DNA of 63,954 nucleotides from Snowella sp. (GTDB taxonomy: Bacteria; Cyanobacteriota; Cyanobacteriia; Cyanobacteriales; Microcystaceae), in contig QBMS01000006.1 of the NCBI GenBank assembly GCA_003249095.1, positions 14,814 to 78,767 of the forward strand, given 5' to 3'. Numbering within the stretch: the first letter of the stretch is position 1; the number at the start of each line of letters is the position of its first letter. The position numbers were made by a program, and so were the translations under genes. The notes under the pieces were generated by a model. That model was not told the DNA's origin. It searched no databases and was given only the letters and a program-made list of their open reading frames with translations. This document shows positions 1 to 63,954 of this stretch, piece after piece.

Positions 1-992
1 ATATTTTTTGAGCCATAAATATGTTTAACATTATTTGGTAAAATTATAGAACGAAACGAATATCTTAATTCCAAAAATAATGATTTTAAGTGCCGTTTTA
101 TTCGTCGTAGGAAGCGAAAAATTAAAGAGTGATAAGGTTGCATACCTATCGAGAAAGACCTCCATGTTTGTTTGTCTTTTACTCCCTGTTGACATAAATA
201 TTCCTTAATCCAATTTAGGTAAGCTAGGTGTGTTGCACTTTTTCCATACGGATTGTATCGTCCGTTTTTCTCCTCAAGAGAACAAGTAGAATTAGGATGT
301 TGTCGATACCTATCACAACATTCGCTGGTAACAAAAACAGGAGCTTTAAGATACACTTTTGCAAAAAAGGCTCTATCCTCGAACATTCCTCGAAAAGATT
401 CTTCAAATCCACCAATATTGTTAACTAACTCCCGACGTAGCAAGACACCACAGGTAGATGGTGCATTAATTTCACCCCGTAATAATAACTGTAAGAGCGT
501 TGGCGGCTGGTATAGTTTGTTTGGCTCGATAGAACCAATCTCTCGCATTGAGTCTTTTAAGGTATCTTCACGATTTCCCGTCCAACTGTACCAATATTGT
601 GTGGGCCCACAGACCATACCAGCCTCAGGTTCTGCTTCAAGGATTGCTACTTGTTTCTCTAGTTTTTGCGGTAACCAGATGTCATCTGCATCTAGAAAAG
701 CAATATACTCTCCTTTAGCGTGGCGAATACCTAGATTACGGGTGGCACTCATACCACGATTTTGATGCCCTTCATGCTCTACGTAACGTACTTTTTCTGG
801 ATATTGTTGAGCATATTGCAACGCGATTTCGGTACTTTCATCAGTTGAACCATCATCGGATAGTAAGAGTTCCCAATGGTCGTAGGTTTGGGCAAAAATG
901 CTTTCTATTGCTTCTATGAAAAACTTCTCGCCAGCATTAAAAAAAATGATAATACAGGAAACTAAAGGTTTATTATTTATTTGTTCAGCCAT
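1..992 (-). CDS. Family 2 glycosyltransferase, C-terminus outside window
   Basis: The frame opens at ATG 992-990 and stays open to the left edge, so at least 330 residues are visible and the 3' end is missing. It probably transfers a sugar from a nucleotide-sugar donor to a growing glycan at the inner membrane face. The GT-A fold signature is clear: the N-terminal VSCIIIFFNAGE strand, an LLSDDGSTD nucleotide-binding loop near residue 45 and a FLDADD metal motif near residue 105. A basic tail follows. It is a close paralogue of the genes at 1053-2045 and 4981-5919, and the N-terminal 110 residues are nearly the same in all three. Donor and acceptor cannot be told from the sequence. It is the most downstream visible member of the polysaccharide operon. 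Confidence 0.9.
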   Translation of the reverse strand, partial: MAEQINNKPLVSCIIIFFNAGEKFFIEAIESIFAQTYDHWELLLSDDGSTDESTEIALQYAQQYPEKVRYVEHEGHQNRGMSATRNLGIRHAKGEYIAFLDADDIWLPQKLEKQVAILEAEPEAGMVCGPTQYWYSWTGNREDTLKDSMREIGSIEPNKLYQPPTLLQLLLRGEINAPSTCGVLLRRELVNNIGGFEESFRGMFEDRAFFAKVYLKAPVFVTSECCDRYRQHPNSTCSLEEKNGRYNPYGKSATHLAYLNWIKEYLCQQGVKDKQTWRSFSIGMQPYHSLIFRFLRRIKRHLKSLFLELRYSFRSIILPNNVKHIYGSKN

Positions 993-1052
993 TAAAGCAC
1001 CTCAATAGTTGCTTAGAAATTTTGCTCTATTGCAGTTATTAGAATTTTGATT

Positions 1053-2045
1053 TCAGTCCGAAGTAGTTCCAATGTTATATTGGGATTTGAAAAAACGAAT
1101 AATGGCAATAGGTAATATCTGTTTTCCTATCCGTCTCACTAATTTTTTTATACGGTTTGTATTTTTCTGAAAAAATACTGCCAAAGTATATAAGGGCGTA
1201 TGCTTATAAGGAAACAATGCTTCATCAAGAGCCTTCCAGACTTGAGGAAATTGAATCTCTTGCTGAGACAAATATCTTTCTAGCCAAGTTAAATATTTTA
1301 AACGTTCAACCTTCTGATTGTCTTTTCTAATTATTGTAGGCGCACTTTGCCAGTAACTATTAGGGTGTATTCGATACCAATCCCAGCATTTACTAGATAC
1401 GAATACCGACGCATTCAGAAAGACTTTAGAGTGAAAAACCATATCTTCATTGGCAGTTCTAAATTCTTCTTCAAATACTCCTATCTCTTCAAATACTTTA
1501 CGTCGTATCAAAATACTACAAATACAAGGGTAAATTTCCTGATCTAATAAGTGACAAATTAGCTGCATTGGTGGTTTAATCAAAGCATCAAACTCCGTAC
1601 TTGTTTTTGTTATAGAGTCACGCTTAAGATCTTCTGGATAACCCGTCCAACTATACCAAAATTTAGTCCTACCATAGAGCATTGCTGCTTCAGGATATCT
1701 CTGTAAAATGAGTACTTGTTCTTCTAATTTGTTTGGCAACCATACATCATCAGCATCTAGAAAAGCAACATATTCTCCTTTTATATGGTGAATTCCCAAA
1801 TTCCGAGCAGCACTCATTCCACGATTTTGGTGACCTTCATGTTCGAGATAGCATACTTTATCGGGATATTTTTCTGCGTATTGCAAGGCAATTTGTGTAC
1901 TTTTATCAGTAGAACCATCGTCTACTAACAATAGCTCCCAATTGTCATAGGTTTGAGCGAAGATACTTTCTATTGCTTCTGTGAAGAAATTTTCGCCAGC
2001 ATTTAAGAATATAATGATGCAAGAAACTAAAGGTTTTTGATTCAT
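1053..2045 (-). CDS. Family 2 glycosyltransferase
   Basis: A 330-residue GT2 enzyme, the usual length for a soluble or peripherally bound member. Motifs seen are LLLVDDGSTD near residue 41 (nucleotide-sugar binding) and FLDADDVW near residue 95 (the DxD-type metal site), followed by a WYSWTGYPED stretch shared with its two paralogues. The C-terminal half differs from the paralogues most, which suggests different acceptors. It starts 4 bases downstream of the deacetylase stop, so the two are very probably co-transcribed and may be translationally coupled. It probably adds one residue of the repeat unit exported by the neighbouring ABC system; specificity is not predictable. Confidence 0.93.
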   Translation of the reverse strand: MNQKPLVSCIIIFLNAGENFFTEAIESIFAQTYDNWELLLVDDGSTDKSTQIALQYAEKYPDKVCYLEHEGHQNRGMSAARNLGIHHIKGEYVAFLDADDVWLPNKLEEQVLILQRYPEAAMLYGRTKFWYSWTGYPEDLKRDSITKTSTEFDALIKPPMQLICHLLDQEIYPCICSILIRRKVFEEIGVFEEEFRTANEDMVFHSKVFLNASVFVSSKCWDWYRIHPNSYWQSAPTIIRKDNQKVERLKYLTWLERYLSQQEIQFPQVWKALDEALFPYKHTPLYTLAVFFQKNTNRIKKLVRRIGKQILPIAIIRFFKSQYNIGTTSD

Positions 2046-2049
2046 TTTT

Positions 2050-3087
2050 TTAGCTATTAAACCATTTTAATAATTGATTTTCAAATTGTTTTTTATCCCA
2101 ATTCTCGGCATCGAAACGGGGCAATTGAAAATGATCACTCTTTGGCCAGATAATATCTTGATCAGTAGAACAAGTGCAGTTAAATCCACAGTTTTTAACT
2201 ATTTCAATAGTTTCTGCGCTGCGATCGCCAAAGGGATAAGAGAAGCTCGTCACTGGACGATTGATCATCTGTTCTAAATCTATTTTGCTTTGTTTGATTT
2301 CATCTCGTTGCAATGTTATCGATTGTGCTGAGAGAAAAGGATGAGTAACGGTATGAGCCCCAATTTCCACTAATTCCCCTTCTGCTAAGGCAGATAATTC
2401 TTCAGGTAAAAGAGAACGATGGGTAGCACGTGGTGTGGGTTCTGCCACAGCCCATTCAAGAATCTCGTCCAATATTTTTTGACGTTCCTCTTTCAGTAAA
2501 GATCGTAATACTTGCCAAATTGAGTAATAAAAAAATAAGCGAGAGCCTGGTTTCGCTTTCCATGTTTTACAAGTGCGATCGCGTTGACAATCTTCCTCTG
2601 TATAATTTGCTGCTTGATCCAAGTTCCATTGATAAACATTACCACCGATAGTTAGACGTAGTTTTTCTGGTAATTTTTTCGGTTGTAAAATAAGCCGCTC
2701 TAGTTCGTCCCACCAAAATTCACGGTTTTGGCCAATATAGCCAGTACTGATAAAGAAAGTAGCTGGAATATTATATTTTTCTAATAAAGGTTTGGCGTGG
2801 TAAAAATTATCAGCATAACCGTCATCAAAAGTCACAACGACCGCTCGCTCTGGAATTCTATTCTCTCCCAGAGCTTTTACCAGTTGCTGAAGGCTAAGGG
2901 GATTATAATATTTTTGTAAAACTTCTAGATGTTCATTAAAATGTTGTGGTGTCACACATAAACACCAAGGATCTCTCTTTACCTGAGCGACGCGATGGTA
3001 CGTTAAAATTAATCCTTTAGAAGAAGTTAACTTTTTTTGTAATCGCGTTAATACTCGCTGTAACTTATTTGTTCTAAGAATCTTCAT
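2050..3087 (-). CDS. Polysaccharide deacetylase (NodB-type)
   Basis: A 345-residue NodB-homology deacetylase. The catalytic base and metal motif TFDDGYADN is near residue 86, the metal-binding histidines sit in HTVTHPFLS near residue 243, and a YPFGDR motif follows near residue 285, in the order typical of carbohydrate esterase family 4. No signal peptide is evident, so it probably acts on a cytoplasmic or lipid-linked sugar intermediate rather than on peptidoglycan. Its start overlaps the upstream methyltransferase stop by 4 bases and its stop lies 4 bases before the next glycosyltransferase, so it is embedded in the operon. A role in removing N-acetyl groups from a glycan residue is inferred. 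Confidence 0.88.
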   Translation of the reverse strand: MKILRTNKLQRVLTRLQKKLTSSKGLILTYHRVAQVKRDPWCLCVTPQHFNEHLEVLQKYYNPLSLQQLVKALGENRIPERAVVVTFDDGYADNFYHAKPLLEKYNIPATFFISTGYIGQNREFWWDELERLILQPKKLPEKLRLTIGGNVYQWNLDQAANYTEEDCQRDRTCKTWKAKPGSRLFFYYSIWQVLRSLLKEERQKILDEILEWAVAEPTPRATHRSLLPEELSALAEGELVEIGAHTVTHPFLSAQSITLQRDEIKQSKIDLEQMINRPVTSFSYPFGDRSAETIEIVKNCGFNCTCSTDQDIIWPKSDHFQLPRFDAENWDKKQFENQLLKWFNS

Positions 3088-3866
3088 TGTCTAACACCAG
3101 GTTTTACTGCTCTAACAGTAATCAGGACTTGATAACTAGGGTCATAATAATTCAACTCCTTTGGGCTAAGTTCCTGACTAGATAGTCCCTCTAAAAAAGC
3201 TGTCGCTGCCAACACATTGCCATAGGTTTCCACTTGAATATTCTCCTTTGGAAAAGTCTCTAAAAAAAGTCTCTGTGCAGAGGCAGTTGTAAAACCCCAA
3301 TACCAACAAGATGAACCCCAACTTTTATCGTCTTTTCCAGGCTCTAATATGGGAGTAAGATTCGGAAGAGTTGCCAACAAAACTCCACCAGGTTTTAAAA
3401 TGCGGTAAATTGTTTTCACTGCACTTCGTACATCATAGAGATATTGCAGTGTTTGAGTCAGGATAAAGCAGTCAAAGATATCAGATGGAATTTGAGGTGC
3501 ATCAGTCAGATCTCCAACTATCGTAGCTTTTGGATTGTCTTCTATCACGTGAAGCACATCACTTTTTGTAACTTTGTTTCCGCCGAATTTCTGAGTGTAA
3601 GAGTTATCCGCAATTTCTAATACACTCCCTTGAATATCATCGGAATAGGAAGCCAGAAAATTTTCAATATAGTAACGATCAATTGGCTGTCCTCGTTCTA
3701 TTCCCCAATTATCACTGATTGGTTTTAATCGACGTAGATCGCCTAGATGTACTTTACCTATTGGTGGATCATGTTTATAAGTCTTCCATTGAGTTTTAAG
3801 CCAATGGAAAACATCCGATGGTAAGGTTTGTTGTGCTATTAGCTTTAATTGTTGGTTATTGATCAT
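3084..3866 (-). CDS. SAM-dependent methyltransferase, polysaccharide cluster type
   Basis: 260 residues. A class I methyltransferase core is recognisable: strand 1 VLEIADNSYTQKFGG near residue 83, an acidic SDVLHV strand, GDLTDAPQIP, and the post-motif RILKPGGVLLATLPN near residue 165. Motif I lacks the normal GxGxG and instead carries an unusual DNxYTxKFGG segment, which its paralogue at 4168-4935 shares. The two proteins look roughly 60 percent identical by eye and share an ID(R)YYIE region near residue 60. It overlaps the deacetylase by 4 bases. It probably methylates a sugar or a terminal residue of the exported glycan; the acceptor is unknown. Confidence 0.85.
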   Translation of the reverse strand: MINNQQLKLIAQQTLPSDVFHWLKTQWKTYKHDPPIGKVHLGDLRRLKPISDNWGIERGQPIDRYYIENFLASYSDDIQGSVLEIADNSYTQKFGGNKVTKSDVLHVIEDNPKATIVGDLTDAPQIPSDIFDCFILTQTLQYLYDVRSAVKTIYRILKPGGVLLATLPNLTPILEPGKDDKSWGSSCWYWGFTTASAQRLFLETFPKENIQVETYGNVLAATAFLEGLSSQELSPKELNYYDPSYQVLITVRAVKPGVRQ

Positions 3867-3989
3867 GATTACTTCTATCTGTTTTTGTAAACAACATATA
3901 CAGTACTTATCGGGATCTCAACGTACACTTTTTTTCTATAAACCTTACTGAATAAGTTTTTTACGTCGTGTCTATATATCGCAATGAAA

Positions 3990-4130
3990 CAAAGTACTAT
4001 GTGCTTCTTTTGCATGACAGACACCTAAATTTTTTGTTGTACTCATGCCAGGATTTTGATACCATTCATATTTTAATTAAAAAAATTATAATATAGGAAA
4101 TTAATGGATAAATATTTATCTGTTTAGTCA
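3990..4130 (-). pseudogene. Decayed family 2 glycosyltransferase remnant
   Basis: This stretch between the two methyltransferase genes aligns with two separate parts of the glycosyltransferase at 4981-5919. Bases 3995-4075 match about 5625-5705 (the region encoding the AKGAYIAF to EHEGHKNRG part), and bases about 4076-4130 match about 5860-5919 (the start of the gene). Roughly 150 bases between the two are missing, and point changes have removed the reading frame. Order and strand agree with a deleted, formerly intact GT2 copy. It is the fourth member of the duplicated set and cannot be translated. Confidence 0.75.
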
Positions 4131-4167
4131 TTTGTTATTTTAATAAGTGTACTTATTTCCCTGATTT

Positions 4168-4935
4168 TTATAAAGTTACCTCAGTTTTTAAGGCTCTAAT
4201 TGTGATTAACATTTCATAATCAGGATCATCATAGTTTAGCTCTCCCTTTTGTAATTCCTGAGTCGCTATTCCTTGTAAGAAACAGGTTGCTGCCAGTACG
4301 TTTCCATGAGCTTTTATCTCAACTTGTTTTGATGGAAATACCTCTTCAAATAACTTTTGGGTAGATACAGTGGTCAAATTCCAACACCATGAGCCAGAAT
4401 CGCCCCAGTCGGCATTACTAATATGGCTAATACCTGGAAAAGTTACTAACAAAGTACCACCTGGTTTTAAAATACGATAGAGTGTTTTTAATGCAGATTT
4501 TATATCATAAATTAGATGCAATGTCTGTGTAATAATAATGCAATCAAAGGTGTTTAATGGAATATGTTCAGCATTAGTTAGATCACCAATAATAGTGACT
4601 TTAGAGCTTGCTTTTTCTACGTTCAGTACATCGCTTTTAATGACCTGATTGCCGCCAAATTTTTCTGTATAATAATTGTCCGCGATCTCTAATACATGAC
4701 CCCGAATATCTGCAACATGGTCGGACAGAAATTTTTCTATATAATAGCGATCAATTGGCATTCCTCGATCAAATCCAAACTCCCGACTAATCGGCGTTAA
4801 GCGTCGTAGACTACCGAAGTTTACATGACCGACTGGTGGACAATATTCAATTCCTGTGAATTGAGCTACCAACCAATTATGGGCAGGTGCCAGGAATGTA
4901 TATTTTGCTAGTTGTTTTAAATAGGTTGTATTCAT
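4168..4935 (-). CDS. SAM-dependent methyltransferase, paralogue of 3084-3866
   Basis: 255 residues, clearly paralogous to the methyltransferase at 3084-3866. The same landmarks occur in the same order: RGMPIDRYYIEKFL near residue 58, VLEIADNYYTEKFGG near residue 80, SDVLNVE, GDLTNAEHIP, and RILKPGGTLLVTFPG near residue 160. As in the paralogue, the SAM loop is DNYYTEKFGG rather than a glycine-rich GxGxG. It lies 45 bases downstream of a GT2 gene, so GT2 and methyltransferase form a unit that appears twice in this cluster. Probably modifies a glycan residue; the acceptor is unknown. Confidence 0.85.
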   Translation of the reverse strand: MNTTYLKQLAKYTFLAPAHNWLVAQFTGIEYCPPVGHVNFGSLRRLTPISREFGFDRGMPIDRYYIEKFLSDHVADIRGHVLEIADNYYTEKFGGNQVIKSDVLNVEKASSKVTIIGDLTNAEHIPLNTFDCIIITQTLHLIYDIKSALKTLYRILKPGGTLLVTFPGISHISNADWGDSGSWCWNLTTVSTQKLFEEVFPSKQVEIKAHGNVLAATCFLQGIATQELQKGELNYDDPDYEMLITIRALKTEVTL

Positions 4936-4980
4936 GAGAATTATGACAATTAAAAATGATAATTGAGTAAAGAATAGTGA

Positions 4981-5919
4981 CTATCTTATTTGTTGAACTA
5001 GTGCTTTCATCTTTATGGCTAAAGCTCTAGACTTATTTTTTAGTTTTGACAAAATGGGATAGCGAGAAGACCATAACTGTTCTTGAAAAGCTTGCCAGAC
5101 TTCTGGCTCCTTTACTCCTTGTTCAATTAAATATTTTTCTAGCCAGTAAAAAAAGAACAAGCGTCCTTGATATTTTTGTCTTCTTTTCTGAGCCAAAGCA
5201 CAGCAAGAGTTTGGGTGCTGACGATATTTTGACCAACATTCGCTGGCGACAAAGACAGGAGCTTTAAGATAAACCTTGGCGTAAAATGCTTGATCTTCAT
5301 AAAGTCCACGAAAGCTTTCTTCAAATCCGTTAATTTCTTCTATTAATTTGCGTCTTATCATAAGACTACAAGTACAAGGTATAGCATCTCCATTTTTTAA
5401 AAAGAGAATTAGTAGTTTTGGTGGTCTGAACAAGGTATTAGGTTGTCTAGTCATTTCTGCCACTTCATCACAAAATTCTTTTTGATTATCTTCAGGATTT
5501 CCTGTCCAGCTATACCAATATTGAGTGTTGCCATAGACCATTCCTGCATCAGGTTGACTAGAAAGTATTGTTACCTGTCGTTCCAAATTTTCTCTCAACC
5601 AAACATCATCAGCATCTAGAAATGCAATATATGCTCCTTTTGCATGACGAATACCTAAATTTCTTGTTGCACTCATGCCACGATTTTTGTGTCCTTCATG
5701 TTCTAAATAAGACACTTTGTCAGAGTATTGTTGAGCATACTGTTTGGCGATCGCGGTACTACTATCAGTCGAACCATCATCTACTAACAAAAGTTCCCAA
5801 TTGTCATAGGTCTGAGCAAAAACACTTTCTATTGCTTCCTCAAAAAAAAATTCTTTCTTGGCATTAAAAAAAATCATGATGCAGGAAACTAATGGATTAC
5901 GATTTATCTGCTCAGTCAT
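4981..5919 (-). CDS. Family 2 glycosyltransferase
   Basis: 312 residues, GT-A fold. The LLLVDDGSTD loop is near residue 43, FLDADDVW near residue 97, and WYSWTGNPED near residue 140. It differs from the paralogue at 1053-2045 by a slightly longer N-terminus (KKEFFFEEAIES) and a shorter C-terminal tail rich in lysine and arginine, which could hold it at the inner membrane. It lies between the kinase-like/methyltransferase fusion gene upstream (93-base gap) and a methyltransferase downstream. It probably extends the glycan exported by Wzm/Wzt. Confidence 0.92.
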   Translation of the reverse strand: MTEQINRNPLVSCIMIFFNAKKEFFFEEAIESVFAQTYDNWELLLVDDGSTDSSTAIAKQYAQQYSDKVSYLEHEGHKNRGMSATRNLGIRHAKGAYIAFLDADDVWLRENLERQVTILSSQPDAGMVYGNTQYWYSWTGNPEDNQKEFCDEVAEMTRQPNTLFRPPKLLILFLKNGDAIPCTCSLMIRRKLIEEINGFEESFRGLYEDQAFYAKVYLKAPVFVASECWSKYRQHPNSCCALAQKRRQKYQGRLFFFYWLEKYLIEQGVKEPEVWQAFQEQLWSSRYPILSKLKNKSRALAIKMKALVQQIR

Positions 5920-6012
5920 TAAATTTTCTTCCTAATTATTTTTAAATTTAACTTGTTGTTACAATACATCCATATTTTTTGCAAGATCATTACTTTTGCT
6001 TGAGCATATCTT

Positions 6013-7428
6013 CTATTGTTTTTCACATAAAATCAGAACTCTAGACTCCGTGTCCATCGAGATAGTCGTAACATTGCAAAACTTATTTTTTAATGCCTTA
6101 ATGAAATTATGAAGACTGTACCAGGCAAGATGTGGTTCATCAAAAATTTTATTATTATCTAGAATAAATTCTATCAGTACCCATCGTTTTGAGAGCAGAG
6201 ACAATCTTGTTACTATTAGCTCAAAACTACGCCACCAGTCAAAAATAAGATCATCAATTACAGAAAAAACTAAGACCATTTCACACTTTAGTCGCTCATG
6301 AGCTGGTTCAACCCACTCATTAGAAAGATTCCAGATTGGGGAACTGAAATCACCAATTAAAGGTAGGATAGAAAGCTTATTTGTTTTCGCATATATATAC
6401 ATATTTTTTATTAGTAGCTCATCAGGAGATAGCATAATCACGTTTCTACAACCAATAGATGCCGCTAATTTTGAGTAGCTTCCTTGAGATAAACTGCCAC
6501 TAATATCCAAAATAGAATTAGGCTTCAAATCATTGATTATTTGCTCTGTCAAAGCAATCTTTTGTATTAGATAACTTTCAGACGGAATAGGGGATTGATT
6601 AGATTGGGGCGAAAAATTGATATGTGAATAAAATAAAGTTAAATTCATGATTTTCTTTTGAGTTTCTCTAAAAAAATCTATCATTGAGGGGGGCTTATAC
6701 TTCTTTGACATAAATCTTCTTAGAAAAAAAATTAACAAAAAATACCGTAATTTCTCAGCAATTTTTTCTCCATAATTAAGTATATTTTTTTTGTAATTGA
6801 CTACTAATTTTTTATGTCTAGAATCTTCTAAATCAGAATTTTGTACCCCTAAATCGTAATCATGTAACAACCAGCGAGCAGTACGTGTATGTCCTTTTGC
6901 CATCAATCGAAGTGGATTCATGAAAAAAATATTAAAAGCATGTTCTGCGGGCCAACTTTGATTTTCAAGAGCTATAATAGAACAAAAATCAATAAAAATA
7001 GGACGATATCCATCAAATAAAATATTTAACGGATGAGCATCTTGAGTCGTCAATTGATTACTTGCCAACTCTATACATAAATCTAAATGAAACAATGCTG
7101 CATCTCGGAGCATTTCATCACACCATTCTTGAGGGTAAGAAACAAATGGAATAGTTCTATGCTCAAGTACTAGTTCGTAATCTTTTACCTCTAAATCAGC
7201 TATTTCTGTCTCGATTAATAAATTTTTAGCAATCAAGTTTTGAATAATTCCTTGATCAAACAATTTTCTATAAAATTTTGTAGATTGTTTGGAAATAACA
7301 CGATACAATTTTTTGTTGGACTTGAAAAGTCTCCCATTACGATCACTGAAAGATAATCCATGAGGTGATAGTTTTTCTTTTGAAACTATCGATTGAAAAT
7401 TTTCAACCGTAGATAATGCTTCTTTCAT
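6013..7428 (-). CDS. Kinase-like domain fused to SAM methyltransferase (NoeA-like family)
   Basis: 471 residues with two parts. The N-terminal half carries QDAHPLNILFDG at residues 129-140 followed by PIFIDFCS at 143-150. This resembles the catalytic and metal loops of protein-kinase and aminoglycoside-kinase folds: D130, N135 and D147 fall where the HxDxxxxN and DFG aspartates would be. The C-terminal part (about 270-471) looks like a divergent class I methyltransferase, with ILDISGSLSQGSYS as a glycine-poor motif I. Related proteins are annotated as NoeA-like methyltransferases in polysaccharide and nodulation loci. It lies between the exporter ATPase and a GT2 gene, with gaps of 30 and 93 bases. 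By analogy with known chain-terminating kinase/methyltransferases, it could modify the glycan end recognised by Wzt; this is inference. Confidence 0.7.
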   Translation of the reverse strand: MKEALSTVENFQSIVSKEKLSPHGLSFSDRNGRLFKSNKKLYRVISKQSTKFYRKLFDQGIIQNLIAKNLLIETEIADLEVKDYELVLEHRTIPFVSYPQEWCDEMLRDAALFHLDLCIELASNQLTTQDAHPLNILFDGYRPIFIDFCSIIALENQSWPAEHAFNIFFMNPLRLMAKGHTRTARWLLHDYDLGVQNSDLEDSRHKKLVVNYKKNILNYGEKIAEKLRYFLLIFFLRRFMSKKYKPPSMIDFFRETQKKIMNLTLFYSHINFSPQSNQSPIPSESYLIQKIALTEQIINDLKPNSILDISGSLSQGSYSKLAASIGCRNVIMLSPDELLIKNMYIYAKTNKLSILPLIGDFSSPIWNLSNEWVEPAHERLKCEMVLVFSVIDDLIFDWWRSFELIVTRLSLLSKRWVLIEFILDNNKIFDEPHLAWYSLHNFIKALKNKFCNVTTISMDTESRVLILCEKQ

Positions 7429-7458
7429 ATAATTTACAACGAATTGAATTTACCCAAA

Positions 7459-8736
7459 TTAAGTGTACATCTCACATGATGACCATTTCTGATACCGCGT
7501 ACATATAACCCAAGCACGATCTTGAATTTTTGCTGTTCCATAAATATCGCTACTTTCAATATCAAAATACATGGCGTATTGTATAGCATCGGCGATTACG
7601 CCAGCGTTCAGAATAGAAAGATTTATATAACATCGTCCAGGTGTAATACAAAGTGGCTCTGTTACGCATGTTATATAACCAGCATTAGGAATTTTGTTCG
7701 GTAAACCTTCAGCGAACCCAGAATGTAATGAGATAATTCCAATTTCTCGATCATAATCATAAATTGTTGCTGAAAATTGAGGACGAATAATAGAATTATC
7801 ACTAGAATAACCAATTGTTAGCTTTAAACGACTATTTGAAGAAATAACGGGTTTACCATCTGCATCTTCAATCTGAAACGAAATAATTCTGACACTGCCG
7901 TCACCAGAACGATCAGTTCGTTTTTCTAGTGGGACTTCATTTAACATCGAATTCTTTGTTGACTCAAGATAGTGATCAATGACCTTATCCGCAGCACCAT
8001 ACGCTGTAATTTGTCCTGAACTTAATAAGTAAGCCTGGTTACAAAGGGATCGAATTGAGACCATATCATGGCTAACAAAAAGAACAGTTCGACCTTCTTT
8101 AGAAACATCTTCCATTTTGCCTAAGCATTTCTTACGAAACTCTGTATCCCCCACCGCTAAAACTTCATCTAAAATCAAAATTTCTGGTTCTAAATGTGCG
8201 GCAACTGCAAATGCTAATCGCACATACATCCCACTGCTATATCGTTTTACAGGTGTATCTAGAAATTTTTCTACTTCGGAAAAGACGACAATTTCATCAA
8301 ATTTACGGGTGATTTCTTTCTTACTCATCCCTAAAACTGCACCATTGAGATAAATATTTTCTCTTCCAGTCAACTCTGGATGAAACCCCGTACCAACTTC
8401 TAATAAACTGGAAACTCTCCCCTTCATGCCTATTCGTCCCGTTGTTGGTTCCACAATACGACTTAGGATTTTCAATAATGTTGATTTACCTGCCCCGTTA
8501 CGTCCGATGATACCTACTCTGTCTCCCTGTTTAATTTCAAAAGAGACATCTTTCAAAGCCCAGAAATCTTCCTTTTGTGAATTGTGTGCTTTGAATTTTG
8601 GATTATGTATATTTTTTAAAAGGGATTTAGTACTATTGGCTAAAACATCTCTTAAGGCAGTATATCTTCCCTGTTGTTGATGTCCAATAATATATTTTTT
8701 ACTTAAATTTTCTACTTGAATGATAGTGTCAGACAT
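7459..8736 (-). CDS. Polysaccharide ABC exporter, ATPase subunit with C-terminal glycan-binding domain (Wzt-like)
   Basis: 425 residues. The ATPase domain has Walker A GIIGRNGAGKSTLLK near residue 76, the ABC signature RYSSGMYVRLAFA near residue 165 and Walker B EILILDEVLAVGD near residue 185, followed by the switch histidine in FVSHD. The extra 150 residues after position 270 match in place and size the Wzt C-terminal beta-sandwich that, in O-antigen exporters, binds the terminally modified glycan. It powers export of a finished, lipid-linked polysaccharide with the permease at 8916-9743. A Wzt with this domain predicts a capped glycan, and the methyltransferases and kinase-like protein of the same operon are candidates for making the cap. 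Confidence 0.93.
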   Translation of the reverse strand: MSDTIIQVENLSKKYIIGHQQQGRYTALRDVLANSTKSLLKNIHNPKFKAHNSQKEDFWALKDVSFEIKQGDRVGIIGRNGAGKSTLLKILSRIVEPTTGRIGMKGRVSSLLEVGTGFHPELTGRENIYLNGAVLGMSKKEITRKFDEIVVFSEVEKFLDTPVKRYSSGMYVRLAFAVAAHLEPEILILDEVLAVGDTEFRKKCLGKMEDVSKEGRTVLFVSHDMVSIRSLCNQAYLLSSGQITAYGAADKVIDHYLESTKNSMLNEVPLEKRTDRSGDGSVRIISFQIEDADGKPVISSNSRLKLTIGYSSDNSIIRPQFSATIYDYDREIGIISLHSGFAEGLPNKIPNAGYITCVTEPLCITPGRCYINLSILNAGVIADAIQYAMYFDIESSDIYGTAKIQDRAWVICTRYQKWSSCEMYT

Positions 8737-8800
8737 AATTTATTTTAAAAAGGGAATAAGAATAAAATTAATTTAAGATAAACTTTTCGATTAATTTCAA

Positions 8801-8820
8801 ATTTTATAGCGCTATAAAAT
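8801..8820. promoter_or_regulatory. Perfect 20-bp palindrome between exporter genes
   Basis: A perfect, uninterrupted 20-bp inverted repeat (ATTTTATAGC and its complement) lies in the 179-bp gap between the permease stop and the ATPase start. That gap is long for this otherwise compact operon. It has no T-run that would make it a clear terminator. An operator or RNA-processing site is possible but unproven. Confidence 0.35.
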
Positions 8821-8915
8821 AAAGCATCAAAAATAGGATTTTAATGCTAATCGTGGTCATTTTGAAGATTAAAAATAAATTATGCTGATTTCAATTTTAA
8901 CCAATTGGATAAGAT

Positions 8916-9743
8916 TCAAATTACATCTGCAAAAGTGCGTTCGGTTTTACGGAAATACCAAATTCCTGTAATCACAAAAAAGGCAACTATAAATAAAGAT
9001 AAGAGAAAGCCAGGTAGATAAAGTGTATATGAGGTTCCTAAAATTGCCCATCTAAACCCATCGATTACGCCGACCATTGGATTTAAGGAATATAGGAAAC
9101 GCCACTTTTCAGGAACAATGTTACTACTAAAGCCTACGGGAGAAATATATAGACCAAATTGAACAATAAAAGGAACAATATAGCGAAAGTCACGGTATTT
9201 TACATTCAGTGAAGCTAACCATAAACCTGCTCCCATTGAGGCGGCAAAGGCGATCGCGATAAAAAAGGGTAAAGTCAGAATCCGCCAACTGGGAACAAAG
9301 TTATACCAAGCCATTAGACCTAATAGAATCATTCCAGAAATTAGAAAATCTACGAAACTCACGACGACGGCACTGGTCGGAACAATTAATCGAGGAAAAT
9401 AAATTTTAGAAATGAGATTGGAATTGGTAATCAAACTGTTACTACATTCAGACAAAGAATTAGAAAAAAATTGCCAAGGTAACATGGCTGAAAAGACTAA
9501 AATCGGGTAGGGAACTCCCTGGGAAGGCAGTTTGGCGATACTTCCAAACACCACAGTAAAAACAATCATTGTCAGAAGAGGACGAATTAATGCCCAAGCA
9601 ATGCCAATGAAGGTTTGTTTGTAACGGACTAAAATATCACGCCAAGCGAGAAAATAGAAAAGTTCTCGATATTTCCAAATATCTTGCCAATACTGTTTTT
9701 CAGTTCGTCCAGCTTCGATAATAATCGTAGATTTAGCAGTCAT
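8916..9743 (-). CDS. Polysaccharide ABC exporter, permease subunit (Wzm-like, ABC-2)
   Basis: 275 residues, the usual length for a Wzm/KpsM/TagG-type permease. The soluble N-terminus ends in RELFYFLAWRDILVRYKQT, the amphipathic interface helix of the family. About six hydrophobic segments follow, including LIRPLLTMIVFTVVFG, a central block near residues 105-175, FIVQFGLYISPVGF near 195 and a C-terminal helix near 240-260. It forms the channel for undecaprenyl-linked glycan, driven by the ATPase at 7459-8736. It lies 59 bases downstream of the co-polymerase gene, consistent with one transcript. Confidence 0.94.
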   Translation of the reverse strand: MTAKSTIIIEAGRTEKQYWQDIWKYRELFYFLAWRDILVRYKQTFIGIAWALIRPLLTMIVFTVVFGSIAKLPSQGVPYPILVFSAMLPWQFFSNSLSECSNSLITNSNLISKIYFPRLIVPTSAVVVSFVDFLISGMILLGLMAWYNFVPSWRILTLPFFIAIAFAASMGAGLWLASLNVKYRDFRYIVPFIVQFGLYISPVGFSSNIVPEKWRFLYSLNPMVGVIDGFRWAILGTSYTLYLPGFLLSLFIVAFFVITGIWYFRKTERTFADVI

Positions 9744-9802
9744 GTTAAAAGAGTCTAAATAGGTTAATTCGTAGGATTTAATAAAATTGATTGTCTGGGA
9801 TT

Positions 9803-12034
9803 TTAATCTACATTATTGACGATAATTCCTGTTATTCGGCTTTGATTTGTTCTCAGATTTTCTAGAGTATCTAGGACGATCGCCCGCTCAGCCCGCTTTA
9901 AATCAACAACCAATGCGACTTCATCCACTTTGGGAATAATGCTTTGGGCATCGGCTAATTCGGAAATTGCGGAAGTATCTATCAAAATATAATCATACAC
10001 TTGTCGCCATTGTTCTAGCATGAGATTCATTTTGGGAGAAACTAACCACAAAAAGGAGCTAGTGATTTCGGGGCCTGCCGTCAGTACGTCGGGATAACCT
10101 TGATGAACGGGGGGAGTTCCCGCCATTGTTAAAACCGAGGCCTTCGTTAAAACCGAACTCGATAGAGCATTGGAGTTAGGTCTTGCACCATTGGTCGAAT
10201 CTTCTGGAGAAAAAACGAGGTTATTCCCTGTATAGGATGATTCCTCGGTTTCCTGGGGAGCCGTTGATTGAACCAAACTTTGCCAAGTTAAATCAGTCGC
10301 GATCGCGGTGCTGAGACCTTGGGAGTTGGACAGGGAAAAAACTTGATGAATTTTGGGATCTGCGAGATTAGCATCTACAATTAAGACTCGTTTTCCTAGT
10401 TCAGCTAATACCCGTCCCAAATTACAAGTCATGGTTGTTGCGCCTTCCCCCGTTGTGGCCGCCGCGATCGCGATCACCTGACCCATCCGATGAGAAGTTT
10501 GCAAAGAAAGGGAAAGTGCTAAAGAACGAATCGCCTCCGTAAAAGCATTAGATTTATTCACCAAACCCGACTGGGAATTTTTGAAAACAGAAACCTGTCC
10601 TTGGGCTTTAGGAATCAATCCCAGTATGGGCAAGGGAATCATTTGTTTAAGTTCTTGGAGATCTCTAAAACGTTGCTCAATTTTATCTAACCAGACAGCC
10701 ATTGATGCACCAGAGATAATACCTGCCAACAACGCCAAGATTAGACCGCGATTTCGATTTTTATCTACAGGAATAGAAGATAACATCGGTGGTTCAATGA
10801 CTTTCCAGGATGACGTTTCCTGAGCTTCCATAATGCGGAGTTCCTGGAGTTTTTTCTTAAAGGCATCAACGGTTTGTATATTATCGGCTTCACGACGCTG
10901 GAGAGTTTTATAGGTCTGTTGTAATTTAAGTAAGCGATCAAGGTCGAAATTAGCCAGTTTTTCCTGCTGACGCAATTGGGGTAACTGTTTTTGCTGAGTT
11001 AACAAGCTAATCTGAAGTTGAGATAATTGACTTCCTAATGCTTGTAAAATTTCTCCATTTTCAATCTTTTTAGACGCTATTGCAGAATTCTGTGTCCCAA
11101 TCACCTGCTGACTAGACTTGCTTAATAACTGATTGAGTTCATCAATTTGTTCTTTCAATAACTTCAAGCGGGGATGGTCGGGCGTATAAAGAGCCTTTTC
11201 CGATTGGTATTGAATATTTAAAATTTGTAATTGCTTAATAATAGACTGATAGGTACTATCTTGGCTTAAAACAGCATCAGCTAATAAGGTTTTAGCATTC
11301 TGTTGGAGAGAACGGATCTGACTTTGTAAGGCTTGATATTGTTGTTGGGTTTGATAAAGAGTTAATTCAGCCTCTGCAATCTTGACTCGAAGATTTTCTT
11401 TTTGAGAATAGGCTAAATTGATTCCCGCTTCTCCGTCCCCCAGATTGTTGCGAATCCGAAAATTAGTCAATTCACGGGACGATTTTTCTAACTCCGCTTG
11501 GGCTTGGGGTAATTTTTTCTCAATAAACCGAACCGCATTGGTAACCGGCGATCGCTGGGTATCCCGTCCGTACTCTATATAGGTTCTAACTAAAGCATCC
11601 AAAACCGCCTTCGCTTGGAGAGGATTCTCATCTTCATAGGAGATAGAAAGAACCGTAGTATCTTCGGGTTGAATGAGACGTAAATTCCTAGCCAATAGTT
11701 CTAAAGAAATCCCACGATAGGGAGAATCTAACTTTTTAATTGCTTTACTTAATAGGGATTGACTTTTTAAGACTTCAATCTCAGTAGGCAAATTAGCCGC
11801 TTTATCCTGAACAGAATTGGAATTTTCTGACTGAACAACTGACTCTGAGACCTTATTGCCCACTAAAATCAAGGATTGGGTTTGGTATAACGGTTTACGG
11901 AGAACGAGATATCCCACCCCCCCCAGAACCACTAGGGCGGTAATACTGGCTGGCAACCAATGTCGCCTAACCGCAGTCCACCAACTAGTATTAGAGGCGG
12001 CGAACTCAGAAACCATCATCTTCATATTTTCCAT
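9803..12034 (-). CDS. Polysaccharide co-polymerase with BY-kinase-like domain, Walker A lysine missing
   Basis: 743 residues. A Wzz-type chain-length domain spans two membrane helices (about residues 30-46 and 425-445), with a long coiled coil between them (about 170-400) and a PP-containing segment, VIEPPMLSSIP, before the second helix. The cytoplasmic P-loop domain (about 510-743) has Walker A' VLIVDANLADP and Walker B YDYILIDTS. The Walker A loop reads AAATTGEGATTMT: the GKS/GKT lysine of active BY-kinases is alanine here (codon GCA near 10452). No tyrosine-rich tail is present. It probably regulates chain length or scaffolds export, and is likely not an active tyrosine kinase. Its presence next to an ABC exporter rather than a visible Wzx/Wzy pair is noteworthy. 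Confidence 0.88.
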   Translation of the reverse strand: MENMKMMVSEFAASNTSWWTAVRRHWLPASITALVVLGGVGYLVLRKPLYQTQSLILVGNKVSESVVQSENSNSVQDKAANLPTEIEVLKSQSLLSKAIKKLDSPYRGISLELLARNLRLIQPEDTTVLSISYEDENPLQAKAVLDALVRTYIEYGRDTQRSPVTNAVRFIEKKLPQAQAELEKSSRELTNFRIRNNLGDGEAGINLAYSQKENLRVKIAEAELTLYQTQQQYQALQSQIRSLQQNAKTLLADAVLSQDSTYQSIIKQLQILNIQYQSEKALYTPDHPRLKLLKEQIDELNQLLSKSSQQVIGTQNSAIASKKIENGEILQALGSQLSQLQISLLTQQKQLPQLRQQEKLANFDLDRLLKLQQTYKTLQRREADNIQTVDAFKKKLQELRIMEAQETSSWKVIEPPMLSSIPVDKNRNRGLILALLAGIISGASMAVWLDKIEQRFRDLQELKQMIPLPILGLIPKAQGQVSVFKNSQSGLVNKSNAFTEAIRSLALSLSLQTSHRMGQVIAIAAATTGEGATTMTCNLGRVLAELGKRVLIVDANLADPKIHQVFSLSNSQGLSTAIATDLTWQSLVQSTAPQETEESSYTGNNLVFSPEDSTNGARPNSNALSSSVLTKASVLTMAGTPPVHQGYPDVLTAGPEITSSFLWLVSPKMNLMLEQWRQVYDYILIDTSAISELADAQSIIPKVDEVALVVDLKRAERAIVLDTLENLRTNQSRITGIIVNNVD

Positions 12035-12062
12035 AAAGCATCAAATGAAATTGCTGATTTGC

Positions 12063-12164
12063 TAAGCTATTCCTTATCTAAAAGGCATACAGGCAAGGGG
12101 CTTAAGCCCCTTGTTACACAATTTTCAGCAAAATTGTTATGCAATCTAAATTCGTAACAGCTTA
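12063..12164. repeat. 102-bp palindromic repeat, copy A
   Basis: One of three copies in the window (others at 14836-14937 and about 49774-49877). It begins TAAGCT and ends AGCTTA, so the termini are inverted. Near its left third it contains the perfect 20-bp palindrome CAAGGGGCTTAAGCCCCTTG. The right half (GCAATCTAAATTCGT) is almost invariant among copies. No coding capacity. It lies between the co-polymerase and the GT4 gene. Confidence 0.8.
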
Positions 12165-12181
12165 TCTTGACCAAAAAATTT

Positions 12182-13462
12182 TTACGGAAGGGTTGCAACT
12201 TGAATCTGGGCTTGGGATTGCTGGAATTCCTCACCAATATTTAAAGCCGTTGCATACTGCTGAGCAATGATATCTAGGGTACATTGGGAAATTAAATAGT
12301 TTCGTCCCGCTTCACCCATACTTTTTGCCAAATCAGGATTAGAAGAAATCTGTAAAATAAAGTCTGCTAAACCCTGGCTATTTTTATTTTTAAAAGTCAC
12401 TCCACACTGAGTTTTTGCGACTAATTCATTTAAGTAACATTGCTGATCGCAAATCACGGCGATCGGTCTCCCCGTTGCCAACAAACTATAAAATTTACTA
12501 GGAGCAACAATCCCCCCCATCCCCTCCTCCACACTCACCAAGGTTAAGTCACAAGCGGTTAGAGAATAGGGTAAAATTTCTTTATTCTGATAGGGTAAAA
12601 ATAAACAATTATCCAACCCATAGGTTTGAACAAGATTTTCTGAAGACCGATATTTTGGCCCACCACCAATAAATACAAATTGAACAGAATATCCCCGCAA
12701 CAAACGCGCGGTATTGAGGATCGTCTGAATATCATGACAGCGACCCATATTGCCAGAATAAAGAATCGTAAATTTTTCAGTTAAATTATATTTTTGAGCA
12801 AACCAATTATCTTTCTTAGCAATGGGGACTATCCAGTTTGGATCAGACCAATTTGATATCACAGAAATTTTATGACCGAGCTTAGGCTGTTTTTTTAATA
12901 TTTGCTGTTTCATAGAACTGCTGAGGACAATAACTTTTTTAGCCTTTTGCCAGGTCAACTCATTCAAACGATTCCACAGTTTAATAATCCAGTTTTCTGA
13001 AGATAAAACCCCTAATTTTTCCGCAACGTCGGGATACAAATCATAAATTAAACAAACATAGTTAGAACCTTTCGTAAGATGAAGCAAATATCCAATAAAA
13101 GGTAAAAATGGTGGTGCTGTTGTCAAGAGTAAAATATCGTCTTTTTTAAGATTTCTAAGAAGATGAAGAATTGCACGAACTGTAAATAGAAATCCATGAA
13201 AAGCTTTTCCTCGAATGTTATGAATAGATACCTGAGTTGCTCTAGTACGACGAATAACAACATTATTATGGATTTCTAGGGGTAAGGCACTAACATCATT
13301 AAAAGCGTAGGCAGGAAGCCCCGTAAAAACCTTAATTGGAGTGCCGTTATCTCCCAAATGGGAGACTAATTCATTAATCAGTTGTCCAGTAGGAGCGAAA
13401 TCAGGCGGAAAAAATTGATTAACGACAAATAATTTTTTACCCTTGCGGAGGAGTTTTTTCAT
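12182..13462 (-). CDS. Family 4 glycosyltransferase (WcaI-like)
   Basis: 426 residues, GT-B fold. The N-terminus KLFVVNQFFPPDFAPTGQLI is characteristic of the WcaI-like group, the linker TILYSGNMGRCHDIQTIL near residue 230 begins the nucleotide-sugar-binding domain, and the retaining-GT4 region EEGMGGIVAPSKFYSLLATG near residue 320 carries the donor-binding glutamate. A hydrophobic patch near residues 95-130 could attach it to the membrane. It is the first gene of the minus-strand polysaccharide cluster, with a 1.55-kb gene-poor region upstream that should hold the operon promoter. Probably an early or branching step in repeat-unit assembly; donor unknown. Confidence 0.9.
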   Translation of the reverse strand: MKKLLRKGKKLFVVNQFFPPDFAPTGQLINELVSHLGDNGTPIKVFTGLPAYAFNDVSALPLEIHNNVVIRRTRATQVSIHNIRGKAFHGFLFTVRAILHLLRNLKKDDILLLTTAPPFLPFIGYLLHLTKGSNYVCLIYDLYPDVAEKLGVLSSENWIIKLWNRLNELTWQKAKKVIVLSSSMKQQILKKQPKLGHKISVISNWSDPNWIVPIAKKDNWFAQKYNLTEKFTILYSGNMGRCHDIQTILNTARLLRGYSVQFVFIGGGPKYRSSENLVQTYGLDNCLFLPYQNKEILPYSLTACDLTLVSVEEGMGGIVAPSKFYSLLATGRPIAVICDQQCYLNELVAKTQCGVTFKNKNSQGLADFILQISSNPDLAKSMGEAGRNYLISQCTLDIIAQQYATALNIGEEFQQSQAQIQVATLP

Positions 13463-15012
13463 ATTATTTCACTCTCATTAATCCAAATATTGATCAAAAT
13501 ATTGATGTATCAAGCTTTTTCCACATCCACGCACTCGCCATTAAGATCAAAATAAGATCAAAAACTTAAGATAGGCACTTTATTGTTTAATCACAGTAGA
13601 TTAAAAACACAGTAGATTAACAACAGAATCTACCATGTTTTATACAATCAATAATTTTGACAATAAATCTCCTCTCTCTGAGAATCTTGGAGTGCACTCA
13701 ATCGGTGTCTTCTCTTAGGATTCTTGGCAAGCAAAAGCTAGCCACACACGTGGTTTTATTTTTCCAAAAATAAATAGAAACCCAACTTAGATTTAGGAGA
13801 AATATTAGTTGGAGCGATTTATTTTAAATAAGTCAGTATAAAAAAAATGGATCGTCAAAAATAAGAAATAAGATATACCCTATTCACCCTTTGACCTTAA
13901 AAACCTTGCAAAAACCTGTCAGCAAAAAAAACATTGCTAAACGATTAGAATTAGTTTAAATAAGAATCTACAACTCTACTGATAAATATCAGTACTAGCA
14001 GGACTCTTGATATTCAAGGGGAGATGCACAAAATAAGGCTTCATCCCATAGGTCAAGTTTGGTAAAACTGATGATTTTAAAAAAGTAGGAAAAAGAATTT
14101 TCTTAAAAAAATGACAGAACAAAGAATCAATTTAATTGCTTTCACCAATGAGCTGGAGAATAGTCAAAATGATAGAATCTTTTCTCAATAAATCAGGTAG
14201 ATCAATCAACTGAAGTCTTTTTGCCGATCGCTTGAGCGAATAATTTTTGTTGATTATAACTTCATGCAAAAGTTATCGCTTAAAGAATAGCTTCTTTCAT
14301 CAAGCATAAGGAACAAAGGAAGGACTGAACCCCAGTTAAAATCCATCTTGGACAAAAGAGAAGACTATTCTAGATGAAAGACTATTCTAAGAAGGTCAAT
14401 GGAAGGAATATTCTTTTATTGACTGAGATAATGGGATTTTATGATCGATTTTCATAGAGTTATCAAAAAATGGATGTTAAAAAGGATTGATTTTAAAAGG
14501 TGTTAAAAAAAGGGTTTTAATAAAGAGCGACAGGAAATTCACTGGTTTGTTTTTTCTGTGCTTCCTGAATGATATACGCAAAATCACGGAGGTGCAAGTT
14601 TTTTTTATATTTTCTTTGCGTGAACTGTTTGACTTCGGGCTTAAAGCCTTGCTAGAAAAGACTTTTTGTGCTTCTTGTCTCAGGAATTTTGACAGAAGGT
14701 TTGAATAAATTCACTCTTTAGCTATGAATTAAGCATATCTTGGACTAAATCCACATACTGTGATCCAGATCTCTATTTTTGTGTGATCTGAATCACAACA
14801 CGAATTCTTTCCAATTTTAAAAGTCTGATGGTCAGTAAGCTATTAATTGTCTAAAACCCATACAGACAAAGGGATTAAGCCTCTTATTACGAGATTTTCA
14901 GCAGAATCATGATGCAATCTAAATTCGTGACAGCTTATTTAGGAAAAATCAAGGGTAAATGTCCATTCAAGTTGTTTTTTACCCTGAACGGACATTCTTC
15001 CTACATCCGTGA
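13463..15012. other. Long gene-poor region upstream of the polysaccharide operon
   Basis: About 1.55 kb, AT-rich, without a convincing coding frame. A 73-codon plus-strand frame at 14487-14708 has no recognisable similarity. Visible elements are a hairpin of TTTATTTTT and its complement at 13755-13774, a direct repeat GACTATTCTA at 14363 and 14380, and repeat copy B at 14836-14937. It probably contains the promoter and leader of the 13.4-kb minus-strand operon, and could include a decayed gene or a small RNA; I cannot place a transcription start. Confidence 0.5.
14836..14937. repeat. 102-bp palindromic repeat, copy B
   Basis: Same length and termini (TAAGCT ... AGCTTA) as copy A, same orientation. 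The central palindrome is degraded here (AAAGGGATTAAGCCTCTTA), while the right-hand GCAATCTAAATTCGTGACAG block is intact. It lies at the downstream end of the HpsJ-like gene, inside the gene-poor region. Confidence 0.78.
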
Positions 15013-15729
15013 TTATTTGGCTTTGATTGCTCTCCAGATATAAAAAAGCAACACGGCGGAAAGAAGAGAGCCTAGATTCCACTTGACGGATTTTTTGAGT
15101 AACTCTAATCGAACATCCCGAAGAGACTGAGCTTGCTCCTTGAGCTTGACTTCTCCATCGCTAATCACAGTAGTTAGTCGATTTTTGAGGGTCTTGACCT
15201 GTTCGGGGTTCTCTAGCTTAGGAATGGGACTGTTATTGCCGAGGTCACGGGAGAGAATTTGTTGTAGTTCAGATTGGGTCTTGGTCGTTTTTAAGTTCGT
15301 CTGGGCCTTTTTGACCTGGGCGATTTGGATATCTAGCTGGAGGAGTTGTTGATGATTGAGGGTAAGTAATCGATTGGTATTAATGATGCCAATGGGGATC
15401 ATCAGTAAATAGATTAGTCCGAGGATAAGGGCTAACCAAGTAATCAGGGATAATAAAAATTGTTCTAAACGTTTGCGTCCAAAATTTCGACCCAGGTAAA
15501 TCATGGCATAGGCCAAAAATAAAACGGGGACTTTTTCGACTAAGGCTCCGAAAGTCTGAAATTCCCAATTGGGATTGGTCAAGCGCAGTGGGATCAGGGT
15601 ATCGATAAAATCAAAGAGGAAAAAGGCGAGAAAAACGTAACCAATGACTCGTATAAGAGCTAAAGTCCATAGAGTAGAGGTATTGGTCATAATAGGGTGG
15701 TTATGAACGTTATTTTCGTGAAAATTCAT
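15013..15729 (-). CDS. HpsJ-like membrane protein, exosortase-associated
   Basis: 238 residues. About four hydrophobic segments are visible: near residues 25-45, 65-80, 90-120 and a last one near 220-234. Between the third and fourth lies a charged, glutamine-rich helical stretch (about 125-215) that looks like a coiled coil. The arrangement and the LALIRVIGYVFLAFFLFDFI opening fit the HpsJ-like family encoded beside cyanoexosortases; HpsJ was named for hormogonium polysaccharide genes. It follows the exosortase-associated gene after 177 bp. Its molecular role is unknown; a membrane partner of the sorting machinery is inferred. An internal Met at residue 14 is an alternative start. Confidence 0.75.
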   Translation of the reverse strand: MNFHENNVHNHPIMTNTSTLWTLALIRVIGYVFLAFFLFDFIDTLIPLRLTNPNWEFQTFGALVEKVPVLFLAYAMIYLGRNFGRKRLEQFLLSLITWLALILGLIYLLMIPIGIINTNRLLTLNHQQLLQLDIQIAQVKKAQTNLKTTKTQSELQQILSRDLGNNSPIPKLENPEQVKTLKNRLTTVISDGEVKLKEQAQSLRDVRLELLKKSVKWNLGSLLSAVLLFYIWRAIKAK

Positions 15730-15906
15730 TGTTTTATTGGTTTAAGTTTTATTGGTTTAAATTGAGATAAGTTATTGCGATATTAAAAACAGTCATTGAG
15801 CCGATCGCTGACATGATGAATGACTCCATAACAATAAGGAGTAGGGTGAAAGGAAAAATTTTCTAAAAGGCGATCGCTAAAAAGCAAAGGAGGATAATAT
15901 TTCGGT

Positions 15907-16569
15907 TTAATCAGAAGCTGGATAATGGGCTATCCACCACTTAAACCAAGATTGACCCGCGTTTTGGAGTATTTTTTGAGAGTTGTGATTTTCTGACGGT
16001 GTGGATAGGGTTAAATGCGACCAGAGACAGCGTTGATCCAATAGATTGGATTTTCCCCAGAGCCACCCTAAGAAACCGTTTAAAGTTTTTCCTGTGACTA
16101 ATTTCGTTCGTAAGAATTGATCCGCCGTCACCGTACTCGGCCCCTGGGGATTGATACAGGTACTCAAATAGGGGCGATCCTGATGATTCCCCAAGGCGAT
16201 CGCGCCTACCCCCGCTTGATGAGTGATCTGAGTAATGGGAGAATCTTCAATATATTCGCGCAGGAGTTTGGGGATATCTGCTTTGGCTGTATTCAAATAA
16301 CGCATTTGAATATTGAGCGTCAAACCATCGGGTGAGAGGTATTGATAGGAGCGGCTGGCAATGGGGGTTAATTCATTGGAGCTAGGGAAATCTAGGGCAT
16401 GACTCCTAACTTGTTTCCAGCCTGATAGAGGAACTTTTTCGGGAAAAGTAAAGGGCGCGACCGTCGGACGGGAAAGTAAGGGTGTTTTAATCCCCCAAAA
16501 GAGAGCTAATAGGCTTCCTCCCAGGGTGATCGCTAAAACAGAGGGACGATAAAAATTCCACTGATTCAT
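15907..16569 (-). CDS. Cyanoexosortase-associated protein (EpsI-like)
   Basis: 220 residues with one N-terminal membrane anchor (about residues 10-26) and an outward domain. The segment FPEKVPLSGWKQ near residue 43 is the type of motif that opens EpsI-like exosortase partners, and a conserved YLSPDGLTLNIQMRY strand follows near residue 76. The gene overlaps the exosortase stop/start by 4 bases, a strong sign of translational coupling. The family accompanies cyanoexosortases; I favour the type A system from the HpsJ-like partner but cannot separate subtypes by eye. Function is unproven. Confidence 0.75.
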   Translation of the reverse strand: MNQWNFYRPSVLAITLGGSLLALFWGIKTPLLSRPTVAPFTFPEKVPLSGWKQVRSHALDFPSSNELTPIASRSYQYLSPDGLTLNIQMRYLNTAKADIPKLLREYIEDSPITQITHQAGVGAIALGNHQDRPYLSTCINPQGPSTVTADQFLRTKLVTGKTLNGFLGWLWGKSNLLDQRCLWSHLTLSTPSENHNSQKILQNAGQSWFKWWIAHYPASD

Positions 16570-17456
16570 TCTGTTTCCTCTTGCTCAGGGACTAAAGGAC
16601 TAGGTGACTGGATGAGACCATAAATCACAGCACAAAGGAGAGACATAGAGAGCATTGAAAATAAAAGAGAGCCTTCTCCCGAATGCCAATACTCAAAACC
16701 AACTCGATTATGGTAGATAACAATTACCGCTAAAAGCGCGACTCGGATGCCATTGAGGACAAAACCGATCAAAATTGCTGCAATAGGTAAAATAAATTTC
16801 GTTTTCCAGTTACTCGGAAACATCAGAAAAAATAACAGGGTTAAACTCAACAGATCGATAATAGAAGCCAGTCCTGAGCATCCAGGATAAACCTCTACCC
16901 CATTAGAAGAGCCTGCAAAATAGAGATTAACACCCTCTCGAATGGTTTCAAAACCTGAATACCAAAGCAAATAGCCCGCCAATTTAGCTGTTAGAGGGGA
17001 GGGATCGAGGTTACCTAACAAGGAAGTTAGAGGAGTAACTGCACATAAAATGAATAAAATCAAAAATTCGCGTTTGTATTGCCCTAAACCCTGAAACCCA
17101 GAAGCTAAAAGGGTCAAGGAAAAAAAAGCTATCAAGGGAAAGAGATACAGACTAGAGCTACTCTGGGTAATTAAAAAAACACTTTTGATCAATAATGGAA
17201 TCAAAAGCGCGATCGCAAAGCAACTAGAAAAGATGCCACTCTTCAGTTGCAAAGTCTCTCGTTTATCCCAAATCAAAGCGGCGATCGCCGACCAAAAGAC
17301 CACACTAAGCCCAAAAAAACTTAAAGCCCCTACTCGCCAAATCATACTGAGATGAACCAAGCAAAGGCTAATTCCCAAGGAAGCCAACAATATTTTTGTT
17401 GTATCGACAAGTCGAGGCCTATCGGCCCATTTTTTGAAAAATTGGTCAATATCCAT
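16566..17456 (-). CDS. Cyanoexosortase (PEP-CTERM sorting transpeptidase)
   Basis: 296 residues, a polytopic membrane protein with about eight hydrophobic helices. All three expected active-site residues are present: C193 in VYPGCSGLAS, R238 in LNGIRVALL and H258 in YWHSGEGS. Exosortases cleave the C-terminal tripartite PEP-CTERM signal of exported proteins and probably attach the substrate to a surface carrier. A candidate substrate lies at 26254-26904. It is the first gene of a three-gene minus-strand operon with its associated protein and the HpsJ-like protein. Whether this is type A, B or C needs a profile search. Confidence 0.9.
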   Translation of the reverse strand: MDIDQFFKKWADRPRLVDTTKILLASLGISLCLVHLSMIWRVGALSFFGLSVVFWSAIAALIWDKRETLQLKSGIFSSCFAIALLIPLLIKSVFLITQSSSSLYLFPLIAFFSLTLLASGFQGLGQYKREFLILFILCAVTPLTSLLGNLDPSPLTAKLAGYLLWYSGFETIREGVNLYFAGSSNGVEVYPGCSGLASIIDLLSLTLLFFLMFPSNWKTKFILPIAAILIGFVLNGIRVALLAVIVIYHNRVGFEYWHSGEGSLLFSMLSMSLLCAVIYGLIQSPSPLVPEQEETE

Positions 17457-17892
17457 TATTTAAAAAAAGAAATTTTCTAAAAGATTATTAAACAACAAGC
17501 TTTTTTGTGACTAAAAAGCAGAAAATTTAGGATGTTCGTAATCTAAACTTCAGAGTTGATCGATGCTCCAAAAAGAGCTTCAACATCAAGATTGACAGTT
17601 AACATGACGAAACAAACCAAGTAGACATAACAGGTAAGTCGAGGTAAATCGGACTTTGTCAGTTGGCACGTGGTATTGATTGGATGTTAATAATTTGTTT
17701 TTGTTCTTAAAGTTGTTAAATGAGAATTAAAAAAAATTTTGGTATTATAAACGTTCCCTTAAAGCGAATTATATCAGTAATAATACGCATTGCCAAGGGT
17801 AAAAGGAAAAAAGCAAGTGTTATCACTGATGCTTTTATTGCTATCACCCCTGAACAGAGGTCGCGATCGCGCCCCATTCTTAGATCGAACAC
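17457..17892. other. Intergenic region upstream of the exosortase operon
   Basis: 436 bp between the exosortase start and the stop of the next minus-strand gene. It should contain the exosortase promoter. A 60-codon basic frame on the plus strand (17720-17902) has no recognisable family or good ribosome site, so I do not call it. No tRNA or clear terminator seen. Confidence 0.4.
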
Positions 17893-18318
17893 TTATTCAT
17901 AAAACCGTTGAAAAGCCTGTCCATTAGTCCGTCGGCTCATACGAAGAGAAAATTCACTAACCGATGGATTCGGGCGATCCGGGTGGGGAGTCTTGGTACT
18001 ACGCTTCCAATCATGTTGGGACGCCAATTTTGCTTCCACCACCTGATCCTCTCCTTTTTTCAACTTCATCCACATTTTCCCGTGATCATTACAGAAAAAT
18101 TCCTCTAACCAGGCTCGGCGGTCAACGACAGCACTAAATTGTGGTTGTCCTGTGACCAAACTTGCTTTTTTGTGACTCAGATTCATTTCTTGTTGAATTT
18201 CACTGGTTTCAGTATAAAAAACGTAATGTTTTTCGCCGTCCATGCGCCATAAACGCCGTTCACAATAGGGACATTGCACTTTCAGAGTTTGTTTTCTGCG
18301 ACTTCTTTTGTTTGGCAT
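17893..18318 (-). CDS. Conserved cyanobacterial hypothetical protein with CxxC motif
   Basis: 141 residues. A very basic N-terminus (PNKRSRRKQ) is followed by a CPYCERRLW zinc-binding-like motif at residues 16-24 and a second potential ligand pair, FFCNDHGKMWMKL, near residue 75, which together could form a zinc ribbon. No membrane segment. I do not recognise a named family. It stands between the exosortase operon and the acyltransferase gene on the same strand, with 66 bp to the latter. A nucleic-acid-binding role is possible from charge and cysteines but is a guess. Confidence 0.65.
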   Translation of the reverse strand: MPNKRSRRKQTLKVQCPYCERRLWRMDGEKHYVFYTETSEIQQEMNLSHKKASLVTGQPQFSAVVDRRAWLEEFFCNDHGKMWMKLKKGEDQVVEAKLASQHDWKRSTKTPHPDRPNPSVSEFSLRMSRRTNGQAFQRFYE

Positions 18319-18384
18319 AGCAAATGAGAAATGGGAATAAAGAGGATGAAGTGAAATTAGGAGACTAAAATTGATGGTTACATT

Positions 18385-18972
18385 TTAGGGTACTGGGAGA
18401 CGGATTGGCTCAGAGAGATGGGACAAATCCGAAACGAGGTTGCGTTGCTTGACGGGCTGGGCGGGATTCCCTGAATAAATCGTCATGGGTTTGAGAGAAC
18501 GAGAGGTCACCGATCCCAACCCTAAAATTGCCCCTCGTCCGACCGTGACCCCTGGCCCGACCACTGAACGAGCCGCAATCCAACTTCCTTCCTCTATACA
18601 AATTTCTCCTGTTAGCAATTTAAAGTTGCGATCGCGCCAATCGTGATTGCCTGTACAGAGGTAAACATCCTGGGAAACACAAACATGATCTTTAATAATG
18701 ACGGGGGCAATGTTATCAATCCAGACATTTTCCCCGATCCAAACGTGATCTCCCACTTTTAATCGCCAGGGAAATTTAACCTTAACCCCAGGCTTGATCA
18801 CCACTCCTGTACCGATTTGGGCCCCAAAAGCTCGTAATAAAAAAACCTTGAACGCCTTAATGGGTAAAAGATGAGTCCGAAACAAAAAATCACCTAAAAA
18901 AAACCAAAAAAGTTGTTTAAAAGTCGATGCACCAGGACTATAACCGATAGGTTTGTAATTATTGAGGTACAT
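18385..18972 (-). CDS. Sugar acyltransferase of the WcaF/hexapeptide-repeat family
   Basis: 195 residues. A left-handed beta-helix is evident from spaced hexapeptides (IGTGVVIKPGVKVKF, VGDHVWIGENVWI, then VSQDVYLCTGNHD near residue 110), with the catalytic histidine expected in the CTGNHDWRD loop. The N-terminus YKPIGYSPGASTFKQLFWF with its hydrophobic stretch is typical of WcaF, the colanic acid acetyltransferase. It probably O-acetylates a sugar of an extracellular polysaccharide with acetyl-CoA. It lies outside the main glycan operon and may be transcribed separately. The substrate is unknown. Confidence 0.88.
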   Translation of the reverse strand: MYLNNYKPIGYSPGASTFKQLFWFFLGDFLFRTHLLPIKAFKVFLLRAFGAQIGTGVVIKPGVKVKFPWRLKVGDHVWIGENVWIDNIAPVIIKDHVCVSQDVYLCTGNHDWRDRNFKLLTGEICIEEGSWIAARSVVGPGVTVGRGAILGLGSVTSRSLKPMTIYSGNPAQPVKQRNLVSDLSHLSEPIRLPVP

Positions 18973-19278
18973 GATAATTAATTTTAATTTAAAAAAAATT
19001 TCAAAAAAGTCTTTAAAAGTCTTTTATAATTCGGCCAGAATAATCAGAATACGGTAAATATAGAAAAAACTTGTGAAGATTATGTGAGCAAAAGCCGAGC
19101 ATCAAAAGGTTGAGTATTACTACAAATTACCAAGGTGATCTTTCATTTATTAAGCGATCGCGGAATCTTTGCCCATAATTCTCCAGAAAACAATAAAGGA
19201 GACAAAACTACCCTAAAATAGTCCTATCTCCTCTACCAAAAAGCAATTATTATTATTTTTGATTAATATGTCAGAAAA
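18973..19278. other. Intergenic region with a terminator-like hairpin
   Basis: 306 bp between two minus-strand genes. The only structure I see is the hairpin at 19198-19232. The part nearest 18973 is T-rich and should contain the promoter of the acyltransferase. Confidence 0.4.
19190..19232 (-). terminator. Putative terminator downstream of the DUF1816 gene
   Basis: Read on the minus strand, AGGAGATAGGACTA pairs with TAGTTTTGTCTCCT around an 8-base loop, giving a 14-pair stem that includes three G-U pairs. It is followed by a weak U-rich stretch (TTATTGTTTT). It lies 46 bases after the DUF1816 stop. Confidence 0.5.
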
Positions 19279-19611
19279 TTAACCTTCAGAAAAAATCATT
19301 TTTTTTAACAGAGAAGTTTCCATAACGTCATCAAAAATGGTTAGATTCTTGGGTTTACACCGTTTAACCTGTACCTGAATGCCCTGGGCTCCTTCTCCTA
19401 GTAAATCTTCCAGATAACCCTCTTTTGCACTCTCAGCCTCAGATTTAGCCAGAAAAGGGCCAAAATAATAGGTACATTGGGGAACCGTTGTTCCAATCTC
19501 CACCCAAAAGGCTAAACCGAGTAAATCTAGTAGCTGTAAAAATTTTTCTTTCATGTTTGTATTCCCAATGATGTTAGTCGAGTTGTTATTGTAACCTGAG
19601 TTCCGAAACAT
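19279..19611 (-). CDS. DUF1816 domain protein
   Basis: 110 residues. The core LAFWVEIGTTVPQCTYYFGP with the following SEAESAKEGYLEDL is the DUF1816 signature, a small family seen almost only in cyanobacteria; some relatives sit near phycobilisome linker domains. No experimental function is assigned. The first 19 residues (MFRNSGYNNNSTNIIGNTN) look unlike the family and an internal ATG at 19554 would give a 91-residue protein of the usual size. The upstream start has GGGAG about 10 bases ahead and the internal one only GGGAA, so the start is undecided. Confidence 0.8.
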   Translation of the reverse strand: MFRNSGYNNNSTNIIGNTNMKEKFLQLLDLLGLAFWVEIGTTVPQCTYYFGPFLAKSEAESAKEGYLEDLLGEGAQGIQVQVKRCKPKNLTIFDDVMETSLLKKMIFSEG

Positions 19612-19655
19612 TTCGTAAAACTCCCAGCTAACGTCTTTAGTTATACTTCCGAATC

Positions 19656-20774
19656 CTAAATAGGGAAAGTCTTTGATGATACAGATATTGCGGTTGTCAT
19701 ATTTAATTTTTGGGAGCCTCGCTGACGATAGACTTCATAGAGCGTAATTCCCGCCGCAACGGACGCATTCAAACTAGGGGTTTTGCCCGCCAGGGGAATC
19801 TCCATCAACTGATCGCAATGACGTTGGGTTAAAAGACTCAGACCGTCTCCTTCCGAACCAATCACCAGGCAAACAGGCCCCCGTAAATCTAGATCATGAA
19901 TAGATTTGCCCTGTCCTGCGGCAGTTCCGTAGATCCAAAAGCCCTCAGTTTTTAGGGTTTCTAGGCATCGACTCAGATTGACGACCCGTGCGACCGAAAA
20001 ATGCTCCAAGGCACCCGCCGCCACTTTCATGACCGCAGAGGTAATGCCAACCGCTCGACGTTGGGGAATGATTAAACCTTGCGCCCCAAAAGCTTCGGCT
20101 GTGCGGATAATCGCGCCCAAATTATGGGGATCGGTGATGCTATCTAAAACAATAATCACAGGATCGGTTCGTTGGGCTTTGGCCTGTTGGATTAAGTCTT
20201 CTAATTCTTTGTAGGTATAGGGGGCAACCTGGGCGACAACTCCCTGATGATTCGCTCCTTGGGTCAGTTGGTTTAAGCGTAAATTTTCAACTTCATCAAT
20301 AATCGCGCCATTGGCTTTGGCTTCTACGAGTAGGGAATGGAAACGGGGATCGTAGTGTAATTTTGCCGTAATCCAAATGCGATTCAGTTGGCGATTACTT
20401 TTCATGGCGGCAATCACGGGATGACGACCATAGATCAGATCGTTATCTTCTTCGCTTTCCGATTCTTCCCTAGTATTTCCCTCCGAGGCGATCGCGTTAG
20501 GAGACGGTACAAACTTTCGTGTTTTTTCCTCCCGACCAGCCCTATCGATATCGGGGATCACCTTTTTATCGGCTCTGGGAATTCTCGGTGTCATCTGCTC
20601 CGATGAGGAGTCACTACGATCGGCTCGATTAATTCTCGGTTTATCCGTATTAAATTGGGGTTTATTCTCGCGGTTAAATCTAGGTTTTGGCGATCGGCTT
20701 GAGCTGGGTTGGTCGCCATCTTTACGGAACGCTTTGCGGCCAGCCTTCTGCCCTCTACGGGGTTTATCTATCAT
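19656..20774 (-). CDS. rlmB: 23S rRNA 2'-O-ribose methyltransferase, TrmH/SpoU family (RlmB-like)
   Basis: 372 residues. A long, basic, low-complexity N-terminal extension (about 1-105, rich in R, K, S, P) precedes the domains. The substrate-binding domain starts at [16 protein letters not shown] near residue 112. The SPOUT knot motifs follow: [16 protein letters not shown] near residue 215, [11 protein letters not shown] near 305 and [17 protein letters not shown] near 328. In E. coli RlmB methylates G2251 of 23S rRNA. The extension is longer than in E. coli and could aid RNA binding. It is the nearest gene downstream of Mini-III RNase, with a 192-bp gap; both act on 23S rRNA. Confidence 0.9.
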
Positions 20775-20966
20775 GGAAATTTTAGTATTAGAATGAATTA
20801 GGAATTAGGAATTAGCAATAATTTATTCAGAAAAACACGCTTGTCGTATTTCCCTTCCGTTCAATATTTATCTCTTTTAGAGGGAATTCAGGGGAGATTT
20901 TTAAAACACGATAAGCTTAAACAACATAGGCACGAAGAATCAACAATCAATTAAATATATTCAGCC

Positions 20967-21452
20967 TTAAACAATAATATTCAGATATTCTAACAACTCT
21001 TGTAAGCGGGTAGGATCGTTGATATAAAGATAACCTAACAATGTTTCCAGACTTGTTGCCTTTTGATACACTTTCTGAGACAACCGACGAGGACACCCCG
21101 ACGCTGCATTTCTTCCACGCCGTAAAATATCTTTTTCTGTTTCCGTTAGATAAGGCTCTAAAAGCTTGAGAGACTCGGCCTGACTTTCGGCTCGAACGGT
21201 GGAAACCACTTGATCATGATAATCTGAGACTCGTTTGGGCGGAAAGAGAAACTGAGTGCGGACATAAAGTTCATAAACAGCATCTCCCAAATAGGCTAAC
21301 GAACTGGGAGACAATTGGCCCAGATGACCTGGTTTCTTTTGCTCATGGGTTTTCATCGCCCCTAGATTTGCTTCAAAAATAGGCTCTGAAGCATCCCCTT
21401 GGCTCTCTGACAAATCCGAAGCCTTGTTTTCAATTACAACATTCGTCATCAC
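20967..21452 (-). CDS. mrnC: Mini-ribonuclease III
   Basis: 161 residues. The RNase III catalytic fold without a dsRNA-binding domain: LAYLGDAVYELYVRT near residue 53 carries the family's key aspartate/glutamate, LRRGRNAA near 112 and YQKATSLETLLGYLY near 130 carry the second acidic cluster. Mini-III matures 23S rRNA 3' and 5' ends in Bacillus and is common in cyanobacteria. The first 40 residues are extra and acidic. It overlaps the STAS gene by 4 bases and so is coupled to it. A role in 23S processing is consistent with rlmB downstream. Confidence 0.9.
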   Translation of the reverse strand: MMTNVVIENKASDLSESQGDASEPIFEANLGAMKTHEQKKPGHLGQLSPSSLAYLGDAVYELYVRTQFLFPPKRVSDYHDQVVSTVRAESQAESLKLLEPYLTETEKDILRRGRNAASGCPRRLSQKVYQKATSLETLLGYLYINDPTRLQELLEYLNIIV

Positions 21453-21805
21453 TTTTTAGATGGCTTGGATGGCAAGGCGGCGATCGCCTCATCTAGGGTA
21501 GGGTACAGAGGCAAAAATTTCTCTAATCGAACTAACTTAACGGTTTGAGTAACGCGAGAATTAGTAACAATATGAAGATTTCCCTCTTGATTTTTAGCTT
21601 GTTTAGCTAATTGTACCAATGCGCCCAAGCCAGAACTGTCTAGAAAATCAATGCTAGAAAGATCGAGAATCACGTTAACAGGGCCTTTGCCCATCGCATC
21701 TCCCAGAACTTTGCGGAAAGTCGGCTCAGAAAAGGCATCTAATAAACCTGTTAGCCGAAAAATCTGATAGGTATCCTGTACGTCGAGAGTTCCCCGCAAA
21801 CTCAC
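21449..21805 (-). CDS. STAS-domain anti-sigma factor antagonist
   Basis: 118 residues, a single STAS domain. The site LDLSSIDFLDSSGLGALVQL near residue 50 contains the serine phosphorylated by anti-sigma kinases in SpoIIAA/RsbV-type partner switches. It could be a partner of a SpoIIE-type phosphatase such as the one at 28710-30134, but none is adjacent. The called start is GTG 21805 without a ribosome site. The frame continues upstream as EVIPEALNLT with GGGGG ahead of an ATT codon; homologues have a similar NLTVSLRG, so a non-canonical upstream start is possible. Confidence 0.85.
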   Translation of the reverse strand: MSLRGTLDVQDTYQIFRLTGLLDAFSEPTFRKVLGDAMGKGPVNVILDLSSIDFLDSSGLGALVQLAKQAKNQEGNLHIVTNSRVTQTVKLVRLEKFLPLYPTLDEAIAALPSKPSKK

Positions 21806-22139
21806 GGTCAGGTTTAGTGCTTCAGGAATAACTTCCCCCTTAATAACTGAGTATTAATAAATTAGGTCAATAGACCATTGTATATCATTCTGTCGGTCAT
21901 GGATTAATCAATTTTCCTTTGAACCAGTCTTTCCTCCAGGCAGGCCCATCCTAGATCTGAATTTTTCCAAATTTTTCCAAAATAGTTTTTCAGGATAGTT
22001 TATCGAGTTACAGGGCGATCGCAAAAAAAACAAGCAAAACAAACGTCTGCTTGTATTTATGCCATAAAATTTAACAGAAAAAATCGACCTAAAAACGAAA
22101 AACAGGGATCAATTCATTCATTACCTTTAAAATGGAGAG
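21806..22139. other. Intergenic region between gap2 and the STAS gene
   Basis: 334 bp. It holds the gap2 terminator (22023-22054) and the start-proximal region of the STAS gene, including an upstream in-frame extension discussed there. Nothing else recognised. Confidence 0.4.
22023..22054 (-). terminator. Rho-independent terminator of gap2
   Basis: On the minus strand ACAAGCA pairs with TGCTTGT across an 11-base loop and is followed by eight T residues. It lies about 85 bases past the gap2 stop. Confidence 0.75.
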
Positions 22140-23153
22140 TTATTTCCACTTTGTCGCAATTAATTCAGCTAAATCAACAACCCGTTGGGAATAGCCCCAC
22201 TCATTGTCATACCAAGCGATGACCTTAACCATGTCACCGCCCATCACCATCGTTAAACTACCATCAACAGTAGAAGAACAATCTGTTCCCTTAAAATCAC
22301 TAGAAACCAAAGGAAGTTCGGTGTAATCTAAAATTCCTTTTAAATAAGTATCAGAAGCTTCTTTTAAGACCTGATTCACCTGTTCAGTAATCGTTCCTTT
22401 TTCCACCTGAACCACAAGATCGACTACAGACACATTCGGAGTGGGAACCCGAAGAGCAATCCCATTTAATTTTCCTTTCATTTCAGGAATAACCAAGGCC
22501 ACCGCCTTAGCCGCTCCTGTCGAAGTCGGAACAATATTGACCGCCGCCGCTCTTGCCCGACGGAGATCCCGATGGCTAGCATCCAAAATCCGTTGATCCC
22601 CTGTATAGCTGTGGGTGGTCGTCATTGTGCCTTTGATAATGCCAAAATTCTCATGAATAACCTTGACCACGGGGGCTAAACAATTAGTGGTGCAACTGGC
22701 ATTGCTGATCACGTTATATTCATCGTGCTGATAGTCTTCATGGTTAACACCCATGACAAAAGTTCCAATATTTGGCCCTTTACCTGGAGCGGTAATCAGA
22801 ACTTTTTTGGCCCCAGCAGTGATATGTTTGGACGCACCTTCATTATCAATAAATACCCCTGTGGCTTCGATGATCAGGTCAATTCCCCAATCCGCCCAGG
22901 GTAAATTCAAAGGATTGCGATCAGACACACACTTGATCATTTTACCATTAACCATAATGGAATTTTCATCCGCGCTAATATCGGCATCGAATTTGCCTAG
23001 CATGGAGTCATATCTCAATAAATGGGCATTGGTACTGGGATCGGATGTATCATTGATTCCAACAACTTCGATGTTGCTGTTCGTCCGTCCTAGCCAGCAT
23101 CGTAAAAAATTGCGCCCAATCCGTCCAAACCCGTTGATAGCTACTCTAGTCAC
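22140..23153 (-). CDS. gap2: Type I glyceraldehyde-3-phosphate dehydrogenase, photosynthetic form
   Basis: 337 residues from GTG 23153. The start is chosen because [19 protein letters not shown] is the universal Gap N-terminus, AGGGG lies just upstream, and 337 residues is the family length; an upstream in-frame extension to 23243 would add 30 unrelated residues. The NAD(P) fold is at 1-150, catalytic Cys in [12 protein letters not shown] near residue 152, then [21 protein letters not shown]. The sequence follows cyanobacterial Gap2, the enzyme using NADP(H) or NAD(H) in the Calvin cycle and gluconeogenesis, rather than the catabolic Gap1. It is divergent from murC. Confidence 0.95.
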
Positions 23154-23493
23154 TGCTTGTTCCCCTCGTGGTCTTACTAAATACATTAAAAGGTTATTAA
23201 TGAGACTAATCATATCCTGAAGACAGAACACTTCGATCCCCAACTTTATAATTTCTCATAAATTTTCTTTTGTGTCGGGAAATTTAGGGACTAGGACGCT
23301 TTCCTGGGTAGTCGTCTTTTGGATGATTGTCAAAAATGGGTTTGAGACATACTGTATTGAATGGGTAAATACCTATTCATTTAGGAATAGCTTCTGGTAC
23401 GATAGCGTGTAGTGTCTTACTATAAATAGCGCGTAGGGGGTGAGAGCCGCCTCCAGTTAGTGACTACGTGCCGAATTTGAGGAGTGTTCGATA
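23154..23493. promoter_or_regulatory. Divergent gap2/murC promoter region
   Basis: 340 bp between divergent starts, so both promoters must lie here. A GGTAAATACC inverted element sits near 23364 and the murC leader contains GAGGAG before the ATG. I cannot assign -35/-10 boxes with confidence. Confidence 0.45.
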
Positions 23494-25026
23494 ATGAAAA
23501 CCGTTGATTTTGAGGGGATTCCCTTCCATTTTATTGGAATTGGGGGAATTGGGATGTCTGCCTTGGCCTACGTTTTAGCCAAGCGTCAACTGCCCGTGTC
23601 GGGGTCTGATGTTCGTCCTAGTCATATTACCGAGCGTTTACAGTCCGTTGGGGTTAAAATTTTTAATCAGCAAATTGCTAGTAATCTAGAAATCTTTCAG
23701 CCTGTCAATGGTTCAGTACGAGAAAAGTTGGCGGTGGGTCAGGGAGGGATAAAACCCGACAATGCTCCTAATCATTCAGTTTCAGAACGTAATGACACGA
23801 ATGGAAAGGGGGATCATCCCTCAGAACGATTGCCCCAGGTCATTTGTTCAACGGCGATTAGCCATAAAAATGAGGAATACCAGGCGGCTTTGGAAAAAGG
23901 TTGCCCCATTTATCACCGTTCCGATGTTTTAGCGTCTCTCATCCAGGATTATTACGGTATAGGAGTGGCGGGGACTCATGGAAAAACCACGACAAGTAGT
24001 TTAATTGGTTATGTTTTGTTGGAAGCAGGCTTAGACCCCACGATTATTGTTGGCGGCGAAGTTGATGCCTGGGACGGCAATGCCCGCTTAGGTCTGGGGA
24101 AATATTTGGTCGCGGAAACCGATGAATCCGATGGTTCCCTTACTAAGCACCTCCCGAAAATTGGGATTGTCACCAATATCGAACTAGACCACCCCGATCA
24201 TTACCAGAGTCTAGAGCAGGTTGTGGGAATTTTTCAGACTTTTGAGTCGAATTGTGAGACCCTGATCGGTTGCGCTGATTGTGAAGTGGTGATGTCTGCT
24301 TTAAAACCCCAAATTACCTATAGTTTGCATCCTGAAAAACAGGCGGACTACACCGTTAAAAATATTTCCTATGCTTCTGGCCATAGTTCCGTTGAAGTGT
24401 GGGAACGGGGTCAATGTTTAGGGACGATGCAGGTTAGTTTGCCAGGCGATCACAATATTAGTAATGCGTTGGCCGCCGTTGCAGTGGGTCGGCTCCTAGC
24501 GGTGAATTTTGAAACTATTGCGGCCGCGATCGCGGGCTTTGGGGGAGCAAAACGACGGTTTGAATTAAAAGGGGTTTGTAATGGGATCACCTTTATTGAT
24601 GACTATGCCCACCATCCCAGTGAACTATTAGCAACCTTGGCGGCCGCCCGTCAGAAAGTCACTCACGGAGTTGACAAGCTCACCACAAGCGGTGAATATA
24701 CGCGGATTGTTGCTATTTTCCAGCCCCATCGTTATAGTCGTACCAGTATTTTTTTAGAAGAATTTGCCACTTCTTTTAAAGATGCCGATTTAGTGATCTT
24801 GACCGATATTTATGGAGCAGGAGAAACCAATACCATGAATATTCAAGGAGAAGACCTGGTGAAAGCTGTCCGTAAGCATCACAAAAATGTGATTTACCAG
24901 CCTTCTTTGGTAGAACTTACTCAATTTTTAGGTAAAACTTTACAATCAGGGGATTTGACCCTATTCTTAGGGGCAGGCAATTTGAATCAAATTATTCCCG
25001 ATGTGTTAGCAAACTGTTCCCCATAG
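23494..25026 (+). CDS. murC: UDP-N-acetylmuramate--L-alanine ligase
   Basis: 510 residues, Mur ligase. The N-terminal FHFIGIGGIGMSALA binds the UDP substrate, VAGTHGKTTTSSLIGY near residue 160 is the ATP P-loop, TDESDGSL follows near 210, and DDYAHHPSE near 370 marks the central/C-terminal domain. It adds L-alanine to UDP-MurNAc in the cytoplasm. Compared with the usual 460-490 residues it carries an extra hydrophilic segment of about 40 residues (around 72-112, containing VGQGGIKPDNAPNHSVSERN) between two conserved blocks of domain 1. It is followed 189 bp later by murB, as in many cyanobacteria. Confidence 0.96.
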   Translation: MKTVDFEGIPFHFIGIGGIGMSALAYVLAKRQLPVSGSDVRPSHITERLQSVGVKIFNQQIASNLEIFQPVNGSVREKLAVGQGGIKPDNAPNHSVSERNDTNGKGDHPSERLPQVICSTAISHKNEEYQAALEKGCPIYHRSDVLASLIQDYYGIGVAGTHGKTTTSSLIGYVLLEAGLDPTIIVGGEVDAWDGNARLGLGKYLVAETDESDGSLTKHLPKIGIVTNIELDHPDHYQSLEQVVGIFQTFESNCETLIGCADCEVVMSALKPQITYSLHPEKQADYTVKNISYASGHSSVEVWERGQCLGTMQVSLPGDHNISNALAAVAVGRLLAVNFETIAAAIAGFGGAKRRFELKGVCNGITFIDDYAHHPSELLATLAAARQKVTHGVDKLTTSGEYTRIVAIFQPHRYSRTSIFLEEFATSFKDADLVILTDIYGAGETNTMNIQGEDLVKAVRKHHKNVIYQPSLVELTQFLGKTLQSGDLTLFLGAGNLNQIIPDVLANCSP

Positions 25027-25215
25027 TCTTTATTAATCTTGAATATTGATTTTCATGACAGATTTTAATTTATCAGGAACCATGCCTTAAATGATGAGTC
25101 TAGGGCTTCAAATGGGTTCTAAAATCTTCATCGCCCCTTTTCTTCCAGTTAACTTACTCCTTTCCTAAACCTTCTTTTTTAACGCCTGACTTGCCGCAAA
25201 ATTTCCAAACGCATC

Positions 25216-26154
25216 ATGACTTTTTCTATCCTTTCCCGTCCTCTTTCGGCTCCTATTCAATTAGCACAGACCCAAACGCTCATTCATACCAATACATCCC
25301 TAGCAGATTACACCTCCTATCGAGTGGGGGGGGCAGCCCAATGGTATACCGCACCTCGGACTCGTGATGATCTGTATGTAATTTTTGATTGGTTCGAGAA
25401 ACAAGATTTACCCCTAACTTTATTGGGGGCGGGTTCAAATCTCCTGATTAGTGATCAGGGTATCCCAGGGTTAGTTCTCAGCACTCGTTATCTTCGTCAG
25501 AGCAAATTAGATCTAGAGACAGGAAGGATTACGGCATCAGCAGGGGAGCCGATCGCCAAAGTTGCTTGGCAAGCGGCAAAACAGGGATGGTTGGGTTTAG
25601 AGTGGGCCGTGGGAATTCCAGGCACAGTGGGGGGCGCAGTGGTAATGAATGCAGGAGCGCATAATCAATCAACCTCTGATTGTCTAATTAATGCTGTGGT
25701 GCTGTCCCCCGATGGAACCTTAGAAACCTTGACGGCGGAAGAATTGGGCTTTAGTTATCGTACCTCTAATCTACAGGGCGATCGCCGATTGGTGATTGAA
25801 GCAACTTTTCAGCTAAAAATGGGATTTGATCGTCAAGAAGTGATGGCCCAAACCAGTCATAATTTACATCACCGAAAAAACTCCCAACCCTACGACAAAC
25901 CCAGTTGTGGCAGTGTTTTTCGTAACCCCACTCCCCAGTATGCGGCTCGGATTATTGAACAATTGGGATTAAAAGGTCATCGTATCGGTGGTGCAGAGGT
26001 TTCCCATCGTCACGCTAATTTTATTCTCAATGCGGGAAATGCCAAGGCCCAGGATATTTTTCATTTGATCTGTCATGTTCAAGAACAGGTACAGGCCCAT
26101 TGCTCCCTATTGTTGGAACCCGAAGTCAGAATTATAGGAGACTTTTCTCTTTAA
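25216..26154 (+). CDS. murB: UDP-N-acetylenolpyruvoylglucosamine reductase
   Basis: 312 residues, FAD enzyme that reduces the enolpyruvyl group to give UDP-MurNAc. It has the type II/short MurB pattern: TSYRVGGAAQWYTAP near residue 33, LLGAGSNLLISDQGIPG near 70, GIPGTVGGAVVMNAGAH near 138, SYRT near 200, and the catalytic serine in KPSCGSVFRNP near 232. An N-terminal extension of about 20 residues precedes the domain. The 189-bp gap after murC may hold a second promoter. Confidence 0.96.
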   Translation: MTFSILSRPLSAPIQLAQTQTLIHTNTSLADYTSYRVGGAAQWYTAPRTRDDLYVIFDWFEKQDLPLTLLGAGSNLLISDQGIPGLVLSTRYLRQSKLDLETGRITASAGEPIAKVAWQAAKQGWLGLEWAVGIPGTVGGAVVMNAGAHNQSTSDCLINAVVLSPDGTLETLTAEELGFSYRTSNLQGDRRLVIEATFQLKMGFDRQEVMAQTSHNLHHRKNSQPYDKPSCGSVFRNPTPQYAARIIEQLGLKGHRIGGAEVSHRHANFILNAGNAKAQDIFHLICHVQEQVQAHCSLLLEPEVRIIGDFSL

Positions 26155-26190
26155 AAAAACTTACGATTCTTCAGAACAAAAATTGCCCAT

Positions 26191-26223
26191 AAAAAAAGCA
26201 GGAAGTCATAATACTTTCTGCTT
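26191..26223 (-). terminator. Terminator between murB and the PEP-CTERM gene
   Basis: AAGCAGGAAGT and ACTTTCTGCTT form an 11-pair stem (one G-U type mismatch) around CATAAT. Read on the minus strand it is followed by seven T residues, so it fits the end of the PEP-CTERM transcript; it may also stop murB reading. Confidence 0.75.
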
Positions 26224-26253
26224 TAGATTTCAACCTATCGTTCAGGCTATTAT

Positions 26254-26904
26254 CTATGCTTTCTCGGCTTTTGCTTTGCCAGCCTTCGCTAACTTTCGTT
26301 TAAAGCCAACACCAAATCCTGCGGCGGTCATTGCTCCCAACATCGTTAGGGGTTCAGGGACAGCAACGTAGGTATTAGAAACAGAGGTTAGGAAACCATC
26401 AGGAGGATTGATGGTGATAGTATCCGTAACATAAAATTCACTTAAAGGAGGAGAAATAAAACCTAAAAAGGCAGAATCAGTACTAGTGATAGGAAATCCT
26501 GCAATATCAGCTCCACCAGGCGTTAAAGAAATACTTTTCAGAGAAGAACTCTTAAAAGCGTTCTGGTTTACAAAAACGCCGCCCATTGGATCGCCAGTTT
26601 TGGTGACTTTGTAGGTAATGTTGTAGGAACCTGCTCCGACTGTAACACCACCAGTATTAAGAGATAACTGGGCACCTACGGGTGTTGAAGAAGCGGTAAT
26701 CGCATAATCAAGCCAATTCAAATCGGCGGTGGTGGTACTAAAGTCAGAGAAAGTCGTAGATCCAACAGTGAGAGAGTTAGATCCAATCGAGCCGATCGTG
26801 AACGCATTAGCAGAAGGAGCCAGTAGTGTGGAACTGGAGATTACTCCTAATGTAGCGATCCCCATCGCTAGAGATTGATATTTGTTAGATGGCATGGTGG
26901 TCAT
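26254..26904 (-). CDS. PEP-CTERM sorting-signal protein, secreted
   Basis: 216 residues. A Sec signal peptide (hydrophobic 13-28, cleavage expected after SANA near residue 34) leads a low-complexity, Ser/Thr/Gly-rich beta domain. The C-terminus has the three-part sorting signal: VPEP at 182-185, a hydrophobic helix to about 201, then basic KRK. After it comes an unusually long charged tail, LAKAGKAKAEKA. It is probably processed by the cyanoexosortase at 16566-17456 and displayed in the outer envelope or matrix. The body has no recognised function. Confidence 0.85.
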   Translation of the reverse strand: MTTMPSNKYQSLAMGIATLGVISSSTLLAPSANAFTIGSIGSNSLTVGSTTFSDFSTTTADLNWLDYAITASSTPVGAQLSLNTGGVTVGAGSYNITYKVTKTGDPMGGVFVNQNAFKSSSLKSISLTPGGADIAGFPITSTDSAFLGFISPPLSEFYVTDTITINPPDGFLTSVSNTYVAVPEPLTMLGAMTAAGFGVGFKRKLAKAGKAKAEKA

Positions 26905-27317
26905 AATGGTATCGTGATTCAGAGAATAAAGTTGTGTCGATAGTGTTGTGTATTTAATGTTGATTATGAATCATGTCATCCAAGGACATTTTATCAAGTC
27001 AACTAAAGGGATTAGGGAAACAGTCCTCGTTTTCAGAAATTTCCTAATCAAAGAAGCTAAATACAGATTTTACCATAAAAAAATGACCTGTCAAGCTTCA
27101 AAAAAATTAGACAACTAAAATAATTTTTCTATCAAGAAAGATTCAAGCAATTACTGCATAGGAGAATGAGCCTTTGACACAGTTATTTGTCCATGATTTA
27201 CCTTCTGCTATTTTTGTAATTTTGTATCCAAAGTTATCGATTAACGCGAGAAGACTTAACCGTAAAAAGAGAGAGAGATTGTTTAATTGTCATGGGCAGA
27301 TAAAAAACAATATTTGC
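26905..27317. other. Intergenic region upstream of the PEP-CTERM gene
   Basis: 413 bp, AT-rich, between a minus-strand start at 26904 and the stop of the SUMF1-type gene at 27318. It should contain the PEP-CTERM gene promoter. No hairpin terminator for the SUMF1-type gene is clear. Confidence 0.4.
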
Positions 27318-28211
27318 CTAGTGACGAAATCGATAAACGACCCGAAAACCAATGTCATACAAGGAAGCATGGGGATCAAAGCGATCGCGTCTAGCGGAAC
27401 GACATTTTTGGGGCCCCACATTCCAGGAGCCTCCCCGAATCACTCGTTTACTCTCATCTCCATTGATCTGCCAAATACGGCCATCGGTGGGCGCATCGGT
27501 GTAATTACGATGCCAGGGATCGGCACACCATTCTCGAATATTGCCGTGTAAATCCGACAGTCCAAAGATATTTCCCACTGCAAAATGATTAACGGGTGTC
27601 GTCTCTCGGCGATCGCACCCCAGGGGCCCCGCACCATAGGCTCCTTTACTACAAATTTTTGCTTGATATTCCCAATCTACCCCTGAATAGTTGGCGAGAT
27701 CGGTGGTAAGAGTTTCCCCAAAGTGGAAAGGGGTTTGAGTGTTTCCTCGACAGGCATATTCCCATTCTGCTTCCCTGGGCAAGTCATATTGTTTGTTCGT
27801 TAATTGGGATAATCTTGCACAAAACTCCATCGCGTCATACCAGGAAACTTGCTCTACGGGACGATCAGCTCCCGGAAAATTAGCGCATTCTGGATCAAGA
27901 GATTCGGCAATTTTAGGGAGACTTGCCACCACTGCCCACTGAGCCTGGGTAATCGGATATCGACTCATCCAAAAGTTGGGAATACTAACTCGATGTTGAG
28001 GCCCCTGGGAAAAGTGATAGCCTTCTTCGGTGTCAGGGGAACCCATGAGGAATTGCCCAGGGGGAATCGATACCATATCCAAGAAAATTTCGTCTTTTAG
28101 TGGCTCTAAATAATGCTGGGTTGCTAGGCATTCCTTTTTAAGAAGTTTACCCTCGGCATCAACCGTAATAGCTTCAAATTCAAAGAGAGAGGAATCTGTG
28201 ATCATGCCCAT
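27318..28211 (-). CDS. SUMF1/EgtB/PvdO-family protein (formylglycine-generating-enzyme fold)
   Basis: 297 residues. The family motifs appear in order: VSIPPGQFLMGSPDTEEG near residue 48, PITQAQWAVV near 90, PVEQVSWYDAMEFC near 118, DLPREAEWEYACRG near 142, and the terminal GGSWNVGPQKCRSARRD near 260, ending in GFRVVYRF. The fold is shared by formylglycine-generating enzymes, EgtB sulfoxide synthases and carbohydrate-binding effectors. A CR motif is present near 270 but a catalytic assignment is not safe. No sulfatase gene is adjacent. An alternative Met lies at residue 3. Confidence 0.85.
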   Translation of the reverse strand: MGMITDSSLFEFEAITVDAEGKLLKKECLATQHYLEPLKDEIFLDMVSIPPGQFLMGSPDTEEGYHFSQGPQHRVSIPNFWMSRYPITQAQWAVVASLPKIAESLDPECANFPGADRPVEQVSWYDAMEFCARLSQLTNKQYDLPREAEWEYACRGNTQTPFHFGETLTTDLANYSGVDWEYQAKICSKGAYGAGPLGCDRRETTPVNHFAVGNIFGLSDLHGNIREWCADPWHRNYTDAPTDGRIWQINGDESKRVIRGGSWNVGPQKCRSARRDRFDPHASLYDIGFRVVYRFRH

Positions 28212-28709
28212 TATTATCAGCTAGAAGGTTCGCGATCGCAAGGCGGCACTGCGTGATCGCAACGGCTCCAACGATCATTGGTCAACAATAATCGTTTCTA
28301 TGACTAAAAATTGAATTTAAAATCTTGGCAAAATCACAGATGTGAGTTAAGATTAACCAGCCTCAAATTTTAATCCTCTTGATTTATTATTGTTTTATAA
28401 AATTAAGTCATCCTAAACGTTGAGTCAGTCGTTTACTGACTGGTAAAAACCTTAAAAAAATTGATATCTTTCTTGCCCTATGAAAATATCTAGCCGCAAT
28501 CATTATTGTCTATCACATCAACTATTATTATCCATGATACTTTGATGTAAGACAAATTTTATGGGAACGGTAAACTGGTCGTAACAAAGCAAGGGTTACC
28601 TATAATCATAAAATAAAGTTATTGATCATGATTAATTAAGTTGAGTGGTTTGTTAAAAAATTTGTTATTTTTAATTTTCTTTAGCGTTAATAATCGCCCC
28701 TATTGACAG
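28212..28709. other. Divergent intergenic region
   Basis: 498 bp between the divergent starts of the SUMF1-type gene and the SpoIIE-type phosphatase gene. It should carry both promoters. A HIP1-like GCGATCGCAAGG and a nearby GTGATCGC occur at about 28232-28260. Nothing else recognised. Confidence 0.4.
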
Positions 28710-30134
28710 ATGACTGCTTTACCCAATTCCCGTCAGTCTTCTCCCCAACCCTATGCTGTCACTAGCAATCTTCAAGCCGAAACCTCTCCTATGTTGGCCT
28801 TGAAAGAGCTTGTTGCGAGTTTGTATCGAGAACAGGGCAAGGTTCAAAATTTATTAAGTTCTCTGGGATTTGCCCTCAGAAGTTTTAATAATCTCAATCA
28901 ATTTTTAGAACTCGCTCCTTTGATGGCCGCGAGAGTGACCGATGCAGAGGCGAGTGCCTTAATTTTATTCAAAACGAAGGCACAAATTACCCTAGAACAA
29001 ATTCATGGTCAACCCCAACAATTGACCCAGGAAATTCGTCAAGCCCTAGAAGGGGTTCTTAAAACCTTGAATGATGATAGCAACACACAGGATCAAAAAA
29101 CGTCGTTGACGAGTTTGGATGAACAAATTCGGTCTTGTTTAGGTTCTCGTATTCGACTGTATAACACCCCGATTTTAGTCAAAAATGAAGAACGGGGTAA
29201 GCTTTATGTTTTTAGTGTGGATTCCCAATATCTCTGGACTCAAACGCGACGGAAACTATTACAACTTGTTGCGGATCAAACGGCTGTCGCGATCGCCAAT
29301 AGTGAATTAACGTCTGAATTGCGGGCCAAAGAAAGACAAGACCGAGAACTGGAAATCGCGTCAGAAATTCAAGACCGACTCTTGCCGAGGCAATGTCCCC
29401 AAATTCAAGGATTAGACCTGGCGGCTCGTTGCGTGACGGCCAACCGTGTGGGGGGAGATTACTATGACTTTATTCCCACCAATTACGACCAATTACGCCA
29501 AGATGGGAAAAATTCCAAAAATGAATCCACGCCTTCTGTGCCTTGGAGTATTGTCATTGGGGATGTCATGGGAAAAGGCGTTCCAGCAGGGTTGATTATG
29601 ACCATGACGCGGGGAATGTTGCGGGCTGAAGTCCTCAACCGCCATAGTCCTGCCCAAATTCTTCACCACCTGAATCGCGTGATGTACGCCGATTTAGAAA
29701 ACTCCCATCGGTTTGTTACGCTTTTTTATTCGGAATATGATCCTCAAAGCCGTGTTCTGTCCTTTAGTAATGCGGCCCATAATCCCCCGTTACTGTGGAA
29801 ATCAACCCAAGATCTCATCGGCTCTCTGGATACAGAAGGCTCTCTGATTGGATTAGATGGAGATTCCCAATACGAAGATGCTCAGGTTCAACTGACTCCT
29901 GGGGATGTTTTAATCTATTACACCGATGGTCTGACTGACGCAGTCAACAATAACGGCGATCGCTTTGATGAAGGGAACTTAAAACGGGTTTTTCGGGAAG
30001 GGTGTGAACGGGGAACAACGGCCCAGGCTATCCTAGATTACATTTTTGATCGGATTCAGGATTTTATTGGGTCAGGAAATAATCATCAAGATGATATGAC
30101 CCTGGTCATTATGCGGGTAAAATCATCGGAGTAA
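28710..30134 (+). CDS. GAF-SpoIIE protein serine phosphatase (PP2C, RsbU-like)
   Basis: 474 residues. A GAF-like sensor (about 45-215) is followed by a short helical linker AKERQDRELEIASEIQDRLLP and a PP2C/SpoIIE domain (about 235-474) with metal-binding DYYDFIP, VIGDVMGKGVPAGLIM near 285 and DVLIYYTDGLTDAVN near 402. Such enzymes dephosphorylate STAS antagonists and so release anti-sigma factors. The window does have a STAS protein (21449-21805), but 7 kb away and on the other strand, so pairing is speculative. The GAF ligand is unknown. Confidence 0.92.
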   Translation: MTALPNSRQSSPQPYAVTSNLQAETSPMLALKELVASLYREQGKVQNLLSSLGFALRSFNNLNQFLELAPLMAARVTDAEASALILFKTKAQITLEQIHGQPQQLTQEIRQALEGVLKTLNDDSNTQDQKTSLTSLDEQIRSCLGSRIRLYNTPILVKNEERGKLYVFSVDSQYLWTQTRRKLLQLVADQTAVAIANSELTSELRAKERQDRELEIASEIQDRLLPRQCPQIQGLDLAARCVTANRVGGDYYDFIPTNYDQLRQDGKNSKNESTPSVPWSIVIGDVMGKGVPAGLIMTMTRGMLRAEVLNRHSPAQILHHLNRVMYADLENSHRFVTLFYSEYDPQSRVLSFSNAAHNPPLLWKSTQDLIGSLDTEGSLIGLDGDSQYEDAQVQLTPGDVLIYYTDGLTDAVNNNGDRFDEGNLKRVFREGCERGTTAQAILDYIFDRIQDFIGSGNNHQDDMTLVIMRVKSSE

Positions 30135-30159
30135 GACTTTATAATCTAGGATAAATGAA

Positions 30160-30423
30160 ATGCTTCTTGTAAATATGGTAGATATCTCAACCCTCAGTTT
30201 AAGTGGTGTTGATACCCTCTTCGATCATCACAGTATTTCTTTTCTGGGTCATCAATTCTCTGACTTGACAACCCTGTTTGCCCAAAGTGCAGCAGACATG
30301 AAAAAAATAGATATTCTTGGCGATTTTCAGAAATCTTTCCAAAATTTTATCAAAACGGGTCAAGTCTGGGCCCTGGGTATCGGCCTAGTTATTGGTTGGC
30401 TACTCAAGGGGTTTCTCGGTTAG
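30160..30423 (+). CDS. Small hypothetical protein with C-terminal membrane helix
   Basis: 87 residues: a soluble, slightly amphipathic N-terminal part and one predicted helix (VWALGIGLVIGWLLKGFLG) at the end, like a tail-anchored protein. It lies 25 bases after the phosphatase and 59 bases ahead of the argH start, all plus strand, which fits a shared transcript. An internal Met at residue 6 is an alternative start. I do not recognise a family. Confidence 0.55.
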   Translation: MLLVNMVDISTLSLSGVDTLFDHHSISFLGHQFSDLTTLFAQSAADMKKIDILGDFQKSFQNFIKTGQVWALGIGLVIGWLLKGFLG

Positions 30424-30482
30424 TTTATTAACCCCAAGTCAGTCCTACTAATTCATTGATTTACAATTTACAGGGTTTTATC

Positions 30483-31871
30483 GTGACAACAGCAAAAAAA
30501 ACGTGGAGCGATCGCTTTGAAGGGTCATTGCACCCCGCCATTGTACTTTTTAATGCCAGTATCGGCTTTGATATTGAACTGATCGAGTATGATTTAAACG
30601 GATCAGTCGCCCACGCCAAAATGTTAGGCCATACGGGGATTATTTCACCCACAGAGGCCGATCAATTGGTCGAAGGATTAGAAACCATCCGTCAGGAATA
30701 TCGCGACGGTAAATTCACCCCAGGCATTGATCAAGAAGATGTGCATTTTGCGGTAGAACGACGACTCACGGAATTAGTAGGAGATGTGGGCAAAAAACTC
30801 CATACAGCCCGTTCTCGTAATGATCAGGTCGGAACCGATGTTCGGCTTTATCTCCGCTCAGAAATAGACGAAATTCGGGATTATCTTCGAGATTTTCAAC
30901 GGGTTCTGGTGGCGATCGCTGATAACAATGTCGAAACCCTGATCCCAGGCTATACCCATCTCCAACGCGCCCAGCCCGTCAGCCTCGCCCATCACTTTTT
31001 GGCGTATTTTCAGATGGCACAGCGAGATTGGCAACGTTTAGGCGAAATTCGCGCCCGTACTAATATTTCTCCCTTGGGTTCAGGAGCCTTAGCAGGAACC
31101 ACCTTTCCCATAGACCGCCATTACAGTGCTAATTTACTCGGTTTTGAAGGAGTTTACGCCAATAGCCTGGATGGAGTCAGCGATCGCGACTTTGCCATTG
31201 AATTTCTCAATGCGGCGAGCCTAATCATGGTACATCTCAGCCGTTTGAGTGAAGAAATGATTCTCTGGGCTTCCCAGGAATTTAGCTTTATTAGCCTAAC
31301 CGATAGTTGTGCAACGGGTTCTAGCATCATGCCCCAAAAGAAAAATCCCGATGTTCCCGAACTGATTCGCGGTAAAGCAGGGCGAGTGATTGGGCATCTT
31401 CAGGGAATGCTGGTTTTGATGAAAGGTTTACCGTTAGCCTATAACAAAGACCTTCAGGAAGACAAAGAAGCTCTCTTTGATGCGGTCAAAACCGTTAAAG
31501 TCTCCCTCGAAGCGATGACGGTTTTATTAGAAGAAGGGATTATTTTCCGTCAAGAAAGACTAGCAGAAGCGGTTTCTGAAGATTTTTCTAATGCAACCGA
31601 TGTGGCAGATTATTTAGCCGCCAAGGGTGTGCCTTTCCGAGAAGCCTACAATTTAGTGGGAAAAGTCGTCAAAAGTAGCCTCGCAGTCGGTAAATTACTC
31701 AAGGATCTCAGCCTAGAAGAATGGAAAGCCTTACATCCCGCCTTTGAAACCGATATTTATGACGCGATCGCGCCTAGACAAGTGGTAGCTGCCCGCAATA
31801 GTTACGGTGGAACAGGATTTGAGCAAGTCCGACAGGCGATCGCCTCTGCCAAAGCAGAACTTGGGCAATAG
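30483..31871 (+). CDS. argH: Argininosuccinate lyase
   Basis: 462 residues from GTG 30483, which has AGGG eight bases upstream and gives the family N-terminus ([13 protein letters not shown]); a TTG at 30456 would add nine residues not typical of the family. It splits argininosuccinate to arginine and fumarate. The fumarase-superfamily signature [12 protein letters not shown] near residue 282 carries the catalytic serine, with [17 protein letters not shown] near 108 and [12 protein letters not shown] near 160. It is typical in length. No other arg gene is adjacent. Confidence 0.96.
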
Positions 31872-31914
31872 GGTAAATTTAATTGAAATTGACTGGATCA
31901 GCGTTAAAAAACGA

Positions 31915-32253
31915 CTAAGAATTGGAAAGGAATAACTTCGCTGTAATGCCCAAAAGCGCACCAGCAACAATGACAATCAGTGACCAGAGTTGATTTTTCT
32001 GGGTTCCGCCCAATTCTCTGACTTGACTTTCTAACCCCGTCAATTTGGTCTCGACGGTTGCCAATTTGATGTTAGTTTGGTTAATTTCTTGAGTAAGTTT
32101 ATCCAACTTCTCATCCGTCTTTTCAAAACGCTCATTAATTTTGTCGAAACGAGCATCTAATTTATCAAAACGTTGTTCCAGCTTGTCAAAACGCTCGTCC
32201 ATTTTATTTAGGATTTCCCTTAAGTCCGTCTCAACGGTCACTGGGCTTGACAT
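31915..32253 (-). CDS. Coiled-coil protein with C-terminal membrane anchor
   Basis: 112 residues. Residues 10-85 form a heptad-patterned coiled coil built of near-repeats such as DERFDKLEQRFDKLDARFDK, and one helix (LWSLIVIVAGALLGITAKLFL) at about 89-109 anchors it. Similar small proteins occur widely in cyanobacteria beside various genes and have no assigned activity. It converges with argH (43-bp gap). The repeating LD/RFDK units are coding repeats and may vary in number among strains. Confidence 0.75.
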   Translation of the reverse strand: MSSPVTVETDLREILNKMDERFDKLEQRFDKLDARFDKINERFEKTDEKLDKLTQEINQTNIKLATVETKLTGLESQVRELGGTQKNQLWSLIVIVAGALLGITAKLFLSNS

Positions 32254-32367
32254 AGCTTAAACATCCTCGTACTGAAAAAGTTTATCAATGCCATTCTAAC
32301 CCATGCTCTGATGAAAAAAAAGCATTTATGAGATAACCTAAAATTACTCTTTTTTAAATGCTTTTTT

Positions 32368-32823
32368 ATGAAACAAATTTGGCGATACCTCAAAACGTTT
32401 TTAAAAGTTGCCTTCCGTCACCCTATCACGGGTGTCACCATTGTTCCTATTTTGCCCGATGGACGCATTGCCCTAATCCAACGACGAGACTCTGGGAAGT
32501 GGGGATTACCTGGTGGATTAGTCGATTACGGAGAAGATATCCCGACAACAGTCGCAAGGGAACTCACGGAAGAAACGGGACTGAATTTACTCAACATTAG
32601 GCGTTTGGTAGGCGTTTATTCCCATCCCGATCGCGATCCACGAATGCACTCCATCACCGTCTTAGTAGAAGCCGAAGTTGCAGGGAATTTAGCCACAAAC
32701 GATACCCTAGAAGTATTAGATGTCAAAGCTTTTACTTTGGAAGAATTACCCCTGGGCGATTTGAGCCATGATCACGATCGCCACCTGAATGATTTTTTAC
32801 AAGGGTTAACGGTTATTGCCTAA
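32368..32823 (+). CDS. NUDIX hydrolase
   Basis: 151 residues. The Nudix box is complete: GLVDYGEDIPTTVARELTEE plus TGL, matching Gx5Ex7REUxEExGU, at about residues 48-70. The enzyme hydrolyses a nucleoside diphosphate linked to another group, with Mg2+ held by the REUxEE glutamates. The substrate cannot be judged; ADP-ribose or NADH-type are common. The frame opens at ATG 32368, and a short in-frame leader KQIWRYLKTFLKVAF precedes the core. Confidence 0.9.
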   Translation: MKQIWRYLKTFLKVAFRHPITGVTIVPILPDGRIALIQRRDSGKWGLPGGLVDYGEDIPTTVARELTEETGLNLLNIRRLVGVYSHPDRDPRMHSITVLVEAEVAGNLATNDTLEVLDVKAFTLEELPLGDLSHDHDRHLNDFLQGLTVIA

Positions 32824-32857
32824 TTCTTGTTTTCGTCAATATAGACACAAAAACATA

Positions 32858-32884
32858 GACACAAACTTCTTCGGAATTAGAATT
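32858..32884 (+). repeat. Leader motif shared with the 45.1-kb inverted repeat
   Basis: This 27-base stretch (GACACAAACTTCTTCGGAAT and TAGAATT) lies 7 bases before the ATG at 32892. Close copies occur at 45261-45285 (plus) and 45073-45097 (minus, immediately upstream of the ATG at 45067). Two of the three copies directly precede start codons. Confidence 0.6.
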
Positions 32885-32891
32885 TATTATC

Positions 32892-34427
32892 ATGAATTTT
32901 CCCCAACTTATCCAAGCAATGAAGGGGTCGAGTTTTTATCCCCATTCAGTACAACCTGAAATTCGAGTTATTCAGACCCATTGCTCCATTGTATTTTTAA
33001 CGGGAAACTATGCCTATAAAATCAAAAAAAATGTTGATTTTGGGTTTCTAGATTACTCGACTCTCGCAAAGCGTCATTATTTTCTGCAACAGGAATTGGA
33101 GATGAATCAAGCGATCGCGCCTGAGATTTATCTGGAAGTTTTGCCGATTAGTGAGATCGATGATTCTTTAGTTTTAGGAAGTCATGAAAATGTTGTAGAA
33201 TATGTCCTTAAAATGGCTGAGTTTCCCCAGTCTGCTCTTTTAATTAGTTTGTTTGAAAGAGGGGAATTACAAGAATTCCATCTACGAGAATTGGGAGAAG
33301 TGGCTGCTAATTTTCACCAAAAAACGAATACCAATGATTATATTAAAAGTTTTGGCAAGGTTGAAATTATCCAAAAATCCATTGATAGTAATTATCAGGC
33401 AACCCAAAAATATATTGGAATTGCTCAAACCTTGGAACAATATCGAGAAACGCAACAATTTACCGATAATTTTTTAACCGAAAAACAAGCAATTTTTGAA
33501 TCTCGTTGTATAAACAATAAAATTCGGGAATGTCACGGCGATTTACATCTGAGAAATATTTGTTATTGGCACAATCAAATTCAACTCTTTGATCGCATTG
33601 AATTTAATGAACCTTTTCGTTTTGTCGATGTGATGTATGATATCGCTTTTACAGTAATGGATTTGGATGCTAAGGGACGAAAGGATTTAGGGAATATTTT
33701 TCTCAATACCTATTTAGAAAAAACAGGAGATTGGGAAGGATTGCAAGTATTGCCTTTTTATTTGTGTCGTCAAGCCTATGTACGAGCAAAGGTAACTTCT
33801 TTGTTATTAGATGATCCAAATATTGCTGAATCAGACAAAGAAAATGCCAAACAAATCGCGAAAAATTATTACCATTTAGCCTGGCAATATACCCAGAGTT
33901 CCCCAGGAAAAATGATTGTCATGTCGGGCTTGTCGGGTTCGGGGAAAAGTACGGTAGCCAAATATCTTGCGCCTAAAATCAATGCCATTCATTTACGTTC
34001 TGATGCGGTGCGAAAACATTTAGCAGGAATTCCATTGGATCAAGCTGGAGATGATAACTTATATAGTCCAGAAATGAATGAGAAAACCTATCAATTTCTG
34101 TTAGAATTAGGTCTTTTATTAATCAGTCAAGGATTTTCAGTGATTCTCGATGCGAAATATGACCGTCATCAATGGCGATCGCCGATTGTAAATGCGGCAG
34201 AAAAGGGTGATTTTTCCTTAAAAATTTTGCATTGTCAAGCTTCAATGGACACTTTAAAAACTCGGTTACAAACCAGGAAAGGTGATATTTCTGACGCAAC
34301 GGCTGATTTACTCGCTCAACAAAAGGCAAATACTGATACTTTTAATGAAAAAGAAAAAAAATACGCGATCGCAGTCAATACCGAAGTAGAGAATTGGCAA
34401 TTGGGTCTTGACTCTTGGTTAAACTAG
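32892..34427 (+). CDS. Bifunctional aminoglycoside-phosphotransferase-fold / P-loop kinase protein
   Basis: 511 residues. The N-terminal half has APH-type kinase features: KIKKNVDFGFLDYS near residue 45 and ECHGDLHLRNICYW near 215 with LFDRIEFNE downstream. The C-terminal half begins at MIVMSGLSGSGKSTVAKYL near residue 340 (Walker A) and resembles zeta-toxin or gluconate-kinase-like P-loop kinases, with DAVRKHLAG and ILDAKY. This two-domain architecture is widespread in bacteria and annotated as an AAA-type bifunctional protein; the substrates are unknown. Drug resistance should not be assumed. Confidence 0.88.
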   Translation: MNFPQLIQAMKGSSFYPHSVQPEIRVIQTHCSIVFLTGNYAYKIKKNVDFGFLDYSTLAKRHYFLQQELEMNQAIAPEIYLEVLPISEIDDSLVLGSHENVVEYVLKMAEFPQSALLISLFERGELQEFHLRELGEVAANFHQKTNTNDYIKSFGKVEIIQKSIDSNYQATQKYIGIAQTLEQYRETQQFTDNFLTEKQAIFESRCINNKIRECHGDLHLRNICYWHNQIQLFDRIEFNEPFRFVDVMYDIAFTVMDLDAKGRKDLGNIFLNTYLEKTGDWEGLQVLPFYLCRQAYVRAKVTSLLLDDPNIAESDKENAKQIAKNYYHLAWQYTQSSPGKMIVMSGLSGSGKSTVAKYLAPKINAIHLRSDAVRKHLAGIPLDQAGDDNLYSPEMNEKTYQFLLELGLLLISQGFSVILDAKYDRHQWRSPIVNAAEKGDFSLKILHCQASMDTLKTRLQTRKGDISDATADLLAQQKANTDTFNEKEKKYAIAVNTEVENWQLGLDSWLN

Positions 34428-34485
34428 AAAAAATCCATAAATTAAATCTTGTTATAGTAGGCAATGCTACTAGCCAAATTCTTGC

Positions 34486-35922
34486 ATGACAACTCAATTT
34501 TTAAATAATCGTTATCAGATTGTGGCAACTCTCGGTAGAGGAGGGTTTGGAGAAACCTTTCTAGCAACCGATACCCATATGCCTTCGGCTCGAAAGTGCG
34601 TGATTAAACTGCTCAAACCCCTCGTCGAAGATCCCGAAGTTCCCCAATGGCTCAAGGAACGATTTCAACGGGAAGCGGCAATTCTAGAAGATTTAGGCGA
34701 AAATCATCCGCAAATCCCCCGTCTTTATGCTTATTTTACTGAAAAAAATAATTTTTATTTAGTGCAGGAATGGGTCGAAGGTTTTACGCTGACTCAAAAA
34801 CACGAACAACAGGGGAATTTTTCCTCTGAACAAATTCAGGATTTACTGATTGGTTTACTGCCTATTTTGGCTTTTATCCATGAACGTCGCATTATTCACC
34901 GAGATATCAAACCCGATAACATTATTCTCCGTAATAGTGATGGCAAGCCTGTCCTGATTGATTTTGGCATTATCAAGGAAGCAATCTCGACGGTGGTTAA
35001 TCCCGATGGTCGCAGTGCCTATTCCATTGCTTTGGGAACCCCTGGTTATATGTCCTCAGAGCAGGCCGCAGGTCGTCCTGTTTATTCCAGTGATCTGTAT
35101 AGTTTGGGATTAACGGCGATTTTTTTATTAACGGGCAAAACTCCCCAATATTTAGAATCTGATCCTCGCACAGGAGAAATTCTCTGGCGCAAAGACGCTC
35201 CCCAGGTTTCTGCTCAACTGGCCAATGTATTAGACAAAAGTATTCATTTTCATCCCCGCGATCGCTTTACCTCGGCAGAAGAAATGTTAATGGCGTTAGT
35301 GAGTCGTCTGCCCCATAAGACCCAGAATAGTTTTCAGAATAGTACCGAAGCGACCGTTGCTGTTGGTTCCAATCCCAAACGCCGCTCCAATCGTCCCGTG
35401 ACCAACCCCACCATTGAAATGGAAGAAGAAGAAACCGAAGAAAAGGGGAATCCTTGGATCGCTTGGATTATCATGCCCTTAATTTTCCTCGTCATTATTG
35501 TCAGTGGATTAGCAGTGGGCTTTTTAATGGCGACGAAAAAACGAATGGAACCGCCCCAGCCGTCTCCCACCGAAAGCATTGAACCCACCCAACCAGAATC
35601 ATTCCCGACTCCGACTCCTTTAGTGATTCCCACCGTCAGACCCACTCCTGTACCGACCCCAATTCCAACCCCTGTGCCGACTCCGATTCCCACGCCTGAA
35701 GTTTCTCCGAGTCTCGCTCCTGAAATGAATCCCGAAAATCCCATTCCCCCCTTAACCCCGATTCCCGATCCAACGCCTTCGGTCAAATCGACTCCTATTT
35801 TTGTGCCGACTCCTGTACCTGAAGAAAAACCGAGTCCCGTCTCAACGCCGACTCCTGAGATTAAACCGCTTCCAGAAAATGCTCCCCCCGCACCGCCTAT
35901 TGAGGAAAAACCTGTTAATTAG
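34486..35922 (+). CDS. Membrane-anchored serine/threonine protein kinase
   Basis: 478 residues. A Hanks-type kinase domain (about 8-275) has the glycine loop LGRGGFGETFLATD, lysine in CVIKLL, HRDIKPDNIIL near residue 138, DFGIIKE near 160 and GTPGYMSSEQ near 186. A single helix at about 330-352 crosses the membrane. The remaining 120 residues are a proline-rich exported tail with tandem PTPVPTPIPTP units, encoded by a repetitive DNA stretch near 35640-35700. It has no PASTA repeats. It starts 58 bp after the APH-type gene. Likely autophosphorylating; the ligand is unknown. Confidence 0.93.
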   Translation: MTTQFLNNRYQIVATLGRGGFGETFLATDTHMPSARKCVIKLLKPLVEDPEVPQWLKERFQREAAILEDLGENHPQIPRLYAYFTEKNNFYLVQEWVEGFTLTQKHEQQGNFSSEQIQDLLIGLLPILAFIHERRIIHRDIKPDNIILRNSDGKPVLIDFGIIKEAISTVVNPDGRSAYSIALGTPGYMSSEQAAGRPVYSSDLYSLGLTAIFLLTGKTPQYLESDPRTGEILWRKDAPQVSAQLANVLDKSIHFHPRDRFTSAEEMLMALVSRLPHKTQNSFQNSTEATVAVGSNPKRRSNRPVTNPTIEMEEEETEEKGNPWIAWIIMPLIFLVIIVSGLAVGFLMATKKRMEPPQPSPTESIEPTQPESFPTPTPLVIPTVRPTPVPTPIPTPVPTPIPTPEVSPSLAPEMNPENPIPPLTPIPDPTPSVKSTPIFVPTPVPEEKPSPVSTPTPEIKPLPENAPPAPPIEEKPVN

Positions 35923-36030
35923 CAGAAATATAGGCAAATTAAAACGATGATCGCTTTTCTGTTGTAAGTTGTGAGAGGCGATCGCTATACTGGAAAAATA
36001 AATCCAACCTAATTACACCGATTAACTGTA

Positions 36031-36297
36031 ATGACGATCAAAGAATTGCTATTACAAGAAATTGATAGCACTCCCAACGAACAGCTAGAGTATTTACTTA
36101 GTTTTTTACAATCATTAAAAACATCGACCAAGCAGACCCTAGCCACCTATCAAGAACTCATAGAACGCATTGATTACCTAGAAGCAATCGTCGGGATTCA
36201 GAAAGGATTAGATGAATTCGATCATGGTGAAGGAATCCCTGCCGAGCAAGCTTTAGTCGCGTTAGAAAATAAATTTAATATTCCCTCTCGCCCATGA
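36031..36297 (+). CDS. Putative antitoxin of a RelE/ParE-type pair
   Basis: 88 residues, acidic overall and predicted mostly helical (TIKELLLQEIDSTPNEQLEY). It overlaps the next gene by 4 bases and the next gene is a clear RelE/ParE-like toxin, which is the main support for the call. No DNA-binding motif is obvious to me, so it may be a DUF-type antitoxin. The pair may be self-regulated. Confidence 0.65.
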   Translation: MTIKELLLQEIDSTPNEQLEYLLSFLQSLKTSTKQTLATYQELIERIDYLEAIVGIQKGLDEFDHGEGIPAEQALVALENKFNIPSRP

Positions 36298-36608
36298 GTT
36301 ATCAGGTTTTTATACAGCCTAATGCGTTTCAAGAAATTGAAATGTCCTATCGCTGGATGTGCGACAATCTCAGTCCAGAAATTGCTAACAATTGGTACTA
36401 CGAACTTCAGGATGTGATTAGCTCACTTCAAGAGTTTCCCAATCGTTGTAGTATCGCCGCAGAAGCATCCATGATTGGTCGTGAAATTCGACAAATTTGG
36501 GTTGGAAAACAAAGAAAATATCGAGTTTTGTTTGTAGTTGAAAAAGATGTTGTGGCAATTCTTCATGTTCGTCATAGCCATCAATCTTATCTCGGTCAAG
36601 AATATTAA
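36294..36608 (+). CDS. RelE/ParE-superfamily toxin
   Basis: 104 residues. The ParE/RelE fold is supported by NAFQEIEMSYRWM at the N-terminus, LQEFPNRCSIAAEA near residue 44 and the C-terminal VGKQRKYRVLFVVEKDVVAI with following HVRHSH, a common end for these toxins. It could be a gyrase poison or an mRNase. It overlaps its antitoxin by 4 bases. The MmeI-like gene begins 110 bp downstream; defence genes often cluster with TA pairs. Confidence 0.82.
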   Translation: MSYQVFIQPNAFQEIEMSYRWMCDNLSPEIANNWYYELQDVISSLQEFPNRCSIAAEASMIGREIRQIWVGKQRKYRVLFVVEKDVVAILHVRHSHQSYLGQEY

Positions 36609-36718
36609 TGAACTTGATCAACAATCGCTTTTATTTTTGAAGCATAGAAAAAACGCGATCACCCAGTGCCGCTTCGCGATCGCATCGAAAAAATTTATTT
36701 TAATATCAATTGTCAATT

Positions 36719-39424
36719 ATGAACGAAATATCGGTTAAACCTCTCCAAGAATTTGTTAATTATTGCTGTCAATATATTAAAGGTGACGAAAAAGGAGATG
36801 CTCAAATTTTTCTAGACCGCTTATTTCAAGCTTTTGGCCATGCAGGAGCCAAGGAAGCAGGAGCGGTTTATGAACAAAGAATTCAAAAAAGTAGTCAGCA
36901 GGGAAAAACAGGTTTTGCGGATTTAGTTTGGCCATCTCGTGTCCTAATTGAGATGAAGAAACGAGGCGAAAATCTCGATAAACATTATCCCCAAGCTTTT
37001 CGTTATTGGACTCATCTGGTTCCGAATCGCCCGCGATATGTGGTGCTTTGTAATTTTGATGAATTTTGGATTTATGATTTTAATCTTCAGATTGATACGC
37101 CCGTTGATATTATTTCTCTCGAAAAATTACCCGAACGAGCCAGTGCTTTTCGTTTTCTAGAAACAACGAATTACACCCCGATTTTTCATAATAATCAGGT
37201 AGAAGTCACGGAAAAAGCGGCCCGAAGAATGGGTGATTTATTCCAAATGCTCAAAAAGCGTAAGGAACAGACGAAAACCTATGATGAATTCATGGCCCAG
37301 CGTTTTATCTTGCAGTGTGTTTTGGCGATGTTTGCCGAAGATCGTAAGCTTTTACCCAGGGATTTATTTGTAGATTGTATTCAAGCTTGCATGAAAGGAG
37401 CCAGTAGTTATGATGTTTTAGGCGGTTTGTTTCAGGCAATGAATACGCCAGGGATTACCCCCGCAGGTCGTTATAAGGGAGTTGATTATTTTAATGGAGG
37501 TTTATTTGCTAATATCGAACCGATTGAGTTAACAGAAAAAGAATTAGAACTGTTGAATGCAACGGCTTTGCAAGATTGGAATAAAGTCCGTCCTGCAATT
37601 TTTGGGAGTATTTTTGAGGGGACAGCTAATGCCCAGGAACGTCATGCCCAGGGAATGCACTTTACCTCAGAAGTGGATATTATGAAGATTGTCCGTCCGA
37701 CGATTAGCGAATATTGGGAAGAAAAAATTGAAGAAGCTGATACGTTAATAAAATTAAGTCAATTAGAGCAAGAATTAAGGAATTATCGAGTGCTTGATCC
37801 TGCTTGTGGTTCGGGTAATTTTCTGTATATTGCCTATCAAGAACTTAAGCGCATTGAAAGACTTTTATTTGATAAAATCGCGCTCCTTTCTAACAATAAT
37901 GATCAGCAAAGAATTGGGGTGATTACTCCGTTACAATTTTATGGAATTGATATTAATCCCTTCGCGGTAGAGTTAGCACGGGTGACGATGATGATTGCTC
38001 GCAAGGTCGCGATCGATAAGTTTGAGTTAACGGAACCTGCTTTACCTTTGGATACGTTGGATCAAAATATTGTCCGTAAAGATGCCCTATTTACCCAGTG
38101 GCCAACTACTGATGCCATTATTGGAAATCCTCCTTTTTTGGGCGGTAAAAAATTGCGTTCAGAATTAGGAAGTAAGTATGCAGAGAAGATTTATAAAGCC
38201 TTTCCTGATGTGGAAGGACAACCTGATTTTTGTGTATTTTGGTTTAGAAAAGCCTCGGATTCTTTAGGGGAAAAAACACGGGCTGGTTTAGTCGGGACAA
38301 ATTCGATTACTCAGGTTTCGGGTAGGCGAGCGAGTTTAGATTATGTGGTTAATCACGGCGGAATTATTCATAATGCGGTTTCTACCCAAGAATGGTCGGG
38401 AGAAGCGGCAGTTCATGTCAGTATTGTTAATTGGTCAAGACAAGAACCAAAACGTAGAATTTTAGATGAAATTGAAGTTCCATTGATTTCTTCTTCTCTA
38501 AAAAATGAAATATCTGTCGTTAGTGCGATAAGATTACAAATAAATAAAGATATGTCTTTTGAATCCTGTGGATTGAGAGGAAAAGGATTTATTCTCTCTG
38601 AAGAAGAAGCTAAAGAATGGATAAAAATAAATGCTAAAAATGCTGACGTGCTTAAACCAATGATTGATGGTAAGAGTTTAATTAATCCTAACCAAAAACT
38701 AGATTGGGTGATTGATTTTAATGATATGAGTATTGAGCAAGCTTCAGATTATAAGTTACCTTTTCAGCGAGTTCGAGAAAAAGTCAAGCCAGAAAGAGAT
38801 AATAATCGTAGAACTTCTAGAAGAGTAAACTGGTGGCGTTTTGGAGAACACGCTCCTAATATGAGAAAAGCTTTAGAAGGCTTGGAATGTTATTTTGCTT
38901 TGCCCAAAATTGCTAAATGGGTCATGTTTACCCCTGTTAATGTTTCTATTTTGCCTTGTGAAGCAAATATGGTAATTGCTTCCGATGATTTTTTGATGTT
39001 AGGAATTCTCACTTCCCAAATTCATCAACTCTGGGTAAGAGCGCAACGTTCTACTCTTAAAAGTGATACTCGTTATACCAATACAACGTGTTTCGAAACC
39101 TTTCCCTTTCCCCAAAATGTTAAACTTGATTTAGCCCAAAAAATTAGGAATAAAGCGAAAGAATTACATCAGTATCGTGCTGAACAAATTGAAACTAAAC
39201 AATGGAGTATCACCAAACTTTATAATGAATATTTCCATGAATCGGCTAGTCAACTATTTAAACTTCATGCCCAACTCGATCGCCTAGTAATGGAAGCCTA
39301 TGATTTTAAAGCAGAGGAGGATATTTTAACTAAACTCCTGGCTCTTAATTTGGAATTAGCAGAACGGGAAAAACAAGGTTTATCAATTATTGGTGCTAAA
39401 GATTTTCGACATTTTACGAGTTGA
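36719..39424 (+). CDS. MmeI-like restriction-modification fusion (type IIG/IIL class)
   Basis: 901 residues from ATG 36719 (a TTG three codons earlier is possible). The N-terminus has a PD-(D/E)xK-like site, GFADLVWPSRVLIEMKK near residue 60, with D and ExK spaced as in type IIL nucleases. A helical region follows, then an adenine-specific methyltransferase with DPACGSGNF near residue 359 and AIIGNPPFLGGKK near 472, and a C-terminal target-recognition region. One polypeptide probably both cuts and methylates DNA; the recognition sequence cannot be read. No other restriction subunit is nearby. Confidence 0.88.
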   Translation: MNEISVKPLQEFVNYCCQYIKGDEKGDAQIFLDRLFQAFGHAGAKEAGAVYEQRIQKSSQQGKTGFADLVWPSRVLIEMKKRGENLDKHYPQAFRYWTHLVPNRPRYVVLCNFDEFWIYDFNLQIDTPVDIISLEKLPERASAFRFLETTNYTPIFHNNQVEVTEKAARRMGDLFQMLKKRKEQTKTYDEFMAQRFILQCVLAMFAEDRKLLPRDLFVDCIQACMKGASSYDVLGGLFQAMNTPGITPAGRYKGVDYFNGGLFANIEPIELTEKELELLNATALQDWNKVRPAIFGSIFEGTANAQERHAQGMHFTSEVDIMKIVRPTISEYWEEKIEEADTLIKLSQLEQELRNYRVLDPACGSGNFLYIAYQELKRIERLLFDKIALLSNNNDQQRIGVITPLQFYGIDINPFAVELARVTMMIARKVAIDKFELTEPALPLDTLDQNIVRKDALFTQWPTTDAIIGNPPFLGGKKLRSELGSKYAEKIYKAFPDVEGQPDFCVFWFRKASDSLGEKTRAGLVGTNSITQVSGRRASLDYVVNHGGIIHNAVSTQEWSGEAAVHVSIVNWSRQEPKRRILDEIEVPLISSSLKNEISVVSAIRLQINKDMSFESCGLRGKGFILSEEEAKEWIKINAKNADVLKPMIDGKSLINPNQKLDWVIDFNDMSIEQASDYKLPFQRVREKVKPERDNNRRTSRRVNWWRFGEHAPNMRKALEGLECYFALPKIAKWVMFTPVNVSILPCEANMVIASDDFLMLGILTSQIHQLWVRAQRSTLKSDTRYTNTTCFETFPFPQNVKLDLAQKIRNKAKELHQYRAEQIETKQWSITKLYNEYFHESASQLFKLHAQLDRLVMEAYDFKAEEDILTKLLALNLELAEREKQGLSIIGAKDFRHFTS

Positions 39425-39585
39425 AATATTCTTTAAAATTAGGCGATCGCGATTAAATTAAACGAAGTTAATTAAGGACGATCACCATTCGCCCCTAGAA
39501 AAGATAAAACCTTCCTCAAGAACGGGATTTTAGACCCATTTTTCTGATAAACTAGACAATAATCGCAATAACAAGAATTTTTTTT

Positions 39586-40020
39586 ATGATAATACGAGCC
39601 ATTGTTAGCATTTGTTTAGCTTGTGTCCTGTCTCTCGGCAGTTTACTCATCTCTCCCTCCGCGATCGCCCTCACCGAAATTCCCCTCATCGATATTTCCT
39701 ACAAAGAATGTCCCTCCGAATTAGCAGCAGGAGGCGTGGGGAGTGGTTCTAGTGATCCTGTCAGTTGTTTTCTGGTAACAGGAAAAACCAAAAATACCAC
39801 AGGAAAAACCGTCTATGATGCCGATGTTTTTGGCTGGATTTATGATGCGAATAATGAACCTGCTATGCAGAATCGTAATCGAGTGGGATCTATCGCCGAA
39901 ATTGAGCCTGGTATCCATGACTTTGAAGTACGAATTAGCGTACCCGCCAATCAACCGACTCCTTTAAAACTCGAAAAATTTAAAGCCTCTGGATTTACAG
40001 GAAAGGTTCGCAAATATTAG
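39586..40020 (+). CDS. Secreted protein, FxLYD-like
   Basis: 144 residues. A signal peptide (hydrophobic 3-24, probably cleaved near SAIA) leads a small beta domain. Repeated features are VTGKTKNTTGKTVYDADVFG near residue 63 and the VRISVPANQPTP strand near 125, similar to FxLYD domains that handle extracellular small ligands or adhesion. Two cysteines near residues 40 and 62 may bond. It precedes the TIGR03790 protein by 86 bp. Function unknown. Confidence 0.75.
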   Translation: MIIRAIVSICLACVLSLGSLLISPSAIALTEIPLIDISYKECPSELAAGGVGSGSSDPVSCFLVTGKTKNTTGKTVYDADVFGWIYDANNEPAMQNRNRVGSIAEIEPGIHDFEVRISVPANQPTPLKLEKFKASGFTGKVRKY

Positions 40021-40106
40021 ATTTTAGCTAAAAATTAGGGTAGGGGAAATTCGTTTAGTAGAGGCATCTTCTCTCTTTTCCCTATTTCTTACTCCTTATC
40101 ACTACA

Positions 40107-41168
40107 ATGAGAAATCGACAAAAATTCATGTTAGATTATTGTCTTAAAGTTCCCTTGGTTGGCTTTTTTTTGCTTAACTTAAATGCTTGCGACTGGATTA
40201 GTCAGCGATTTTTTCCCTCTACCCAATTTACGGCTCGCAACTTGGGAGTAATTGTCAATACAGCCGATCCCCTAAGCGTGCAAATTGCGGAATATTATCA
40301 ACGCCAACGGAAAATTCCTCAGCAAAATATTATTGAAATTTCCTTTCCCGCTAATCGTTCTGAGATTTCGTCGGAAGAATTTTTAGCCTTACAAAGAAAG
40401 GTTAAAGCCCAAACACCGAGCCAAGTAGAAGGTTATGCTCTTACCTGGGCTGCCCCCTACCGAGTCGATTGTATGTCGATTACCAGTGCCTTTGCCTTTG
40501 GCTACGATCCTTCCCATTGTGCCGATGGCTGTAAGCCGACTGCCGTGAATCCCTATTTCAATCAGGAAACAATTCATCCCTATCAAGATTTTAAAATGCG
40601 TCCGACTATGATGATCGCCGCGACGAATTTTACTGAAGCGAAGGGATTAATCGATCGCGGAGTGGCTTCCGATGCAACCCATCCTCCAGGGACGGCCTAT
40701 CTAATGGATACCAGTGATAAGCCTCGTAATGTGCGATCGCAGTTTTATCCTGCTGTAATTAATTATCTGGGTTCTCGTTTGCGGATTGTGACTCCTAAAA
40801 GTGATGCCCTGGAGAATAAGACTGATGTGATGTTTTATATTACGGGACGCGCTCAGGTTGACAAAATTAAGACGAATCGATTTAGGCCAGGCGCGATCGC
40901 CGATCACCTTACCTCCCTGGGTGGACAACTCACCGATAGCTCCCAAATGAGTAGTTTACGCTGGCTAGAAGCAGGAGTAACGGGTAGTTATGGCGCAGTA
41001 GTCGAACCCTGTAACTTTTTGCAAAAATTTCCCCATCCAGGCGTAGTTATCCAATCCTATCTCAATGGAGCAACGCTCTTAGAAAGTTATTGGCGCAGTG
41101 TGGCGTGGCCAGGTCAGGGCGTATTTATTGGAGAACCCCTGGCCCGTCCCTACGGTCAAAGATCTTAA
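40107..41168 (+). CDS. TIGR03790-family lipoprotein-like protein
   Basis: 353 residues. A lipobox-type sequence LLNLNAC at about residues 22-28 suggests a lipoprotein. The body follows the TIGR03790 family: LGVIVNTADPLSVQIAEYY near residue 46, KIPQQNIIEISFP, GYALTWAAPYRVDC near 110 and the C-terminal GVTGSYGAVVEPCNF near 290. The family has no established function. Its stop overlaps the convergent response-regulator stop by 4 bases. Confidence 0.85.
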   Translation: MRNRQKFMLDYCLKVPLVGFFLLNLNACDWISQRFFPSTQFTARNLGVIVNTADPLSVQIAEYYQRQRKIPQQNIIEISFPANRSEISSEEFLALQRKVKAQTPSQVEGYALTWAAPYRVDCMSITSAFAFGYDPSHCADGCKPTAVNPYFNQETIHPYQDFKMRPTMMIAATNFTEAKGLIDRGVASDATHPPGTAYLMDTSDKPRNVRSQFYPAVINYLGSRLRIVTPKSDALENKTDVMFYITGRAQVDKIKTNRFRPGAIADHLTSLGGQLTDSSQMSSLRWLEAGVTGSYGAVVEPCNFLQKFPHPGVVIQSYLNGATLLESYWRSVAWPGQGVFIGEPLARPYGQRS

Positions 41169-41797
41169 ACAATCCCCGATCGCAGGGCAATCACTGCGGC
41201 TTGAACCCGATCATCAACGGATAACTTATTCATAATGCCCCGTACATGGGTTTTGATGGTATTGGTACTCAGATAAAGCACTTCACCGATTTCATTATTG
41301 CTTTTCCCCTCCACAATTAACTTTAAAACGTCCATTTCCCGTTCTGACAGATTCGCGACTCCCGAATCGGTTTGTTGGAAGGTGGGTTTGAGATTATCCA
41401 CGACTAATCGGGCAATTTGCGGATCTAGATAGGTTGCTCCGTCTTTTGCCGCCGCGATCGCGGCCAATAATCTATCTAAACTTGCTCCTTTGACGCAATA
41501 GGCATCGGCTCCACTAGAAAGCGCGGCGACGACTTCCGTTTGTAGAGTGTGGGAAGTGAGCATGACAATATGCACCTTGGGCAATTTTTCCTTAATTTGC
41601 TTGGTAGCCGCAATCCCATCTAAACGGGGCAGACCGATATCCATAATGATCAAATCGGGCTGGAGTGCGATCGCCTGTTGCACTGCCGTATAACCATCTT
41701 CGGCTTGTCCAATGATCGTAAAGTCGGGTTGTTCACTCAGGGCTTGTTCCAGACCTAATTGCATGAGCGGATCATCTTCGACAATTAAAATTCGCAT
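41165..41797 (-). CDS. NarL/FixJ-family response regulator
   Basis: 210 residues from ATG 41797, chosen because MRILIVEDDPLMQL is the receiver start; an upstream in-frame ATG at 41869 would add 24 atypical residues. The receiver has phospho-acceptor D in LIIMDIGLPRLDG near residue 52 and K in CVKGASLD. The LuxR DNA-binding helix-turn-helix follows: LSEREMDVLKLIVEGKSNNE near 148 and STNTIKTHVRGIM near 180. It is divergent from the histidine kinase at 41898, with a 100-bp shared promoter region, which suggests a cognate pair. Confidence 0.93.
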   Translation of the reverse strand: MRILIVEDDPLMQLGLEQALSEQPDFTIIGQAEDGYTAVQQAIALQPDLIIMDIGLPRLDGIAATKQIKEKLPKVHIVMLTSHTLQTEVVAALSSGADAYCVKGASLDRLLAAIAAAKDGATYLDPQIARLVVDNLKPTFQQTDSGVANLSEREMDVLKLIVEGKSNNEIGEVLYLSTNTIKTHVRGIMNKLSVDDRVQAAVIALRSGIV

Positions 41798-41897
41798 AAA
41801 GTTCGTACCCCATAGTTCGGTCATTGACGAGCGGAGAACCGTTTCACCCATTCGGGGGAAGTGCAACAATTACTAGTTTAGGCAATCTTTAGATAGA

Positions 41898-43487
41898 GTG
41901 AATCGATTTCGGTTAAATTCTTTGCAATTATTTCACTTTTCTGGAAATATATGGGCAAAATTAGGTTCATTCTTAGGAAAATCTATGATTTCTTTTCTTT
42001 CTAAGAAATACAAAAACCCTTGGCTTCTGCTTTTATTCATCGCGATCGCCTATGGAGGAATTGATTTCTTTTTTCTCCAGTACCAGCATTCACCCCAGGC
42101 TTTTTGGGTACTCCAGGCGTTTATGATGGTTACTGCCACAACAACCGTGCTTTTAGTCGCCGCGATCGCCAAACGTCAACGGATCGAACAGCAATTACGC
42201 CACACCCTAGAACGGGATCGACTGCTCGCAGAAGTTGCCCTGAAAATTCGACAATCCTTGGAATTAGGAGAAATTTGTCAAACCACCGTAACAGAAGTGC
42301 GGGAATTATTGCAGGTGGATCGGGTCTATATTGGCTTCGTGCAAGAGCAAACCTTTCGGGTGGTAGCCGAAGCGATCGCCCCTGATCAAACATCTCTTTT
42401 AGATTGGCAAGAGCAAGTCCCCAGTTATGAAGAAATCGCGCCTTTTATTCCTCAAAAAGTGATTATTGCTGATAATATTGCTGATTTGGATATACTCAAA
42501 CCGTTAAAAACCTATTATCAACATTACCAAATTAAATCTCTGCTCGCCGTTCCCTTGGTGACCCAGGATCAAACCCTTGGTTTACTGGTTGCCCATCAAT
42601 GTTCTCGATTTCGGCATTGGCAAAAAGGGGAAGTCCGTTTATTAGAACAATTGGGGACTCAAGTGGCGATCGCGGTACAACAGGCCCAACTCTATCAACA
42701 GGTGCAAATTCTTAACAGTAATTTAGAAAAACAGGTGCGATCGCGTACCTTGGAACTCGAAGATCGAATGCTGGAACTCGAAGAGCTACAGGAAATGAAA
42801 GCCGTCTTTTTGCAAGCCGTTTCCCACGATCTCCGCACTTCTATGATGGGTTTATTGATGTTATTGAAAAATCTACAAAATCGGTCTGGTGACAATATAA
42901 GCCTTTCCCGTTCCATCCTCGACCGTCTGATCCAAAGCGGCGATCGGCAACTCACCCTATTAAATGCTCTCTCTGAAAATCACTGTGCAGAAAATCGTCC
43001 CCTCCTCTTAAATCGTCAACCCATTAATTTGAGTAACTTTTTAGATCAAATTTTGCAAGAATGGCGATCGCCTTTTTCCCAAAATCAAGTCAGTATCACC
43101 CATCAAATTCCTGAAACCTTTCCCCCTATCTTTGCCGATAGTCAATATTTAAAACAAGTTTTTGATAATCTCCTGACCAATGCCCTCAAACACAATCCGC
43201 CTGGCATTCAATTAACGATCAAAGCAAATATCGAAGGCAACATGATGCGTTGTCTCCTCATTGATAATGGTATCGGCATGGATCAACAACAATGCGAAAA
43301 ACTCTTTCAGCTTTACCTACGGAGTTTACATAATCAACGCTTAACAGGCATCGGTCTAGGCTGTTATCAATGTCGGCAAATTATTGAAGCACATGGCGGA
43401 CAAATCGGGGTTTCCAGTATTCCCCAAAAAGGCAGTCAATTTTGGTTTACCTTACCCCTAGCTCAATCGGCAAAAACAGCTATTTGA
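41898..43487 (+). CDS. GAF-domain sensor histidine kinase
   Basis: 529 residues. Two hydrophobic segments (about 43-60 and 72-92), a GAF domain (about 125-272), a coiled-coil linker, the phosphorylation site FLQAVSHDLRTSMMG near residue 310, and an ATPase domain with N-box DNLLTNALKHNP near 430, LIDNGIGM near 455 and GIGLGCYQCRQII near 488. The GAF may bind a tetrapyrrole or nucleotide but lacks a clear bilin cysteine. An internal Met at 41985 is an alternative start. Probably signals to the divergently encoded response regulator. Confidence 0.92.
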   Translation: MNRFRLNSLQLFHFSGNIWAKLGSFLGKSMISFLSKKYKNPWLLLLFIAIAYGGIDFFFLQYQHSPQAFWVLQAFMMVTATTTVLLVAAIAKRQRIEQQLRHTLERDRLLAEVALKIRQSLELGEICQTTVTEVRELLQVDRVYIGFVQEQTFRVVAEAIAPDQTSLLDWQEQVPSYEEIAPFIPQKVIIADNIADLDILKPLKTYYQHYQIKSLLAVPLVTQDQTLGLLVAHQCSRFRHWQKGEVRLLEQLGTQVAIAVQQAQLYQQVQILNSNLEKQVRSRTLELEDRMLELEELQEMKAVFLQAVSHDLRTSMMGLLMLLKNLQNRSGDNISLSRSILDRLIQSGDRQLTLLNALSENHCAENRPLLLNRQPINLSNFLDQILQEWRSPFSQNQVSITHQIPETFPPIFADSQYLKQVFDNLLTNALKHNPPGIQLTIKANIEGNMMRCLLIDNGIGMDQQQCEKLFQLYLRSLHNQRLTGIGLGCYQCRQIIEAHGGQIGVSSIPQKGSQFWFTLPLAQSAKTAI

Positions 43488-43547
43488 AACCTGTATCTTT
43501 CTATAAGGAACTCTAGCCAATTACTTTAACTAAAAAAATCAGACTAT

Positions 43548-44642
43548 TTATGCCTCGAAAGGTTTAATAGCAACCCAGTATTTGCTGACTAAATGATTTT
43601 CTGTCTGTACTGTCCTAAAACCACATTCCTCTAAACGAATTACCAAATCATCCGTGATGTAATGACGATAATAGGGTTCATGGAAAAGCAGGGGAAAATT
43701 TTCCATCACAGGTTGAAAATCGGGAGAATCGATCGCCTGAATCGAATCACAAATCACAAAGACTCCGCCAGGTTGGAGAACTCGAAAAGCTTCTTGAATA
43801 ACATTTTGTCGAGCTTCGGGAGGTAATTCATGGAACAAAAAAACACTAGTAACCGCCGAAAAATAGTTGTCTAAATAGGGTAACGTTTCTGCATTGGCTC
43901 GGATTAACTGGGGCAATTCTCCCAACTCTTGAGACAACATTTGATTGGCCTTTCGCAGATAGGTCGGAGACAAATCTACTCCAAACAAAGACGCTTTTGG
44001 GAAAGTTGCCCGCAACATTTTCAGCGATCGCCCCGTTCCGCAGGCCACATCTAAAATTTTTGCAGATTGACCAGAAAATTCCGCAACAGTAGGTAAATTT
44101 TCCTTAACCAGTTTCAAAATCCGACGACGCATCCCATCCGCCGCCCCATTGAAGAGAATTTCTACTTGTAAATCGTAGAGATTCGCCGACATTTCCCCCA
44201 AATAGCCGTCCGTTTGATAGTGGAAATTTTGCAGATAATAGGCGGGATAGCCTTCTAGATCAATATCGGGGGAAAAGTTTTGATATTTTTTTTGCCTGAT
44301 TCTTTGCCAAACATTCGGTAAATCCAGCCATAAAGCAGGATAATAACGCAAAAAATCCTCCCATTCATGATCAAATAATAAACTCACGGGATATACTCCC
44401 GCCTGAGCATCTTCCCATTCAACAGCGAATAGTTCCTTTCTGAGAGTTTGGAGTTTCGCCGTCAATTCCGCCGAGAGAGGAGTCGTCTTTTTTTGGCGAT
44501 CGGGCAGAAAAAAATCCGTTAATCGATTTTTAAGCGTCTTATCAAGGAGTCCAAAGGCGGCCTTTCCATCCTGGAGGGTTTGATAGGCTAATTGAGTCCA
44601 ATCCGATGGAATTAACTGGTCTAAATTTGGGAATGATTGCAT
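43548..44642 (-). CDS. SAM-dependent methyltransferase with N-terminal extension
   Basis: 364 residues. About 170 residues of unknown, aromatic-rich sequence precede a class I methyltransferase domain with motif I KILDVACGTGRSLKML near residue 198, acidic VDLSPTYL, and motif post-I RVLQPGGVFVICDSI near 290. It resembles a cyanobacterial family annotated only as class I methyltransferase. The acceptor is unknown; quinone, fatty acid and small-molecule methylation are all possible. It is separate from the polysaccharide methyltransferases in sequence. Confidence 0.85.
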   Translation of the reverse strand: MQSFPNLDQLIPSDWTQLAYQTLQDGKAAFGLLDKTLKNRLTDFFLPDRQKKTTPLSAELTAKLQTLRKELFAVEWEDAQAGVYPVSLLFDHEWEDFLRYYPALWLDLPNVWQRIRQKKYQNFSPDIDLEGYPAYYLQNFHYQTDGYLGEMSANLYDLQVEILFNGAADGMRRRILKLVKENLPTVAEFSGQSAKILDVACGTGRSLKMLRATFPKASLFGVDLSPTYLRKANQMLSQELGELPQLIRANAETLPYLDNYFSAVTSVFLFHELPPEARQNVIQEAFRVLQPGGVFVICDSIQAIDSPDFQPVMENFPLLFHEPYYRHYITDDLVIRLEECGFRTVQTENHLVSKYWVAIKPFEA

Positions 44643-44692
44643 TTTTTCAAATTATTTTAAGTGAATGTAAATTAATGACTCGATATCAATTT

Positions 44693-45067
44693 CTATAGAC
44701 CTCTAGATTTCAGTAGCTCAGTTAGATACTGAAATAACTCATTCGCAGTAAAGTACTGTTCTTCTTCTGATGCCTTAACTATCACATACCAAGGTTTTAG
44801 CGAAGCTGGGGTCAAAACAGTAATTGTATCATTTGACTTACTGAAATCTAAGGTAGGATAAGGGACTAATTCACCACAGGAATATACCAGTCTGGCTTCA
44901 ACGGTACGAGTACACGAATCTAGTAATTTTTCTCTAGCTCCCAGAGAAGTTCCATCTCTTCGGTAAGGCATAACTTGACTGCCAGAAGGTTTTGGCGGAT
45001 ACTCTGGAACAGATGATGGATGTTGAGGAATACGAGTCATGGCAGAATTAGATGAAGAATCTAGCAT
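44693..45067 (-). CDS. Hypothetical protein abutting an inverted-repeat element
   Basis: 124 residues, mostly soluble; a Ser/Pro-rich start (SSSNSAMTRIPQHPSSV) leads a domain with SCTRTVEARLVYSCGELV and an acidic SEEEQYFTANELFQYLTELL helix. I do not recognise it. Its ATG lies five bases from the left arm of the inverted-repeat element, whose sequence also occurs before other start codons; the arm may be its leader. An internal Met at residue 10 is an alternative start. Confidence 0.6.
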   Translation of the reverse strand: MLDSSSNSAMTRIPQHPSSVPEYPPKPSGSQVMPYRRDGTSLGAREKLLDSCTRTVEARLVYSCGELVPYPTLDFSKSNDTITVLTPASLKPWYVIVKASEEEQYFTANELFQYLTELLKSRGL

Positions 45068-45072
45068 TAATG

Positions 45073-45285
45073 ATTTCTAGTTCCAGACAAGTTTGTGGCT
45101 ACGAGAGAATAAGCCTTTCAGCTTCCTGAACCCCGTTCTAAAGTCCTTTGATGGTGTGTTTTTCGCTCAATAACACTCATCGGAAGGTACAAAAGACGAT
45201 GCTTGATGTATGTTTTTTCGTAAAGCCTTTGAGCAAGAAGCTTTTAGAAATACAAGAAGACACAAACTTGTTCGGAACTAGAATT
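45073..45285. mobile_element. 213-bp inverted-repeat (MITE-like) element
   Basis: The arms 45073-45097 and 45261-45285 are inverted, matching at 22 of 25 positions (ATTTCTAGTTCCAGACAAGT start against the complement of the right arm). The 163 bp between them has no clear gene. I see no convincing target-site duplication. A MITE or decayed insertion is one reading; two opposing gene leaders with a shared motif is another, because a single copy also lies before the ATG at 32892. Confidence 0.5.
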
Positions 45286-45358
45286 GTTTATTAAGTTCTA
45301 TGGCAAAAGCTTTACTATCTTCACGTCCGTAAGAGATGAAAATATCAAATAATTCCAT
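45278..45358 (-). pseudogene. TIR-domain gene fragment (N-terminal 26 residues)
   Basis: ATG 45358 follows AAGGA at good spacing and encodes LFDIFISYGREDSKAF then AIELNKQF before a TAG. DIFISYxREDxxxA is the first box of TIR domains (NADase or protein-interaction modules of immune systems). The stop falls inside the right arm of the inverted repeat at 45261-45285, so the gene is cut exactly where the element begins. The rest of a TIR domain is not visible downstream. Confidence 0.7.
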
Positions 45359-45682
45359 TATGTTGTCCTTGCAAAATTAGATGAGTTAGATGAGTTAGAT
45401 GAGATCGATCGTCGTGGTGAAAACTTAAGCCTTTGCCGCCCAAGTCGCTCCCACCGCCAACCCTGCCAAAAAAATTTTCATCGTTTTACACTCAAATGAA
45501 AATATTGCTTTAGATTCTATAGGAAAACAAAAATTATTGCAATCAGTAATGTTAAAAATATTTATTATTTCATTTCAAATTAATGCCGATCCCGAAAAGA
45601 ACAACAAAGCCACAAAGCCGCGATCGCTGACTATTCAAAACCTCTGTGTTAAAATGAAACCTAAATTGATTGCAATAAAAAA
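45286..45682. other. Remainder of a gene-poor region, with a 9-bp tandem repeat
   Basis: Together with the preceding element this makes about 615 bp without an intact gene. It holds the start of the TIR fragment, three head-to-tail copies of TTAGATGAG (45377-45403) just upstream of it, and an 18-codon minus frame at 45425-45481 (MKIFLAGLAVGATWAAKA) that resembles a bare signal peptide. It also contains the promoter side of the Phd/YefM-type antitoxin gene. Confidence 0.5.
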
Positions 45683-45946
45683 ATGACAAAATATATCCCT
45701 CTTACCGAAACAAACCAAAGTCTTCTAGATCTTGCTAAAGACATCACAGAAGAACCTCTAATCATTACCCAAGAAGGTCAACCCATAATGACAGCCATGA
45801 GCTATCAAAAATTTGAATCCTTAATGGAAACCCTAGATATTCTTGCTGATCAAACCTTTAGTCAAAAATTAAAAGAAAGTATCGAGCAGGTTAAACGCGG
45901 CGAAACCGTCTCTTGGGAAACAGCAAAAGAAAAACTAGGAATATGA
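45683..45946 (+). CDS. Phd/YefM-family antitoxin
   Basis: 87 residues. The N-terminal dimerisation/DNA-binding half is typical: YIPLTETNQSLLDLAKDI then EPLIITQEGQPIMTAMS near residue 25 and YQKFESLMETLDIL near 50. The C-terminal helix should neutralise the toxin encoded next, whose ATG overlaps the stop by 4 bases. Such antitoxins repress their own promoter. Confidence 0.9.
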   Translation: MTKYIPLTETNQSLLDLAKDITEEPLIITQEGQPIMTAMSYQKFESLMETLDILADQTFSQKLKESIEQVKRGETVSWETAKEKLGI

Positions 45947-46254
45947 GTCAAGAATACTCTATTGAATTAACAACAATTGCGCTAGAAATGCTGTCTGAAA
46001 TTAAGGATCAACGACATTTACAACTCCTAAAAAAAAGGATTGAACAACTCCAAATTAATCCAGAACAACAAGGAAAGGCATTAACTGATAAATTAAAAGG
46101 CTATCGAAGTATAAGAGCGGTCGGTCAAAGATATCGAATTATTTATCAGATTGAACAAAATTTCATTGTTGTATATATTTTAGGGGTAGGTTTAAGGAAA
46201 CAAGGTAGTCGAAAAGATATTTATAATCGACTCGAAAATTTCCTAGAAGATTAA
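45943..46254 (+). CDS. RelE-family toxin
   Basis: 103 residues from ATG 45943, which overlaps the antitoxin stop (ATGA); an upstream ATG at 45913 would overlap by more and is less likely. The RelE fold is supported by YSIELTTIALEMLSEIKDQ, LKGYRSIRAVGQRYRIIYQI near residue 58 and IVVYILGVGLRKQGSRKDIY near 78, with the conserved RYRIIY. It is probably a ribosome-dependent mRNase. It pairs with the Phd/YefM antitoxin upstream. Confidence 0.88.
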   Translation: MSQEYSIELTTIALEMLSEIKDQRHLQLLKKRIEQLQINPEQQGKALTDKLKGYRSIRAVGQRYRIIYQIEQNFIVVYILGVGLRKQGSRKDIYNRLENFLED

Positions 46255-46302
46255 TTTGACCAAATTCACTGTTATTTTTCTATAATTACCAATTTTTTTA
46301 TT

Positions 46303-48891
46303 ATGTCTTATCTAAATTTTGATACCGAAAATAATCAACATCAACGCAAATCCTTTGAACTCCCAGGCGCAAAACCCCACTACAACCCCGATCGCCCTGG
46401 ACAAGTAAATCATATCTTTTTAGACCTAAAACTCGATATCCCCAACAAATCTTTCCAAGGAATTTGTAAAATCACCCTCACTCCTATTCGGAATGACATT
46501 AAAGAATTAACCCTAGATGCCGTGAACTTAGGCATTCAATCCGTATTAATAAAAAATATTAGTCAATCCTTCGATTATAATGGTGAAAAACTAATTATTC
46601 ATCTGCTCCAAAAGCTACCAGAAGAAAAAACAGAAATCGAAATTCATTATCAAGTTAATCAGCCCCAAAGAGGACTGTATTTTATTGAACCCGATGAACA
46701 TTATCCCCATAAACCCGTACAAGTTTGGACACAGGGAGAAGATGAAGACTCTCGCTTTTGGTTTCCTTGTTTTGACTACCCAGGACAACTCGCCACTTCC
46801 GAAATTAGGGTACAAATTCCTAAACCCTTGATCGCCGTTTCTAATGGAGAATTAATTCAATTAGAAGATCAAGGGACAGAACAAATTTATCATTGGTCAC
46901 AAAAACAAATTCATCCCACCTATTTAATGACTCTGGCAGTGGGAAATTTTGCCGAATTAATTGATCATTATCAGAATATTCCTGTTACTTATTATGTGGA
47001 AAAAGGACGAGAAGCGGATGGTTTGAGGAGCATGGGCAAAACTCCTAAAATGATTGAATTTTTCGCAGAAACCTTTGGCTATCCCTATCCTTTCCCCAAA
47101 TATGCCCAGGTTTGTGTGGATGATTTTATCTTTGGCGGAATGGAAAATACTTCGACGACTTTATTAACCGATCGCTGTTTATTAGACGAACGAGCGGCCT
47201 TAGATAATCGCAATACAGAAAGCCTCGTTGCCCATGAATTAGCCCATCAATGGTTTGGCGATTTAGTCGTCATTAAACATTGGTCACACGCCTGGATCAA
47301 AGAAGGTATGGCTTCCTATTCTGAAGTTTTATGGACAGCAATGGAATATGGTTCCTTGGATGCGGCCTACTATATGTTAGGAGAAGCGCGGAACTATTTA
47401 GAGGAAGATTCCTCCCGTTATCGTCGTCCGATTGTTACGAATATTTATCGAGAAGCCATTGAATTATATGATCGTCATTTATACGAAAAAGGGGCCTGTG
47501 TTTATCACATGATCTGCAGTATTTTGGGTAAGCAATTATTTACGAAAGCTATTCATACGTTTGTGCAAGATAACGCCCATAAAACCGTTGAAACGATTGA
47601 TTTGTTGCGAGCGATAGAAAAATCAACAGGCTTTAATTTATTATGGCTCTTTGATCAATATGTTTTTCGCGGCGGTCATCCTGACTATAAAATCTCCTAT
47701 AGTTGGGATCAGGATAATCATTTAGCTAAATTAACTGTTGTTCAAACCCAGGTTAAAGAAGACGAAAAAAGTGATTTTAAGAATTTATTTGATCTTAAAA
47801 TTCCCATTGCTTTTAATTATTTACAAGCAGGTCAAGTCCAATCTAAAACCTTTAATCTACGCATTCATGAACGGGAACAAAGCTTTTATCTTCCCCTCGA
47901 AGTTAAGCCCGATTTTATTAGTTTTGATGCCGAAAATTATTTCCTCAAAACCGTTGAGCTAGATTATCCCGTTGCCGAATTAAAAGCCCAATTGAAACAC
48001 GATCGCGACCCTGTTTCTCGTATCTATGCCGCGATCGCGTTGGCTAAAAAAGGCGGCTTAGAAGTGGTGGAAGCTTTGAAGGAAAGTTTAACCCAAGATC
48101 CCTTTTGGGGCGTGCGGGTAGAAGTGGCGGATCAGTTGGCTAATATTAAATTAGACCAGGCGGGAGATGCCCTCATTGCGGGACTCAGTAACGAAAATCC
48201 GAAAGTTCGTCGTGCCATTATTAGTAGTTTGAGCAAGGTGAAAACCCAAGCCAGTTATGACACCCTCAAGCAGTGCCTAGAAACAGGGGAAACAAGTTAC
48301 TATGCAGAGGCGGCGGCGGCATCGGGACTGGGTTCACTCATTTCAGGAAATCTCAAACACCAGGAACAAGACGCGATCGCCTTATTAAAGACTGTTTTAG
48401 AAGAACGATCGGGCTGGAATGAAGTCGTGCGCTGTGGCGCGATTAATGGTTTAAGCCAACTTAAAACTTCTGGGGATGCGGTCGATATTATCCTCTCCTA
48501 TACTGCCTTGGGCGTTCCCCAGCCCTTACGATTAGCGGCGATTCGCGCACTAGGAGGAGTCTCTACGGGTCAAACGCCTGATAAACTTACTGAAATTCTG
48601 GATCGTTTAGCCGCGATCGCTCAGGAATCCTTCTTTCTCACCCAAGTCGCCGTTGCCAATGCCCTCGGTCAGATGGAAACTCCCAAGGCGATTAATATTT
48701 TGCAATCCCTGGCGGATCAAACTCCTGATGGTCGAGTGCGTCGTTTGGCAGAAGAGGCGATCGCCAAAGTCCAGAAAAATCTCGGTTCCGATAAAGCGGT
48801 CAAGGAATTACGGGAAGAAATCGATCAAATCAAGCAGGAAAACCAAGATCTCAAGAGTCGTTTGGCTAAACTCGAAGCTCAGACTCACTGA
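46303..48891 (+). CDS. M1-family aminopeptidase with C-terminal HEAT repeats
   Basis: 862 residues. The exopeptidase motif GGMENTSTT near residue 280 and the zinc site VAHELAHQWFGD (HExxH) near 310, with the third ligand E in KEGMASYSE about 18 residues later, mark an M1 metallopeptidase. The C-terminal half (about 565-840) contains HEAT/PBS-like repeats (DPFWGVRVEVADQL, NPKVRRAIISSL) and a coiled-coil end (KELREEIDQIKQENQDLKSR). It removes N-terminal amino acids from peptides in the cytoplasm. Larger and differently ended than E. coli PepN, so I give no symbol. Confidence 0.93.
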   Translation: MSYLNFDTENNQHQRKSFELPGAKPHYNPDRPGQVNHIFLDLKLDIPNKSFQGICKITLTPIRNDIKELTLDAVNLGIQSVLIKNISQSFDYNGEKLIIHLLQKLPEEKTEIEIHYQVNQPQRGLYFIEPDEHYPHKPVQVWTQGEDEDSRFWFPCFDYPGQLATSEIRVQIPKPLIAVSNGELIQLEDQGTEQIYHWSQKQIHPTYLMTLAVGNFAELIDHYQNIPVTYYVEKGREADGLRSMGKTPKMIEFFAETFGYPYPFPKYAQVCVDDFIFGGMENTSTTLLTDRCLLDERAALDNRNTESLVAHELAHQWFGDLVVIKHWSHAWIKEGMASYSEVLWTAMEYGSLDAAYYMLGEARNYLEEDSSRYRRPIVTNIYREAIELYDRHLYEKGACVYHMICSILGKQLFTKAIHTFVQDNAHKTVETIDLLRAIEKSTGFNLLWLFDQYVFRGGHPDYKISYSWDQDNHLAKLTVVQTQVKEDEKSDFKNLFDLKIPIAFNYLQAGQVQSKTFNLRIHEREQSFYLPLEVKPDFISFDAENYFLKTVELDYPVAELKAQLKHDRDPVSRIYAAIALAKKGGLEVVEALKESLTQDPFWGVRVEVADQLANIKLDQAGDALIAGLSNENPKVRRAIISSLSKVKTQASYDTLKQCLETGETSYYAEAAAASGLGSLISGNLKHQEQDAIALLKTVLEERSGWNEVVRCGAINGLSQLKTSGDAVDIILSYTALGVPQPLRLAAIRALGGVSTGQTPDKLTEILDRLAAIAQESFFLTQVAVANALGQMETPKAINILQSLADQTPDGRVRRLAEEAIAKVQKNLGSDKAVKELREEIDQIKQENQDLKSRLAKLEAQTH

Positions 48892-48964
48892 TCCCAGAGA
48901 TAAAGCGTCAGTCCGTCAAAAATAGTATCTACAGGTTGGGAACCCGCAATTTTTAACTCAAACG

Positions 48965-49756
48965 TTATTCAAGCGGAGTCAAAATGACTTCCAGATTGTT
49001 GTTGACATTAATCATGCTATTTTGAGGAAAAGTTTGCCAATTTCCTTGAAATAGCGGTTCCGAAGCAACAATCACCCCATCCGAATAACGAGAATCGTTT
49101 TCTAGCCAATAGAGACTAGGCACGGGCTGACGATTTGCATAACGGGAAGCAATTAATTGTTGACCATCACTAATAATAATATTCGCTGAAAAATAGGTAT
49201 GGAGTGATTTCGCTAATTGGGTTAATTTAATGAGCGTATTTTTTAAAGCGGTTGTTAGGCTAATCTCTGGATTGGTTTGTAATTCATTAATCAGGAGGGC
49301 AAAAATATGTTCAGAATCCGTTGTTCCGTGAATAAATTGATAGCTTTCATCACTTAATAAATTACGAATCGGACGGTAAAGGGTTTTCCGAAAATGGTTA
49401 ATAAATCCATTATGAATAAATAATAATTTTTCCTGGGTAAAGGGTTGGCAATTCCCTAAATCCACCGCTAGAGGCGGTGTTGCACTCCGCACATAACTGA
49501 GAATACAATTGGATTCGGCATAACGACTCAAATGGGGCAGGTTAATATCGCTCCAAATTGGTAAAATATTTTTATAAAGATAGGGCGCAACTTCTTTTTT
49601 AGCATCATACCAACCGACTCCAAACCCGTCTGCATTTAAAATTCCTGCGGTCATTTCCTGGGGTTGATAACTCTGGACAACCAAGGAATGCTCTGGTTTG
49701 TATAATAAGTCTTCTAATTGAATTGTTTTTCCTAAATATCCTAACAAACGACACAT
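48965..49756 (-). CDS. egtC: Class II glutamine amidotransferase, EgtC-like
   Basis: 263 residues. An Ntn-hydrolase: the initiator Met precedes catalytic C2 (MCRLLGYLG), with [11 protein letters not shown] near residue 41, SYVRSATPP near 88 and [12 protein letters not shown] near 113. EgtC removes glutamate from a gamma-glutamyl sulfoxide in ergothioneine synthesis. No egtB or egtD lies beside it, although a SUMF1-fold protein occurs at 27318-28211, so the pathway assignment is moderate. The class of fold itself is secure. Confidence 0.85.
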
Positions 49757-49773
49757 AAGCAGTGCTTTTATCT

Positions 49774-49877
49774 AGTTATGGAGTGATTAATTTTTACTTA
49801 TGCAGACAAGGGGCTTAAGCCCCTGGTTACAAGACTTTCAGCAAAATGATGATGCAATCTAAATTCGTGACAGCTTA
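49774..49877. repeat. Palindromic repeat, copy C
   Basis: Third copy of the repeat at 12063 and 14836. The right two thirds match closely, including CAAGGGGCTTAAGCCCCTGG, GCAATCTAAATTCGTGACAG and the AGCTTA end. The left end is less certain. It lies between the EgtC-like gene and the MBL-fold gene, same orientation as the other copies. Confidence 0.72.
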
Positions 49878-49931
49878 GGAAATAATTGTCCATTATCCAT
49901 TGAAAACCGCGATCGCTGACGGTAATCGGAA

Positions 49932-50750
49932 CTAAGCCTTCGGTAGAGAAGGAATTTCTGCCGTTTTTAAAACACTTCTTTCATTAAAAACCCGAATTAA
50001 TGTGCCACTTTTCGGTAAATTATTGCGACTGAGTACCATTTCGTTACCCTTAATAAAGCTCAGATTCATCCCTTCCACCAGATCTAAAAAGTTCTTGACG
50101 GGGGCTAAATCACAGGTCTTTTTATCGGAGGCAACGGTTTGATACTGGGTCGGGATCATGATTCTTGGATTCAGGGTCAACATCGCTTGTTTGGCTTCTT
50201 CGGGAGTATAGGTTTTTGGGCCGCCACCGACGGGAATGAGGGCCAGATCAGGAGTTCCCAACAAAATTTTAGCTTCATCAGAAATCGGGGAAGCGGCTCC
50301 TCCCATGTGAACCACTCGAATACCACCCTGAGTCCAACGCCAGGCGACATTGGTTCCAAAACGATTGCCATTGACGCGATCATGGGGAGAAGGCACGCCT
50401 TGGATCTTCAGTCCATTAATTTCATAGACTCCTGACTCAAACAACACTTTAGGATTACCAGGCAATCCTTCTGCGGCTCCTTCGTCCCAAAGTTGGCTAC
50501 TAATCAGGACTAAATCTGCTTTGACCCTGGGTAAGCGATAACCCGCCGTACAGCCCAACGTCCTAAAGGGATTGACCAAAATTTTCATGCCGCTACCCGA
50601 AAAGAGAAAAGCACTATGGCCTAACCATTGCACCGATAGGGATTGATTAGCGGATTGGGCAAGGGTCGCACGGAAGGTGGATGTTCCCATCGTTCCCAGG
50701 GTGGCCAGTACACTTGCGCCTGTGTAGCGAATTAAATCTCTTCGTTTCAT
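49932..50750 (-). CDS. Exported MBL-fold protein lacking the HxHxDH motif
   Basis: 272 residues. A twin-arginine-like signal MKRRDLIRYTGASVLATLG leads an MBL fold similar to the UlaG-type family: VQWLGHSAFLF near residue 40, ILVNPF near 57, VVHMGGAASPISDEAK near 148 and LIPVGGGPKTYTPEEA near 170. Where active relatives have HxHxDH the sequence is LISSQLWDEGAA, without histidines, and the usual HxGD reads HMGG. Only single histidines (SPHD) remain, so a hydrolytic activity is doubtful. It is divergent from the dual ABC gene. Confidence 0.8.
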   Translation of the reverse strand: MKRRDLIRYTGASVLATLGTMGTSTFRATLAQSANQSLSVQWLGHSAFLFSGSGMKILVNPFRTLGCTAGYRLPRVKADLVLISSQLWDEGAAEGLPGNPKVLFESGVYEINGLKIQGVPSPHDRVNGNRFGTNVAWRWTQGGIRVVHMGGAASPISDEAKILLGTPDLALIPVGGGPKTYTPEEAKQAMLTLNPRIMIPTQYQTVASDKKTCDLAPVKNFLDLVEGMNLSFIKGNEMVLSRNNLPKSGTLIRVFNERSVLKTAEIPSLPKA

Positions 50751-50835
50751 CGGTTTTTTTAGGATAACCCCTTTAACTTTTTCACAATTCTACGATAATA
50801 CAGAATAGTCACGATTACCGAGGACGAAACAACGG

Positions 50836-52470
50836 ATGACTGAGAGCCTGTTTTCTGTAAAAAATTTATCCATCGCCTATCCCCATAGCGACAGTTGGGC
50901 GGTAAATAATGTTTCTTTTTCGCTAAATAGGGGAGAAAAGCTGGGTTTAGTAGGGGAATCGGGCTGTGGAAAAACAACCCTGGGACGAGCGATTATGCGG
51001 TTATTGCCAGCAGAGTCTCGCCATCAGGGAGAGATTTTATTTGAGGGGAAGTCAGTGTTGGATCTCAATGATTCAGAACTGAGACAATTTCGGGGAGAGG
51101 TGGTTGCCCTGGTTTTTCAAGATCCCATGACCCGTCTTGATCCCTTGATGACCATTGGCGATCATTGTTTGGAAACTTTAAGGGCCCATCAGCCCCAATT
51201 ATCCCGCGCTGAAGCCAAAATATTGGCTTTGCAAACCTTGGAACGGGTAAAAATTACGGGCGATCGCTGGAGTCAGTATCCCCATGAATTTAGCGGTGGG
51301 ATGCGTCAACGGGTAGCCATGGCCTTGGCGTTGTTATTGAAACCCAAAATGATCGTGGCAGATGAACCGACAACCAGTTTAGATGTGACAGTGGCGGCAG
51401 AAATTTTACAGGAATTAACCCGTCTTTGTGCCGAAGATGATATGGGTTTGATCCTGATTTCCCATGATCTGGCAATGGTGGGGGAATACTGCGATCGCCT
51501 GGCAGTGATGAATCAAGGGGAAATTGTGGAAATGGGTGAAATTAATTCGATTTTGTATCATCCCCAACATGAATATACCCAATCTTTATTAGAAGCGGCT
51601 TTGCATATTCACCATCAAAATGAGCCGATAGAATTAACAGCCAGAGATAGCGAACTTAAGCCCTTATTGAAAATTAGTAACCTCAAACAATACTTCAGTT
51701 TGGAAGGGAATTTAATTCAGCAATTGTTTACCAAAGACAAGAAATTTATTAAGGCCGTTGATGATATTAATTTTGAAATTTATGCAGGAGAAAATTTAGG
51801 ATTGGTGGGGGAATCAGGCTGTGGAAAAAGTACCCTTTCTCGGACAATTTTGCAATTACTCAAACCCACTTCAGGGCAGGTTGAATTTGCAGGAACCGAT
51901 CTCAGTCAATTATCCGAATCGGAAATGCGCTTGCAACGTCGTGAGATTCAAATGATTTTTCAAGATCCCCATGCTTGTCTGAATCCGATGATGACCATTG
52001 GTCAAAGCATTGCTGATCCGTTGTTTATTCATCAATTGGCCACACCCACAGAAGCCGAAAAACAGGTTAAAGCCATGCTAGAAAGGGTCAGATTAACGCC
52101 TGTCGAAGAGTATTATGACCGTTATCCCAAGGATTTATCGGGGGGACAACAGCAACGGGTGGCGATCGCACGGGCCTTAATTACCAAACCCAAATTGGTG
52201 ATTTGTGATGAACCCGTCAGTATGTTGGATGCCAGTGTGCAAAGTCAGGTGTTGGAACTGATGTTAGAGTTGAAATCGGTTTTTAATTTGACCTATTTAT
52301 TTATTACCCATGATCTGTGGGTGGCTCGTTTTTTCTGCGATCGCATTGCGGTGATGAATAAGGGCAAAATTGTCGAAATTGGTGACACCGAAAGCATTTT
52401 CACCAATCCTCAGAACGAATATACCCAAAAACTGCTAAAAGCCGCCCCTTTATTGGCTAAAGTTGCCTAA
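50836..52470 (+). CDS. Dual-ATPase ABC protein, peptide/nickel (YejF-like) type
   Basis: 544 residues with two complete ABC ATPase halves. The first has GLVGESGCGKTTLGRAI near residue 37, SGGMRQRVAMA near 155 and MIVADEPTTSLD near 175. The second has GLVGESGCGKSTLSRTI near 325, LSGGQQQRVAIARA near 435 and LVICDEPVSMLD near 455. Each ends with the oligopeptide-type NPQNEYTQ(K/S)LL extension. It would energise oligopeptide uptake with permeases and a binding protein, none of which lies beside it here. Confidence 0.93.
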   Translation: MTESLFSVKNLSIAYPHSDSWAVNNVSFSLNRGEKLGLVGESGCGKTTLGRAIMRLLPAESRHQGEILFEGKSVLDLNDSELRQFRGEVVALVFQDPMTRLDPLMTIGDHCLETLRAHQPQLSRAEAKILALQTLERVKITGDRWSQYPHEFSGGMRQRVAMALALLLKPKMIVADEPTTSLDVTVAAEILQELTRLCAEDDMGLILISHDLAMVGEYCDRLAVMNQGEIVEMGEINSILYHPQHEYTQSLLEAALHIHHQNEPIELTARDSELKPLLKISNLKQYFSLEGNLIQQLFTKDKKFIKAVDDINFEIYAGENLGLVGESGCGKSTLSRTILQLLKPTSGQVEFAGTDLSQLSESEMRLQRREIQMIFQDPHACLNPMMTIGQSIADPLFIHQLATPTEAEKQVKAMLERVRLTPVEEYYDRYPKDLSGGQQQRVAIARALITKPKLVICDEPVSMLDASVQSQVLELMLELKSVFNLTYLFITHDLWVARFFCDRIAVMNKGKIVEIGDTESIFTNPQNEYTQKLLKAAPLLAKVA

Positions 52471-52615
52471 ATCATGACATATCGTTATACTACGTTAATA
52501 AGCTTTCCTATACTCTTTGGAAAAGCCTAAATTTTTCTGCGGAACTTAATCAATTCAATTCTTATCCTGTACTCTACCAAACAACAAAGTACTATCCATT
52601 ATTAAACGCGATCGC

Positions 52616-54559
52616 ATGAATCCACCGTCCAATCCCTCCCCTAATCTCCCCGTTTCTCGTCGTACAGCCCTAAAATTTCTCGGTGTGGGTTCCGTTGGAG
52701 GAGCCTTGGGTTATTCTCGCCTCAGCAAACCCCAACCTGCGGTTTATCAATTAGATAAAATTGTTCTACCAACCCAACTCAGTCAATCAAAATCTGTTGT
52801 GATTGTAGGAGCAGGATTAGCAGGTTTGGCCTGTGCCTATGAATTGAGTCAACGGGGTTTTGCGGTGACATTATTGGAAAAATCTCCCAATTTAGGTGGC
52901 AAAATTGCTAATTGGAAAATCCAAGTGGGAGATGAAGAATTTTTGATGGAACACGGTTTTCATGGGTTTTTTCCGCAATATTATAATCTTAAAAGTTTAG
53001 TTAAAGAATTAGCCATTACCGATAATTTTAAATCCTTGGGTTACTATTCCCTGGTATTTCGGAATAATACCTATCAACCCGAAGTTTTTCGTCCCAGTCA
53101 TTCCGCCTTTCCTTGGAATATTGTGGATTTAACCATTTCTTCGCCCAATCGATTACGGTGGGGAATTAATCTCACGAAAATTTCCCATTTACAGGTATTT
53201 CGAGCGATTACAGGCTTTCAAATCCCTAAAAGTTATAACGAACTTGACAGTATTTCCGTGACTGAATGGGTTTCTAGGGGCTTTCCCCAGGGTTTATACG
53301 ATCTTTATTTTCTGCCTTTTGCTAAATCTAGTCTCAATGCGCCTGATGTTTTGAGTGCGGGAGAATTGATGCAATTTTTCCATTTTTACTTTTTTGGAAA
53401 TCCCGAAGGATTAGCATTTAATGGTACAAAAGATGACATGGTAACAAGTATTGTCAAACCCATGATTGCGGCCATCGAAGCAAATGGTGGAAAGGTGATT
53501 ACAGAAGCAACCGTCAGTGAAATTAATTGTGCAGAAGGTCAGGTTAAATCCTTAAGTTATCAACAGGGAAATGCGGAAACCAATGTTCCTTTTTGGGTAA
53601 CAGAGAATTCGTTAATCAGTGATAAAAAAAATCATTATTACGGCGCAGGCGATCGCGTTTTTCTAGCGTCAAAAAATCAAAAAGAAGCGGTTTCTCTCAC
53701 TTGCACCCATCAAGGTTGTACCGTCGCCAAACAAGCGGATGGAAAATTACTTTGTCCCTGTCATGGAGCAGTTTATGATGCCGATGGTCGAGTGATTTCA
53801 GGCCCCGCTAAACGCAATTTACCCCGTTATAAAGTCGCTCAATCCCAACCCGATCAAGTTCAACTCGTCGCGGCCAATCCTGAATCTTCTGCTAAACCCA
53901 TCACCCTCCAAGCAGATTATTATGTGTTAGCAACCGATGTGCCTGGAACCCAACATTTATTTGATTTAATGACGGGAGAAGTTGACCCTATTCTGAAAGC
54001 AAATGTGAGTAAATTGGCGATCGCCGATCCCTTTGCGGTTGCCAGATTTTGGTTTGACAAAGATTTCGACTGGGAACACAGTAATTTTGCCTCTCTTTCG
54101 GGTTATGCGCTGACCGATAGTATTACCCTTTATCACCGCATTCAACAGCAATTTATCGACTGGTCAGAACGCACAGGGGGTAGTGTAGTGGAGTTACACG
54201 CCTATTGTTATAAAGAAAAAGAGTTTCCGACCCAAGAAGTTTTATTATCGACTTTTGAGCAGGAATTATACGAAATTGTTCCTAGTTTAAGCTCTGCAAC
54301 CCTGCTTCATCGAGAGTTAGTTAATCAAAAGAATTTTTCAGGTTATCCGCCCAACAGTTATCAAGACCGACCGACTACTCAAACGACCATGAGTAATCTT
54401 CTTTTTGCGGGAGATTGGGTGAAAATGCCGTTTCCCTGTGGTTTAATGGAGCGGGCGGTGAGTAGTGGACTTTTGGCGGCGAATGGGATTTGTCATCAAG
54501 AAAGTTTACAACGTCGGGATTTGTTAACGGTTATGCCAGAGGGGGTTTTACAGATTTAA
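52616..54559 (+). CDS. FAD-dependent desaturase-like oxidoreductase with inserted Rieske domain
   Basis: 647 residues. A Tat-like N-terminus (SRRTALKFLGVGSVGGALG) leads a Rossmann FAD fold, VVIVGAGLAGLACAYELSQR near residue 61, of the phytoene-desaturase/amine-oxidase group. Near residues 362-386 it contains CTHQGCTVAK and CPCHGAVYD, a complete Rieske 2Fe-2S site of the CTHxGC/CPCHG type seen in cytochrome b6f proteins, placed between the FAD-domain halves. The C-terminal FAD-binding end is LLFAGDWVKMPFPCGLMER. The enzyme may couple an isoprenoid or other dehydrogenation to an electron chain in the periplasm or thylakoid lumen. The substrate is unknown. Confidence 0.88.
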   Translation: MNPPSNPSPNLPVSRRTALKFLGVGSVGGALGYSRLSKPQPAVYQLDKIVLPTQLSQSKSVVIVGAGLAGLACAYELSQRGFAVTLLEKSPNLGGKIANWKIQVGDEEFLMEHGFHGFFPQYYNLKSLVKELAITDNFKSLGYYSLVFRNNTYQPEVFRPSHSAFPWNIVDLTISSPNRLRWGINLTKISHLQVFRAITGFQIPKSYNELDSISVTEWVSRGFPQGLYDLYFLPFAKSSLNAPDVLSAGELMQFFHFYFFGNPEGLAFNGTKDDMVTSIVKPMIAAIEANGGKVITEATVSEINCAEGQVKSLSYQQGNAETNVPFWVTENSLISDKKNHYYGAGDRVFLASKNQKEAVSLTCTHQGCTVAKQADGKLLCPCHGAVYDADGRVISGPAKRNLPRYKVAQSQPDQVQLVAANPESSAKPITLQADYYVLATDVPGTQHLFDLMTGEVDPILKANVSKLAIADPFAVARFWFDKDFDWEHSNFASLSGYALTDSITLYHRIQQQFIDWSERTGGSVVELHAYCYKEKEFPTQEVLLSTFEQELYEIVPSLSSATLLHRELVNQKNFSGYPPNSYQDRPTTQTTMSNLLFAGDWVKMPFPCGLMERAVSSGLLAANGICHQESLQRRDLLTVMPEGVLQI

Positions 54560-54628
54560 AGTTTTGGTAAATCCAAATCAGTTAAAGATCTAAAAGCGGT
54601 AGAATAGAAAAAAGTTACGGCTATTCCC

Positions 54629-54826
54629 ATGATGATGAACTCTACTGAATCTATCCCAATTTCTCCTCCCCAACTTTCTGCTGAAGCATTGGCGATCGCT
54701 CGATTGAAAGATGAAGACGATCCGAGTCAATGGGTTACGCTTGTTGAAGCAGGCGAAGACATTGATATTGAAAAGGATTTAGAATATTTAAAAAAACGTG
54801 GCTACAAAATCCAGATATCAAGTTAA
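54629..54826 (+). CDS. Putative antitoxin upstream of a RelE-type toxin
   Basis: 65 residues, acidic, with LKDEDDPSQWVTLVEAGEDI and a helical end KDLEYLKKRGYKI. The gene overlaps the following toxin-like gene by 29 bases. No named antitoxin family is certain; the call rests on size, acidity and position. Confidence 0.6.
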   Translation: MMMNSTESIPISPPQLSAEALAIARLKDEDDPSQWVTLVEAGEDIDIEKDLEYLKKRGYKIQISS

Positions 54827-55121
54827 AATCAATGATCAAGTTATAAAAAAAGACTTGATTCAATTGCCGACCTATCTTAAGAAAGATTTTGAAGCAATTT
54901 GTAGAACAATTCTCACTCAAGATCCCTATAACTGTTTTGGACTCGATAGCCATAATCTCAAAGGAGATTTGATTCATCATCGGGCTATTGAGATTGATGA
55001 TAATGGTATCAGTTACCGTTTGGTTTATCGCATTTATGAAAAACCTATTCCTAAAAGGGTTGTGGTTTTGAGTTTTGCAAAGCATGATCCAGCTTATGAT
55101 CGAGCAAAGGAACGTAAATAA
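54798..55121 (+). CDS. RelE-superfamily toxin-like protein
   Basis: 107 residues from GTG 54798. The RelE-like core is LPTYLKKDFEAICRTILTQD near residue 23 and YRLVYRIYEKPIPKRVVVLS near 75, with a lysine/arginine-rich end. The start overlaps the antitoxin, so the pair is coupled. DUF2442 follows 30 bp later; that family often accompanies toxin genes. Confidence 0.75.
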   Translation: MATKSRYQVKINDQVIKKDLIQLPTYLKKDFEAICRTILTQDPYNCFGLDSHNLKGDLIHHRAIEIDDNGISYRLVYRIYEKPIPKRVVVLSFAKHDPAYDRAKERK

Positions 55122-55151
55122 ACGCTTTTTTCTATTCAGATAAAATTTAGC

Positions 55152-55418
55152 ATGAATGTTTTAAAAGTCCAGGTAGATGAAAGAGTTCGCAATGTTCATT
55201 TCACAGAGGAAACGATTAGTGTTGATATGATGGATGGTCGCACTATTACGGTTCCTTTGGTTTGGTATCCTCGATTATTAAATGCAACAACCGAGCAACG
55301 TTCTCAATGGGAAGTTTGTGGTGGCGGTTTTGGAATTCACTGGGAGGAGATTGATGAGAATTTGAGTACGGAGGGATTGCTTAGAGGTATTCCTGCTCCA
55401 TCTTCACAGTTTCGATAA
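55152..55418 (+). CDS. DUF2442 protein
   Basis: 88 residues. The DUF2442 pattern is clear: VRNVHFTEETISVDMMDGRT near residue 12, VPLVWYPRLLNATTEQRSQW near 35 and GFGIHWEEIDENLSTEGLL near 58. The family behaves like an antitoxin or toxin-adjacent DNA-related protein and is widespread in cyanobacteria. It lies 30 bp after the RelE-like gene. Function is not established. Confidence 0.88.
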   Translation: MNVLKVQVDERVRNVHFTEETISVDMMDGRTITVPLVWYPRLLNATTEQRSQWEVCGGGFGIHWEEIDENLSTEGLLRGIPAPSSQFR

Positions 55419-55490
55419 ATTGCTATTCAGTTATAAGGTTTGATTTTTTTGTTTCTGTCAAAATTTTAGTCAATACTCGCAGATCATTCA

Positions 55491-56195
55491 ATGTTTAATT
55501 CTCTGAATACCTTTCTTCCAAAACTTAGCTCAATATTTAATTCTCTGAATAAATTTCTTCAAGATTTTAGTCCATTAACTGGTTTTTTATCTAGTGTTAT
55601 AGGTCTAATTGTTTCAGGATTAACTTTATGGTTAGCTTGGGTAGCTTACAAAAAGTTTATAAAAAATAAATTACTTGAAAAACAGTTAGATGTAGTAATC
55701 CATCTTATTGAAGTTTTAAGAGATACTAATCTACAGTTGGATTTTGTCCTATTCGATGATAAAATGACAGTATTGATGATAGAAAAAAATATTTTTGAAT
55801 TAGCAGATTTACCTAATCATAGTCTTTTTAAAAAAGAATCTGTTTTTGTTGACATTAGCATTACAGAGATAGAAAAAGAAAAGATCAATAACATTGTAAA
55901 ACTTGCTTCAAACCCGATAATGCCGAAGAGTATTGCTATTATCCTGAAAAGATTCAAGATATCAGATGAGACTTTCGATGTAGGCTTATTAGATGGATAC
56001 AATAACAAACCTGTCAGTTTTGTTCGTATTGGTCGCGACGGACAAAATAAATTTAGTAATATATCTCGTCATCGTGCTAATGAAGATGGATTAGCTTTGA
56101 CCTCATGGGGAGAGTTTATTCGATCTTGTCAATCTTTGTCCAAGTCAATTAAAAAATGGATGAAAAATCATGGTATTGAAGAAATAAATCTTTAG
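55491..56195 (+). CDS. Hypothetical single-pass membrane protein
   Basis: 234 residues. Two near-copies (FNSLNTFLPKLSS and FNSLNKFLQDFSP) open the protein, then one membrane helix LSSVIGLIVSGLTLWLAWVA at about residues 33-52, and a soluble domain of unknown type. Base composition is more AT-rich than the neighbouring housekeeping genes, in keeping with an acquired island. I do not recognise the family. Confidence 0.65.
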   Translation: MFNSLNTFLPKLSSIFNSLNKFLQDFSPLTGFLSSVIGLIVSGLTLWLAWVAYKKFIKNKLLEKQLDVVIHLIEVLRDTNLQLDFVLFDDKMTVLMIEKNIFELADLPNHSLFKKESVFVDISITEIEKEKINNIVKLASNPIMPKSIAIILKRFKISDETFDVGLLDGYNNKPVSFVRIGRDGQNKFSNISRHRANEDGLALTSWGEFIRSCQSLSKSIKKWMKNHGIEEINL

Positions 56196-56317
56196 TCTTT
56201 AGAGTGTTATCACTAAGGTGAATGGAAATAAAAATCAACTAATGCGATCGCGATTTTTATAACTTGATGATCCCAAAATGTTAATCAATTACTACCGAAG
56301 TTGGAGCAATAACTGCA

Positions 56318-56944
56318 ATGCTAACAACACAAAGAAGCGATCGCGTTGTTTTAAATCATTTGAGTTGGCAACAATTTCAAAATTTATTAGACGATTTAGG
56401 CGACAATCGTTCAGCGAGAATTGCCTATGACAATGGCTCCCTGGAAATTATGACACCATTACCCGAACACGAATATTACAAACAAGCCATTAGTATTGTG
56501 ATCGAAGATATGGCTGAGGTATTAGAACAAGACTATGAGTGTCTAGGATCTAGTACCTGGAAGCGAGAAGTCAAAAAAGCAGGCATCGAACCAGATAATT
56601 GTTTTTATTTCCAAAATGAATCATTAATTCGAGGTAAATTAGTTTTTGATTTAGACCATGATCCTCCTCCTGATCTGGCATTAGAAATTGACCTGACTAG
56701 TAAATCTTTAGACCGTTTTCCGATCTATTCTCGTTTAGCTGTACCAGAAATTTGGTGTTATGATTCAGGTGTATTAAAAATTTATCAACTTGAACAAGGA
56801 ACATATTTAGAGCATTCTCAAAGTCTAATTTTTCCTACTCTTAAAATTCAAGAAATACCTGATTTAATTGAAGCTTATCGTTATCTAGGGCGTAGAAAGT
56901 TTCGTCAGGCTGTTCGGAAATGGGTAAAAGAACAGAATCCATGA
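56318..56944 (+). CDS. Uma2-family (DUF820) putative endonuclease
   Basis: 208 residues. The family lies within the PD-(D/E)xK superfamily: ARIAYDNGSLEIMTPLPEHE near residue 33, PDNCFYFQNE near 92 and PPDLALEIDLTSKS near 113 with D and ExD/K-like residues. Uma2 proteins are greatly expanded in cyanobacteria; a nuclease function is predicted, not shown. A truncated second copy lies at 57977-58161 after the DNA methylase gene, and a common GCGATCGCGA(T/C)TTTTATAA leader (56244 and 56982) precedes both, showing a past duplication. Confidence 0.88.
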   Translation: MLTTQRSDRVVLNHLSWQQFQNLLDDLGDNRSARIAYDNGSLEIMTPLPEHEYYKQAISIVIEDMAEVLEQDYECLGSSTWKREVKKAGIEPDNCFYFQNESLIRGKLVFDLDHDPPPDLALEIDLTSKSLDRFPIYSRLAVPEIWCYDSGVLKIYQLEQGTYLEHSQSLIFPTLKIQEIPDLIEAYRYLGRRKFRQAVRKWVKEQNP

Positions 56945-57009
56945 TGGCTTTCTAGGGGATCAGGTTGAATAAAATTTTATAGCGATCGCGACTTTTATAA
57001 CTTGGCGAT

Positions 57010-57976
57010 TATTTGTTATTTACTCATCTAACAAAGGTAAAATAAAGAAAAACTCAAGTTATTAACTCAAGTTATTAAATTTAGTGAAGTCTTGACTTAT
57101 GATTAAAAGTCCGTTGCGCTACCCAGGCGGAAAGCAAAAAGCGATCGCAAAAATTGCTAACTATTTACCTCCATCATTTCAAGAATATCGAGAACCCTTT
57201 ATTGGTGGCGGTTCAGTCTTTTTTCATGTTCTTCAAACTGGCTCTTCTTTGAATTATTGGATCAATGACCTAAACGAAGAACTGTATCATTTTTGGTTGC
57301 AATCTAAAATAAACTTAACCGAATTAGTTGATCTTGTTTGGGATATTAAGAAGAATAAAACTGATGGACGAGCTTTATTTAAGTATTTAGCAAAAGCTGA
57401 CACGACTAAAATGACTTCTTTAGAAAGAGCCGTTCGTTTTTTTGTACTTAATCGTATTAGTTTTTCTGGAACTATTGAAAGTGGGGGTTATTCTGAAGCC
57501 TCCTTTATCGGCAGATTTACTAACTCTTCTATTGATAGACTCGCCGCTTTAGATCAATTTTTAGTAAATACTCAGATAACTAATTTAGATTACGGACAAC
57601 TTATTGAAAAACCAGGAAAGGATGTGTTTATTTTCCTAGATCCTCCCTACTTGAGCAATCGTGAATCTAAACTTTATGGAAAAAAAGGTAATTTACATAC
57701 ATTTTTTGATCATAAACGCTTTGCACAATTAATGAAAGATTGTCCTCACAAATGGCTCATTACTTATGATGATTGTGAAGAAGTTAGAGATAATTTCTCG
57801 TTTGCATTTATTTATGAATGGAAATTACAATATGGAATGAATAACTATAAACAAGAAAAAGCTAAAAAAGGAGATGAACTTTTTATTACAAATTATCCAG
57901 TTAATCAATCTAATTTCATGACATCAGTTAAATAGGTTTAATCAAAATTTTCCACAAAATATAACCTTGTCAGTTA
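57010..57976. mobile_element. Inferred inserted segment carrying the adenine methylase
   Basis: Uma2 copy 1 has leader 56244-56270 followed within 50 bases by its ATG. Copy 2 has a matching leader at 56982-57008, but its coding remnant does not resume until 57977. The roughly 967 bp between, holding the D12 methylase, fits an insertion into the second copy. Ends are not resolved to the base and no transposase is present. Confidence 0.55.
57099..57935 (+). CDS. D12-class DNA N6-adenine methyltransferase
   Basis: 278 residues. Motifs of the Dam/D12 class occur in order: SPLRYPGGKQKAIAKIANYL near residue 3, EPFIGGGSVFFHV near 32, and FIFLDPPYLSN near 178 with the catalytic DPPY. It methylates adenine in a short DNA sequence; the target is unknown. 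It is solitary (no adjacent restriction gene; the MmeI-like protein is 18 kb away) and lies in a segment that interrupts a second Uma2 copy. An orphan, regulatory or protective methylase is the likely role. Confidence 0.93.
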   Translation: MIKSPLRYPGGKQKAIAKIANYLPPSFQEYREPFIGGGSVFFHVLQTGSSLNYWINDLNEELYHFWLQSKINLTELVDLVWDIKKNKTDGRALFKYLAKADTTKMTSLERAVRFFVLNRISFSGTIESGGYSEASFIGRFTNSSIDRLAALDQFLVNTQITNLDYGQLIEKPGKDVFIFLDPPYLSNRESKLYGKKGNLHTFFDHKRFAQLMKDCPHKWLITYDDCEEVRDNFSFAFIYEWKLQYGMNNYKQEKAKKGDELFITNYPVNQSNFMTSVK

Positions 57977-58161
57977 TGTTGGAATCAGTGACTACCGAAG
58001 TTGGAGCAATAACTGCAATGCTAACAACACAAGGAAGCGATCGCATTATTTTACATCATTTAATCTTTAATCTGGCAACAATTTCAAAATTTATTAGACG
58101 ATTTAAGTGACAATCGTTATTACCCGAACACAAATATTACAAACAAGCCATTAGTATTGTG
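57977..58161 (+). pseudogene. Truncated, frameshifted Uma2 fragment
   Basis: Nucleotide-level copy of about 56277-56500, including the leader TTGGAGCAATAACTGCAATG and the ATG at 58018. After the LTTQ(R/G)SDR start it contains a roughly 8-base insertion near 58062, a deletion of about 46 bases near 58116 and then resumes with ACAAACAAGCCATTAGTATT. Homology stops at 58161. The frame is destroyed. Confidence 0.88.
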
Positions 58162-58210
58162 GCTCTTCTCCTAGCTGTGTGGGAAAGCGCACAGTATATT
58201 ATACGGAAGC

Positions 58211-58327
58211 AGGAGGTGCAGTATGTGGATAAACTTGGATGAAATACTGGATTTGCCTCTTGATTTATTCAAACTTTCCCAACAAGAATGGCAAATCTTA
58301 GAAGAATTATTAGACACCAAAACTTAA
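58211..58327 (+). CDS. 34-residue ORF with a strong ribosome site
   Basis: ATG 58223 is preceded by AGGAGGTG at 58211-58218, the strongest Shine-Dalgarno in the region. It encodes MWINLDEILDLPLDLFKL then SQQEWQILEELLDTKT, acidic and helical, ending at 58327. It begins right after the Uma2 remnant. Whether it is a genuine small protein, an antitoxin-like stub or the end of a lost gene cannot be told from the sequence. Confidence 0.55.
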   Translation, partial: RRCSMWINLDEILDLPLDLFKLSQQEWQILEELLDTKT

Positions 58328-58354
58328 ATTATCTTAAAGCCAAAAATTAATATA

Positions 58355-58873
58355 TCACTCCGTTTTTTTAAAATTTCCCACCTTAACCCAGCCTTCCTGG
58401 CCTCCATCCACTGATCGCACCTTTGCCCAAACCCCATCCGCACTGGTTTCGAGAATAATCAACTCTTGATCATAGTCCACCCCACTGACCCGCTCCGAGT
58501 CCTTACTAGGATTAGACCGTAAACTCAGCCCTCCCGACCAAGTGACCTTTGCTTTATAGGCTCCCTTGGGCAAATCTTCCTTAGCTTCAGGCGATGGAGA
58601 AGGAGACGGACTCACTTCAGGAGAGGGAGATTCAGTAGCCGCCTTGGGACTAGGGGAAACTTCGGGTTTAGCCGCAGATTTTTCAGAGGCTTTTTTATCA
58701 GGAGTCGTTGCTTTGACTTTAGATTTATTTTCTTCAGAAAAAACAGGTTTATTCGGAGTCGCCGCCAAACGGGAAAACATCAAATAGCCAAGGGCTGAGG
58801 TTAAACCGACTAAAATCGTGATTCCCAGAAAAAAACCTAAAATAAATTGTAATAAACCAGAAAAACGTTTCAT
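58355..58873 (-). CDS. SH3-domain protein with membrane anchor
   Basis: 172 residues. One N-terminal helix (FILGFFLGITILVGLTSALG) anchors it, then a Ser/Pro/Lys-rich linker with PSPEVSPSPSPSPEAK, then a bacterial SH3-type domain starting near residue 107: AKVTWSGGLSLRSNPSKDSE and the end WAKVRSVDGGQEGWVKVGNF. Bacterial SH3 domains usually bind peptidoglycan or peptides. It lies 34 bp from the end of the AAA gene on the same strand. Confidence 0.85.
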   Translation of the reverse strand: MKRFSGLLQFILGFFLGITILVGLTSALGYLMFSRLAATPNKPVFSEENKSKVKATTPDKKASEKSAAKPEVSPSPKAATESPSPEVSPSPSPSPEAKEDLPKGAYKAKVTWSGGLSLRSNPSKDSERVSGVDYDQELIILETSADGVWAKVRSVDGGQEGWVKVGNFKKTE

Positions 58874-58907
58874 ATTTTTTTTTAAATTAAGAATGATAGA
58901 AAAAAAA

Positions 58908-60419
58908 TTAACTCAGTGAGGTTTGAATCCTTCCAAAACGACTATCACGGGATGCCAATCGAGCTTTACCCGCAGCCGCCCAATCTTGTAAAAATTGAAT
59001 TTGTTCTTGTGCTGTGCGTGCTAGGGGAATGATTTGACTAGCGGCTTCTAGGATATCATCGGTGAAAAAATCCCGATTTTGACTAAACCCAATGTGCATT
59101 GCTTCGATTAAAGTCTGCTCTATTTCTGCCCCTGAAAAATCAGGCGTTTCGTAGGCAAGGCGTTTAATATCATAATCCTTAATATTATGCAAACGCAATC
59201 GAGATAAATGGACGTTAAAAATGGCTTCTCGTTCCTCCTGGGAGGGTAAACCGACAAAGAATATTTCGTCGAAACGACCTTTTCGGAGCATTTCTGGCGG
59301 TAAAGCCTGAATATTATTGGCAGTTGCCACCACAAACACAGGGGTCGTTTTTTCCGCTAACCAGTTAATAAAGGTTCCAAAGACCCGACTAGTAGTTCCT
59401 CCGTCCCCTTTTCCTTCGATTCCTGCAAAGGCTTTGTCAATTTCATCAATCCAGAGAACGCAGGGAGCTAGAGCTTCAGCTAGACTAATCATTTGTCGTG
59501 TGCGAGATTCCGATTCTCCTACTAATCCTGCAAACAATCGCCCTACATCTAAACGCAATAGGGGTAAGTGCCAATGGTGGGAAATAGCTTTGGCGGTTAG
59601 AGATTTACCCGTTCCCTGGATGCCGACTAATAGGAGTCCGCGAGGATGGGGTAAACCGTAGGCTCTGGCTTTTTCGCTAAAGGCATTGCCCCGACGCAAT
59701 AACCAGTCCTTGAGGTTATCCAAGCCCCCAATATCGGTGATTTGCTCCGTCGCAGGATGAAAATCTAAAATTTGGGTCTGGCGGATGGATTGGCGTTTTT
59801 CTTCGAGAATCAGTTCTACATCTTCGGGTTCAATTTGTCCATGACTGGCGAGGCAACGGGTGAGGACGCGACGAATTCGTTCTAAAGATAATCCCTGGGC
59901 GGAACGGGTCAGTTCGTCTAGTAATTTAGGGTCGAGGGATTGACCCATTGAGGCGATTAATCGTTGGATTTCGGTTTTTATTTCGTTAGCACTGGGCAGG
60001 GGAAAGTCAACAACGGTCAAGACTTCGGTTAATTCGGTCGGAATTTGGAGATGGGGGGCGATAATAATCAGATTTTTCGGTTGGGATTTAAGCTTGCGGG
60101 CTAGGTTTCGCAATTTACGAGAGATAGATACGTCTTCCAAGAAACGGTGAAAGTCTCGCAAAATGAAGACTCCGCCCACTTTATCGGGCAGTTTTTCGAT
60201 AAATTCTAGGGCTTGTAAGGGGTTACGCTTACCGACATTTTCGTTGTTGGGGTTATCCTGATAGCCTTCGACAAAATCCCAGAGATAGACGGCCCGATCG
60301 CCTAATCGTTTGGCACAGTCTGCGATCGCACTTTCAACCCGCTCTTCTTCGGGGGTAGGGATATAAATCAGGGGATAACAGGCTCTCAGGAGTAATTCAA
60401 ACTCGCTACTAAAAGTCAT
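58908..60419 (-). CDS. AAA-family ATPase, Ycf46-like
   Basis: 503 residues. N-terminal domain (about 1-230) of unknown function, then an AAA core with Walker A LLLVGIQGTGKSLTAKAIS near residue 262, Walker B CVLWIDEIDKAFAGIEG near 320 and sensor 2/arginine-finger region LPPEMLRKGRFDEIFF near 375. It matches the cyanobacterial/plastid Ycf46-type family. Ycf46 relatives have been linked to CO2-dependent photosynthetic acclimation in Synechocystis; the exact role here is inferred. Confidence 0.87.
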   Translation of the reverse strand: MTFSSEFELLLRACYPLIYIPTPEEERVESAIADCAKRLGDRAVYLWDFVEGYQDNPNNENVGKRNPLQALEFIEKLPDKVGGVFILRDFHRFLEDVSISRKLRNLARKLKSQPKNLIIIAPHLQIPTELTEVLTVVDFPLPSANEIKTEIQRLIASMGQSLDPKLLDELTRSAQGLSLERIRRVLTRCLASHGQIEPEDVELILEEKRQSIRQTQILDFHPATEQITDIGGLDNLKDWLLRRGNAFSEKARAYGLPHPRGLLLVGIQGTGKSLTAKAISHHWHLPLLRLDVGRLFAGLVGESESRTRQMISLAEALAPCVLWIDEIDKAFAGIEGKGDGGTTSRVFGTFINWLAEKTTPVFVVATANNIQALPPEMLRKGRFDEIFFVGLPSQEEREAIFNVHLSRLRLHNIKDYDIKRLAYETPDFSGAEIEQTLIEAMHIGFSQNRDFFTDDILEAASQIIPLARTAQEQIQFLQDWAAAGKARLASRDSRFGRIQTSLS

Positions 60420-60714
60420 TTGTTCAGGGGAAATGCGGTTCTTTCTAGGTTACAACAGATGGAGAAAGTCCTGGTTTCTTTCAATAAGGATTAATGATTT
60501 GGGGCAGAGGACAAGACTTTTGGCTCATAACCTCGGCGCAATAGGGGCGATCGCGAATCGGGTTCCATGTTAGATGCTTTTTCTTCCCTTTATTTCGATG
60601 TAGAACTCATAGAGAGAATGGCTGAAACCCTTGAAATGCCACGTTTTTTGGGACTGACATCCCTTTTGTCTCGACCTATTCTAAAGATAGCAAGAGAAAA
60701 GGAGAGCAAACACC

Positions 60715-60921
60715 ATGTTATCAACCACCACCACCACCCCTACAACCAAAGTCATCCGCAACTATGCGATCGCCGCCGTTTCCGTAATGCTTCTCAGCCT
60801 TGGCATTGGTGAACTTGTCAATAACCCCAGCCGCATCGCCCAACAAAACAAATTAGACGGCTATGGTTATTACGTCAGTGCCAGTTTGGTGAACTACGCC
60901 CAGTCTTCCTTAAAACCATAG
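60715..60921 (+). CDS. Small membrane protein, 68 residues
   Basis: ATG 60715 follows AGGAGAG at good spacing. A Thr-rich start (TTTTTPTTKV) precedes one membrane helix, IAAVSVMLLSLGIGELV, and a tyrosine-rich hydrophilic end, DGYGYYVSASLVNYAQ. A terminator follows at 60954-60978, supporting a real, independently transcribed gene. I do not recognise a family. Confidence 0.65.
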   Translation: MLSTTTTTPTTKVIRNYAIAAVSVMLLSLGIGELVNNPSRIAQQNKLDGYGYYVSASLVNYAQSSLKP

Positions 60922-60953
60922 GGAAGTTGATAACGATTACCTCTTGCTTTAAT

Positions 60954-60978
60954 GCCCCGTCTTGTGCGGGGTTTTTTA
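60954..60978 (+). terminator. Rho-independent terminator of the 68-residue gene
   Basis: CCCCG pairs with CGGGG around TCTTGTG, followed by TTTTTT. It lies 33 bases after the stop codon. Confidence 0.75.
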
Positions 60979-61046
60979 TTGATAAAATACATAGGATTTC
61001 GCTAATCACCAAAATATTTAAAAATTCCTTGAGTTAAGCTCTTTTT

Positions 61047-62042
61047 ATGAAAATCTTTTTTTTCGGCACTCCCGAATTTGCTGTTCCGACCCTAGAAAAA
61101 TTATTAAATAATCCCAATTTTGAAGTCCTGGGCATCATCACCCAACCCGATAAAAGACGGGGACGGGGCAATCAATTAACGCCCTCTGCTGTCAAACAAG
61201 TTGCCTTAGCCCACAACCTCCCGATCTGGCAACCCAAACGACTCAAAAAATCCCCAAAAACCCTAGAAATTCTCAAAAATTCGGGTGCAGATGCCTTTGT
61301 GGTGATAGCCTACGGGCAATTACTCTCTCCTGAAATTTTAGCCATGCCCAAATTAGGCTGTATTAATGTTCACGGTTCTATTTTGCCTAAATATCGGGGT
61401 GCGGCTCCTCTGCAATGGAGTTTGGTTAATGGAGAAACGGAAACGGGCATTACGACGATGTTGATGGATGAAGGAATGGATACGGGCGCAATGTTATTAA
61501 AGGCTTATACTCCCATTCAATTATTGGATAATGTAGATCAAATTGCTAAAGTTTTAGCCCAAAAAGGAGCCGATTTATTAATCGAAACCCTAGAAAAATT
61601 AGCTAATCAAGAAATCAAACCGATTCCCCAAAATCCCGACGAAGCAAGTCATGCTCCCCTCATTGAAAAAGCCGATTTTGCCATAGATTGGTCACGTTCT
61701 GCCTGGCAAATTCATAATCAAGTACGGGGCTTTTTTCCCCATTGTTTTACCCAATTTCGAGGACAAGCTTTAAAAGTTTTTGCCACCATTCCCCTCGGCG
61801 ATCGCTATTGGCCCCAATTACCACCTGAATTGAAAAAGCTAGAATCCCAGGCTCCTAATCTTATTGGATTAACAGGGAAATTAGGAGAAATCGTTAAAAT
61901 CCTGAAAAACTTTGGCCCAGTGGTGCAAACAGGAGATGGATTATTGTTATTAAAAGAGGTTCAATTGGCAGGAAAACCACCGCGATCGGGTTGGGATTTT
62001 GTGAATGGAATGCGATTATCGGTGGGGGAAATGTTAGTTTAA
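61047..62042 (+). CDS. fmt: Methionyl-tRNA formyltransferase
   Basis: 331 residues. N-terminal formyltransferase domain: [18 protein letters not shown] at residue 3, [20 protein letters not shown] near 105 with catalytic N/H/D residues, and [17 protein letters not shown] near 134. The C-terminal OB-like domain follows from about residue 210. It formylates initiator Met-tRNA with 10-formyl-THF. Length is typical. No def gene is adjacent. Confidence 0.96.
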
Positions 62043-62790
62043 GGCTGAATCATTGCTATTTTAGTGAACAAGATCAAAGTAAAGATACAAAAATAGTCTC
62101 TCAATGTTGGATAAGTCGCGATCGCATTCTGAATACTTAACCATCACGGCGATCGCGTTTATCTTCAGCTTTTGAATGAAAAATAACCCCAATTTATCTA
62201 AAAAATCAGAGTTTTAGAATTATTTAAAGAAAGTTAGGAACGAAGATTTAATAAGTTGTGCATTCAAGATGTCGATTTCTGTAGGGACATAATACCATTA
62301 TGTCCTTAATCTCAAGGGTCAACAGACAATGTATTGCTTGATAGACGCATAAAAGGGCTTAACAGTGTTAAGCCCCTACAAAAAAGGGGATTAATCGGGG
62401 GAATAAGAACCTATAATCTCAATAATCAAGAACAAGAGTTCTTTGTAGAATTTTTTCATCACAAACAAAAGCACAGGTTATTTATTTTTCATTCCTTAGT
62501 TGAATCTGCTAGGGTTCATTTTGAGGCTGTTGAATATAATTTGGACTAATCTATTAAAGTATTAGGGTTAGCTATGAAGGCTCTACCGAACATATTATGC
62601 TATTCATCGCTAAAAGTCCCACAGACCAAGGAGCGAAATAAAACTTAATAAAGAACTTTTGCAAGACGGGTTCGGTAAAGCCATAAATTATAAGAATCAT
62701 TATGTGTTAGGATACATACTTGTGTAGAAGTCAGCTTGGATTGTGAATTAGTCATACAATCTCATTTTAAAAACTGTATATTTAAAGACA
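62043..62790. other. Intergenic region with palindromic repeats
   Basis: 748 bp. Two HIP1 sites near 62117 and 62149, then two compact hairpins: GGACATAAT-ACC-ATTATGTCC (62285-62305) and GGGCTTAAC-AGT-GTTAAGCCC (62355-62375), and CCCCTACAAAAAAGGGG right after. A 71-codon frame crosses the second hairpin (62334-62549) and has no recognisable family. The last 150 bases should contain the promoter of the McrB-like gene. Confidence 0.55.
62285..62388. repeat. Pair of 9-bp-arm palindromes
   Basis: Two perfect hairpins with 3-base loops 49 bases apart, both with a GTAGGG/CCCTAC-like flank, followed by CCCCTACAAAAAAGGGG. They look like small dispersed palindromic repeats. The sequence differs from the 102-bp family, although GGGCTTAA is shared. 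Confidence 0.6.
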
Positions 62791-63954
62791 ATGAACCCAC
62801 CGATTCAGAAAATCCTTTTTGGTAGTCCAGGAACAGGCAAAAGCTATAAAATTCGTTCAATTGCCCAAGAGCAGCTAGGAATTGACTTTGATAATCTCAA
62901 GAATAGTGTCAAAACTGTTTTTCATCCTGAATATACCTATGCAGATTTTATGGGAAAATTACTACCTTTAACTCAAGGCAATAATGTTATATATAAATAT
63001 TATCCAGGACATTTTCTAAAAGTATTAGGAATGGCATATCGGAGCATAATCGAAGAAAATGATGAACGCTTTTTATTAGTAATTGATGAGTTAAATCGTG
63101 GCAATGCAGCCGCAATTTTTGGAACAGTATTTCAACTATTAGATCGTAATGAGGGTTGTTGGTCAACCTATGAGATAGATATTTCCGAGATGGAACTAAT
63201 AGGTTTATTAGAATCTATGGGATATAAATCGAGTATAGATGCTGGAGGTAAAATAAGAGTTGATCATAACAATAAACTTATTGAATTAGAGGATTTTTGT
63301 CGCGAATTCATGATGCAGGAATATTATAATTTAACTGTAAATAGTGTAACAACTTTATTGATGGAGCGTAAAATTAAACTCCCGCATAATCTGTCAATTA
63401 TTGCAACGATAAATACTTCAGATGAATCTATTTATTACCTTGATAGTGCCTTTAAGCGTCGCTGGGATTGGGAATATGTGGATTCACCTAATAAAAATTC
63501 AAATTACCCTAATATACCGACATTTATTTTAGATTCCACATTAAAAATAAATTCTGAAGATGAAAATTCTAAAGTAATCGATGGTTTGATATGGTGGATG
63601 TGTATTGTTGGGTTAAATGAATTTATTAAATCTAATCATCAGGCTATCCGAAGAATAGAAGATAAGCAGATTGGTTGGTGGTTTATCAAGCCAAGGAATG
63701 GTGTTATAACTCTCAAAGAAGTTGAAGACAAATTAATGTTTTATCTCTGGGATAGTGTATTTTCTAGAGATAAACGTCCCTTAGAAGAAGCCCTTAAAGA
63801 AGTAATGAGACAAGAAGTAAAATTAATTACTTATGCTGACTTCATTCAATATACAGAAGGTTTGTTGCGCTTTGCACAATCCTATGCGGAGAAATGCGGT
63901 GTTCAGCGGTCAGCATCTATGCCCCCCTTCCCAGTCTCTATGCCCCCCTTCCCA
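62791..63954 (+). CDS. McrB-like AAA NTPase, C-terminus outside window
   Basis: 388 codons from ATG 62791 without a stop before the right edge. Walker A FGSPGTGKSYK near residue 10, Walker B FLLVIDELNRGNAAAIFG near 95, sensor-type NTSDESIYYLDSAFKRRWD near 209 with the McrB-typical LDxAFxRRW arginines. This is the GTPase/NTPase motor of McrBC-type modification-dependent restriction; a McrC nuclease would be expected to the right. There is no N-terminal DNA-binding domain, so recognition may lie elsewhere. The last 13 codons turn into a repeated SMPPFPV segment, unlike the McrB family. Confidence 0.85.
   Translation, partial: MNPPIQKILFGSPGTGKSYKIRSIAQEQLGIDFDNLKNSVKTVFHPEYTYADFMGKLLPLTQGNNVIYKYYPGHFLKVLGMAYRSIIEENDERFLLVIDELNRGNAAAIFGTVFQLLDRNEGCWSTYEIDISEMELIGLLESMGYKSSIDAGGKIRVDHNNKLIELEDFCREFMMQEYYNLTVNSVTTLLMERKIKLPHNLSIIATINTSDESIYYLDSAFKRRWDWEYVDSPNKNSNYPNIPTFILDSTLKINSEDENSKVIDGLIWWMCIVGLNEFIKSNHQAIRRIEDKQIGWWFIKPRNGVITLKEVEDKLMFYLWDSVFSRDKRPLEEALKEVMRQEVKLITYADFIQYTEGLLRFAQSYAEKCGVQRSASMPPFPVSMPPFP
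63916..63954. repeat. 21-bp direct repeat at the right edge
   Basis: TCTATGCCCCCCTTCCCA occurs at 63916-63933 and 63937-63954, a 21-base period that encodes SMPPFPV twice in the McrB-like frame. It runs into the window edge, so further copies may follow. Confidence 0.75.

Follow-up and report, generated by a model that had tools for sequence, protein, structure and literature searches.

A probable GGCC N4-cytosine methyltransferase of a restriction-linked lineage beside a duplicated and decayed Uma2 gene in a probable gene-turnover islet of Snowella

The closest described relatives of the methylase reported here act on GGCC. In the available portions of the papers that describe it, M.CbeI is placed among the alpha-class N4-cytosine methyltransferases and carries a DPPY motif (PMC8616854); its target is GGCC, and it shares 57% identity with DmtB of Anabaena variabilis (PMC3425538). 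M.Ssp6803II (Sll0729) of Synechocystis 6803 makes GGm4CC, and GGCC methylation is described as widespread in cyanobacteria in the accessible part of that report (PMC6560206), which also finds that loss of sll0729 caused the largest change in growth and pigment among the Synechocystis methylase mutants. The GGCC enzyme Alr1052 of Anabaena belongs to the same Pfam family as a GATC enzyme, and the source of that statement, in the portion available, further describes HIP1-linked recombination and the insertion of SDR5 in HIP1 (Elhai, PMC4390886). Here, we describe a methylase of this kind that stands between an intact and a broken copy of a Uma2 gene. The window, by which we mean the whole stretch of DNA that was analysed, comprises 63,954 nt of Snowella sp. 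(GCA_003249095.1, contig QBMS01000006.1, positions 14,814-78,767, forward strand). The features of the locus are as follows.

54629..55418, + strand: small genes on the left side of the islet, taken from the ORF list (a 65-aa ORF, a RelE-like 107-aa ORF and a DUF2442 88-aa ORF)
56244..56271, + strand: leader copy 1 (W1), one of the genome's four strong copies of a HIP1-bearing repeat, 46 nt upstream of the Uma2 start codon
56318..56944, + strand: intact Uma2 gene, 208 aa (PF05685, 71.9 bits; PADLOC PDC-S17, 142 bits)
56982..57009, + strand: leader copy 2 (W2), a direct repeat of W1 between Uma2 and the methylase, found by self-alignment and by genome pattern and profile searches
57099..57935, + strand: D12-type methylase, 278 aa, a probable GGCC N4-cytosine methyltransferase of the M.CbeI/DmtB kind (PF02086, match to 7m6b, tree, purifying selection)
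57983..58161, + strand: decayed 5' portion of a second Uma2 copy, recognized by similarity to copy 1
58355-58873, - strand: SH3-domain gene (SH3_3), part of the conserved right border
58908-60419, - strand: AAA ATPase gene, within the conserved right border of 58355..60419

The layout of two leaders, an intact Uma2 gene, a D12 methylase and a Uma2 remnant had been put forward in the original prediction, and the open reading frames, Pfam searches and self-alignment all agree with it. The block between the second leader and the remnant is likewise present, and its size needs a small correction: by ungapped homology it spans 57010-57982 and measures 973 bp, while the earlier figure of 967 bp rests on a remnant start at 57977 that falls inside the uncertainty of the boundary. 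On the left of the locus, the DUF2442 ORF matches PF10387 (E 7.1e-24), and the RelE-like ORF scores 20.6 bits against RelE_StbE, under the cut-off of 27.9. To the right, 13 of 15 relatives' loci have the SH3 gene no more than 1.6 kb from the AAA gene, the two being directly adjacent in 11, and the other two loci (L134 and L136) lack it. Neither the methylase nor this Uma2 was found at the SH3-AAA border in any of the 15 loci, and the window's left-flank genes were not found there either; as the left flank is not syntenic in relatives, an exact empty site could not be drawn. No integrase or transposase was seen among the neighbours scanned. The locus looks like a turnover islet of small selfish or defence-like genes beside conserved genes, that is, like ordinary gene turnover. 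We note that glycosyltransferase-like and methyltransferase-like stretches are also duplicated in the first 6 kb of the window (positions 1-6000; for example, 648-996 and 1713-2061), which suggests another turnover region there.

What the methylase modifies can be predicted from its relatives. The protein matches PF02086 (E 7e-40) and, over residues 1-270, the structure of M.CbeI (PDB 7m6b) at E 5.4e-91 and 308 bits; the next solved structure reached 8e-16, and the matches to DpnII-type and E. coli-type Dam were far weaker than that to 7m6b. The similarity to this characterized GGCC N4-cytosine enzyme extends over the full length, and the translated motifs FLDPPY and EPFIGGGSVFF align with 7m6b as the DPPY motif and the SAM-binding FxGxG-type motif, respectively, with the meaning given to such motifs in the available text of PMC3425538. 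Moreover, the model for Dam/DmtA GATC adenine methylases (TIGR00571) gave 105.2 bits and missed its cut-off of 114.85 by about 10 bits. The original prediction had called the gene an adenine methylase, a label that follows the Pfam name of the D12 family; the 7m6b match and the literature instead point to an N4-cytosine (GGCC) enzyme. By analogy with M.CbeI, we conclude that the methylase most likely transfers a methyl group from SAM to N4 of a cytosine within GGCC by means of a DPPY active site. The gene is under purifying selection, as comparison with its counterpart in genome G049 over 276 codons gave dN 0.13 and dS 1.11. Thus, the enzyme resembles M.CbeI and DmtB in its full-length match, DPPY motif, D12 family membership and near kin linked to HaeIII-type restriction genes, and differs in that no restriction gene was found in the window and in that its activity is a prediction.

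Where the methylase came from is indicated by a tree of 56 rows, in which links to restriction were labelled by examination of neighbouring genes. The window methylase pairs with that of G049 (100/98) inside an eight-row clade (100/98) that also holds G006, G007, G044 and three Nostocales rows, two of these Nostocales having an upstream HaeIII-like gene. The family's usual copy forms a separate clade of 15 rows (100/99), one of which is also restriction linked, and over the whole tree the 19 restriction-linked rows are scattered, with 11 changes. In Nostoc LEGE 06077, the neighbour of a methylase relative matches Pfam RE_HaeIII at E 9e-21. Moreover, seven cyanobacterial plasmids carry methylase relatives at 60-80% identity, three of them annotated with a HaeIII-family enzyme, and on p057_E of Nostoc sp. 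C057, a plasmid typed as mobilizable, the methylase relative and a HaeIII-type gene overlap by 8 nt. The plasmid relatives nearest to the window methylase are 70-73% identical, which points to no particular donor. Five restriction proteins of relatives had no match in the window at E 1e-3, and no complete type II restriction-modification system is apparent there.

Methylase relatives of at least 56% identity over most of the protein occur in 42 of the 50 genomes of the GTDB family, the Snowella genome included, and in many of them the matched stretch is reported to contain a stop codon; one further genome (G037) has fragments at 50-53%, and the remaining seven have distant matches only. The likeness to M.Ssp6803II, which is by description (PMC6560206, in the portion available) and not by identity to Sll0729, is that the same subfamily is present in those 42 genomes; the difference is that the window copy groups with restriction-linked rows and not with the family's usual clade. 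No second close relative of the methylase was found in the Snowella genome. Three relatives (G001, G010 and G036) carry an 86-aa gene after the methylase; in Snowella, two small ORFs (113 and 98 aa) stand before the 86-aa gene (C234:90-341), with no methylase within the 1,841 bases examined. An 86-aa gene that lacks its methylase neighbour, together with the lack of another close relative in the genome, suggests that the native copy was replaced by a related one. The genome is a draft of 237 contigs, with completeness given as 99.98%; as one contig ends at the 86-aa gene, the native methylase could be absent from the assembly only. We note that the two small ORFs at what is the native methylase site of the three relatives (G000:C234:438-1072; L291) resemble by eye what we take to be a DUF5615/DUF433-type pair. 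In S. salina, the methylase adjoins an accA-type gene, and sll0729 of Synechocystis presumably adjoins accA. The available portion of the report on the Synechocystis methylases (PMC6560206) makes no mention of accA.

How the methylase came to stand here is best accounted for, in our view and with moderate confidence, by horizontal acquisition from a restriction-linked lineage without the restriction partner, followed by replacement of the native GGCC methylase, in a turnover islet that also holds a duplicated and decayed Uma2 gene. The aligned copies show that the Uma2 gene duplicated in tandem and that one of the two then decayed. A stand-alone alpha-class methyltransferase, whose lineage the tree and gene neighbours link to HaeIII/CbeI-type restriction genes, some of them on plasmids, would have entered by horizontal transfer, with the restriction gene either lost or never brought along. 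It may then have displaced the GGCC methylase that is usual in the family and that was not found in this genome. The gene would likely persist because GGCC methylation has to be maintained and not because of a cassette mechanism, and the phenotype of sll0729 loss, as described in the available part of PMC6560206, makes such a need plausible.

The duplication and decay of Uma2 can be read from the alignment. The intact ORF belongs to Uma2, a common nuclease-like family (PF05685, E 5.7e-20, 71.9 bits, cut-off 27), and the PADLOC candidate defence model PDC-S17 (142 bits, E 3.7e-42) outscores the Pfam model. Copies 1 and 2 align at 56283-56361 and 57983-58061 (92% identity), at 56359-56411 and 58066-58118 (91%), and at 56458-56500 and 58119-58161 (98%); about 46 bp of copy 1 (56412-56457) is absent from copy 2, which also carries a 7-nt net insertion, and similarity ends after 58161. 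The earlier proposal of a tandem Uma2 duplication followed by decay of one copy is, at the level of sequence, borne out by the aligned segments and the deletion. Indeed, duplication and decay of Uma2 are routine in this genome, which has 67 matches to the gene, several as adjacent pairs; at other loci fetched from the genome, tandem copies extend over 593 nt (90%) and 700 nt (89%), and truncated copies over 90-97 nt. In another genome of the order (G347), for which no methylase match is listed at E 1e-60, this Uma2 subfamily is matched at two neighbouring stretches (C1:1150089-1150596 and 1150730-1151254). The locus thus resembles the general expansion of Uma2 paralogues in its 67 matches, tandem pairs and truncated copies and differs in that a methylase stands between the intact and the broken copy.

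The repeat that precedes both Uma2 and the methylase is a separate matter. W1 (56244-56271) and W2 (56982-57009) are identical at 25 of 28 positions. The pair is beyond chance, as the best other match to W1 on either strand of the window has eight mismatches and a reversed control pattern had no match in the whole genome. With up to three mismatches, the pattern occurs at six places in the genome, two being the window pair and two lying 643 bp apart on contig C166. A sequence-profile search returned four copies at E 5e-8 to 1.8e-6, and the next match stood at 0.018. These four strong copies form two direct-repeat pairs, one around the window Uma2 and one around a DUF4258/YgiT toxin-antitoxin-like pair on C166. 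The repeat had been described as a Uma2 leader, and the unrelated genes within the second pair show that it is not specific to Uma2. A family-wide repeat was also considered and rejected, as the 49 other genomes gave three matches at up to two mismatches versus one for the control, which we regard as noise; the exact core pattern was absent from viral contigs. We conclude that the 28-bp element is a genome-specific HIP1-bearing repeat that need not be the cut-off front of a second Uma2 copy.

According to the original prediction, leader and Uma2 were duplicated together, and the methylase then entered the second copy, separating its leader from its body. The spacing agrees with such an insertion, as leader and duplicated body are separated by 11 nt in copy 1 and 973 bp in copy 2, in the right order, and an insertion between W2 and the remnant is thus possible. 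Because the leader also brackets the unrelated pair on C166, however, W2 is unsafe as the severed front of a second Uma2 copy. Moreover, outside the repeat W1 and W2 are alike only at chance level (36 of 250 random stretches reach the observed score downstream and 30 of 250 upstream), and no signal of the remnant's own leader was seen upstream of it, 559 of 1,500 random and 517 of 1,000 GC-matched stretches being as good. Comparison of W1 with the C166 copy labelled C166a was matched by 3 of 250 random stretches, and that of the sequences downstream of W2 and C166a by 5 of 250, which is suggestive only. Proposed checks on relatives and on insertion ends likewise gave no support: no ends could be defined, no target duplication was seen, and no uninterrupted second copy was found in relatives. 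Besides the window, no match row covered both Uma2 and the methylase across 388 genomes from the order, each represented by no more than two scored stretches at E 1e-60 or better. We regard an insertion into the second copy as unlikely. The further suggestion of a cassette that moves DNA methylases fared no better, as relatives' methylases occur in varied contexts and flanking direct repeats are rare. Direct repeats scoring at least 18 flanked the methylase in only 2 of 40 rows (L064 and L149; the 40 rows represent 31 distinct loci, 9 of them fetched twice), and a cassette recurrently bounded by direct repeats was rejected on that basis. The highest inverted-repeat score was 15, and the window gene scored 9. 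We find no sign of a cassette that moves methylases.

Alternatively, the repeat could be a shared promoter or regulatory element that chances to precede four genes. All four copies do lie about 41-111 nt before a start codon and in the same direction as the gene that follows (Uma2, the methylase, the DUF4258 gene and a HEAT-like gene), but no promoter-like site coincides with the leaders (3 in the region versus 8.2 expected in shuffles) and no strong copies precede other genes, which leaves this reading quite doubtful. Uma2 and the methylase might also act together as a restriction-modification pair, since they lie 154 bp apart on the same strand and Uma2 is annotated as a putative restriction endonuclease. 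Similarity to Uma2, however, lies beside the methylase in only 3 of 65 loci (L055, L063 and L149, repeat fetches included), about 5 kb off in L143 and weakly in L219, and in relatives the methylase is partnered by HaeIII-type or other type II enzymes; we consider such a pair extremely improbable.

Perhaps small defence or toxin-antitoxin cargos enter and exit the genome of this cyanobacterium at ~30-bp HIP1-bearing direct repeats, through recombination there and without a transposase. The same direct repeat brackets two unrelated cargos, the one on C166 being a two-gene unit of DUF4258 (PF14076) and a YgiT-type zinc finger (TIGR03831). The C166 cargo shares 89% identity with G049:C1:6359450-6360082, whereas its flanking genes have their G049 counterparts elsewhere, at 72-75%, and the match (875-1507 of L167) terminates within each of the two repeats (846-879 and 1489-1522). 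A further G049 copy, which is partial, shares the end base on one side; as the two copies in G049 agree at 98% over 300 nt, the shared base is not independent evidence. Among Uma2 genes, 6 of the 64 (of 67) with both flanks available had flanking direct repeats scoring at least 15, versus 10 of 2,004 swapped pairs (a random half of all pairs, the two highest scoring being tandem neighbours); among 45 window ORFs of at least 150 aa, one besides Uma2 reached 15. There were also earlier hints, in the available part of PMC4390886, that HIP1 takes part in site-specific recombination. Against this, only two pairs exist, many repeats in Uma2 islets are remnants of coding copies, no empty site was seen, and the G049 cargo copies adjoin a different HIP1-type repeat, so the repeat does not travel with the cargo. 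The C166 cargo had no plasmid match. We consider a role of the repeat in cargo traffic improbable. The resemblance to the HIP1-linked recombination and SDR5 described in the available part of PMC4390886 is that the window and C166 repeats contain HIP1 and stand at cargo edges; here, however, some 28-34 bp are common rather than HIP1 alone, and genes, not a repeat module, lie between. HIP1-bounded gene cargos found no description in titles and abstract openings of the literature on HIP1 and DUF820 or, among the matches listed, on Uma2, M.Ssp6803II and M.CbeI.

Repeats occur three times at some other Uma2 loci. At L186 (G000:C160:82800-86000), a repeat of about 35-63 bp lies near 513, 1202 and 1992; the first two copies enclose a YoeB-type toxin-antitoxin pair and the last two a Uma2 gene. 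At L188 (G000:C111:63400-66400), a DUF4160/DUF2442 pair and a Uma2 gene are set apart by repeats near 284, 974-994 and 2053-2061. We considered integron-like arrays for these loci and claim none, because several of the repeats are remnants of coding copies.

Base composition marks the islet rather than the methylase. The methylase has a GC3 of 22%, versus 36-43% in three core genes, but Uma2 (22.5%) is as AT rich at third positions. GGCC is under-represented in the genome's own sequence (observed/expected ratio [O/E], 0.53) and likewise in several relatives, and the deficit thus has no bearing on methylase activity. A separate observation is that CCGG is almost absent, with 3 occurrences in the window (1-63954) and 11 in about 217 kb of the genome's own Uma2 loci (with some overlap; O/E, 0.03), versus O/E values of 0.34-0.92 in stretches of 11 relatives. 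The scarcity points to strong restriction at CCGG or to some other genome-specific bias.

Cyanobacterial members of this subfamily that bear the D12 name "adenine methylases" are probably N4-cytosine enzymes that act on GGCC, and a likely misreading of their annotation is thereby corrected. Were HIP1-bearing repeats to mark the traffic of small cargos after all, HIP1, an old puzzle of cyanobacterial genomes, would gain a concrete and testable role in gene traffic. Ultimately, the Snowella gene is a probable case of a methylase from a restriction-linked lineage taking over the post of a solitary methylase.
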